Origin: a virus | Virus record (IMG/VR): IMGVR_UViG_3300030451_004413 | Coordinates: 1 to 34,147 of that record | DNA length: 34,147 bases | Direction: 5' to 3' (one strand) | Part shown: piece by piece, positions 1-34,147 of the stretch | How positions within the stretch are numbered: the first letter of the stretch is position 1 | How the letters are laid out: each line of letters starts with the position of its first letter | Notes under the pieces: model-generated | Seen by the model: only the letters and a program-made list of their open reading frames with translations | What the model was told of the DNA's origin: nothing | The model's database searches: none | Program-made: the position numbers and the translations under genes

Positions 1-1
1 A

Positions 2-1690
2 GCAGACAAGATGATCTATACTACTGGGTCAGATACGTATGCAGTCACAGGTCTGACTTCAGCGGGTCGAGCTCTACTGGATGACGCAGACGCAGCAGCT
101 CAACGCACCACGCTTGGTCTTGCCGCTGTAGCGGCATCAGGTGCATATAGTGATTTAAGTGGAGCGCCCACTGTCCCAACAACGCTGAACACTTTAACTG
201 ATGTGTCAATCTCTAGCGTGAGTAATGGGCAAGTAATAAGCTATAACAGCACATCTGGAGAGTGGGAGAACTCTACGCCAACATCAGGAGGCGCTACTGA
301 TTTAAACGGCTTGAGTGATGTTACGATCACAGGCGCGGCAGCGGGCAATCTGCTTGAGCGTAATGGTGCAGGCCAATTTGTCAACGTTGTTAAAAGCACC
401 ATAGATGTGGGTGACTTTAATGATGACAATACATATCAGCCAAAAGATGCAGGTCTCACATCTATCAGCGGCTTAACGACAGCAGCAGATAAGATGCTGT
501 ACACCACAGGCTCAGACACGTATGCAGTCACAGGTCTGACTTCAGCGGGTCGAGCTATACTAGATGACGCAGACGCTGCGGCACAGCGCACGACGCTTGG
601 TCTAGGCACAGCAGCTACATCAGCGAGCACAGACTTTCAAGCTGTTGACGCAGGTCTCACGTCTATCAGTGGTTTAACGACAGCGGCAGATAAGATGATC
701 TATACTACTGGGTCAGACACTTATGCAGTCACAGGTCTGACTTCAGCGGGTCGAGCGCTACTGGATGACGCAGATGCAGCGGCCCAACGCACCACGCTTG
801 GTTTAGGCACAGCGGCCACTTCAGCGAGCACAGACTTTCAGGCTGTCGATGCAGGGCTTACATCTATCAGCGGCCTGACCACGGCGGCAGACAAGATGAT
901 CTATACTACTGGGTCAGACACTTATGCAGTCACAGGTCTGACTTCAGCTGGTCGAGCGCTACTGGATGACGCAGACGCAGCAGCTCAACGCACCACGCTT
1001 GGTCTTGTCATCGGGACTGATGTACTCAGCGATGTAGTGCAGGACACTACCCCACAGCTAGGCGGTGATCTAGACGTAAATGGTCAAGACATCTCAACCA
1101 CTAGCGGAAACGCTAACTTAGGACTGAAGCCACATGGCACAGGCTTTACTGAGCTGATCGGTAACACCACTGGAGGCAACAACCCAGGCGCAATCAGATT
1201 CAACTGTGAGCAAAACACCCATGGAGTGATTATTAAGAGTCCACTCCATTCTGATTATGCATCAGGCGGAGACTACACCCTCACGCTTCCTACTGGTCTA
1301 CCTGCTAGTGATAAGGTGCTCCAGAGCTCGAGCGCTGGTGTGCTCTCGTGGGTCGCTCAGTCAGGCGGCGGCGGGAGTGTGCCAGATGTGACTAACACAG
1401 GGAGTGTTAACTCCACACCGTACCCATCAAGCGGCGTTCTGAGCTCCAATGGTATTGAAGAGGTCTATCTGATCACACCAGCTCAGAACACTGTTGTGAA
1501 CATCCCAGCCGCATCCACAGCGGGGACAGGCTACAAGTATCAAATCAAAAACCTTAGCGCCTCTTATAATCTGACGATCACCCCAGCAAGTGGCTACATC
1601 GACTCATCAGCGACAAGCACCTATACGACTACAAACCAATTCGAAAGCATCACGCTCATCTCTGATGGGTCGAACTGGTATATCATCTAA
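2..1690 (+). CDS. Tail fibre protein, C-terminal part (5' end cut by window)
   Basis: The reading frame is open from the first bases and ends at TAA 1688-1690, leaving about 562 residues. The first two thirds is built of a 67-residue repeat with the core DAGLTSISGLTTAADKM, then YTTGSDTYAV and LLDDADAAAQRTTLGL. Around residues 350-420 comes a non-repetitive region. The last 90 residues (YQIKNLSASYNLTITPAS ... ESITLISDGSNWYII) match a beta-rich C-terminal module common at the ends of phage fibres. Fibres of this kind sit at the tail tip and bind the host surface, usually as trimers. The N-terminal part appears to be the open frame at 33519-34147. The next gene begins 10 bases downstream after AAGGAG. 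Function is firm; the exact repeat number in the intact gene is unknown. Confidence 0.85.
   Translation, partial: ADKMIYTTGSDTYAVTGLTSAGRALLDDADAAAQRTTLGLAAVAASGAYSDLSGAPTVPTTLNTLTDVSISSVSNGQVISYNSTSGEWENSTPTSGGATDLNGLSDVTITGAAAGNLLERNGAGQFVNVVKSTIDVGDFNDDNTYQPKDAGLTSISGLTTAADKMLYTTGSDTYAVTGLTSAGRAILDDADAAAQRTTLGLGTAATSASTDFQAVDAGLTSISGLTTAADKMIYTTGSDTYAVTGLTSAGRALLDDADAAAQRTTLGLGTAATSASTDFQAVDAGLTSISGLTTAADKMIYTTGSDTYAVTGLTSAGRALLDDADAAAQRTTLGLVIGTDVLSDVVQDTTPQLGGDLDVNGQDISTTSGNANLGLKPHGTGFTELIGNTTGGNNPGAIRFNCEQNTHGVIIKSPLHSDYASGGDYTLTLPTGLPASDKVLQSSSAGVLSWVAQSGGGGSVPDVTNTGSVNSTPYPSSGVLSSNGIEEVYLITPAQNTVVNIPAASTAGTGYKYQIKNLSASYNLTITPASGYIDSSATSTYTTTNQFESITLISDGSNWYII
446..1009 (+). repeat. 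201-bp in-frame tandem repeats in fibre gene
   Basis: The codons for DAGL occur at 446, 647 and 848, an exact 201-bp (67-residue) period. Copies 1 and 2 are full units and copy 3 diverges after about 160 bp. A fourth, partial copy covers bases 1 to about 125, and a fifth partial copy begins at 34056. Units are nearly but not fully identical, with many synonymous changes, so they are old enough to have drifted while the protein stayed conserved. Such repeats allow copy-number change by recombination and commonly break short-read assemblies. Confidence 0.9.
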
Positions 1691-1700
1691 GGAGTAGGCT

Positions 1701-2141
1701 GTGAGCTATAACTACACTCAAGAGGATAAGGTCACGTTCTCTCTATATATCGCTACGCTGTCTATTTCTAGCTATGCCACTAATGAGGTCTTCGGTCTGT
1801 CTAGCGCAACGGGGAATATGTCACTGACTGTTAATTCAGGCGTTATCACACTGCCAGCAGGTCGATATATGTGTCAAGCGTTTCCATATGTCGATGTGGC
1901 GACTACTAGCGATGTGATCAAATTTACCTGGCAGAAATCAGAATCAGGCACTTATTCAGCCGTTGGTTTAGAAGGTCAGATTCAAGTGGTCGGTGATGCT
2001 GTGGGTGAGCGTGACAGCGCTATTGCTGTGATTGATGAACCCACCTCTACTGATATAAGATTGATATTATCAGACTTTTCTTCAACTGGTACGCCGACAG
2101 ATGAGGGCGGTTACGTTAAAATCTGGAAGGAAGTTAGATGA
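1701..2141 (+). CDS. Small beta-rich virion protein, possible C1q/TNF-like jelly roll (first of three)
   Basis: This 146-residue protein starts at GTG 1701, about 6 bases after the AAGGAG at 1689-1694. It is rich in Ser, Thr, Val and Tyr, with no Cys pairs or membrane segment. The segment LPAGRYMCQAFPYVD and the closing GGYVKIWKEVR resemble strands of the C1q/TNF-like jelly-roll domains often found beside phage fibres; this is a resemblance, not a confirmed match. It ends by ATGA overlap with the next gene, which also ends in an IW motif. Position directly after the fibre suggests a tail-tip or receptor-binding accessory. It could instead be a fibre chaperone. Confidence 0.6.
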   Translation: MSYNYTQEDKVTFSLYIATLSISSYATNEVFGLSSATGNMSLTVNSGVITLPAGRYMCQAFPYVDVATTSDVIKFTWQKSESGTYSAVGLEGQIQVVGDAVGERDSAIAVIDEPTSTDIRLILSDFSSTGTPTDEGGYVKIWKEVR

Positions 2142-2536
2142 CATATAAACCAGTCAAACCGTCTTTAGGATACATACAAGCTACTGGCCTCAACTCTAGC
2201 ACTGTCAGCTCATTGGCCTTTGATATTCCTAACGACATGCAAACAACAGAGAGCAGCGGCCGCACTGAGCTAGACGCTAATTCACTCGTGAAGATGGCGT
2301 TAAGTCGGAGCAATGACGCACAAAACAGAAGTTCAGCCTTCTCAACGTCATCAGCTCAGACTGACATAAGGTTTCGTGGGCGCATCCCTGCAGAGGTGAC
2401 AAACTATTTTCAATCCAGTGAATACGCTTTTGATTATCGAGATTTTATAGAACCCTATCAAACATCAACGGCAGGAGTCGGAGATATCGCTTTTACTTCA
2501 TACTCACATGTTCTGATCTGGAGACTAGCACTATGA
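2138..2536 (+). CDS. Small beta-rich virion protein, second of three
   Basis: A 132-residue protein starting in a 4-nt ATGA overlap with the gene before. It begins MTYKPVKPS and ends SHVLIWRLAL, so it shares with its neighbours an M(S/T)Y start and a hydrophobic-IW-basic end. The middle is polar, rich in Ser and Ala, and lacks recognisable catalytic motifs or membrane spans. I do not recognise the family. The shared ends and tandem position suggest a diverged paralogue of the flanking genes and a role in the fibre/tail-tip complex. Confidence 0.55.
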   Translation: MTYKPVKPSLGYIQATGLNSSTVSSLAFDIPNDMQTTESSGRTELDANSLVKMALSRSNDAQNRSSAFSTSSAQTDIRFRGRIPAEVTNYFQSSEYAFDYRDFIEPYQTSTAGVGDIAFTSYSHVLIWRLAL

Positions 2537-3030
2537 CGTATTCACCGAGCATAAGAACTGGCAAAATGAGCGTCTATGTGCTGGGTAATGTGCACAACCA
2601 GCTCTCTCCCTCTGGGGGCGCTTATGCTGATTATGAGATCACATCAACAGTGACCACATTAGTTGATCAATTCTCAACTACATTGAGCATTGCTGATGAT
2701 CGAGTCACGCTCCCAACGGGCAAATATTATCTAGATGGTAAGCTTTTTGTAACTACCTCAAACACAAGCACATGGGGTGCTGAGTATGGCTGGTACTCGT
2801 GGGATGGTGCTACGAGAACTCAAATCGGTTATGTAGGCAGAGAGCAGGGGGCGGTTGCTATGAGTGACCCACACAAACACGAGCACGCCGCTGCCTATAT
2901 AGAATCAGATGGGAGTGCGGTAATTGGCTTTCAATTTAAGTCAGTGACTACCTCAAGTGTTGAAGTAAGTGACACAACATATGAGGGCTACGCTGGGCAG
3001 AGTAGACTAATGATTTGGAGGATCGAATGA
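2533..3030 (+). CDS. Small beta-rich virion protein, third of three
   Basis: A 165-residue protein, again starting in an ATGA overlap. It contains LPTGKYYLDGKLFVTT, which aligns by eye with LPAGRYMCQAFPYVD of the first gene in this row, and ends SRLMIWRIE. A His-rich stretch DPHKHEHAAAYIES lies near residue 115; in C1q-like phage domains histidines in such places may bind metal, but this is only a possibility. Likely role: receptor-binding or decoration protein near the fibre. Confidence 0.6.
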   Translation: MTYSPSIRTGKMSVYVLGNVHNQLSPSGGAYADYEITSTVTTLVDQFSTTLSIADDRVTLPTGKYYLDGKLFVTTSNTSTWGAEYGWYSWDGATRTQIGYVGREQGAVAMSDPHKHEHAAAYIESDGSAVIGFQFKSVTTSSVEVSDTTYEGYAGQSRLMIWRIE

Positions 3031-3344
3031 TACATTTTAACATGCCAAGAGAGACTTTAAAGTATTTCGGCGGCGGCGCTGTCATCATGGGGTTGTGGTT
3101 GGCGGCCTATGTGTGGGGCATCCACCTAGGAGCTGGACAAGCTCAAGACGCTCATGAGCTACAGATGGCTGAGTGTCGCATTGAGCTTGAACACGTTCAG
3201 GCTCAGCTTGTAGAACTACAGCTTAAGCTTACTGAATGCGCGGCAGTCAAGGCAGGCCAGTGTGCGCTCGATTGTGAGGCTATCAGTCAAGAGCGCGTAG
3301 ATAGGGCGCTTAAAAACTTCACTGAGGTTGTGTGTCATGACTAG
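3027..3344 (+). CDS. Small inner-membrane protein, i-spanin-like
   Basis: I chose ATG 3027 because TTGGAGG lies about 7 bases upstream; an in-frame TTG at 3015 would overlap that site. The 105-residue protein has one N-terminal membrane span (about residues 14-32, FGGGAVIMGLWLAAYVWGIHL), then a charged helical stretch likely to form a coiled coil, with several Cys (AECRIE, LTECAAV, GQCALDC). One TM followed by a periplasmic coiled coil is the layout of i-spanins such as lambda Rz. These act with an outer-membrane partner to fuse membranes at lysis. No lipoprotein partner with a clear lipobox was found in the next gene, so the call is tentative. Confidence 0.5.
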   Translation: MIHFNMPRETLKYFGGGAVIMGLWLAAYVWGIHLGAGQAQDAHELQMAECRIELEHVQAQLVELQLKLTECAAVKAGQCALDCEAISQERVDRALKNFTEVVCHD

Positions 3345-3786
3345 CTTAGTCAGCTTGGTGCTGTGGCTCACCCCACTGTTACCTGAGCAGATCCCTGCTA
3401 ACACTATTTACATGGGTGAGCACCTCGAGCCCATTGTAGCAGAGCGCTCAAAGTGTGGGAGTCTTACAGGGTACTGCATGACGCTCACACTGAGAAACTA
3501 TCTACAAGTCAAAGACGCTGTTCAGAATCAACCAGGGCTCTGCACTATTGCAGTCAACAGGACAGCAGAGGCATGCAGAATGCAAGCTGAAGCGCTAGCT
3601 GATCTAGTGGCACAGCGTGACCTCAAAGATGCTGAGCTCATCAAAGGCTATCAAGTAAAGCTTAAGGCTCTAGATCATGATCTTGTTAAAACACAAGGAG
3701 AGAGGTTAAGATGGAAGTGGACAGCTATAAGTGTTAGTTCACTAAGCGCCATCCTCACCGCTACCATCATCATTATCAGGAAATAG
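3337..3786 (+). CDS. Exported membrane protein with N-terminal signal and C-terminal TM
   Basis: ATG 3337 is chosen over an in-frame GTG at 3328 because GAGG lies about 9 bases before it; it overlaps the previous gene by 8 bases. The 149-residue product has an N-terminal hydrophobic segment (MTSLVSLVLWLTPLLPEQIPA) that looks like a signal peptide or anchor, a Cys-containing middle (KCGSLTGYCM, GLCTIAV, EACRMQ), a charged helical stretch and a C-terminal TM (AISVSSLSAILTATIIIIRK). The topology recalls u-spanins, but there is no lipobox cysteine after the signal. Its place between a spanin-like and a holin-like gene suggests a lysis role. Confidence 0.5.
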   Translation: MTSLVSLVLWLTPLLPEQIPANTIYMGEHLEPIVAERSKCGSLTGYCMTLTLRNYLQVKDAVQNQPGLCTIAVNRTAEACRMQAEALADLVAQRDLKDAELIKGYQVKLKALDHDLVKTQGERLRWKWTAISVSSLSAILTATIIIIRK

Positions 3787-3787
3787 T

Positions 3788-4036
3788 ATGGACCTCTCCA
3801 CAGTAGACCTTGGTGTGATCGTTGCAATCATTGGACTCATCATCAAGAGCGCCCAAGACAAAGCATCACAAGCTGAGGAGCTAGGCCGTCTAAAACAGCA
3901 GGTGAGCTCTCTTGAGGCGCGTGGGTCTCGGTGGGATCAGAGGTTTAACGATATCGAGCGTGACTTAAGTGACATCAAGGCCAGTCTCGCAAGGGTCGAG
4001 GCTATCCTTGAGCAAGCTCACAGAGAAGCAAGATAA
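3788..4036 (+). CDS. Small TM-coiled-coil protein, holin/XhlA-like
   Basis: An 82-residue protein with a hydrophobic N-terminus (LGVIVAIIGLIIKSAQD, residues about 7-23) and a heptad-rich amphipathic remainder (ELGRLKQQVSSLEAR ... DIERDLSDIKASLARVEAIL). Small proteins with one TM and a coiled coil are common in phage lysis cassettes as holin helpers. Its last 19 bases overlap, on the opposite strand, the end of the RecT-like gene, so transcripts from the two directions collide here. No terminator is visible between them. Confidence 0.45.
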   Translation: MDLSTVDLGVIVAIIGLIIKSAQDKASQAEELGRLKQQVSSLEARGSRWDQRFNDIERDLSDIKASLARVEAILEQAHREAR

Positions 4037-5214
4037 GACGCTTCGCTTGATGACGTGAAATCAGGGTTGTTTACTAGCTTCTTAAGTGAAGCCTTGGCGC
4101 GCTCGAGGTTGGCACCGGTGAAGTGAGCGCTGACCTTTGCACACTCCCAAAAGTCACGGCGTCCAAGATTCTTTCCTATGTCAGCATCTCTGATCTCAGC
4201 CAGTGCAGGAAACTCAGCTTTGATAGAAGCAAAGGTTTTCTTGTGCATACTGGTATTTCGCCACCACTCATCATCAATCATGTCACTGTTTCTCAGCGCT
4301 GAGCACAGGAGCCACTTGTAGAAGAAGTCGCGGCGCTCTTGCTCACTCATTTGGTCTATATGTGCGTTATGGCGTAAGCAGGCGGCGTTAACCTCATCTA
4401 CGCTCAGCTTATTAAACTTGATAGCGCCGTTAAGCATGTCACTGACAGATTCAAAAGCATTCAGAGGCGTAACCTTGGCGCGGTGGGTCTCAGGAGGCAC
4501 ATCATCTGAGAACGGCTTGACTTGTATACTCTGGTCCTCAACGCTGATCTCTGGCTGTGGCGCTGGTGTTGGCTGAGGAGCTCTCTGAGGCTGTGGCTGA
4601 CGTGAGGGCTGAGGAGGGCGCTGAGTCTGTGGGCGTGATGAGAGGTTGATGTCCTCACCCATGCTCTGAGCAATGATCATCGAGCGCTCTTGGTCATTCA
4701 TGCTCGTGTTATCAGCGATCTCATCAACTGAGTAGATACCACTCACGCAGTCTGGGAACGTAGCGCGGAGACCCATTGTCAATGCTCGAGCGCGTAACAT
4801 CTGCATGGGCATACGTGACCAGTTTTGCTGCCGAGTGAGCCCTTGCTGTTGAGCCATCTGCATATTAAAGGTGTAGATGTGGGTGATCTCAGGAGGCTCA
4901 TCTGTACGCGCCATCTCAATAGTGCATGCCTCATGAGTCCACTCAAGCACGCGGATGAATCGACAGAGACCAGAGCGGCGACAGATGCCCGCCATAGCGT
5001 CAGCGTTAAGCGTGGGCTTACCCTTGAGTACATAGCCTTGCGTGATAGTGCGCCCCATATCATAACCGAAGTGGTGGCCAAAAGCTGAATAGAGTAGCAC
5101 ATAGTCATGAGCCTTGCGCTGGTCACCGTTGCTCAGGAGCATGGCCAAGCTCTGCACATTATTAATGAGGTCTGGTGTAGTCTGCGTTGGGTTAAAGATG
5201 TTAATGAAGTTCAT
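4018..5214 (-). CDS. recT: RecT-like single-strand DNA annealing protein
   Basis: A 398-residue protein. Residues about 30-170 fit the RecT family: an early GKPTLNADAMAGICRRSG region and, most telling, NWSRMPMQMLRARALTMGLRATFPDCVSGIYSVDEI, close to the family pattern in which an M-LR-RA- motif is followed by a YTxEE-like segment. RecT proteins bind ssDNA and anneal complementary strands during phage recombination and replication. A Pro/Gln-rich linker (about residues 195-225) joins this to a C-terminal domain of unknown role. The usual partner exonuclease is not adjacent; the PD-(D/E)XK protein at 8666-9886 is a possible substitute. The start codon follows a GA-repeat ribosome binding site. 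Transcribed with the repressor, against the rest of the genome. Confidence 0.8.
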   Translation of the reverse strand: MNFINIFNPTQTTPDLINNVQSLAMLLSNGDQRKAHDYVLLYSAFGHHFGYDMGRTITQGYVLKGKPTLNADAMAGICRRSGLCRFIRVLEWTHEACTIEMARTDEPPEITHIYTFNMQMAQQQGLTRQQNWSRMPMQMLRARALTMGLRATFPDCVSGIYSVDEIADNTSMNDQERSMIIAQSMGEDINLSSRPQTQRPPQPSRQPQPQRAPQPTPAPQPEISVEDQSIQVKPFSDDVPPETHRAKVTPLNAFESVSDMLNGAIKFNKLSVDEVNAACLRHNAHIDQMSEQERRDFFYKWLLCSALRNSDMIDDEWWRNTSMHKKTFASIKAEFPALAEIRDADIGKNLGRRDFWECAKVSAHFTGANLERAKASLKKLVNNPDFTSSSEASYLASL

Positions 5215-5235
5215 AATCTCTCTCTCTCTCTCTTC

Positions 5236-5556
5236 TTAGTGTGTGGGGAATGTGGGCCAAGTCTTAGCGCGCTCGATCATCGAATCATGATTAGGATGAG
5301 CTGAGCACCACTGAGCGGCGTGGTTATAGGTGGGGGTTCTTCGGGTCAAGAGCTTACCCTGATGGGGGCTGAGTCCTTGAGTGATACGCAGCGCGCAATC
5401 TCTGTGAGGGTCAACCTTGGCGCATAGGCTAAAGCACATCCAGAGCACAAGCATGAAGGCAATAGCACCAGCCATGATGGTGAGGTCTGTCTTGATCTGT
5501 TGGTCTGGGTGCATCTCGAGCCTGGGTATGTATGGTGTGGTTGTTGTGGTGTTCAT
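5236..5556 (-). CDS. Single-TM protein of unknown function
   Basis: A 106-residue protein between the repressor and RecT-like genes in the leftward operon. The N-terminus is polar (TTTTTPYIPRLEM), followed by a TM segment around residues 26-45 (LTIMAGAIAFMLVLWMCFSL), then a His/Arg/Pro-rich tail with scattered Cys. Its start is preceded by an AGAGAGAGA tract like that of the downstream gene. I do not recognise a family. Being co-transcribed with a repressor, it could be a lysogenic-conversion or superinfection-exclusion protein, but nothing in the sequence proves this. Confidence 0.55.
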   Translation of the reverse strand: MNTTTTTPYIPRLEMHPDQQIKTDLTIMAGAIAFMLVLWMCFSLCAKVDPHRDCALRITQGLSPHQGKLLTRRTPTYNHAAQWCSAHPNHDSMIERAKTWPTFPTH

Positions 5557-5568
5557 GATCTCTCTCTC

Positions 5569-5994
5569 TTACCAGCGCGCTGACTGGTCTTCAGGTTGTA
5601 AGTCTAGGTTATAGCCGCCCCACGATTGTGAGACGCCATCATAGACGAGGTGATTCAATGCGACCATCAAGCCGAGGTCATGACTGTGCTCCTCAAGGAG
5701 CTCCCCGGCGGTGATGATCTTGGTGACATTAAGCAGAATGACGTGGACTCTGATGAGCACATCATCACACACATTCTGATAGTTTGGTGATAGGTCGGCG
5801 TTGAAGTCATTAGGGTCAAAGATGCTCATCCCACACAGCTCGTCAGCAGCTGATGCGAGCTTACGTGCCAGATCTAGATTAGCCTTTCTTTGGCCGTTGA
5901 TGATCTTAGACAGGTTTGAAACTTGCATCCCCACAGCATCAGCCAGCGCTGTGAGCTTCATTCCTCTGATCAAAAGCATCTTAGTGTCATTCAT
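5569..5994 (-). CDS. Cro/CI-type HTH transcriptional repressor
   Basis: Residues about 13-50 form a helix-turn-helix of the HTH_3 family (LTALADAVGMQVSNLSKIINGQRKANLDLARKLASA). The rest of the 141-residue protein is acidic and hydrophobic and may form a dimer domain, with no visible LexA-type Ser/Lys protease motif. I place the start at ATG 5994 because GGGAG lies 5 bases upstream; a further in-frame ATG at 6006 has no good site. It begins about 40 bases from the divergent rightward promoter and probably binds the dyads at 6023-6074 to regulate both directions. Confidence 0.8.
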   Translation of the reverse strand: MNDTKMLLIRGMKLTALADAVGMQVSNLSKIINGQRKANLDLARKLASAADELCGMSIFDPNDFNADLSPNYQNVCDDVLIRVHVILLNVTKIITAGELLEEHSHDLGLMVALNHLVYDGVSQSWGGYNLDLQPEDQSARW

Positions 5995-6022
5995 GGTGTC
6001 TCCCATATACCTATCAATAAAT

Positions 6023-6036
6023 GTTTTCTAGAACAC
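6023..6036. promoter_or_regulatory. Palindromic operator candidate between repressor gene and early promoter
   Basis: GTTTTCTAGAACAC is a 14-bp palindrome with one mismatched pair around the perfect core TTCTAGAA. It directly abuts the -35 box at 6037. The size and place fit a binding site of a dimeric HTH repressor. Confidence 0.5.
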
Positions 6037-6065
6037 TTGACAACATTCTTATCAAGAGATATAAA
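6037..6065 (+). promoter_or_regulatory. Early rightward sigma-70 promoter
   Basis: TTGACA (6037-6042) is a perfect -35 box, followed by a 17-base spacer and TATAAA (6060-6065), one base from the -10 consensus. It faces the initiator gene, whose ATG is about 40 bases downstream. This is the best promoter in the window by sequence. Confidence 0.8.
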
Positions 6066-6074
6066 AGTTGTCAA
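6037..6074. promoter_or_regulatory. Inverted repeat spanning early promoter
   Basis: TTGACAAC (6037-6044) is matched by its exact reverse complement GTTGTCAA (6067-6074). The left arm includes the -35 box and the right arm lies just past the -10 box. On the other strand the right arm also supplies a TTGACA, so it may double as the -35 of a leftward repressor promoter, though the matching -10 (TAAGAA) is poor. Probable operator. Confidence 0.55.
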
Positions 6075-6106
6075 CAGGTTTATTTAAACTTTTGAAAGGT
6101 GAGATC

Positions 6107-6874
6107 ATGAAAGAACACGAGATCATTGACATGATCATGACTCTAAAGCTCAGTAATACGTCTAAACTGATCTTCGTAGCGCTCGCAAGGAGACTGGACT
6201 GGTCAACATGGTCCAAGGCCATGAGTGTCTCTTATATATACAACATGCTTGGCGGCACTGTATCACAGCGCAGTATCTCAAGAGCGTTGGCTGAGTTGGT
6301 CACTATGCAGCTGATCACGAGAACACAGAGTGAGAGAGCTGATAACACTAAGCTCATCACCCTCAACACCTCAGAGCTTGTCAAACTCTCAACAGCTCCA
6401 CCGACTGAGTTAGACCCTGTCACTGTGTCAGACCCTGTCACTATGTCACCCCCTGACACCATGACAGATCCTGACACTATGTCACCCTCTGTCACTATGT
6501 CAGATCTGACACCATGTCATGATGACCCTGTCACTGTGTCAGACCAGACCCTGACACCATGTCATGGTGACCCTGACACCATGTCAGACAATAAACTCTA
6601 TATAACTCTAAATCATAATTCTAAAAAAACTCTATCTACAGAGAAGTCTAGTCAGGGCGGCTCAACATTTCAATTTAGCAATGAAGAGGATGACTCTGAG
6701 GAACCTGATGACGTAAACTCTGAGCAGACTAATGACAGGATCAAAGAATATTTTAAAAGACCATCTGAGCCAGTCCAGCCAGTGATGAGCATACAAGAGG
6801 AGAAGCGAGCGCGAGAGCTCAAGATCATGGAAGCACAAGACTTGAAGAGCAAGTCATACAGAAGGAGATACTGA
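6107..6874 (+). CDS. Winged-helix replication initiator, lambda O-like
   Basis: The start is ATG 6107, preceded by AAAGGTGAG; an upstream in-frame TTG at 6068 lies inside the promoter. The 255-residue protein opens with a winged-helix domain (about residues 15-85: SKLIFVALARRL, YIYNMLGGTVSQRSISRALAELVTMQLI). Residues 104-160 are a low-complexity run of DPVTMS/DPDTMS units, encoded by DNA iterons. The C-terminal half is acidic then basic and may contact the loader. Initiator with internal iterons followed by an AAA+ loader is the lambda O-P arrangement. It likely binds the iterons, opens the adjacent AT-rich DNA and recruits the helicase loader. Confidence 0.75.
   Translation: MKEHEIIDMIMTLKLSNTSKLIFVALARRLDWSTWSKAMSVSYIYNMLGGTVSQRSISRALAELVTMQLITRTQSERADNTKLITLNTSELVKLSTAPPTELDPVTVSDPVTMSPPDTMTDPDTMSPSVTMSDLTPCHDDPVTVSDQTLTPCHGDPDTMSDNKLYITLNHNSKKTLSTEKSSQGGSTFQFSNEEDDSEEPDDVNSEQTNDRIKEYFKRPSEPVQPVMSIQEEKRARELKIMEAQDLKSKSYRRRY
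6418..6586 (+). repeat. Nine 13-bp iterons, probable origin of replication
   Basis: Nine copies of TG(A/T)CAC(C/T)(A/G)TG(T/A)CA begin at 6418, 6436, 6454, 6472, 6490, 6507, 6529, 6552 and 6574. The first five are exactly 18 bases apart, the rest 17-23. Each unit is itself a dyad (TGACA-NNN-TGTCA), as expected for a dimeric binding protein. They lie within the initiator gene, as in lambdoid phages. The encoded protein is low-complexity here, suggesting selection on the DNA. Confidence 0.75.
6587..6645. other. AT-rich DNA-unwinding element candidate
   Basis: Immediately after the last iteron comes a strongly AT-rich stretch with AACTCTA at 6594, 6604 and 6628 and a run of seven A. Iterons followed by AT-rich DNA is the layout of lambda ori, where the initiator complex melts the duplex. 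Confidence 0.6.
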
Positions 6875-7818
6875 TGATAAAAACTACAGAGATACATGGA
6901 TTTCAAAAGCTCGACCTCACAGAGCTACACCAAGCAGCTGCACAGATGCGCGAGGCCATCGCCAAGCGAAGAGGTCAGACAGAGTATAAGCCAGTCGATC
7001 AGCACACTTTTGAGGATCACAGCCACATCACAGCGCGCAATCTTGAGAAGGAGAATATGCTGATTAAGGGAGCGCCCACGCTCACATGCAAGACCATCCC
7101 CCATTGTGGAGGTTGTCAAGCAGGATGGATCATCACCAGACCATCACCCTCATCAGCTCCCATCTCTAGGATGTGTCACCGTTGTGAGGTTCCACGCAGA
7201 TGGATGAAGGCACTAAACAAGCTCGAGCTCCCCTGTGATGCTGAGGGTATGCATCTAGACAGCTATGAGCCAGACTCACCACGTCAGCTCGAGGTCATTG
7301 GTGATGTAATCAAATACCTCAATAGAGAACATGAAGGGAATCCACCGGCGGCGCTGGTCTATGGTCCTCCTGGCAACGGCAAGACCTCAATTCTCTATGC
7401 TATTGCTCGAGAGGCATGTGAGAAGCGCTGGAGGGTAAAGTATACTTCACACACTCAGCTTATGAACCAAGTGCAAAGCTCATGGGGTGACAGACATAAG
7501 CGTAACCCGCTTGAGACTTGGCTTGATAATGTTGACCTTCTTCTACTTGATGAGTTTTGTGGGATAGGTGGCAGCGCCCACAAGCAGGGTTGGTGGATCA
7601 AGCAGACTCTCGAGCTCATAGAGGAGATTCAGCGCAAGTGGCGAGCGGGTGAGCTAGCTGTGATCGTGACGACTAACGTCTACCCTCAGAAGATGTTTGA
7701 TATGTTTCATGGTAATCCAGCTTTTAGGTCTAGAGTGTTGGGTATGTTTACACCCTGTGAGATGGTTGGGAGAGATCGACGGATTGACAATGTGGATCTT
7801 AGCGCGTGGGGACTGTAA
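6874..7818 (+). CDS. AAA+ helicase loader, DnaC/IstB-like
   Basis: A 314-residue ATPase. The Walker A motif is GPPGNGKT (residues 164-171), Walker B LLLLDEF (about 220), sensor 1 VIVTTN and an arginine finger candidate in FRSRVLGMF. A Cys cluster at C72, C78, C81, C101 and C104 precedes the ATPase and may bind zinc. Proteins of this family load the host replicative helicase DnaB at the origin. ATG 6874 overlaps the stop of the initiator gene and follows AAGGAG, so the two are translationally coupled. No phage helicase or polymerase was seen, so host replication enzymes are probably used. Confidence 0.85.
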   Translation: MIKTTEIHGFQKLDLTELHQAAAQMREAIAKRRGQTEYKPVDQHTFEDHSHITARNLEKENMLIKGAPTLTCKTIPHCGGCQAGWIITRPSPSSAPISRMCHRCEVPRRWMKALNKLELPCDAEGMHLDSYEPDSPRQLEVIGDVIKYLNREHEGNPPAALVYGPPGNGKTSILYAIAREACEKRWRVKYTSHTQLMNQVQSSWGDRHKRNPLETWLDNVDLLLLDEFCGIGGSAHKQGWWIKQTLELIEEIQRKWRAGELAVIVTTNVYPQKMFDMFHGNPAFRSRVLGMFTPCEMVGRDRRIDNVDLSAWGL

Positions 7819-7832
7819 ACAAAGTATACAAA

Positions 7833-7865
7833 AGTCTTGACTACACTTTAAGACTCTGCTTTACT
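7833..7865 (+). promoter_or_regulatory. Candidate promoter with inverted repeat upstream of RHH/SSB genes
   Basis: TTGACT (7837-7842), a 17-base gap and TTTACT (7860-7865) form a moderate sigma-70 promoter. It is overlapped by the inverted repeat AGTCTT (7833-7838) and AAGACT (7850-7855). The 11-mer CAAAAGTCTTG at 7829 recurs at 8008, inside the first codons of the RHH gene, so that protein may regulate itself. This and the hairpin below are what I see in the 186-bp gap 7819-8004. Confidence 0.35.
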
Positions 7866-7954
7866 GCCTCTGCTGATCCCCTCATAAACTTTTAAGCGCA
7901 TACTTTACGAGCTGAGCTTTTAAAATCGAGGGGGAAGTAAGGTTGTTAGGTGAT

Positions 7955-7986
7955 CTCATCCCCCTGCTGTGGGGTGGGGGGATGAG
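7955..7986 (+). other. Strong GC-rich hairpin upstream of RHH gene
   Basis: CTCATCCCCC (7955-7964) and GGGGGATGAG (7977-7986) form a perfect 10-bp stem with a 12-base loop. There is no T run after it, so it is not an ordinary intrinsic terminator. It ends about 18 bases before the next start codon and could act as an attenuator, mRNA-end stabiliser or protein-binding element. Confidence 0.5.
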
Positions 7987-8004
7987 TGAACTCTTGGGAG
8001 TCAC

Positions 8005-8229
8005 ATGCAAAAGTCTTGTATCGTCACATTCCGATGTACAGAGAGTGAGCTAGAGAGACTCACGGCGCTAGCTAATGAGCTAGATAGAACACGCGCCTGG
8101 ATTGCTCGAGAGATCATCTTTGGTGACTTCTTCATCAAGTACCATTCAGGCATCCTAGGCGCTAAGACTAACATCGAGGCCCAGATGCATATTAACCAAC
8201 ACATGAAGAGAGATGATGATGATCAATAA
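8005..8229 (+). CDS. Small ribbon-helix-helix (CopG/Arc-like) protein
   Basis: A 74-residue protein whose first 40 residues (IVTFRCTESELERLTALANELDRTRAWIAREII) follow the RHH pattern: a beta strand with alternating polar residues, helix, turn and helix. Such dimers bind operators and often regulate their own gene. GGGAG lies 4 bases before the ATG. The gene overlaps the SSB gene and likely shares its transcript. Beyond residue 45 the sequence is unassigned and ends in DDDDQ. Confidence 0.65.
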   Translation: MQKSCIVTFRCTESELERLTALANELDRTRAWIAREIIFGDFFIKYHSGILGAKTNIEAQMHINQHMKRDDDDQ

Positions 8230-8632
8230 AGTCATGCTCATTGGTAACATTGGCAAAGATGCTGAGCTCCTGACCACTCAAAGCGGCTCTAAGTTTTGTA
8301 AGTTTACCTTAGCCACTAACGAGCGTTACACAGACAGTCAAGGCCAGCTCCAGACCTCAACCGAGTGGCACACGATTAAAATCTGGGGTCCACAAGGTGA
8401 GCGCGCTGTAGCCAAATGCCGCAAGGGTCGACGCTGTTATGTGGAGGGTAAGCTGACCAGCTATGAGGGCACAGATAACAAAAGGTTTTGGGAAGTGCGC
8501 TGTTATACCTGGAGAATCCTAGACAGTGATGAGCGTGATGGTGTGCAAGTACGCAGCAAGCCACAGCAACCACAACACTATCAGTATGGAGTGACAACAC
8601 CCTCACCGAGCTGGGGCGCTCCTATTAAATAA
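8219..8632 (+). CDS. ssb: Single-stranded DNA-binding protein
   Basis: An OB-fold SSB of 137 residues: NKVMLIGNIGKDAEL at the N-terminus, KFTLATNERY, TEWHTIKIWG and KGRRCYVEGKLTSYE follow the bacterial SSB pattern in order. Three in-frame ATGs occur at 8213, 8216 and 8219; I use the last because the family starts MINKV-like and the AGAGAG site is then 6 bases away. The C-terminus is PSWGAPIK, without the acidic DDIPF-type tip that bacterial SSBs use to recruit partners. It coats ssDNA during phage replication and may work with the RecT-like protein. Confidence 0.9.
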   Translation: MINKVMLIGNIGKDAELLTTQSGSKFCKFTLATNERYTDSQGQLQTSTEWHTIKIWGPQGERAVAKCRKGRRCYVEGKLTSYEGTDNKRFWEVRCYTWRILDSDERDGVQVRSKPQQPQHYQYGVTTPSPSWGAPIK

Positions 8633-8665
8633 TAATGTTAACCCCATGATGGGGATGAGAGAGAG

Positions 8666-9886
8666 ATGATGAATATACAACCGAACAAACCACCAAAGAG
8701 CCGGTTTAAAGTTGATACTGGTGACTCTGGCGTGACCGGTGGGCAAGCCTTAGGCAATGCCCTAGAGCACTACATGTTTACCATGCTGAATACAATTGAG
8801 ATGTGCCAATCAACTTATACATTAAGAAATGGACTCAACTACGCGTGCGACATCATAACTGAAAGTGGAGTATTGGTCGAAGTAAAGTCACATAGAGACG
8901 CTCAAGGCACATTCCGCACAGATCAAGCATTTTCAAAGATTAGGAGACTTGAGCAGCAGATGGCTCAAATGAGGAGGTATAATAAGCCCATACTGGTCAT
9001 TATTGGTGTCTATACCGCGCCGGTTGAGTCTGTGGCCATGAATCTGCATACAGGTGATGGGTATATGGAGTGGAGAGGTCAGCCTCAAATGCTTAAGGCA
9101 TATGAAGAGCAGTATCAGTTCTATCTATACGCAGAGCATGAGGGGCAAGGGAGATGGTTTGATGCTGATGGGCTATGCCCACATAAGAGCCCATATATTT
9201 ATGATTGGTTAAACAATGGCGCGGGCGGCTCACTTAGAGAGAGAGTGGTCAAGTATGCAACAGGGCAGGAAGGCCAAGCGCAACTCCCGTTTAAATTACC
9301 ACAAGAGGAGATCTCAGAAATGAGTCATGATGACCAAGTTGAGGCTAGAGCTGCGCATGAGATGTTCCAAGCGACAGCTAGATACATGTGCATCCTGTCC
9401 GACAGGCAGTGCTCAGCGGATAGAGAAGAACTTGAAGATGATCTAGCTCAGGTCAAATCAGCGATGATCTCAGACATGAGCCAGATTAAGGGAGCCCTTG
9501 ACTCACACAACAGGAGTCTTATAGAGCTAAGCAATGCTAATTCAACTGTTAAAAGAAGTATTAACGATCTTGAGTTAGAGCTCTCAGGACTAGCTAGTAT
9601 ACAAGCTGATGACGCGGTCAATCTGTCTCAAGTGAATGAAAGAGTGTCAAACCTTGACGAGAAAATTAAACAAGCACAGATCCAACTAGAACGGGCACAG
9701 CTACAACTAGAACAATCAAATCAGAATGCGGCTTGTTTAGGGGCAAATCTAAATGAGAGTATACGCTTATCCAATGAACATGCGTCTCGGTTTAACGACG
9801 CAACAAATGCATTAGACGTCGCTATCAGGTATCTTTACAGTCAACTAGGTGTAGATATCGAAGAGGCTTATAGTAGTGAAGGCTAA
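8666..9886 (+). CDS. PD-(D/E)XK nuclease-like protein with coiled-coil C-terminus
   Basis: A 406-residue protein. The N-terminus has a PD-(D/E)XK signature: E34 in a helix (GNALEHYMF), D62 in YACDII, then E72 and K74 in VLVEVKSHRD. This is the metal-dependent core of many phage exonucleases and restriction-like enzymes. Residues about 250-385 are long heptad-like helices (EELEDDLAQVKSAM, IKQAQIQLERAQLQLEQ), predicted coiled coil. It sits after ssb and could be the exonuclease partner of the distant RecT-like protein, or a defence or host-DNA-degrading nuclease. Codons here use more A and T than flanking genes. Starts at ATG 8666 or 8669 after a GA-repeat site. Confidence 0.6.
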   Translation: MMNIQPNKPPKSRFKVDTGDSGVTGGQALGNALEHYMFTMLNTIEMCQSTYTLRNGLNYACDIITESGVLVEVKSHRDAQGTFRTDQAFSKIRRLEQQMAQMRRYNKPILVIIGVYTAPVESVAMNLHTGDGYMEWRGQPQMLKAYEEQYQFYLYAEHEGQGRWFDADGLCPHKSPYIYDWLNNGAGGSLRERVVKYATGQEGQAQLPFKLPQEEISEMSHDDQVEARAAHEMFQATARYMCILSDRQCSADREELEDDLAQVKSAMISDMSQIKGALDSHNRSLIELSNANSTVKRSINDLELELSGLASIQADDAVNLSQVNERVSNLDEKIKQAQIQLERAQLQLEQSNQNAACLGANLNESIRLSNEHASRFNDATNALDVAIRYLYSQLGVDIEEAYSSEG

Positions 9887-10652
9887 GTCAACACGGCAAG
9901 ACCTATTAACCGCCTTAAGTGAGGGTCTGACTATCAATGAGGCGTGTAAGCGCGCTAGAGTTAGCAAGTCCACATACTACAGATGGCTAAGAGTTAGCGG
10001 TGAAGAAGGAGCGTGGGCCTATCAAATAAAAAAAGCTTTAAGAGAAGGGCGCATCTCAGGAGTGAGGTTAAATGCGTTTAACCATGCTGGTGATAACTCA
10101 CTGTACAGCTTAAACCGCAGGTCAAAGATGATGCATATCCAAGGCGCTAGCTGGGGTCATGTTGTTCATGCATACGAAGACATCAAAGCGAAACAGGTTA
10201 ATAAATATTCTTATCATTTATGTAGGGCTATAGCAGATCATTATGATCAATATCTAATTGGTCTTTTAGAAGGACCGCCAGAGCACCTAAAACAACTCAA
10301 TATGTTTGAGCCCAACCTTGATGAGAATCATGACTTTTATGCTAGTACCTTACTCACACATATAGCGCTTCACGCTCTAGTGTCTGACTTTATACAAAAC
10401 ATGGAAGAGGCTGAGGAGTTCTATAGGCATTATGAAAAAAGAGGACATGAGCCTCACGATATTATCCACATGATGATTAAGGTTTTTCAATATTGTACTA
10501 TCTGGACAGATACGCGGCCTAATCTTATAGGTGTTTTTGACTTCACTGGGTTCAAAGGCTGCTTAAAAGAGTTTCAAGGTTTAAATATTGACCGAATTAT
10601 GGATGACCTAGCTGAGATGGATCTATATAACACGAGTGAAGAAGTACACTAA
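9876..10652 (+). CDS. HTH protein, paralogue of small terminase N-terminus, with unknown C-terminal domain
   Basis: Start GTG 9876, overlapping the previous gene by 11 bases. Residues 7-55 (RQDLLTALSEGLTINEACK, ARVSKSTYYRWLRVSGEEG) align by eye, without gaps, to the small terminase at 11002 (RDQLLANLREGMTIEAACA, SDISKSTFYEWLKKSGEGG). The remaining 200 residues are helical, rich in His, Tyr and Asp, and I do not recognise them; there is no nuclease or ATPase motif. It may bind the same kind of DNA site as the small terminase or regulate packaging or late genes. Its codons are noticeably AT-rich around 10190-10500. Confidence 0.6.
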   Translation: MKAKSTRQDLLTALSEGLTINEACKRARVSKSTYYRWLRVSGEEGAWAYQIKKALREGRISGVRLNAFNHAGDNSLYSLNRRSKMMHIQGASWGHVVHAYEDIKAKQVNKYSYHLCRAIADHYDQYLIGLLEGPPEHLKQLNMFEPNLDENHDFYASTLLTHIALHALVSDFIQNMEEAEEFYRHYEKRGHEPHDIIHMMIKVFQYCTIWTDTRPNLIGVFDFTGFKGCLKEFQGLNIDRIMDDLAEMDLYNTSEEVH

Positions 10653-10870
10653 TGGACAAATTAAACCCACAGACGCGCGCGCGCACACGCGATGCAATCC
10701 AGATCCTAGAGGAACTCAAGCGGCTTCTGATCATCGCTGAGAGTGACCCACTTTGCAGACAAGCCCAAGAGCTCTATGATAATGTTGAGCGCACATTAAG
10801 AGAAGCACATAGACAGTGGAGAGCCCATGAGCATAAATGCACACATAGCGAGGATGAGACGCGAGGCTGA
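10652..10870 (+). CDS. Small helical charged protein
   Basis: A 72-residue protein starting one base into the previous stop (TAATG). It is predicted all-helical and highly charged (DAIQILEELKRLLIIAESDP, ELYDNVERTLREAHRQW), with a His/Cys-containing tail HEHKCTHSEDE. No family recognised. Its 3' end overlaps the next gene by 44 bases in another frame. Confidence 0.5.
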   Translation: MDKLNPQTRARTRDAIQILEELKRLLIIAESDPLCRQAQELYDNVERTLREAHRQWRAHEHKCTHSEDETRG

Positions 10871-11036
10871 GACGCAAGAGCAGAAAGAGAAGCGCCTGGC
10901 ATATCAGCGTGAGTATGCTAGACGGCGAAGAACTGCAGAGACACCAGAGCAACGTGAAGAGCGCTTAGCTTATCAACGCGCAGCTAACAGAAAGCATCGA
11001 CATGGGCAAAAGACGAAAGACCAGAGAGCAACGTGA
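10827..11036 (+). CDS. Arg-rich protein with 23-residue (STPR-like) repeats
   Basis: A 69-residue very basic protein. GGAG at 10818-10821 lies 5 bases before the ATG. Two copies of a 23-residue unit begin ETQEQKEKRLAYQREYARRR and ETPEQREERLAYQRAANRKH. This matches in length and character the score-and-three peptide repeat described as DNA-binding in silkworm FMBP-1, also seen in scattered other proteins. The likely role is DNA binding, next to the terminase. Overlaps both neighbours in different frames, but the good ribosome site and repeat structure argue it is real. Confidence 0.55.
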   Translation: MSINAHIARMRREAETQEQKEKRLAYQREYARRRRTAETPEQREERLAYQRAANRKHRHGQKTKDQRAT

Positions 11037-11445
11037 CCAGCTCTTAGCCAACCTCAGAGAAGGTATGACCATTGAGGCCGCGTGCGCTCAGTCTGATATT
11101 AGTAAGTCCACGTTCTATGAGTGGCTCAAGAAGAGCGGTGAAGGTGGAGAGTGGACCAAAGAGGTAGACGCGGCCATCACATTTAGCGAGGCGGTCATCC
11201 TCGATAAGATCAAGAGAGCCTCAGAACTTAAAGAAGACTGGAGAGGTTGGGCGTGGATTCTAGAGCGACGCTTCCCTCAAAGATGGGGAGCCAAGCGAGA
11301 GGTAGAAGTAAACGTCAACAATCCCCACCAACAATCAGACGAGATGTTCGCGGCTATGGTCGAGCAGAGTAATCAAGCCTATGCTCGAGGGTTAACCCAC
11401 ACAGAAGAAGAGGACAGTGATGATGAAGGTGAGAGTAAAGCTTAA
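11002..11445 (+). CDS. terS: Terminase small subunit
   Basis: A 147-residue protein with a basic N-terminus and an HTH (about residues 12-50: LLANLREGMTIEAACAQSDISKSTFYEWLKKSG), followed by a helical oligomerisation region (IKRASELKEDWRGWAWILERRFPQRWG) and an acidic tail. The WRGWAWILERRFPQRWG type of segment is common in phage small terminases. It recognises the packaging site and hands DNA to the large subunit encoded 220 bases downstream. Overlaps the previous and next genes. Confidence 0.75.
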   Translation: MGKRRKTREQRDQLLANLREGMTIEAACAQSDISKSTFYEWLKKSGEGGEWTKEVDAAITFSEAVILDKIKRASELKEDWRGWAWILERRFPQRWGAKREVEVNVNNPHQQSDEMFAAMVEQSNQAYARGLTHTEEEDSDDEGESKA

Positions 11446-11674
11446 ACGCTCATGGTCTGTGGAGCCATCTCGCGAGCGCGTCTATTATCGTGTCGAGGGT
11501 CTTTATCATAAAGTGTGTGAAGAGGATAGGTCTGATAATTGGACCATCTGTTACTATGACAGTCTAGACGTGGATCAGGGCGTGATTGTCAACGTGATTC
11601 AAGTTGATGTTCTAGGCCAAGAGCGCCACACAAAATACTCAGCCACATCGGAGGGTCTAGTCTTTGTCGATTGA
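11420..11674 (+). CDS. Small protein of unknown function between terminase genes
   Basis: 84 residues if started at ATG 11420, which has GAGG 6 bases upstream; a GTG lies at 11417 and another ATG at 11423. It reads as a small beta-strand-rich protein (RVYYRVEGLYHKV, NWTICYYDSLDV, IVNVIQVDVLG, HTKYSATSEGLVFV). No family recognised. It overlaps the small terminase by 26 bases and the large terminase by 11, so it is embedded in the packaging operon. Confidence 0.55.
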   Translation: MMKVRVKLKRSWSVEPSRERVYYRVEGLYHKVCEEDRSDNWTICYYDSLDVDQGVIVNVIQVDVLGQERHTKYSATSEGLVFVD

Positions 11675-13025
11675 GCTCAACCCTCTACAGCAAGACATCC
11701 TTGGCGCTATACGCAGAGAGGAGCGGATCATATCAGCTAGATGTGGATGGGGATCTGGTAAGACCTCAGCGCTGGTCTTCAGTTTATTATTTGTGAGTAA
11801 GTGGCGCGCCGGTCGGTCGAGCTTACTTGTCACAGATACCAATCCACGTTATAACAGTGTTCTACTCCCTGAGATGGAGAAGTGGTTGTCTCCCTTGGGA
11901 TGGACCTACAACCACACCTTGCGCCAATGGGCAGACTCTCAGACAGGCTCAACGGTGTGGTGTAGGTCTTATTATCGACCAGGCACACGAGACGCGACAC
12001 ACAACCCGCTTGAGGGTCTGAATGTGACCTCTGGTGTGTGCCTCATAGATGAGTGTCAGACCCTCTCATCAGAAGTGGCACACAAAGCCCTAGGCCGTCT
12101 CAGAGCTGGTCCGTCTCCCATCATGATCCTTGTGGGTCTACCTGTCAGCGGCGCTTGGTGGGTGGAGATGGCTGAGAGTGCTGGGTGTGCCCCCATGCTC
12201 TATACTTCCTATGTAAATGAGGCTAACCTTAGCGCTGACTGGTTTGAAGCCACCAAGCTTTTACCAGAGGCTGAGCGTGAAGCTATGGTTATGAACAAGC
12301 CGCGACCACCTAGCGGGCTCATCTACTCTGAGTTTAATGAGGAGACTCACGTCATCGATGGGTGGGAGTATAAACCGAGCATGTCAGGGCGCATTGCCAT
12401 TGATTGGGGATTCAGAAAACCAAGCGTGTTAATCATCGCCCATGATGATGACCTGGGGGCTGATGTGATCTGCGCAGAGCTTAACCCAGCAGAGGTCACC
12501 GTTGATGAGCTAGCGCGGCTCATCCTCCTCATAGCGTGGCCTCGATCTCTGAGGAGCTCAGCGCCAGGTGATCGCATTTGGTTAGATTATGGCGTTGCAG
12601 ATAAGGCAGGTAGAGCGCGCAATGACCAGACAGGCAGATCAGCATTTAAGGCTATGAGGTCAGCGCCGCCCACCGGTCTAGGGATGCCTCTGAGATCTAA
12701 CACAGACCCCATCAGGACTGACGTGCTCAACGGCATCCAGAGACTAAAGCGAGCATTCTCAAGAGGTCAGTACCTCATCACGCGTGAGGTGTGGGATGCT
12801 GGAGAGCGCGCCACAGGTAACAGCATAAGGAAAGCGCTGTACTCTTATGGTTGGGATAATAAAGAGCAGCCTAAGAAGGATGGCCGTGAGGATCCACTTG
12901 ACGCGCTCAGATATGACTGCATCACATGGAACTGGTCAGATACACTAGTTGATCACAGACAATACACAGCCAGAGCACCCACTGATAGACGTGTGAGGGT
13001 AGGCGGTAAAGGCTCCAAGTTTTAA
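11664..13025 (+). CDS. terL: Terminase large subunit
   Basis: A 453-residue packaging motor. The ATPase half has Walker A GWGSGKT (residues 28-34) and Walker B VCLIDEC (D129, E130). The nuclease half has the RNase H-like acidic residues D247 (IAIDWGF), D308 (WLDYG) and D413 (DPLDALRY). It pumps DNA into the prohead and cuts the concatemer. The start is TTG 11664, 9 bases after GGAGG; this is unusual but no ATG or GTG lies nearby before the Walker motif. A 100-bp gap with a candidate -10 element follows. Confidence 0.93.
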   Translation: MSIELNPLQQDILGAIRREERIISARCGWGSGKTSALVFSLLFVSKWRAGRSSLLVTDTNPRYNSVLLPEMEKWLSPLGWTYNHTLRQWADSQTGSTVWCRSYYRPGTRDATHNPLEGLNVTSGVCLIDECQTLSSEVAHKALGRLRAGPSPIMILVGLPVSGAWWVEMAESAGCAPMLYTSYVNEANLSADWFEATKLLPEAEREAMVMNKPRPPSGLIYSEFNEETHVIDGWEYKPSMSGRIAIDWGFRKPSVLIIAHDDDLGADVICAELNPAEVTVDELARLILLIAWPRSLRSSAPGDRIWLDYGVADKAGRARNDQTGRSAFKAMRSAPPTGLGMPLRSNTDPIRTDVLNGIQRLKRAFSRGQYLITREVWDAGERATGNSIRKALYSYGWDNKEQPKKDGREDPLDALRYDCITWNWSDTLVDHRQYTARAPTDRRVRVGGKGSKF

Positions 13026-13029
13026 AGGT

Positions 13030-13087
13030 GCTCTCCTCAGCTGTTTAGTGATTTCAGGCCGTAAGGTGAATATATACTAAGGAGAGC
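13030..13087 (+). promoter_or_regulatory. Inverted repeat and candidate promoter before cyclase gene
   Basis: GCTCTCCT (13030-13037) and its exact complement AGGAGAGC (13080-13087) flank a short gap that holds TATACT (13073-13078), a good -10 box. The -35 region (around 13050) is poor. Together they suggest that the cyclase module can be transcribed on its own, possibly with an activator or repressor bound to the repeat. Confidence 0.35.
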
Positions 13088-13125
13088 TTCAACAGACTAC
13101 ACCACACTCGACCACAGGACAAGTC

Positions 13126-13929
13126 ATGGTAGATCTCAAGGAACGTCAGCTCTGCATCGTGCTTCTCGACCTCATAGGCTCTACAGCTTTTGTCCAGCGT
13201 GTTGGCGCTAAAACAGCCGCTGTGTGGTTGCAGTATCATGATAGACTAGCGCGCTCACTCCTCTACAAGTTCAACGGTCGAGAGATAGATAGGTCTGATG
13301 GGTTTATGTTGAGCTTTGACAAGCCCATCGACGCGGTAAACTTTGCCCTACACTATCAAAGCACAATACCTGAGAAGGTAAAGCTAAACACAAGAATCGG
13401 CGTTCATTGGGGCTCAGTGATCGAAGTAAAACAGGATGACACTTGGACAGCTGTAGGCGCTAAGCGTGTGGAGCTCGAGGGCATCAGTAAAAACATAGCA
13501 GCGCGGACGATGTCTATCTGTGGAGCTGGTCAAGTCTTACTCACTCAGCAAGCTATCGATGCAGTGAGGAACAAGACCAACTATCACACACCAAAAGGGA
13601 CAAGGTTTATTTGCGTTGGCCTTTATAAGTTCAAGGGCGTGGGTCAACCTCAGTCTATCTATGCAGTGGGCTCAACCATACAGAGCTTACAGCCACCGCC
13701 GGGCAATGATAAAGCCAAGAGACTAGGCGGACCAAAGCGCGTGAGGAGTCGAGCGCGAGATAGAAAGATTATTGAGTGGGTGAGCTGGTCACTGCCACGC
13801 CTAGCGCTCATCAGCCTCATATACATTATCTGTGAAATCTGGCCTTGGCTCAGCGCTCAAGGCTATGTTACATGGGCTGAGGAGAGCGCTGACTTTATCG
13901 TGAGGTTGTGGTATGGCCCCAAATACTAA
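13126..13929 (+). CDS. Class III nucleotide cyclase with C-terminal membrane anchor
   Basis: A 267-residue protein. Residues 8-175 form a class III adenylate/guanylate cyclase domain: LLDLIGST with metal-binding D15, GREIDRSDGFMLSF with the second metal Asp D58, and KNIAARTMSICGAGQVLLT with transition-state N123 and R127. All four are present, so activity is likely. The positions that normally read the base are I54 (usually Lys) and E116 (usually Asp), so the nucleotide made cannot be predicted; cAMP, cGMP, cCMP and cUMP are all open. A very basic linker (KRVRSRARDRK) precedes a TM segment at about 225-250, placing the enzyme on the cytoplasmic face. AGGA lies 6 bases before the ATG. The two-TM gene behind it overlaps by 17 bases. 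Cyclases are rare in phages. Confidence 0.85.
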   Translation: MVDLKERQLCIVLLDLIGSTAFVQRVGAKTAAVWLQYHDRLARSLLYKFNGREIDRSDGFMLSFDKPIDAVNFALHYQSTIPEKVKLNTRIGVHWGSVIEVKQDDTWTAVGAKRVELEGISKNIAARTMSICGAGQVLLTQQAIDAVRNKTNYHTPKGTRFICVGLYKFKGVGQPQSIYAVGSTIQSLQPPPGNDKAKRLGGPKRVRSRARDRKIIEWVSWSLPRLALISLIYIICEIWPWLSAQGYVTWAEESADFIVRLWYGPKY

Positions 13930-14395
13930 GACGCAGAAAGAGATCACCTCAGAGATCAAGTCTAAGCGTGGGTGGTGGTTCTCTGTCTTCTTCATGGTCT
14001 TGGTGGTGGGTCTTGTCCTCTTCCTCACTTATGTTGAGATTGTTGAGAAGAATCGTGATGTGCTGGTGGGTATACTCGGCATGATCACAGGCTCAATCTC
14101 TTCAATGATGGCCATAGCATCAGGGCGTGACCCTTCAGAAGTTGAGGAGCTCAAGGACAAACTATCAGCAGCCAACGCTGACAGAGCGGCGCTCATAGGC
14201 AGACTGAGAGACGCCCAAATACAAGTCCAGCTCAGTAGAGAGCAGATCAGTGAGCTGCAAATTGCAGTCATCGACAAGCTATCCATATTTTCAGGTCAGA
14301 AACCAATCCAGACGAAAGATCCTGATGAGGTAATACTCCACCCCATTGTCGAGGATTGGCTGCCTACAATTGAACCTGTGGACAGGGAAGAATAA
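13913..14395 (+). CDS. Two-TM coiled-coil protein coupled to cyclase
   Basis: A 160-residue protein with a basic N-terminus, TM1 (about residues 26-49, WWFSVFFMVLVVGLVLFLTYV), a short charged loop, TM2 (about 55-76, LVGILGMITGSISSMMAIASG), then a coiled coil (EVEELKDKLSAANADRAALIGRL and on to about 125) and a polar tail. Its start lies within the cyclase gene, after TGAGG, so the two are translationally coupled. No cyclic-nucleotide-binding domain is recognisable. It could be a membrane effector or partner of the cyclase, or a holin-like phage protein of the two-TM type found near other structural operons. Confidence 0.7.
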   Translation: MAPNTKTQKEITSEIKSKRGWWFSVFFMVLVVGLVLFLTYVEIVEKNRDVLVGILGMITGSISSMMAIASGRDPSEVEELKDKLSAANADRAALIGRLRDAQIQVQLSREQISELQIAVIDKLSIFSGQKPIQTKDPDEVILHPIVEDWLPTIEPVDREE

Positions 14396-14402
14396 AATCT
14401 AT

Positions 14403-14442
14403 ATGATCGCCTATGATCGCCTAACTCATTTAGGCGCATAGG
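14403..14442 (+). promoter_or_regulatory. Hairpin and tandem 10-mer overlapping portal ribosome site
   Basis: ATGATCGCCT occurs twice in tandem (14403-14422). CCTATG-AT-CGCCTAA (14410-14424) pairs with TTAGGCG-CATAGG (14430-14442): 13 bp with a 2-base bulge and a 5-base loop. The right end covers part of the AGGGG ribosome site (14440-14444) of the portal gene. It may limit portal translation or separate it from the cyclase module. No T run follows. Confidence 0.6.
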
Positions 14443-14449
14443 GGTCCAC

Positions 14450-15859
14450 ATGACAGACGCACAAAGGCCACCTAGACACCTTAGAGCTCAACATCCACGC
14501 TTTGGAATCAAGGGCATCTATGGCACTCAGTTGAGTGGTGGTAACATCACAGGCAAAGAGAACAACCCGCAGCTTACTGGGCTGAATTGGGTATCTGAGG
14601 CTGAGGAGATGATGAGGACTGACCCCATAGTCAGGCGATCATGGCACATGCTCAGACAGACCTTGCTCTCAGCGTCGTGGCGTTTTGTGCCAGGTGTCGA
14701 GGGTGACAGAGTGGCTGAGGAGCTCGCCAGATATGCTAACGAATGCTGGGGGCTTGATGGCTACTCAGGGCAGATGTCTGTCAGCTGGGAAGAGCAACTA
14801 GCCTACTTATGGGAGTTTATCCCGTTAGGTTATCGCTATGCTGAGGAGGTCTATAAAGTTGGACCAGACTCTCAAGGATCTATCAGAGTATGGCTCAGCC
14901 ATTATGCCGACCGTGAACCTTCAGCCCACTCTCAGTGGCTAAGCCGAGATAACCAGCGTCTTGATGGTGTGCTCCAAAACACTGTGGGAGTGGGCAAAGT
15001 ACCTGAGCCCATCCCAGCTAATAAACTACTCTTGCTCACCCTTAATAAGACAGGCTCAAACTTTGAGGGCGTTGGTATGCTTCGCCCTGCCTGGTGGTGG
15101 TGGCGCACTAAGCAACGTGTGAGCAACCTAATGTGTGTTGGTCTTGACCGGTGGGCCGTACCCACGCCAAAGGTCACAGTGAACAGGGCAGAGGCTGAGA
15201 GTATTGGTTTAAGTGATGGTGACATCGACGCGATGATCAATGATGCAGAGTCTCAGGCTCAAGCATTCATCAGCGCTGAACAGAGCTATTTGGTCGAGAA
15301 TCCGGCGGTGAAGTTTGAGACCTATGCAGCCGCGCCAAACCTATACGCTGATGGCCCCATAAATATCATCACGAAATGTGATAGCCAAATAGCGGCCTCT
15401 TTCTTGACTCAATTTGCAGACCTAGGGCAAAGCTCCACCGGTGCGCGCTCAGTGGGTGAAGTACATCACAGCGTCTTCAGGAGAGCAGCAATCAATCTCT
15501 GCGACATAGTAGCCTCACAGGTGAGCGGTGTTGATCGTCGTGGAGGTGGCACTATAGGCCGCTTAATTAGGTGGAATTATGGTTGCATTGATCCAAGCAA
15601 GCTCCCCCGTCTCACACACACTGGTCTCGATACTGACGACCTAGCAGAAGGGTTGAGCGCTTTGCCTGGTCTTGTTCAGGCTGGCCTTCTCACTCCTGAC
15701 GATGAGCTTGAACGCGCTATACGTGAGCGCCTAGGGGCTGGTGACCTGCCAGAGGATGCACAGCGCTCATCTATCTCCAGAGTCTCGAGCATTGGTGGTG
15801 GTGGTGCTGTCGCTACACTCACAGAGCAACTCATCAAGAGGAGACGTGAGAATGGTTAA
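14450..15859 (+). CDS. Portal protein, DUF935/Mu gp29-like
   Basis: A 469-residue portal. Features of the DUF935 type are SEAEEMMRTDPIVRRSWHML near residue 50, LLSASWRFVPG, the membrane-free LLLLTLNKTGSNFEGVGMLRP core, a Trp-rich AWWWWRTKQR stretch and GARSVGEVHHSVFRRAA near residue 325. Twelve copies form the ring at the capsid vertex through which DNA passes. The length is close to Mu gp29. It directly precedes the protease/scaffold gene, with which it overlaps by 8 bases. Its ribosome site AGGGG is partly within a hairpin. Confidence 0.85.
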   Translation: MTDAQRPPRHLRAQHPRFGIKGIYGTQLSGGNITGKENNPQLTGLNWVSEAEEMMRTDPIVRRSWHMLRQTLLSASWRFVPGVEGDRVAEELARYANECWGLDGYSGQMSVSWEEQLAYLWEFIPLGYRYAEEVYKVGPDSQGSIRVWLSHYADREPSAHSQWLSRDNQRLDGVLQNTVGVGKVPEPIPANKLLLLTLNKTGSNFEGVGMLRPAWWWWRTKQRVSNLMCVGLDRWAVPTPKVTVNRAEAESIGLSDGDIDAMINDAESQAQAFISAEQSYLVENPAVKFETYAAAPNLYADGPINIITKCDSQIAASFLTQFADLGQSSTGARSVGEVHHSVFRRAAINLCDIVASQVSGVDRRGGGTIGRLIRWNYGCIDPSKLPRLTHTGLDTDDLAEGLSALPGLVQAGLLTPDDELERAIRERLGAGDLPEDAQRSSISRVSSIGGGGAVATLTEQLIKRRRENG

Positions 15860-17825
15860 GAAGATCAAGAAGCGCACACAGGCACAGACACCAGCGCCAA
15901 AAAAGGACAGAGTGAAGGGGAGCGCTAAGAATCCGAAAGGATCAGCCAGCGGCTCAAGAGGTGGTATTGAGATCTCTCAGAAGGCTGTCACAGCTTTAGA
16001 GAATATGAGAGACAAGCACAATGCGCGCTTCACTAAGAAGATGAGGCGCGTGGACCTTGGCACACTAAAGGCTGTGTTTCGTCGTGGCGCTGGTGCTTTC
16101 TCTGTTAGTCATAGACCGGGGATGACTCGAACACAGTGGGCGCTTGCTCGCGTGCGTACCTTCTTAAAGCTTGTGGCCACAGGTCAGAGAAAGAAGGCTT
16201 ACACCACAGACCTCGATCTCTTACCCACTGGTCACCCTCAGAAGAGAGAGAAGAAGTCAGAGCAACTCAACACCCCCAAAAAATATGATCATATTGACTT
16301 CACCCCACCTCAAGGCGTGCGTGATGCAGCTGCTAGGGCGCTTGAGGTCAGAGCGACAAAACCAGAGAGTCAGCGTGGTATGACTCCGGTGGGCATCGCT
16401 CGAGCTCGTGACCTTAAAGCAGGTAAGACCCTGTCACCAGATACAGTCAGAAGGATGCTCGCTTTCTTGATACGCCATGAGGTAGACAAGCAAGGATCCA
16501 CGTGGGATGAGCAGGGGAAAGGCTGGCAGGCTTGGCATGGTTGGGGCGGTGATGCCGGATTCTCTTGGTCTAGAAAGACAGTGAAGCAGATGGATGCAGC
16601 AGACAATAAAGCGCAGTCTCTGAGAGCTTATGGTGAGGCTATACAGCTCACAGAGGCTCCAAGCTTTGAGATACCAGAGGGCCTAACTATAGGCCGCCCA
16701 TTTAAAACTCTTGGACTTGGTCAAGTCAGCTCTCGTATGAGTGGTGAGGCTATAGGCAAAGAGATTGATATTGAGATGCTCAGTGAGATGGTGAGGGTCT
16801 TCAACGCTCGAAAAGAAGCAGACCCCGTCATCATAGACTGGCAACACGCGACCTCTCCATTCTCGGGAGGTACACCAGCGCCACCGGAAAGCGGCAACGC
16901 GCTAGGATTAATCATAGACCTCGAGCTTAGAGAGGATGGTCTCTACGCTACCCCAGCATATAATGAGCGTGGCCTTGATGTGGTCACGTCAGCCGGTGGT
17001 GTGTTGTGGAGCTCTCCAGAGTTTCTAGCAGGTGAAGTCTATGACAGGCTAGGCGGCTCCAAAGTGGGAGACGCTCAACTACTAGCCATCACTTTAACCC
17101 CACGGCCCGCGCAGTCTCACGACCAAATCGACCGTGTAACACTAACAGAGGAGATTCAGATGGACAGCATTGACAGCATGTCACCTGATGAGCTCAAGCA
17201 GATGCTAAAAGCTAAAGACGAGATGGTTCGTGAGCTTGAGCGACAAATTAAAGAGATGAAGGCAGACTCAGAAGCCTCTCTCAAAGCTGAGTCAGATGAT
17301 GACAAAGCAGAATCAATGACCGCCAAGGACAGTGACAAGAGCGAAAAGCTTGCACACACTCCTGAGCATGATGAGAAGAAAGAGCACTATAACAAGATGA
17401 GTGAATCAAACCTCTCTCCAGTTATGCTCTCAGAGATCCAAGCGCTTAATGAGAAGCTCAGCGCTCAAGATGCCGAGATCAAGAAACTCAGATCAGAGCG
17501 TGACTCTGCTGAGTGTGACCGAGCTGTTGACGTGCTTCTTCGAGAAGGCAAGATCAGCCCATCTGAGAATGATGTGGCGCGTAAAGCTTGGGAGCTCCGA
17601 GAGATGCAGCCTGAGTTTTGGCAGATGTTCAGCGCTCGCGAGGCAGGCGCGTCTGTACCACTCGCAGAGATCGGTCATGGCGCCAGTGGTGCTGAGATCA
17701 GCAAGGCCACACTTGATCAAGAGGTGCGTAAGCTCTCAGCAGAGAAGAGCATCTCATACAGTGAAGCGCTGGCCACGTTCCGCGCTGATAATCCTGATTA
17801 CTATAATCAAGCCTTTGGAGGTTAA
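15852..17825 (+). CDS. Prohead protease-scaffold fusion with N-terminal extension, Mu I-like
   Basis: A 657-residue protein starting at ATG 15852, overlapping the portal stop, with GAGGAG upstream. Residues 1-60 are basic. Two phage-associated modules of unknown function follow: KAVFRRGAGAFSVSHRPGMTR at about 70-90, and GVRDAAARALEVR ... GIARARDLKAGKTLSP ... RHEVDKQG ... GWGGDAGFSWSRK at about 155-245. Residues about 270-430 resemble the Mu I/S78-type prohead protease (VIIDWQHATSPF, ALGLIIDLELREDGLYATPAYNERG, ITLTPRP). The rest is an acidic coiled-coil scaffold. The protease probably processes the scaffold, and perhaps itself, after shell assembly. The N-terminal modules are not part of Mu I. 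Confidence 0.75.
   Translation: MVKKIKKRTQAQTPAPKKDRVKGSAKNPKGSASGSRGGIEISQKAVTALENMRDKHNARFTKKMRRVDLGTLKAVFRRGAGAFSVSHRPGMTRTQWALARVRTFLKLVATGQRKKAYTTDLDLLPTGHPQKREKKSEQLNTPKKYDHIDFTPPQGVRDAAARALEVRATKPESQRGMTPVGIARARDLKAGKTLSPDTVRRMLAFLIRHEVDKQGSTWDEQGKGWQAWHGWGGDAGFSWSRKTVKQMDAADNKAQSLRAYGEAIQLTEAPSFEIPEGLTIGRPFKTLGLGQVSSRMSGEAIGKEIDIEMLSEMVRVFNARKEADPVIIDWQHATSPFSGGTPAPPESGNALGLIIDLELREDGLYATPAYNERGLDVVTSAGGVLWSSPEFLAGEVYDRLGGSKVGDAQLLAITLTPRPAQSHDQIDRVTLTEEIQMDSIDSMSPDELKQMLKAKDEMVRELERQIKEMKADSEASLKAESDDDKAESMTAKDSDKSEKLAHTPEHDEKKEHYNKMSESNLSPVMLSEIQALNEKLSAQDAEIKKLRSERDSAECDRAVDVLLREGKISPSENDVARKAWELREMQPEFWQMFSAREAGASVPLAEIGHGASGAEISKATLDQEVRKLSAEKSISYSEALATFRADNPDYYNQAFGG
17160..17825 (+). 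CDS. Nested scaffolding protein from internal start
   Basis: Within the protease gene and in the same frame, ATG 17160 is preceded by AGAGGAG at the ideal 6-base spacing. Starting there gives a 221-residue acidic, helical protein (MDSIDSMSPDELKQMLKAKD ...) covering only the scaffold region. Mu I/Z and lambda C/Nu3 make their scaffolds in the same way. The start falls at the border between the protease domain and the coiled coil, which supports the call. Confidence 0.65.
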   Translation: MDSIDSMSPDELKQMLKAKDEMVRELERQIKEMKADSEASLKAESDDDKAESMTAKDSDKSEKLAHTPEHDEKKEHYNKMSESNLSPVMLSEIQALNEKLSAQDAEIKKLRSERDSAECDRAVDVLLREGKISPSENDVARKAWELREMQPEFWQMFSAREAGASVPLAEIGHGASGAEISKATLDQEVRKLSAEKSISYSEALATFRADNPDYYNQAFGG

Positions 17826-17827
17826 TC

Positions 17828-18217
17828 ATGGCAACTACCGACAATATTAGAACATTCATCGCGGGCGGTGCTATCACTGAGTATGCTCTAGTCTCTCTCG
17901 ATGCTGATGGCAAAGTACAAGTGACCGCTATCGGCACAGATAAAACCTGTGTGGGCATCGCACAACGAGCAGCAGCAGCGGGTGAGCCTGTTGAGGTTGT
18001 TATCTATGGGCTCAGTCGTGCTATCGCTGGCAATAATATCACAGCTAACACTGAGCCTCGGCTCAAGTGTGTTACAGCGGCCACAGGTCGCCTTGAGGCT
18101 GTGGCATCTGGTGACTTCGCTGTATGTCGCATGATTCCAAATATCAATCAAAAGTCAGCGGCCGCTGGTGATCAAATCCTTGTGATGTTCCACGGTCCCA
18201 TCGTCGTAGAGCCTTAA
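17828..18217 (+). CDS. Capsid decoration/cement protein, DUF2190-like
   Basis: A 129-residue protein immediately before the major capsid gene. The pattern AITEYALVSLDADGKVQVTAIGTDKTCVGIAQ ... EPVEVVIYGLSRA is typical of the DUF2190 family of small beta-rich capsid-stabilising proteins. It probably binds the outside of the shell after expansion. GGAGG overlaps the previous stop, upstream of ATG 17828. Confidence 0.7.
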   Translation: MATTDNIRTFIAGGAITEYALVSLDADGKVQVTAIGTDKTCVGIAQRAAAAGEPVEVVIYGLSRAIAGNNITANTEPRLKCVTAATGRLEAVASGDFAVCRMIPNINQKSAAAGDQILVMFHGPIVVEP

Positions 18218-18228
18218 GGAGATAACTC

Positions 18229-19236
18229 ATGGCAAGTTCATATAGTAATCTACACCCAGTAGACCAGATCCTCACAAGCCTTGTAGTCGAGGCTGTGCCT
18301 AGTGACAGTCAACTCATCGCTAACGAGATCTTTGAGACCATCAACATCCCTGAGCGCTCAGGCACGATTCTCCTCGAGGAGACTCGTAACTTTATGGGTG
18401 CAGGTGCAGGTCTTGACCTCGAGCGCGCACCCGGTGCGTCACGCGCTACTATCGGCGGCTTCGATCGATCAAGCCTCACATTTAAGGCTAAGATCTACGC
18501 GGCCTCTGACTCTATCGCGATGGAAGACATCTTTGACTCTCAGTATCCAGGGAGCGAAGAGGCGCGCATCGCTAAGAAGGTCAGCCGCGTGATGAAGCTG
18601 GCTAAGGAGAAGCGAGCTGCGGACGTGCTTTTTGATGAGGTCACTAATTTTGCCAACTTCACACAGCAACTCGCAAATGCTGATCGATTCGACGTTGCCG
18701 GTTCTGAGCCACTTACAAAGCTCGACACGATTAAAAGCACTGTCTTTGAGAATGCTCATGGCATCAATCCAGACACGATGATCATTGGTCGTAAGTCTTT
18801 CCGAGCGCTTGCACGTAATCCAGAGGTGCGCGGCTACGTGGGCGACTCAAGCAAGGGGATTGCGTCAGGAAACCGTATCCTGTCAGAAGAGGCCGTTTTG
18901 TCTGTGCTGCGTGATGTCCTTGGAATCCCCAACATTTATGTTGGTCGAGCTCTGCAAGATACTGCCGTACCTGGCGCAACCTCAAGCGAGTCTGCAATCT
19001 GGGATGGCAAGAAGATCTTTATGGGCATCTTGCGCGGCTCTGATGCTATCGTTCAAAAGAGCGGTAATGTTAAAGGTATGCCAACGGCAGCGCTTAATCT
19101 TGAGTTCGGCGGTATGCAGGCTGGTCAGTATGACAGCCTAGACTCAACACGCCGTTATGTATACGCAGAGGAAGTGCATGACTTTAAGCTGATTGATGCA
19201 TCTCTGGGCTTCGTCATCACTGACTGCATCAACTAG
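18229..19236 (+). CDS. Major capsid protein
   Basis: A 335-residue protein in the invariable position after protease/scaffold and decoration genes. It follows the HK97-fold coat pattern of E/Mu-T-like proteins: N-terminal arm (SNLHPVDQILTSLVVEAVPSDS), an extended region (RAPGASRATIGGFDRSSLTFKAKIYAASDSIAMED), a helical P-domain and a C-terminal A-domain (EEAVLSVLRDVLGIPNIYVG, SAIWDGKKIFMGIL, DSTRRYVYAEEVHDFKLID). AAGGAG precedes the ATG. There is no long N-terminal delta domain, consistent with a separate scaffold. Confidence 0.85.
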   Translation: MASSYSNLHPVDQILTSLVVEAVPSDSQLIANEIFETINIPERSGTILLEETRNFMGAGAGLDLERAPGASRATIGGFDRSSLTFKAKIYAASDSIAMEDIFDSQYPGSEEARIAKKVSRVMKLAKEKRAADVLFDEVTNFANFTQQLANADRFDVAGSEPLTKLDTIKSTVFENAHGINPDTMIIGRKSFRALARNPEVRGYVGDSSKGIASGNRILSEEAVLSVLRDVLGIPNIYVGRALQDTAVPGATSSESAIWDGKKIFMGILRGSDAIVQKSGNVKGMPTAALNLEFGGMQAGQYDSLDSTRRYVYAEEVHDFKLIDASLGFVITDCIN

Positions 19237-19242
19237 TGACCT

Positions 19243-20148
19243 ATGGACTTGATGAGCGCACACCATCAACTCAGTGAGGTTGATGCAGACCAAGAGGCTA
19301 TTGATGACCTCACCAGACAGGTGAAAGGTCAGCGCGGCCCTATGGCAGAGCTCATCAGGTCCAGACGTGATCAGCTACAAGCTGAGGTGCAGGCTGAGCG
19401 TGGATTCAAGCGCTCACTAGCTCGAGCAAGAAAAGACCTAGTGTCTATCATCGAGATGGCGAGCGCATCCACTGAGCCTGAATTACTTCTTAGCTTTGAT
19501 GATGATCAGCTCCTAGACCTTATCTTAAGAGGTGGTCTAGGGCTGGCTATCGATGATTTTATTGAAGCATCAGACAAAATCAGAGCGGCTGCTGAGAAAT
19601 CGCTTGAGGCCATAGGTTTGGAATATGACCCTCAATCGCTTCCTCAGCTCGACCTGATTCAAGCGCAGTCAGCGAGCGCTGTATTTGAAGACGTAATCAT
19701 CCCTGATTTTAAACGAGCAACTAGAGACGCGCTCCTAGCGTTATCAACAGAGGTTCCTCTTGATCTTGTCAAGAGTGACCTAGTGCAGAGACTAGAGAGC
19801 TCAGAGGGTAGACAGCTGACAGAGGTTAAGACTAGGATCAGCCAATATGGGCGATCAATCACAGCCGCAGCTGCTGACCAAGCTGGGCTCGATCACTATC
19901 TGTACACAGGGCCCCGAGATGGTCTAACTAGGCCATTCTGTAAAGCGCTTATCGACCTGGTTGTTGATGAACAACAGATGAGAAAACTCAGAAACGGCCA
20001 AGGGCTCAGCGTTAAGACCTCATGTGGTGGCTATAATTGCAGACACTCATGGAGCCCTGTGACTGAGTCATTTATTCAAGCGGCTGACCTTGAGCGCGCC
20101 AAGAGTTCAGACATAAGCAAAGCGAACACCGGAGGCAGACAGAGATGA
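19243..20148 (+). CDS. Minor head protein / head morphogenesis protein
   Basis: A 301-residue protein. The N-terminal half is charged and helical (coiled-coil-like to residue 70). The C-terminal segment YTGPRDGLTRPFCKALIDL ... GQGLSVKTSCGGYNCRHSWSPV carries the Cys/His pattern of Mu F/SPP1 gp7-like minor head proteins, which attach to the portal and help head completion and DNA delivery. ATG 19243 has a weak ribosome site; ATG 19252 is an alternative. It overlaps the next gene by 4 bases. Confidence 0.7.
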   Translation: MDLMSAHHQLSEVDADQEAIDDLTRQVKGQRGPMAELIRSRRDQLQAEVQAERGFKRSLARARKDLVSIIEMASASTEPELLLSFDDDQLLDLILRGGLGLAIDDFIEASDKIRAAAEKSLEAIGLEYDPQSLPQLDLIQAQSASAVFEDVIIPDFKRATRDALLALSTEVPLDLVKSDLVQRLESSEGRQLTEVKTRISQYGRSITAAAADQAGLDHYLYTGPRDGLTRPFCKALIDLVVDEQQMRKLRNGQGLSVKTSCGGYNCRHSWSPVTESFIQAADLERAKSSDISKANTGGRQR

Positions 20149-21098
20149 GAAAAGCCGTAAAGAGTCAGGATCATCATTTTGTGTGGGATCCGGCTGAGCC
20201 ATACGCAGAAGGCACTACGCCCACGCTCACCATCAAGTTTAGCGCTGGTGACTTTACTGGTTTGTTTGTGCAGTCACGCGCCAACGTAACAATCACAGCC
20301 ATTGCGAGCGATAGACGCACACTCACCACAAGCGGCGCTGTCGGTGCTAGCCTCGAGCGTGATGAGGTTAGAGCGTTTCTCAAGACCACAGCTGACACAT
20401 ACTATGCTGTAAAGATTGCTCGACTTGTCACAGGCACAGCGCTACTCGCTGAGCCTTTACCGCGTGAGATCGATCTAAGCTCAGCGGCTACACTTAACTT
20501 TAGTATGAGCTATGTTGATGTTGGATTTGCTAACCTAGGAACCTCTGGTGTGTTTCCCTACACTATCGCTTATGATGATCTGGTTGGTGGCAAGAAGACA
20601 GAGACAGGTCTTTTAAAAGTCACTCCTCGACCATTCTTTACTGGTCTAGATCATGATGAGCTCGTTGGGCAGATGGCTAACCTTGCCGACATGATACCAC
20701 GCAGACAGTCAGACTTTTCACCACAGATTCAGGCTAGTCTTGATGAGCTCATCCTAGCTATCCGTGATCACGTTATTGCTGATGGCATCACTGAGGATGA
20801 GGTCTTCAATCAGCAGAGCTTTAAGCGCGCTCATGCGTATTGTGCAGCGGCTCACGTCTATGAAATGAATATGCAGTTTGACGCGGCTGATGCGATGCGC
20901 GCTCGATATCAAGAGCTCATGAGTCTAGCTCTCAGGTCTGTCACCTTAGATCTAGATGGTGATGGTGTGGTTGACTCAGGAGAGGAAGACCTCAGAAGAA
21001 GCGGGGGGAGTAAGACAGACTTCAGAGCATCATACTCAGGGTACACTAAGAGCGAAAATGATGACTTCTTCAAGATCGCTCGAGGGATGCGCCACTAA
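20145..21098 (+). CDS. Head-tail connector-like protein with EF-hand-type motif
   Basis: A 317-residue protein of two parts. Residues 1-165 are beta-rich (TPTLTIKFSAGDFTGLFV ... NFSMSYVDVGFANLG), perhaps an immunoglobulin-like or neck-fibre domain. Residues 190-270 are helical (HDELVGQMANLADMI, RAHAYCAAAHVYEMN), reminiscent of gp6-type head-tail adaptors. Then LDLDGDGVVDSGEED (about 267-281) gives a complete calcium-binding loop DxDxDGxxDxxE. Position after the minor head protein supports a connector role. The combination is unusual. Confidence 0.55.
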   Translation: MRKAVKSQDHHFVWDPAEPYAEGTTPTLTIKFSAGDFTGLFVQSRANVTITAIASDRRTLTTSGAVGASLERDEVRAFLKTTADTYYAVKIARLVTGTALLAEPLPREIDLSSAATLNFSMSYVDVGFANLGTSGVFPYTIAYDDLVGGKKTETGLLKVTPRPFFTGLDHDELVGQMANLADMIPRRQSDFSPQIQASLDELILAIRDHVIADGITEDEVFNQQSFKRAHAYCAAAHVYEMNMQFDAADAMRARYQELMSLALRSVTLDLDGDGVVDSGEEDLRRSGGSKTDFRASYSGYTKSENDDFFKIARGMRH

Positions 21099-21613
21099 TG
21101 CCAACCAAGGTCAATATCAAAGTACCTCGCTCATTGTGGAGCGCTCGAGATACTCAGCGTCTGGCCATGAACACGCTTGCATCTATCAAGCTCAGGACTA
21201 GCAGAGGTATTGACGCCAATGGTGTAAAGTTCACAGGTTACTCAACAAACCCGATCTATATTGCTAAACGTGGCGCGAGGCTTAAACCCAAAGGCGGCAC
21301 ACCATCAAGGTCAGGTAAAAGCATCTATTACAAGGGCGGCTATAAACAATATAAGCATGAGTCAAGAGAACGGACAAGTGGACCCAAAAGCACTGATAGC
21401 GCAGAGGTTGATCTGGTGTTATCAGGAAATATGATGAACAATTTAGTGGTCAAAGAGGCCACGGCTAAAGGTTTTGTCATAGGTCTAACAAGTAACGCTA
21501 ATTATGGTTATATTGTGAACAGGTCTAGAGAGTTTCTAGGTCTTAGCCCCAAAGATATAGACATACTTGTAGAGGCTGTAGAGATCGAGATTAGAAAGAA
21601 GGTGATGACATGA
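21098..21613 (+). CDS. Virion morphogenesis / tail completion protein (HK97 gp10- or Mu gpG-like)
   Basis: A 171-residue basic protein. The pattern of early helix, GIDANGVKFTGYSTNPIYIAKRGA, a basic loop region, LVLSGNMMNNLVVKEATAKGFVIGLTSNANYGYIVNRSREFLGLSPKD is that of phage morphogenesis proteins in which an L-SG-M-xx-L strand and an xY-xxxxxxR-F-G segment recur. It completes the neck or the tail stopper. Overlaps the genes on both sides by 1-4 bases. Confidence 0.6.
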   Translation: MPTKVNIKVPRSLWSARDTQRLAMNTLASIKLRTSRGIDANGVKFTGYSTNPIYIAKRGARLKPKGGTPSRSGKSIYYKGGYKQYKHESRERTSGPKSTDSAEVDLVLSGNMMNNLVVKEATAKGFVIGLTSNANYGYIVNRSREFLGLSPKDIDILVEAVEIEIRKKVMT

Positions 21614-22068
21614 GTCAGGGCATCTATGCAGCTCTCTCACATCTAGAGACTCAGATTATGAGCATCACCCCTAAGACTGATATACATCATGGTTTCGTAT
21701 GCTATGACAGAGCCAACGGCCACGTCACTCCACAGTCACAGCGCTTCAACAATAACCGTACTTTTGAGCTCGTGCTCAACACGTTCCCCGAGGATGATGG
21801 CGCGGCTGGTCTTAGTGGGCGGAGGCGTGTTGAGGTGGCGTGTGAGGTCCGCTATGATATCTCAGCGGCTGACGTGCTCTATCTTCAACGGCTAGCGGCT
21901 GAGGATGGCGAGCGCATCTTAGAAAAGCTCAAAGGCCCTAACTATGATCTATCTACGACGGGCATAATCTCAGTTATCCCACAGGCGGCGATCTTCGCTC
22001 CTGTTGACCTTGGTGACGTTGCATTCATGCTAAGCGTACCTTTCACCCTGCTATATTTGGAGGCCTGA
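21610..22068 (+). CDS. Tail terminator-like protein
   Basis: A 152-residue protein placed directly before the major tail protein, where the tail terminator (lambda gpU type) is normally found. It begins with a helix (IYAALSHLETQIMSI), followed by strands and a loop (RTFELVLNTFPED, RRVEVACEVRYDI), and ends in a hydrophobic strand (VAFMLSVPFTLLYLEA). The call rests on position and overall pattern. It starts in an ATGA overlap. Confidence 0.55.
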   Translation: MSQGIYAALSHLETQIMSITPKTDIHHGFVCYDRANGHVTPQSQRFNNNRTFELVLNTFPEDDGAAGLSGRRRVEVACEVRYDISAADVLYLQRLAAEDGERILEKLKGPNYDLSTTGIISVIPQAAIFAPVDLGDVAFMLSVPFTLLYLEA

Positions 22069-22070
22069 CA

Positions 22071-23360
22071 ATGGCTGTAACACATCGATCACTCTCTGTA
22101 GCTGTCGAGAGCTCCTTTGGCTCACTCAGCAGCTCAACCGGCCTACCTGACAACAGCGCCCTCACTTATGTCTCTATACCTTGTGAGCGTGACCCTATTG
22201 TCATCGCTGGTGAGCCTGTGGCGTCTGAGCGTCTTGATGCTCGTGATGGTAATTATCTCATCCCTCCTGAGCCTGACACAGTGTTTAGTTCAGGCAGTCG
22301 AGTGAGACGGCGTACCGGTCAAGTTGTGTGTCGCGTGGACCTCACCACAGTGGGCACGTCTGCCAACAACTACACCACGAACTATCTTGGCATGTTGTTA
22401 GGTGCTGGCCTTAAAACTCGTATTCCAAGCGTAACGAGTGACACAGCCACAGTCACGAACGTCAACAGCTACACGCCAAGCGCTGGCCCTAACAATGATG
22501 ACGTGGGCACAATCCTAGGGGCAGACCTCAATGGGCGTGCGGAATACAGCGCTATCACTGACGATACAGCAAGCGGACTCGTCACTGTTTCACCTGCTTT
22601 TAGCTCAGCCTTCACAGGCTCAAAGACTGTCAGACACCTACAGACTTGGTATGTACCAGGGCGCAACGCCACAGGTACTAGAGAGCACAGTCTGAGCTTC
22701 AAGGTGGATGGCGTCAACTTCAGATCATACGCTTATGGGTGTGTGCTCGAGTCTCTCAGCATCACCCTAGACAATGGCCGTCTCATGGGTGAGTTCACCT
22801 ATCAAGCGGCGCTGATCCAAGATGAACATGCAAGCGCAGCAGGGCCAGTAGAGCCCACCTATAACGCAGGGTCACCGCCTTTCTTTAGAGGTGCTTATGT
22901 GGTGGCCTCATCAGCCTCACCCACGTCACTCACCAACGCTACCACCGGTGACACTCTAGGACGTATGACTCTAGATGCTGAAGACTTCAGCCTCACGCTC
23001 ACCAACACGCTCACACCTATGGGTCACAGTAACAGCATCTTAGCTATGAGTGACATGGAGATCAGTGACGTTGTGGTAGAGCTCACCCTGAGCCTCTCCA
23101 CTGTCAACACCACAATCAATGATGATTACTTCAACCGAGCGCTGAGACAGATCATTGTGGGGACTGGCCCTGTGGGTGATGGCCTTGGTTGCGCGCTCAT
23201 GTTACCTGCTGCGCAGCTGGCCGTTGATCCGAGCGCATTTGATGTGAGTGGTAATGATATTGTGAGGCAACAACTAACCTATAATCAGAGTAGGTTTGGT
23301 GGTGATGTGAGCGGCTCCAATGCCACTAACTCTCCATTTAGATTAGGATTAGGGATCTAA
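22071..23360 (+). CDS. Major tail (tube) protein
   Basis: A 429-residue beta-rich protein upstream of the tail chaperones, in the standard place for the tail tube subunit. Recognisable elements are an early SVAVESSFGSLSSSTGLPDN, later HSLSFKVDGVNFRSYAYGCVLESLSITLDNG, typical of long tube proteins with an inner barrel, and VVVELTLSLSTVNTTINDDYF near residue 335. No sheath gene was seen, so a siphovirus tail is favoured. AATGGC start after GGAGG. Confidence 0.7.
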   Translation: MAVTHRSLSVAVESSFGSLSSSTGLPDNSALTYVSIPCERDPIVIAGEPVASERLDARDGNYLIPPEPDTVFSSGSRVRRRTGQVVCRVDLTTVGTSANNYTTNYLGMLLGAGLKTRIPSVTSDTATVTNVNSYTPSAGPNNDDVGTILGADLNGRAEYSAITDDTASGLVTVSPAFSSAFTGSKTVRHLQTWYVPGRNATGTREHSLSFKVDGVNFRSYAYGCVLESLSITLDNGRLMGEFTYQAALIQDEHASAAGPVEPTYNAGSPPFFRGAYVVASSASPTSLTNATTGDTLGRMTLDAEDFSLTLTNTLTPMGHSNSILAMSDMEISDVVVELTLSLSTVNTTINDDYFNRALRQIIVGTGPVGDGLGCALMLPAAQLAVDPSAFDVSGNDIVRQQLTYNQSRFGGDVSGSNATNSPFRLGLGI

Positions 23361-23361
23361 T

Positions 23362-23871
23362 ATGGCGCTATCATTTCTCACATCATCAGAGCAGACCATT
23401 GAAGTGGTGGTGACCTGTGACCCTGCTGTTGAGTGCTCACCTGATCAGCGTTCAGCGTATCTAGAGACCGGTGACTTAACACACCTCACAATCACAGAAG
23501 GGGCCACGGCGTTTACACTCAAAGCTTTGTCACCCTCTGAGCGTGAACAAGCTGAGATCAGAGCAGGCGCTATGACGCGCTCAGAGCTGGGCCGTCTTCT
23601 GTGGTCACAGTCTCCAGATGATGTAGAGGAGAAAGCGCGCTGGCATCATGAGCTCTCAGATTCTGAGCGTGAGGCCATGAGTCAATATCAGCAATACTTG
23701 AGCCGCGTCTATGATGAGATGATTAGAGCTTCACTGGTGAGCATTGACAATGAACCGGCTAACCTTGATCAGCTCCAGATGATCAGACCAGAGAGTCACA
23801 GAGTACAGACGATAAGTGAGCTAGTGCTGCACATTCAGAGGATCAGTCTGATAGGTGATCAGGGAAAATGA
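23362..23871 (+). CDS. Tail assembly chaperone, upstream frame (G-like)
   Basis: A 169-residue acidic, helical protein between the tail tube and tape measure genes. It contains FTLKALSPSEREQAEIRAG and a long helical region, typical of chaperones that coat the tape measure during tail assembly. Its last codons, CAG GGA AAA TGA, contain the slippery heptamer GGGAAAA, so part of the ribosomes likely shift to the next frame and make a longer fusion product, as with lambda G and G-T. Confidence 0.75.
   Translation: MALSFLTSSEQTIEVVVTCDPAVECSPDQRSAYLETGDLTHLTITEGATAFTLKALSPSEREQAEIRAGAMTRSELGRLLWSQSPDDVEEKARWHHELSDSEREAMSQYQQYLSRVYDEMIRASLVSIDNEPANLDQLQMIRPESHRVQTISELVLHIQRISLIGDQGK
23862..23868 (+). 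promoter_or_regulatory. Programmed -1 ribosomal frameshift site
   Basis: GGGAAAA lies in the correct register (G GGA AAA) immediately before the stop codon TGA 23869-23871. A -1 slip leads straight into the open frame of the next gene. The classical lambda G/T site is GGGAAAG at the same place in the tail operon. Position, register and gene context all agree. Confidence 0.85.
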
Positions 23872-24293
23872 TGTTAGCGGCTTCTGTTTGGCTAGGATTC
23901 AACAGAGGCCGCGCATGGTCGTGTGATCAATGTCAAGCTAAACGAGGGCTTAGAGAGCTTAGGGGTAATTGTGGTGGGCCTTTCCGTGAGGGCTTACCAC
24001 TTGCTCAGCGTGATGAGCGTGGTCTCTATGTGCCAGGCTATCGAGTAGCACCAGACTCTGGTGAAGAGTTCAGTGATATGCTCGTTAGGTCTTGCCCTGT
24101 CGCCGGTGCCAATAGACTTGCAAGCATCATCTCAGCATATCAGCGCCACAGGTCAGGGCTCTACCCTATTCACACCTCACACCCATCTCCATCATGTGCT
24201 CTAGTTGAAGCTGTTGACGTATTACATTATCATACAGAAGCGGCTAACAATCGAGCGCATAAGCGAGCAATAGAGGAAGCGCGTCATGGTTAA
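23868..24293 (+). CDS. Tail assembly chaperone, downstream frame (T-like)
   Basis: A 141-residue frame, -1 relative to the upstream chaperone. It is expected to be made mainly as the C-terminal part of a frameshift fusion, although ATG ATG at 23868 could also initiate. It holds a Cys cluster (SCDQCQAKRGLRELRGNCGGPF ... VRSCPVAG), which may bind zinc. In lambda, the G-T fusion joins the tape measure to tube subunits. The tape measure gene overlaps by 8 bases. Confidence 0.75.
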   Translation: MMLAASVWLGFNRGRAWSCDQCQAKRGLRELRGNCGGPFREGLPLAQRDERGLYVPGYRVAPDSGEEFSDMLVRSCPVAGANRLASIISAYQRHRSGLYPIHTSHPSPSCALVEAVDVLHYHTEAANNRAHKRAIEEARHG

Positions 24294-26211
24294 CAGTGTT
24301 GATATTGAGGTACAGCTGACAGGAGCTGAAGAGGCTAAGCGCGGCCTCAAGGGTATAGGTGAGACCGCTGGTGATATGGCTGGTCACTTTGAGAAGTTCA
24401 ATGAGCATTTAGGTGAGGGTCTTGGCGAGGTCGTCGGGAATGTTGAGGAGCTCGGAGGGTCATTCAAAGAGTTAGGCTCAACAATCAAGAGCGCGAGCAA
24501 AGGCGGCGGCGCTTCTCTCATGGCGCTTATTCCAGCGCTTGGCGGTGTTGTCGCTGCTGGCTTTGCAGTATTTGAAACATTCCAGATGATTATTGGCACG
24601 ACTCAAGACATGGAAAATAGAGAGGAGGCGATGGGCGCGGCCTCTGCTGATCTTCAGAGCAAGCTTGAAGCACTGGCTGAAAAGGGGGTCACGCCCACTG
24701 GTAAGGCTCTTGAAAAGTTTACGGTACAAACACTTAAGAGTCAGTTTGCTAAGGAGCTTTTAGAAAAAGAATATGAAAAGCTACTACCTGTCATGCAGGA
24801 ATATAGAGAGGCGCTTGATGCTGAGGATGAGCGGCGAAAAAATCTACTGAGGGGCGGCGCTGTCTATTTAGACGCGCTTAGTAGTGAAAAAGAAGTTATC
24901 AATGAAATAGCTGAAGCTCGTGAAAATCTGAATAGAGCCATAGCGGGATATACAAAAAAACAAACAGAGGTAATGAAAGGCATCGCTGAGGCCACAAAAG
25001 GCGAGAAGCATCTAGAGGACCAAAGCGCAGAGTCAACCCTAGCAAGGATAAACCAACTCAAAACAGAAGTCAGAGCGCTTGAACTAAGAGAGTTAAAAGT
25101 ATATGGGATGACAGAGGCTTATAAAGCTGAGGAAGAAGCAAGGCTCAAGGGTGACGCGGAGCTATTAGATAGAAAGATAAAACAAAATGAGGAAGACGAA
25201 GAGTTTTTAAAAACTACTGAGAAAAGACTGCAAGCACGTCGAGCGGAGATAGATCTAGAGCGCTTGATTAATGATGAGATCGAAGCGGTATCACATGCAA
25301 GCATCCAAGCAGAAGAGGCAGCGGCTAAAGCTAGACAAGCAGTCAGGCGAGCGGAGCATCTAAAGAGGCTAGCCAGAGAACGACAGACACAGAATGAACT
25401 CTTCGCTATTCGTTCACTCGAGATTCAACACTTAAAGGTCACAGGTGCCTCAGCGCTTGAATTGTTAGACGCTCAGCATCAGCTTGAACTTGATAAAGCT
25501 GGCAAAAATGCAAATCTAAGACTGATGGCTGAAATGAGGTATGAAATAGCCTTAACTCAGCTCAAAAAGGACGAAGAGCAGAAGAGACTTGAACAAGAAG
25601 CAGAAGTAGAAGCGAAACGCCAAGCGGAAAGAGACAAGCGACAGGCTGAAATCTTAAGTCAGATAGATGAGCGCGCCCAAAGAGAGAGAGAATATGTTGA
25701 GGTTGCTGGTGAGATCGCTGATTCATTTGGCGGTGCATTTGCAGAAGCGGCGCTTGGTGCGGCTGTCATGGGTGAGAGTTTTAGTGAGAGCATAGGGCGC
25801 ATTCTCCAAGGCTTAGGTAGGCAGTCGGCAGTCGAGGCGCTGATAGAGACGGCCAAAGGCTTTGCATCACTGGCGATACTTGACGCGGCTGGCGCGGCTA
25901 CTCACTTCAAATCAGCGGCATTATTCACAGCGGGAGCTGTGGCGGCTGGTGCGGCTGGTACTGCATTGGCAGGCGGCGGTGGAGGCGGTGGAGGCGGTGG
26001 AGGTGCATCACCAAGCGGAGCTCCACAGACAGCGCCCACACCACAGAGAGAAACAGCGCAAGAAACCTCGACCGTCTTTAATATCAATTTTGGGGGCAGT
26101 GTCATCTATGACACCAAGCAAGCAGCAGAGCGCGCAATGGTCGACAGGCTAGTGGGTGTCATGAATCAGCGTAACAGAGGGTCAAGACGGCTCAACTTAG
26201 GGAGTGTATAA
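24286..26211 (+). CDS. Tape measure protein
   Basis: A 641-residue protein following the chaperones. Residues 20-75 are helical, 78-104 hydrophobic (LMALIPALGGVVAAGFAVFETFQMI), about 110-470 a long coiled coil rich in Glu, Lys and Ala, followed by hydrophobic Ala/Gly segments (AEAALGAAVMGESFSESIGRI, AALFTAGAVAAGAAGTALA), an 11-glycine run and a short C-terminus. It sets tail length and probably enters the membrane at infection. At about 0.15 nm per residue the tail would be near 95 nm. A middle segment (about 24850-25260) is rather AT-rich. Confidence 0.85.
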   Translation: MVNSVDIEVQLTGAEEAKRGLKGIGETAGDMAGHFEKFNEHLGEGLGEVVGNVEELGGSFKELGSTIKSASKGGGASLMALIPALGGVVAAGFAVFETFQMIIGTTQDMENREEAMGAASADLQSKLEALAEKGVTPTGKALEKFTVQTLKSQFAKELLEKEYEKLLPVMQEYREALDAEDERRKNLLRGGAVYLDALSSEKEVINEIAEARENLNRAIAGYTKKQTEVMKGIAEATKGEKHLEDQSAESTLARINQLKTEVRALELRELKVYGMTEAYKAEEEARLKGDAELLDRKIKQNEEDEEFLKTTEKRLQARRAEIDLERLINDEIEAVSHASIQAEEAAAKARQAVRRAEHLKRLARERQTQNELFAIRSLEIQHLKVTGASALELLDAQHQLELDKAGKNANLRLMAEMRYEIALTQLKKDEEQKRLEQEAEVEAKRQAERDKRQAEILSQIDERAQREREYVEVAGEIADSFGGAFAEAALGAAVMGESFSESIGRILQGLGRQSAVEALIETAKGFASLAILDAAGAATHFKSAALFTAGAVAAGAAGTALAGGGGGGGGGGGASPSGAPQTAPTPQRETAQETSTVFNINFGGSVIYDTKQAAERAMVDRLVGVMNQRNRGSRRLNLGSV

Positions 26212-26212
26212 G

Positions 26213-27421
26213 ATGCCTTTAAACAATCCCGCTCCTAATTTCGCGTTACTCACAGCTTATGATCTTAGAGACTTCAGCGCTGAGCAGATCTTCACGCGCT
26301 CAGGTGGCGCGGCTGTGTCTATGCCTACTTTCACCACAGGTCAGGGTGTGTATGAAGACGCTCTCTTCTTTCTGAATGGTCGATCATCTGACACACAGAT
26401 TAGCGCGGCTGGTCAGATGAACACTGTTAAAACATTTGGTGCATCATGGGCGGTGACCATAGATGAGAATGATAGAGTCAAGATCTCTTCTAACGTAGAC
26501 TTTGAAATCACTAAGTTAGGAAGCAATGACGCGCTAGGCATTGGCTCAGCCACCATTAACGCAACTCAAGTAGGATCTGACTATGTGGTCACAGCCCCTC
26601 TTGATTGGACTAGAGGATCAATCAACCTAGGTGATGTGAGCTATAAGCTTGATGAAGTGGGGGGGTCTAACACGTTTAATTTTCCCGCTCTTAATGTACA
26701 TATTCAGGATGTGACTGTGTTCATACGAGATCAAGCTACAGTGAGTGATGCTGATGTGTTTGGCCTTGACTCTCTAGAGAAGTTAGACCAGACAGCACAG
26801 ACTAATGATGCTATCTCATGGTTTATTAATGATGATGGTTTCGTTGTATGTTCATATCTCACGTCTACAGGTCACATCTCATGGACAAACACAACCATAA
26901 GAGATCTTCTCGGGTTCAGTGGCAACGAGACACCTACGACCTATGCAACTGTCTACTCTCTCTTAACATCAACTTTCAAAGCGTCTGGGGTGTTAATCCC
27001 ATCTCGTCCACTGCAAAACCATCACCTCAGAGTCTCCAACCTCAGCCAGAGCAGACGCAAAATCGGCGGGGGCTATGTCAGTAATTATATAGGCACATAC
27101 ACCACAAGCGCTCTTCAGTTTGATCTTGATGCCTTGCTAGATATCTCTGATGATTATAGACACTTCACAGATAGGTGGTTACCACTGTGCTCATCTGGTG
27201 AGCGCGTGAACCTCTATCAAAGCTGGGGAGACTCTAGACGTGCTTTAGTCTCTGCTGAGGTGCTAGGAGCTCAAGCGGCTTTTGACACACTCTTCACTTC
27301 AGAGAGCAACGGCCTTTATGGTCGCGTCAGAGGTTCACTCATCACAAGTGACTTTGACCTGAGCTATCCTGGGAGACTGAGGCGGCGCGTGCCTGTGGCT
27401 ATGGAGATTGAGCATTTATGA
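26213..27421 (+). CDS. Tail protein, distal tail region
   Basis: I take ATG 26213, 8 bases after GGGAG, rather than GTG 26204. The 402-residue product is beta-rich, with no membrane span, and follows the tape measure directly, where distal tail proteins lie. Segments such as DRVKISSNVDFEITKLG, TAPLDWTRGSINLGDVSYKL and DVTVFIRDQATVSD suggest repeated beta domains, perhaps carbohydrate- or hub-binding. I do not recognise a named family. It ends in an ATGA overlap with the next gene. Confidence 0.6.
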   Translation: MPLNNPAPNFALLTAYDLRDFSAEQIFTRSGGAAVSMPTFTTGQGVYEDALFFLNGRSSDTQISAAGQMNTVKTFGASWAVTIDENDRVKISSNVDFEITKLGSNDALGIGSATINATQVGSDYVVTAPLDWTRGSINLGDVSYKLDEVGGSNTFNFPALNVHIQDVTVFIRDQATVSDADVFGLDSLEKLDQTAQTNDAISWFINDDGFVVCSYLTSTGHISWTNTTIRDLLGFSGNETPTTYATVYSLLTSTFKASGVLIPSRPLQNHHLRVSNLSQSRRKIGGGYVSNYIGTYTTSALQFDLDALLDISDDYRHFTDRWLPLCSSGERVNLYQSWGDSRRALVSAEVLGAQAAFDTLFTSESNGLYGRVRGSLITSDFDLSYPGRLRRRVPVAMEIEHL

Positions 27422-28512
27422 GCAACTCATTTACATCACCACCTTTGCTCACTGATGCATCTAGGGTGACAGCCTCACAGACCATCAGGACCACAGAGTT
27501 CACGCGGCTTGCAGACTCCAGCAACTATGCTTTTGCTGTGGGTGGCACGTCTAATCTACTCTCTCAGACGTGGGATGACTCGACATTTAGACAAAACTCT
27601 ACAACTTTTGTAGAGATGTGCCAGTGGTACATACCCCAGATCAGCGAAGAGCACGCAACGCTCAACATCATCCTTAATGGGTTCTGTGCTGTCGCAGGGG
27701 CTCAGGTTAGGTTCACATATACACTAGCCTCTAACAGCTACACCACCACGCTCACCATCACAGACACATCAAGATATAGTGGCGGCTTTGTGAGTGGAGC
27801 TATCAACATCACGGCTCAAAATGCGGTATTTGCTGGTGTACTGAGCATGGAAGTGAAAGCGCCCACCGGCGGTGAGGTCGAGATTCTAGGCGTGATGGCT
27901 AACTGGTCACCACTCACCTCACCTCTCAGCACAGGTCAGCTCAGATCTATTGGGAGCCTATACACTCCCCAAGGTCAAAATCGTCTAGGCGCTGACCTAC
28001 CTCTGAGCGCTAGAACTGGCGTGGAGATGATCAACAATATCTCAATGCTCAGGCGGCGTCCTAGAGTGTTGTTTAACTGGAGCGGCGTTGAAGGCGTGAG
28101 CTCATCAGAGGCTATCAGTGTGGCTGGTGCAGCTCCACGAACAATCGCCACAGGTGACCTTGAGTCTATGTATTCAGAAGCGGCGATCTTCCCCGGCATG
28201 AGAGATGATTCAACGCTCGACATCTCAGCCTATGTGCGCGTAATTCAGAATGGGGGCACATACTCAGACTTGTCTCTTGACCTGCTAGGACAACAGATCA
28301 CGATGAACAGCACAGGCTGGACTAGTCACACTCTACAGCTGAGAATTGATGAGCTACCTAGGTCTGATGACTTTGGTCTAAGTGTATATCGGGTGGGCCT
28401 TGATAACACTGCCCACAACCACAGCAAGCTGAGAATCTATGGTAATGAGATTGACGGCACTAGTGGCACGTTCAAACCTTATGTAGCTGGCCTCACAATC
28501 ATAGGAGTGTAA
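27418..28512 (+). CDS. Tail protein, beta-rich, unknown family
   Basis: A 364-residue protein with mixed Ser/Thr-rich strands: TTFVEMCQWYIPQISEEHATLNIILNG, FTYTLASNSYTTTLTITD, LDISAYVRVIQNGGTYSDLSLDLLG. This could be two beta-sandwich domains. It lies between two other tail-tip genes and overlaps the previous one by 4 bases. No catalytic motif is seen. Probably part of the baseplate or tail tip. Confidence 0.55.
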   Translation: MSNSFTSPPLLTDASRVTASQTIRTTEFTRLADSSNYAFAVGGTSNLLSQTWDDSTFRQNSTTFVEMCQWYIPQISEEHATLNIILNGFCAVAGAQVRFTYTLASNSYTTTLTITDTSRYSGGFVSGAINITAQNAVFAGVLSMEVKAPTGGEVEILGVMANWSPLTSPLSTGQLRSIGSLYTPQGQNRLGADLPLSARTGVEMINNISMLRRRPRVLFNWSGVEGVSSSEAISVAGAAPRTIATGDLESMYSEAAIFPGMRDDSTLDISAYVRVIQNGGTYSDLSLDLLGQQITMNSTGWTSHTLQLRIDELPRSDDFGLSVYRVGLDNTAHNHSKLRIYGNEIDGTSGTFKPYVAGLTIIGV

Positions 28513-28515
28513 GAG

Positions 28516-29157
28516 ATGCTTATACCTTCAGCATTTGTGAAGCTACCCAGCGTAGATGGCTGTCATAATGGTCAAGTGGTCATGGGTGGCACTGTCTCAC
28601 AATTCGCCAATGGTCTTGCTCAGCTCACTCACTGCAAGTTTTTAGGCGAGGCACATTATCAAATTAGTCACAGCACTTTTGATGCTGGGTTACAGCCCAC
28701 AAGAGGCACAGGTTCACGACTGACAAGCTCAGGAGTAGTGAGGTCAGTATACAAGGGTTATGAGTACAACTTTTTATATCAGTCAACGCCACTCTCTGAG
28801 CGTCTGGCGATATTGATCAGTTATTCAGCGCTACAGGACGCCTCACAGCCAGACATAACATATGAGCTCAGAGACACCTCGAGCAACAGCTTTACAGGCA
28901 CAGTCTTAGATCATGGTGTAAAGCTCATTGATCTGAGCGCCAATAATGAGCAGACGAGCGCCATAGATGAGTTCATCTTCTCAGGAGCTCAGCTTATCGA
29001 TGCACCTACCAACACCTCACCGGTCACTGTGTCGAGGCCGCTTTATGTGCCCTCAGCTAACAGAGGTCAACTCTTGAACATTAAGGTGACTGTAAACAAT
29101 GTGGCCATGACTGGTCTACATATCTATGATGTTTATGAAGTTGAGGTGACACCATGA
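28516..29157 (+). CDS. Tail protein, small beta-rich, unknown family
   Basis: A 213-residue protein lying 3 bases after the previous stop. It has two Cys near the N-terminus (DGCHNG, LTHCKF) and a beta-rich body (VYKGYEYNFLYQSTPLSERLAILISYSAL, LNIKVTVNNVAMTGLHIYDVYEVEVTP). No family recognised. It ends in a 4-base overlap with the large tail-hub gene, supporting co-assembly. Confidence 0.55.
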   Translation: MLIPSAFVKLPSVDGCHNGQVVMGGTVSQFANGLAQLTHCKFLGEAHYQISHSTFDAGLQPTRGTGSRLTSSGVVRSVYKGYEYNFLYQSTPLSERLAILISYSALQDASQPDITYELRDTSSNSFTGTVLDHGVKLIDLSANNEQTSAIDEFIFSGAQLIDAPTNTSPVTVSRPLYVPSANRGQLLNIKVTVNNVAMTGLHIYDVYEVEVTP

Positions 29158-32100
29158 TAAACAGCGATCAAGGGCGGCGCGTATTCGCGCTTGAGGTTGG
29201 CGGCCTCCTGTATCGTTATCACTCGGGCGGTGGGGTGACTGGTTTAAGCACCACTATTGCACCAACAATCAACTATCAGGACATTGAGGCAATTGTAGAA
29301 GTAAGCTCTGTGAGCTCCTCGCTTGATATTGCTGGGGGCGTGGGTCAATACAGCGCTACCACGGTGACCCTCTCAGTAGATAGACGACGGGGGGGAGCTG
29401 GTGACCCTGGAATTGTCTTTGGTAGATGTGGTCAAAGATCAGCAAGCACTAGAGCACAGTTGACGGCATCGATGAGCAGAGCGGCGTCAACTGTGCAGAT
29501 CAATCAAGACCTCTCATCACTATCATACCCTCGACTCTTACATATTGGAGCGGAGACCGTTAAAGCGCTGAGCGCGACAAGTACAAGCGTAAATGTCTTA
29601 GCAGGTCGAGCGGTAGGAAATACACCTAGACAGACACACAGTGTATTGCTTGAAGGTTCAACTGTGCCAGAGTTGACCACTGAGATCACCACATTCAGAG
29701 GTAGACGAGCAAAGCTCTACGCAGCTCATCAATATCCTGATGGCGGCTTGTCTTCTTGGCTTGAAGTGGTCAACGGCTTTATCGAGAGCTCACCCATCAT
29801 CGAAGAACAGGATAAGGTCAGTTTAAGCATTGTTCCACTCACAGCGCTGATAGATACACAACTTGGTGATAAGGGCATAGGCCAGTGTTCTCTGCTTGAT
29901 GGGTTTCACTACTATGGGGTCAACGGTAATAACCTTGAATATGCTCTTTGTTGGCATAAGCTTTTAGGCATTTACAGGATAGATCAGACTTCAACCATCA
30001 CAGCGAGCACTTTATCACTCTTAAAGAACGGTCAATCATGGCTCACTACAGACTTTAGTCTTACGCTGCCAAATGGATCAGCAGACAATAACGCCATAAG
30101 ACAGCCTCACCCTAGATACCCTCTACTAGTGGCGGCGCTAGATCCTCGACCTAAAGCGGCTTACCCCACGGCGCTCACAGAGACAACTAACGCCGGTGGT
30201 GACACAATATACACACTCACGCTAGGCTCACAGACTGAGAGCTACACCACAGCAGAGCTTCAAGACTTAGAGCGGCTTGAGGTGCATTATGCTACATCAC
30301 GCATAACAGAGCTTAAACATCATCAGTTAGGGCTTGATGAGGTGAAGCGCTGGCCAGATGTGGTTAATGATACGCTTGTAGCCAGTGGACCTACGAACAC
30401 AACGGGCTTTGACGGTGGTTGGGCTCGATGGGTTCTTAATGGAGAGACTGAGCTAGTAGTGAGGAAAAATACTAACAGCCAAGTCCAGGTCGAGCTTCTT
30501 TTATGGAGTGATCTCAGTACATTTAGGAGAGAGTCACGTCGTCAAGGCTTCGGTGATTATCGAAATATTCTTTACTGGGAGGATGCAAATACAGCGTTAC
30601 TTGCTCTACATAATCACTCGAGATGCTGGTATCCCATTGACCTATCAGACAGCCCTGCAGACTTTGTACAAGATTGGCGAGTAAGGCATGAAAGCGGAGT
30701 ATTTAGACGATTCAGGGTACAACCACCGGCGCTCAGCACTACAGAGAGCATCCAAGGTGTAGCCTCTTCATACTATCAACTTTTTGAAGATCGCTTTCTA
30801 GTCGAGTCTAGTCTAGGTCTGCCCAGCTCTCTAGGCTCAGCGCGCTTTGACATTGTGGTCAGGTTTACAGATCGCAAGACTAATGAGCAACGTGATCAGA
30901 TCTATGTAGCCACTCATGAGACTACAGCGACTTTTGACGGTGCTGACGTGGGCGTATTTGTACACCTCGACCCTGCTCAAGACTTCTCTCAGTGTGTCAG
31001 CTTTGGCAACTGGAAAGGCTTTGAGCGCGTCAACATATTTCGAGCGTCACGCATCAACGGAGACCGCCCAGGTGTGGCGCTCCTCAAGCTGTTAGAAAGT
31101 GGAGGTGGTGAACAGCTTAACGGCACTTATGATGTATTTACACTTGGTCTCAATATCGACTCATCACACATCGATGAGACTAGCTTCTTAAGTGTGGATA
31201 GTACCAGCCTCATCACTGTTGACACATTCATAAGCGGCGATGATGGAGACCTGAGAGACCTAGTTGAGAGTATTCTTAAGCTACTCAGCGCTGCTATTGT
31301 CATGAAGCGTGACCCATCAACAGGGTCAAACAAAATCACCCTTGTCAGTATCGGCAATGATCGAAGCGCTAACACAGACCTCACAATCTCAGCCGGTGAT
31401 TGGCTGGCAGATCCACCCCCATATTGGGGAGTGTATGAAGACATAGTGACTCAGATAGAGTATGAGTATGACTATGACGCCATCCAAGATAAGTATATGT
31501 CGAGCGTGCTCTTTAATAATCAGGAGGCCATCACGCGCTATGGGGGGGAGCGCTCAAAGATCACACTAACACTCCCAGGTCTATCAAGTGATGACTTTGG
31601 CCGTGGAGCTGGTGACCGATTCGCTGAGTTTTTGCCTACCTCTTCACGGATCTTCAATCTTCTCTCTAACCCTCTCAGGGTCTGGCGTGGGGAGATAGGT
31701 ACAGGTCAAAGCATTTATCTTGATGTTGGTAGCTACGTGAAAGTGACCTCACCTCACCTCAAGGGTTACTCTGATGCATATGGTGTGGTGGATGGTGTGG
31801 GTATGGTGCGCGCTATTCGTCAAGAGCTCATGAGTGAGGGCTGTGAGGTCGAGATCATTGTGACTGGTCTCTCTCCTGTCGCGTGGAACGCTACCGCAAA
31901 AGTCACGAGCATCACCACTACATCAGTCACAGTCTCAGAGGATGACTTCTCGAGCTCCACAGTAGATGATGTGAGCTTCTTTCAGGTGGGTGATGTGGTT
32001 GATTATGTGCCCCTAGGCGATCATGACAACGCGATCACAGGGCTCACCATCCAGAGCATCAGCACCAACACTATTACATTCACAGCGGCGCACGGCATAT

Positions 32101-32228
32101 CGTCCCTCAACGGTACGCTCGAGCCCACTACCTATGCTAACGCCTCAGCGCTCCACCAAGCTGACGGATATTTAGCTAACGTCTCAGACGCGATAAACAC
32201 AACGGTGGATGCACAGGAGTTCAGTTAA
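29154..32228 (+). CDS. Large tail-tip / hub protein
   Basis: At 1024 residues this is the largest product in the window. It is encoded last in the tail block, where tail-hub or tail-associated receptor-binding proteins sit. The N-terminus (RRVFALEVGGLLYRYHSGGG) and RAKLYAAHQYPDGGLSSWLEVVNGFIESS around residue 195 resemble hub-type proteins that assemble around the tape measure. A region near 700-720 (GDDGDLRDLVESILKLLSAAIVMKRD) is helical, the rest beta-rich. No lysozyme or peptidase motif is evident. It likely forms the tail tip that the fibre binds to. Confidence 0.65.
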   Translation: MINSDQGRRVFALEVGGLLYRYHSGGGVTGLSTTIAPTINYQDIEAIVEVSSVSSSLDIAGGVGQYSATTVTLSVDRRRGGAGDPGIVFGRCGQRSASTRAQLTASMSRAASTVQINQDLSSLSYPRLLHIGAETVKALSATSTSVNVLAGRAVGNTPRQTHSVLLEGSTVPELTTEITTFRGRRAKLYAAHQYPDGGLSSWLEVVNGFIESSPIIEEQDKVSLSIVPLTALIDTQLGDKGIGQCSLLDGFHYYGVNGNNLEYALCWHKLLGIYRIDQTSTITASTLSLLKNGQSWLTTDFSLTLPNGSADNNAIRQPHPRYPLLVAALDPRPKAAYPTALTETTNAGGDTIYTLTLGSQTESYTTAELQDLERLEVHYATSRITELKHHQLGLDEVKRWPDVVNDTLVASGPTNTTGFDGGWARWVLNGETELVVRKNTNSQVQVELLLWSDLSTFRRESRRQGFGDYRNILYWEDANTALLALHNHSRCWYPIDLSDSPADFVQDWRVRHESGVFRRFRVQPPALSTTESIQGVASSYYQLFEDRFLVESSLGLPSSLGSARFDIVVRFTDRKTNEQRDQIYVATHETTATFDGADVGVFVHLDPAQDFSQCVSFGNWKGFERVNIFRASRINGDRPGVALLKLLESGGGEQLNGTYDVFTLGLNIDSSHIDETSFLSVDSTSLITVDTFISGDDGDLRDLVESILKLLSAAIVMKRDPSTGSNKITLVSIGNDRSANTDLTISAGDWLADPPPYWGVYEDIVTQIEYEYDYDAIQDKYMSSVLFNNQEAITRYGGERSKITLTLPGLSSDDFGRGAGDRFAEFLPTSSRIFNLLSNPLRVWRGEIGTGQSIYLDVGSYVKVTSPHLKGYSDAYGVVDGVGMVRAIRQELMSEGCEVEIIVTGLSPVAWNATAKVTSITTTSVTVSEDDFSSSTVDDVSFFQVGDVVDYVPLGDHDNAITGLTIQSISTNTITFTAAHGISSLNGTLEPTTYANASALHQADGYLANVSDAINTTVDAQEFS

Positions 32229-32229
32229 T

Positions 32230-32886
32230 ATGCCGACTAAAGCAGAATTACAAGAAGAGATTGACGGGCTCAAACATCAGGTGAGGCGGATGGACCGAGC
32301 GCTGAACCAAGCTCAGCTAGACCTCTCAGCATTACCTGAGCGCTTGGTGAGCTGGCCTACTCCTCACATTGACCCACGCTCAGCAGAGGCCATTCAGCGC
32401 GGGCTGTCAGAGTGGGAGCAAAACATCTCTGATCCAGATCCAAGAGTAAGCGCATACATCAGAACTCAAGAGGGAATCGGTTGGGCGTGGGAGAAACCGT
32501 ACACACGCAATGGACAGTTTGCTTGGTGTGGTGCTTTCGCGGCGTGGTGTTGGACCTCAGTCAAGCTGGACATCAGAAAAAAGATTTTTCCTTCATGCTA
32601 TAGGCTCTACTCTAACTGGTCTCAAAGCTCTCGTCACATCGAACACGACAAGATGGCCCCAGGTGATATCGTGGTTGTCTACGCAGCAAAGCGCTCCAAG
32701 CAGGGCGATCACATCACCATCTGTGTGGAGGCTCCTGATGCTGAGGGTGTGTTCAAGACGGTAGAGGGTAACGCACACGGCACGCTAGGTGATGGCTCAC
32801 ATGGTGAAGGCGTCATCAGGCGAGACCGCACACTTGATGAAGTGGCTCATGTCTATAGGCTCCTTGGCGGTGATTTCGATGAGTGA
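32230..32886 (+). CDS. CHAP-type amidase/endopeptidase (endolysin or virion hydrolase)
   Basis: A 218-residue protein started at ATG 32230, 10 bases after AGGAG; an in-frame ATG 32209 lies within the previous gene. Residues 1-40 are helical, coiled-coil-like. The rest has the CHAP pattern: nucleophile C100 in FAWCGAFAAWCW, H161 in GDHITICVEA and N181 in TVEGNAHG. CHAP enzymes cut peptidoglycan cross-links or stem peptides. The holin-like gene next to it suggests a lysis endolysin, but its place after the tail hub also fits a virion-borne hydrolase. No signal peptide. Confidence 0.75.
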   Translation: MPTKAELQEEIDGLKHQVRRMDRALNQAQLDLSALPERLVSWPTPHIDPRSAEAIQRGLSEWEQNISDPDPRVSAYIRTQEGIGWAWEKPYTRNGQFAWCGAFAAWCWTSVKLDIRKKIFPSCYRLYSNWSQSSRHIEHDKMAPGDIVVVYAAKRSKQGDHITICVEAPDAEGVFKTVEGNAHGTLGDGSHGEGVIRRDRTLDEVAHVYRLLGGDFDE

Positions 32887-33127
32887 GCAGAAAGAAGAGA
32901 AGACGGCCACAGAGAAAGCAGGAGGCCGCAAGGCTATGGCTTTTTATGCGACTCTTGCTTGTTGTCTTTTGCTCGCGCTTCTCGACAAAGCACACACAGA
33001 AGTACTAGGATTGATTGACACTCTCTTTCTTGTCTACGCTGGGAGTAACGTGCTTTCAAAGCGCACCCCAAAAGCACAAGACAAGCCCACAGAAACAACA
33101 CCCAAACCTACACTGGAGAAGCCATGA
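32879..33127 (+). CDS. Small membrane protein, holin-like
   Basis: An 82-residue protein from ATG 32879, overlapping the CHAP gene by 8 bases. It has a charged N-terminus (SEQKEEKTATEKAGGRK), one or two hydrophobic stretches (AMAFYATLACCLLLALLDKA; EVLGLIDTLFLVYAGSNVL) and a Pro/Thr/Lys-rich tail. The size, two short TM stretches and position next to an endolysin-like gene suggest a holin. Family not recognised. Confidence 0.6.
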   Translation: MSEQKEEKTATEKAGGRKAMAFYATLACCLLLALLDKAHTEVLGLIDTLFLVYAGSNVLSKRTPKAQDKPTETTPKPTLEKP

Positions 33128-33507
33128 GATTAGGTGTTCAATATCCCATTCACGCAGGGAGCTCCTTGGCGAGCTACAACGCCACGCCCGTCAATGATAC
33201 AGACTGGCACTCTCTCACAGCCACAGACTTTTACGACACTGTGACAGGTTCACAGCTGAGCGCTGGTCTGAAGTTTGCGTTCATCCAAGTTGTGAGCTCC
33301 AACGCTGACACACTGGCTATGATCAAGCTCAGAGCTGCTAGCTCATCAAGTGATGGAGTCACTAACGCAGATGGGGTTATCCCCGTCTTCAGCGCTTTCT
33401 CGGTGGACAGCCAAGCGCTGAGCAGTGGTCAGTCTGTCACGAGCATTGCCTACAAAAAAGCAGATGGCGCTGACAGCTTTGTCATTTACGCAGGTTTTAA
33501 CGCATAA
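33124..33507 (+). CDS. Small structural protein of unknown family
   Basis: A 127-residue Ser/Ala-rich protein beginning in an ATGA overlap with the gene before. The pattern (FAFIQVVSSNADTLAMIKLRAASSSS, VIPVFSAFSVDSQALSSG, DSFVIYAGFNA) suggests a small beta-barrel virion protein. It lies directly before the fibre gene, so it may be a fibre-base or tail-tip component. No motif that decides. Confidence 0.5.
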   Translation: MRLGVQYPIHAGSSLASYNATPVNDTDWHSLTATDFYDTVTGSQLSAGLKFAFIQVVSSNADTLAMIKLRAASSSSDGVTNADGVIPVFSAFSVDSQALSSGQSVTSIAYKKADGADSFVIYAGFNA

Positions 33508-33518
33508 GGAGTAAAAAA

Positions 33519-34147
33519 ATGAGTATTGGTTCAAGTCCTTTCCAAGGCGGTGGGTCTGCATCAATCGCAGATGCAACAGAGTCAACAGCGGGCAAGATAA
33601 GAATTGCTACAACGTCAGAGTCTACGACAGGCACAAATGACACAACGGCGATGACGCCAGCTAAGGTTAAGGCGCGCATTGACGCGGCTTTAGTCGGCGG
33701 TATCGAATACAAGGGAATATTTAATGTAACGTCAGCCACACCAGATCTCAGCAACGCTACAAAGGGTGATCTGTATGTAGTTTCTGGGTCTGGCACTTTA
33801 TATGGTAAAGACTTTAATGCAGGTGATCATCTTCTTGTGAATGATGACATGGGTGGTGTGATCACTAACAGCAAGATAGACAAGGTTGACAACACTGACC
33901 AAGTCTCTAGCGTGAATGCATTAACTGGCGCTGTGGTGTTGAACGGTGCGAACCTTGACGGTGACCACAGCCCTAGCAACTACTCAGCAACTACAGACAA
34001 GATTGAAAAGCATCTAGAGGGCATTGATACAGCCCTCGGAGCTCGTCAACCTCTGGATGCAGGCCTGACATCTATCAGCGGCTTAACGACAGCAGCAGAC
34101 AAGATGCTGTACACCACTGGGTCAGATACGTATGCAGTAGCTGACTT
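33519..34147 (+). CDS. Tail fibre protein, N-terminal part (3' end cut by window)
   Basis: ATG 33519 follows AAGGAG by 8 bases and the frame stays open to the end, giving 209 residues. The N-terminus (FQGGGSASIADATESTAGKIRIATTSESTTGT, then TAMTPAKVKARIDAALVGG) is typical of phage fibres, where it joins the tail. A beta region follows (KGDLYVVSGSGTLYGKDF ... SVNALTGAVVLNG). From 34056 it enters the same 67-residue repeat as at the window start (DAGLTSISGLTTAADKM). The two ends are best read as one gene split by the window. Confidence 0.88.
   Translation, partial: MSIGSSPFQGGGSASIADATESTAGKIRIATTSESTTGTNDTTAMTPAKVKARIDAALVGGIEYKGIFNVTSATPDLSNATKGDLYVVSGSGTLYGKDFNAGDHLLVNDDMGGVITNSKIDKVDNTDQVSSVNALTGAVVLNGANLDGDHSPSNYSATTDKIEKHLEGIDTALGARQPLDAGLTSISGLTTAADKMLYTTGSDTYAVAD

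Follow-up and report, generated by a model that had tools for sequence, protein, structure and literature searches.

Positions 6418–6639 of an IMG/VR virus record (IMGVR_UViG_3300030451_004413), whose whole 34,147-nucleotide sequence is referred to here as the window, are very likely (a probability of roughly 0.88) the theta-type replication origin of a phage, built like the origin of lambda. In the mechanism that we propose, the N-terminal winged helix of the initiator, probably as one dimer per 13-bp dyad, would fill a row of iterons to give an O-some-like complex. This complex would destabilize the adjacent AT-rich tract, and the C-terminal helices of the initiator would recruit an AAA+ loader encoded next door, by which the host helicase would be delivered. 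The four AT-proximal iterons, 22–23 bp apart, would constitute the conserved core, and an upstream block with 18-bp spacing would act as an accessory array that gains and loses copies in frame-keeping steps. We infer both origin activity and the binding of the iterons by the initiator, as well as the melting of the tract, the loading of the helicase, the dimer state and the role of the 18-bp block. Gene order, domain anatomy, conservation at the DNA level, an adjoining tract of minimal stability and a natural swap of initiator domain and iterons make the origin reading well supported. The first-pass annotation had likewise placed an origin of the lambda kind within the initiator gene, and the same evidence strengthens that proposal; its description of the origin as distinct did not hold. 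The window very probably carries a lambda-type origin in a new clade of uncultured phages, with the two-block, longer iteron array as a modest architectural variant. Such origins are known mainly from enterobacterial phages, and the finding extends them to this clade.

The gene for the O-like initiator (255 amino acids) occupies 6107–6874 on the plus strand and was recognized by PHROG 678 ("replication initiation O-like", E = 8.7e-7). PHROG O-like families matched all six members of the initiator alignment, and the Pfam family Phage_rep_O (PF04492) scored below its curated cut-off (18.7 versus 28.7 bits, E = 0.0026). No relative of the initiator was detected among the annotated phages of the phage-record collection, and no solved structure resembling it by sequence was found. 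The N-terminal 104 residues were modeled as a winged helix (pLDDT 88.6, pTM 0.80). Foldseek matched this model to winged helices of the MarR, CodY and TubR types with a probability of 1.00 but with E > 0.001, and the matches are generic. On the domain model and Foldseek, residues 1–96 (6107–6394, plus strand) are the presumed iteron reader. Residues 98–196 have very low confidence in the full-length model and form a predicted disordered linker; their codons correspond to 6398–6694, so the iterons and the AT-rich tract are encoded within linker DNA. The C-terminal part (6640–6871, plus strand), with helices at residues 205–217 and 229–254, is the presumed loader contact. The predicted DNA-binding domain, linker and C-terminal helices, together with the co-exchange of domain and iterons described below, give the protein the anatomy of a lambda-type initiator. 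In the lambda O protein, DNA binding resides in the N-terminal part and P binding in the C-terminal part, with a flexible linker between them (PMC6022878).

The order of the surrounding genes is also that of a lambda-type replication region. A DnaC/DnaI-like AAA+ helicase loader gene (6874–7818, plus strand; PHROG 50 "DnaC-like helicase loader", E = 8.8e-24, with AAA/IstB matches and an alignment in agreement) adjoins the initiator, although its family differs from that of lambda P. A search of annotated phages for relatives of the loader gave a single weak match in a Listeria phage, and a host search of genome contigs with the loader alignment returned no relative. Ahead of its AAA+ core, the loader carries conserved cysteines (C72, C78xxC81 and C101xxC104), the pairs suggesting a zinc-binding N-terminal domain like that of DnaI-type loaders. 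Genes for a ribbon-helix-helix (RHH) protein (8005–8229) and an SSB (8213–8632) lie further downstream, and a Cro/CI-like helix-turn-helix repressor gene (5569–6006, minus strand; HTH_3, E = 1.6e-7) is divergent from the initiator.

A pattern search for the motif TGWCACYRTGWCA found nine exact copies on the plus strand, all within 6418–6586, which is nucleotides 312–480 of the 768-nt initiator gene. This array is far beyond chance. Outside it, no copy was found on either strand of the full record, and a reversed control pattern gave no match. The iteron unit is a 13-bp dyad, TGWCA-CYR-TGWCA, in which 5-bp half-sites (TGACA/TGTCA) flank a 3-bp center; dyad iterons of this kind (TGWCA-N3-TGWCA), lying inside the initiator gene, are as expected of a lambda-type origin. 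Iterons 1–5 (6418–6502; starts at 6418, 6436, 6454, 6472 and 6490) share a single codon phase and make up the 18-bp block. Iterons 6–9 (6507–6586; starts at 6507, 6529, 6552 and 6574) form the lambda-like AT-proximal core; their codon phases alternate, and this core is kept in relatives. Start-to-start spacings along the plus strand are 18, 18, 18, 18, 17, 22, 23 and 22. The first-pass annotation had reported nine 13-bp dyads in the initiator gene, five of them exactly 18 bases apart, with a shift in spacing from 18 to about 22. Every number proved accurate in the pattern search, and the shift turned out to be more informative than the count or the palindromes. Relatives were taken from IMG/VR and comprise close ones (L009–L012) and further ones with another type of N-terminal domain (L013 and L025–L027).

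The AT-rich tract (6590–6639, plus strand; 80% A+T) lies directly 3′ of the array and is the presumed unwinding element, an easily melted tract downstream of the iterons being another feature of lambda-type origins. Duplex stability and GC skew had been proposed as checks on the origin. The first picked out precisely this tract as the least stable 50-mer in the window. The second did not point uniquely to the site: the detrended minimum falls some 0.8 kb downstream, at 7408, the raw minimum is at 1662, and both are confounded because the coding strand changes at about 6 kb. The AT-rich tract is likewise the least stable stretch of each locus in L009–L012; in L026 it is not outstanding in stability. 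It contains AACTCTA at 6594, 6604 and 6628, the three copies noted earlier, and AATTCTA at 6617, and the positions of the short repeats are kept in three relatives. Of 5,000 shuffles that preserved composition only, 406 (about 8%) contained some hexamer in three copies, so the AACTCTA repeats are weak evidence on their own, and a case for their significance by composition was unconvincing.

This arrangement bears on the idea that the iterons do bind the initiator but mainly titrate it or autoregulate its gene, with replication starting elsewhere. Many plasmid iterons have control roles of this type, and the variable copy number described below would fit titration. However, the least stable tract adjoins the array, the loader gene comes next, and the arrangement matches that of lambda, in which the site is the origin. 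We regard a purely regulatory array as distinctly unlikely.

Comparison of the relatives ties the iterons to one half of the initiator. Class A loci (the window and L009–L012) have TGWCACYRTGWCA iterons, and class B loci (L013 and L025–L027) have CCTCANNNTGAGG-like iterons; scans of viral contigs with iteron-pair patterns returned no contigs beyond those already known. Among the window, L012, L013 and L026, N-terminal identity is 76% for window–L012 and 74% for L013–L026, versus 44–46% between classes. The C-terminal part pairs the same four differently, with 84% identity for window–L013, 90% for L012–L026 and 33–39% for the other pairs. Iteron similarity is 0.88 and 0.65 within the N-terminal classes versus 0.35–0.48 across them. 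As far as these sequences go, the iteron motif tracks the N-terminal domain in a 2 × 2 swap, and never the C-terminal domain, loader, repressor or neighboring genes. The window and L013 are collinear, with 88.6% DNA identity up to 6112 and 92% from 6639 to 12000; between these regions, blastn delimits an exchanged cassette in L013 (6113–6638, plus strand) that comprises the N-terminal domain, iterons and AT-rich tract. Other blastn settings place its right-hand edge at 6622. In the L012–L026 pair, too, the sequences become similar again where the AT-rich tract ends on its 3′ side (about 8517 in L012). The iteron row appears to have been exchanged between phages along with the DNA-binding half of the initiator. 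The sequence CAGAKAAGTCYAGTCAGG follows the AT-rich tract directly (6637–6655 in the window) and is common to both initiator classes, occurring also in L012 and L026; it coincides with the right-hand cassette edge and is possibly a recombination joint.

The exchange weighs against the repeats being operators or a partition (centromere-like) site for the repressor or the RHH protein rather than sites for the initiator. Iterated dyads are typical of operators and centromeres too, an RHH gene is nearby, and the fold matches include winged helices of the TubR type. In L013, however, the repressor, loader and downstream genes retain 88–93% DNA identity, both candidate gene regions included, while the iterons change completely, and within the L013 sequence the initiator N-terminal domain alone changes along with them. 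That L013 keeps these genes argues against their products as the iteron reader, and an operator or partition role is very unlikely. For the origin reading, the mechanism is already known, and the clean exchange of domain and iterons makes its specificity directly testable: the 2 × 2 combinations (N-terminal domain and iterons against C-terminal part and loader) supply pairs for mapping the winged-helix residues that choose the iteron.

Selection on the array acts at the DNA level. The codon phases of the nine iterons are 2, 2, 2, 2, 2, 1, 2, 1 and 2, and the same iteron DNA yields P(D/V)T(M/V)S when translated in one phase but LTPCH in the other. When the 255-residue protein was recoded with the phage's own codon usage, a mean of 0.15 motifs was obtained, and permutation of synonymous codons within the gene gave a mean of 0.50. 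None of 3,000 recoding trials reached at least nine motifs, and the outcome was the same in four relatives, whose arrays hold seven to nine exact copies. The failure of recoding to regenerate the copies and their occurrence in two codon phases indicate selection on DNA, not protein; an amino-acid repeat cannot explain copies in two phases, and such an origin of the array was rejected on both counts. A reading in which the repeats only reflect a repetitive disordered linker (PDTMS/LTPCH) and the DNA itself has no function is extremely unlikely. In its favor, the linker encoded by the array is predicted to be disordered, and the tandem unit of the 18-bp block, six codons long, is prone to slippage. 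Against it, synonymous recoding abolishes the motif, one DNA motif yields different peptides, and dyads persist in both classes despite their differing sequence.

The gaps of 22, 23 and 22 bp resemble those of the four-iteron lambda core (20, 24 and 23), and on this comparison the best reading of the array is a lambda-like core of four iterons at the AT-proximal end, with an in-frame-expandable 18-bp block upstream. In all nine genes, an 18-bp-spaced block precedes the AT-proximal iterons, whose gaps are 21–24 bp throughout (22, 23, 22 in class A; 24, 22, 22 or 21, 22, 22 in class B). De novo calling gave 9, 8, 9, 7 and 8 iterons in class A (window, L009–L012), one L012 copy carrying a mismatch, and 6, 7, 8 and 10 in class B (L013, L025–L027). 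Because the 18-bp unit spans six codons, adding or removing one preserves the reading frame. L025 and L027 align over 10,052 bases with a single mismatch and a single 18-nt indel, the length of exactly one iteron unit; the indel could, however, reflect misassembly of a short tandem repeat. The L026 initiator (334 amino acids; locus positions 4992–5160) has one iteron at 4992 and about 150 bp extra before its main array, apparently an insertion or partial duplication. A more doubtful extension, which we offer tentatively, is a two-part device in which the core is fixed and the 18-bp block is a slippage-driven "dial", its copy number varying in phage populations and tuning initiation or inter-phage competition; the AT-tract repeats (AACTCT in class A, AGTCT in L013, AGTAA in L025) may then be strand-specific initiator contacts exchanged with the iterons. 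The lay-out of core and expandable block makes the role of the extra iterons testable.

As in the window, lambda has dyad iterons in the linker-coding part of the initiator gene, then an AT-rich tract, then the loader gene. It differs in having four iterons of 18–19 bp rather than nine 13-bp dyads, in iteron sequence, in lacking the 18-bp block and in having P in place of a DnaC/DnaI-like loader. The palindromic units, which had been considered distinct, are not: in lambda, too, the iterons are 19-bp imperfect inverted repeats (PMC7466680, PMC5043065), and most of the clear arrays in the lambdoid O genes surveyed consist of dyads. The count of nine, for which the same was claimed, does exceed the usual three to six of lambdoid O genes, but it varies from six to ten in the clade by 18-bp units, and Stx phages have six. 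In Stx phages, the two extra upstream iterons bind weakly, yet they are needed for efficient replication (PMC7466680). Stx-phage origins (P27, 933W) thus resemble the window in having more than four iterons with the extras upstream of the AT-proximal core, a precedent for an accessory block, whereas no 18-bp tandem block is reported for them. O-like genes of P22-like, Proteus, Erwinia and Klebsiella lambdoid phages contain three to six iterons, mostly clear dyads, 19–24 bp apart (core gaps 20, 24, 23–24 in the first three groups); they lack the 18-bp block, and their iteron and AT-tract repeat sequences differ from those of the window. No array was called in one Pseudomonas phage of this survey. 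In iteron plasmids (P1, RK2, R6K, pSC101), too, a series of initiator sites adjoins an AT-rich region where the duplex opens; both this arrangement and the opening of the AT region are described in PMC5043065. The class B iteron sequence (CCTCANNNTGAGG) is similar to the core of the lambda iterons (CCTCAAAACGAGG; positions 538 and 582 of the lambda locus, L017), and the proteins are barely alignable. Against the lambda O locus, lambda iterons 1 and 3 are the two best matches to the class B motif; unrelated sites in another locus score nearly equally, and common ancestry is not claimed.

Between repressor and initiator, a possible rightward promoter (TTGACA-17-TATAAA; 6037–6065, plus strand) points into the initiator gene. 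It is absent from the promoter-scan results because the scan demands a T as the sixth base of the second hexamer. The promoter-like site is flanked by an inverted repeat, TTGACAAC (6037) and GTTGTCAA (6067), spanning 6037–6074, and these repeats are likely repressor operators. In L011 and L012, the upstream sequence differs around a retained CTTGACAAC. The repressor gene is adjoined by a gene for a RecT/Bet-like single-strand annealing protein (4018–5214, minus strand; PHROG 561, E = 7.5e-18). Despite the presence of a repressor, no integrase was recognized in the ORFs that were scanned, and no tRNA was found. Near the portal gene, the protein encoded at 13126–13929 gave a borderline match (E = 2.3e-4, narrowly missing the cut-off) to an adenylate/guanylate cyclase catalytic domain, which is unusual in a phage. 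The ends of the record (1–60, with an ORF at 11–1690, and 34090–34147) have similar tail-fiber repeat sequence, GCAGACAAGATG...ACTGGGTCAGATACGTATGCAGT, and the record may therefore be a near-complete circular map broken within a repetitive tail-fiber gene.
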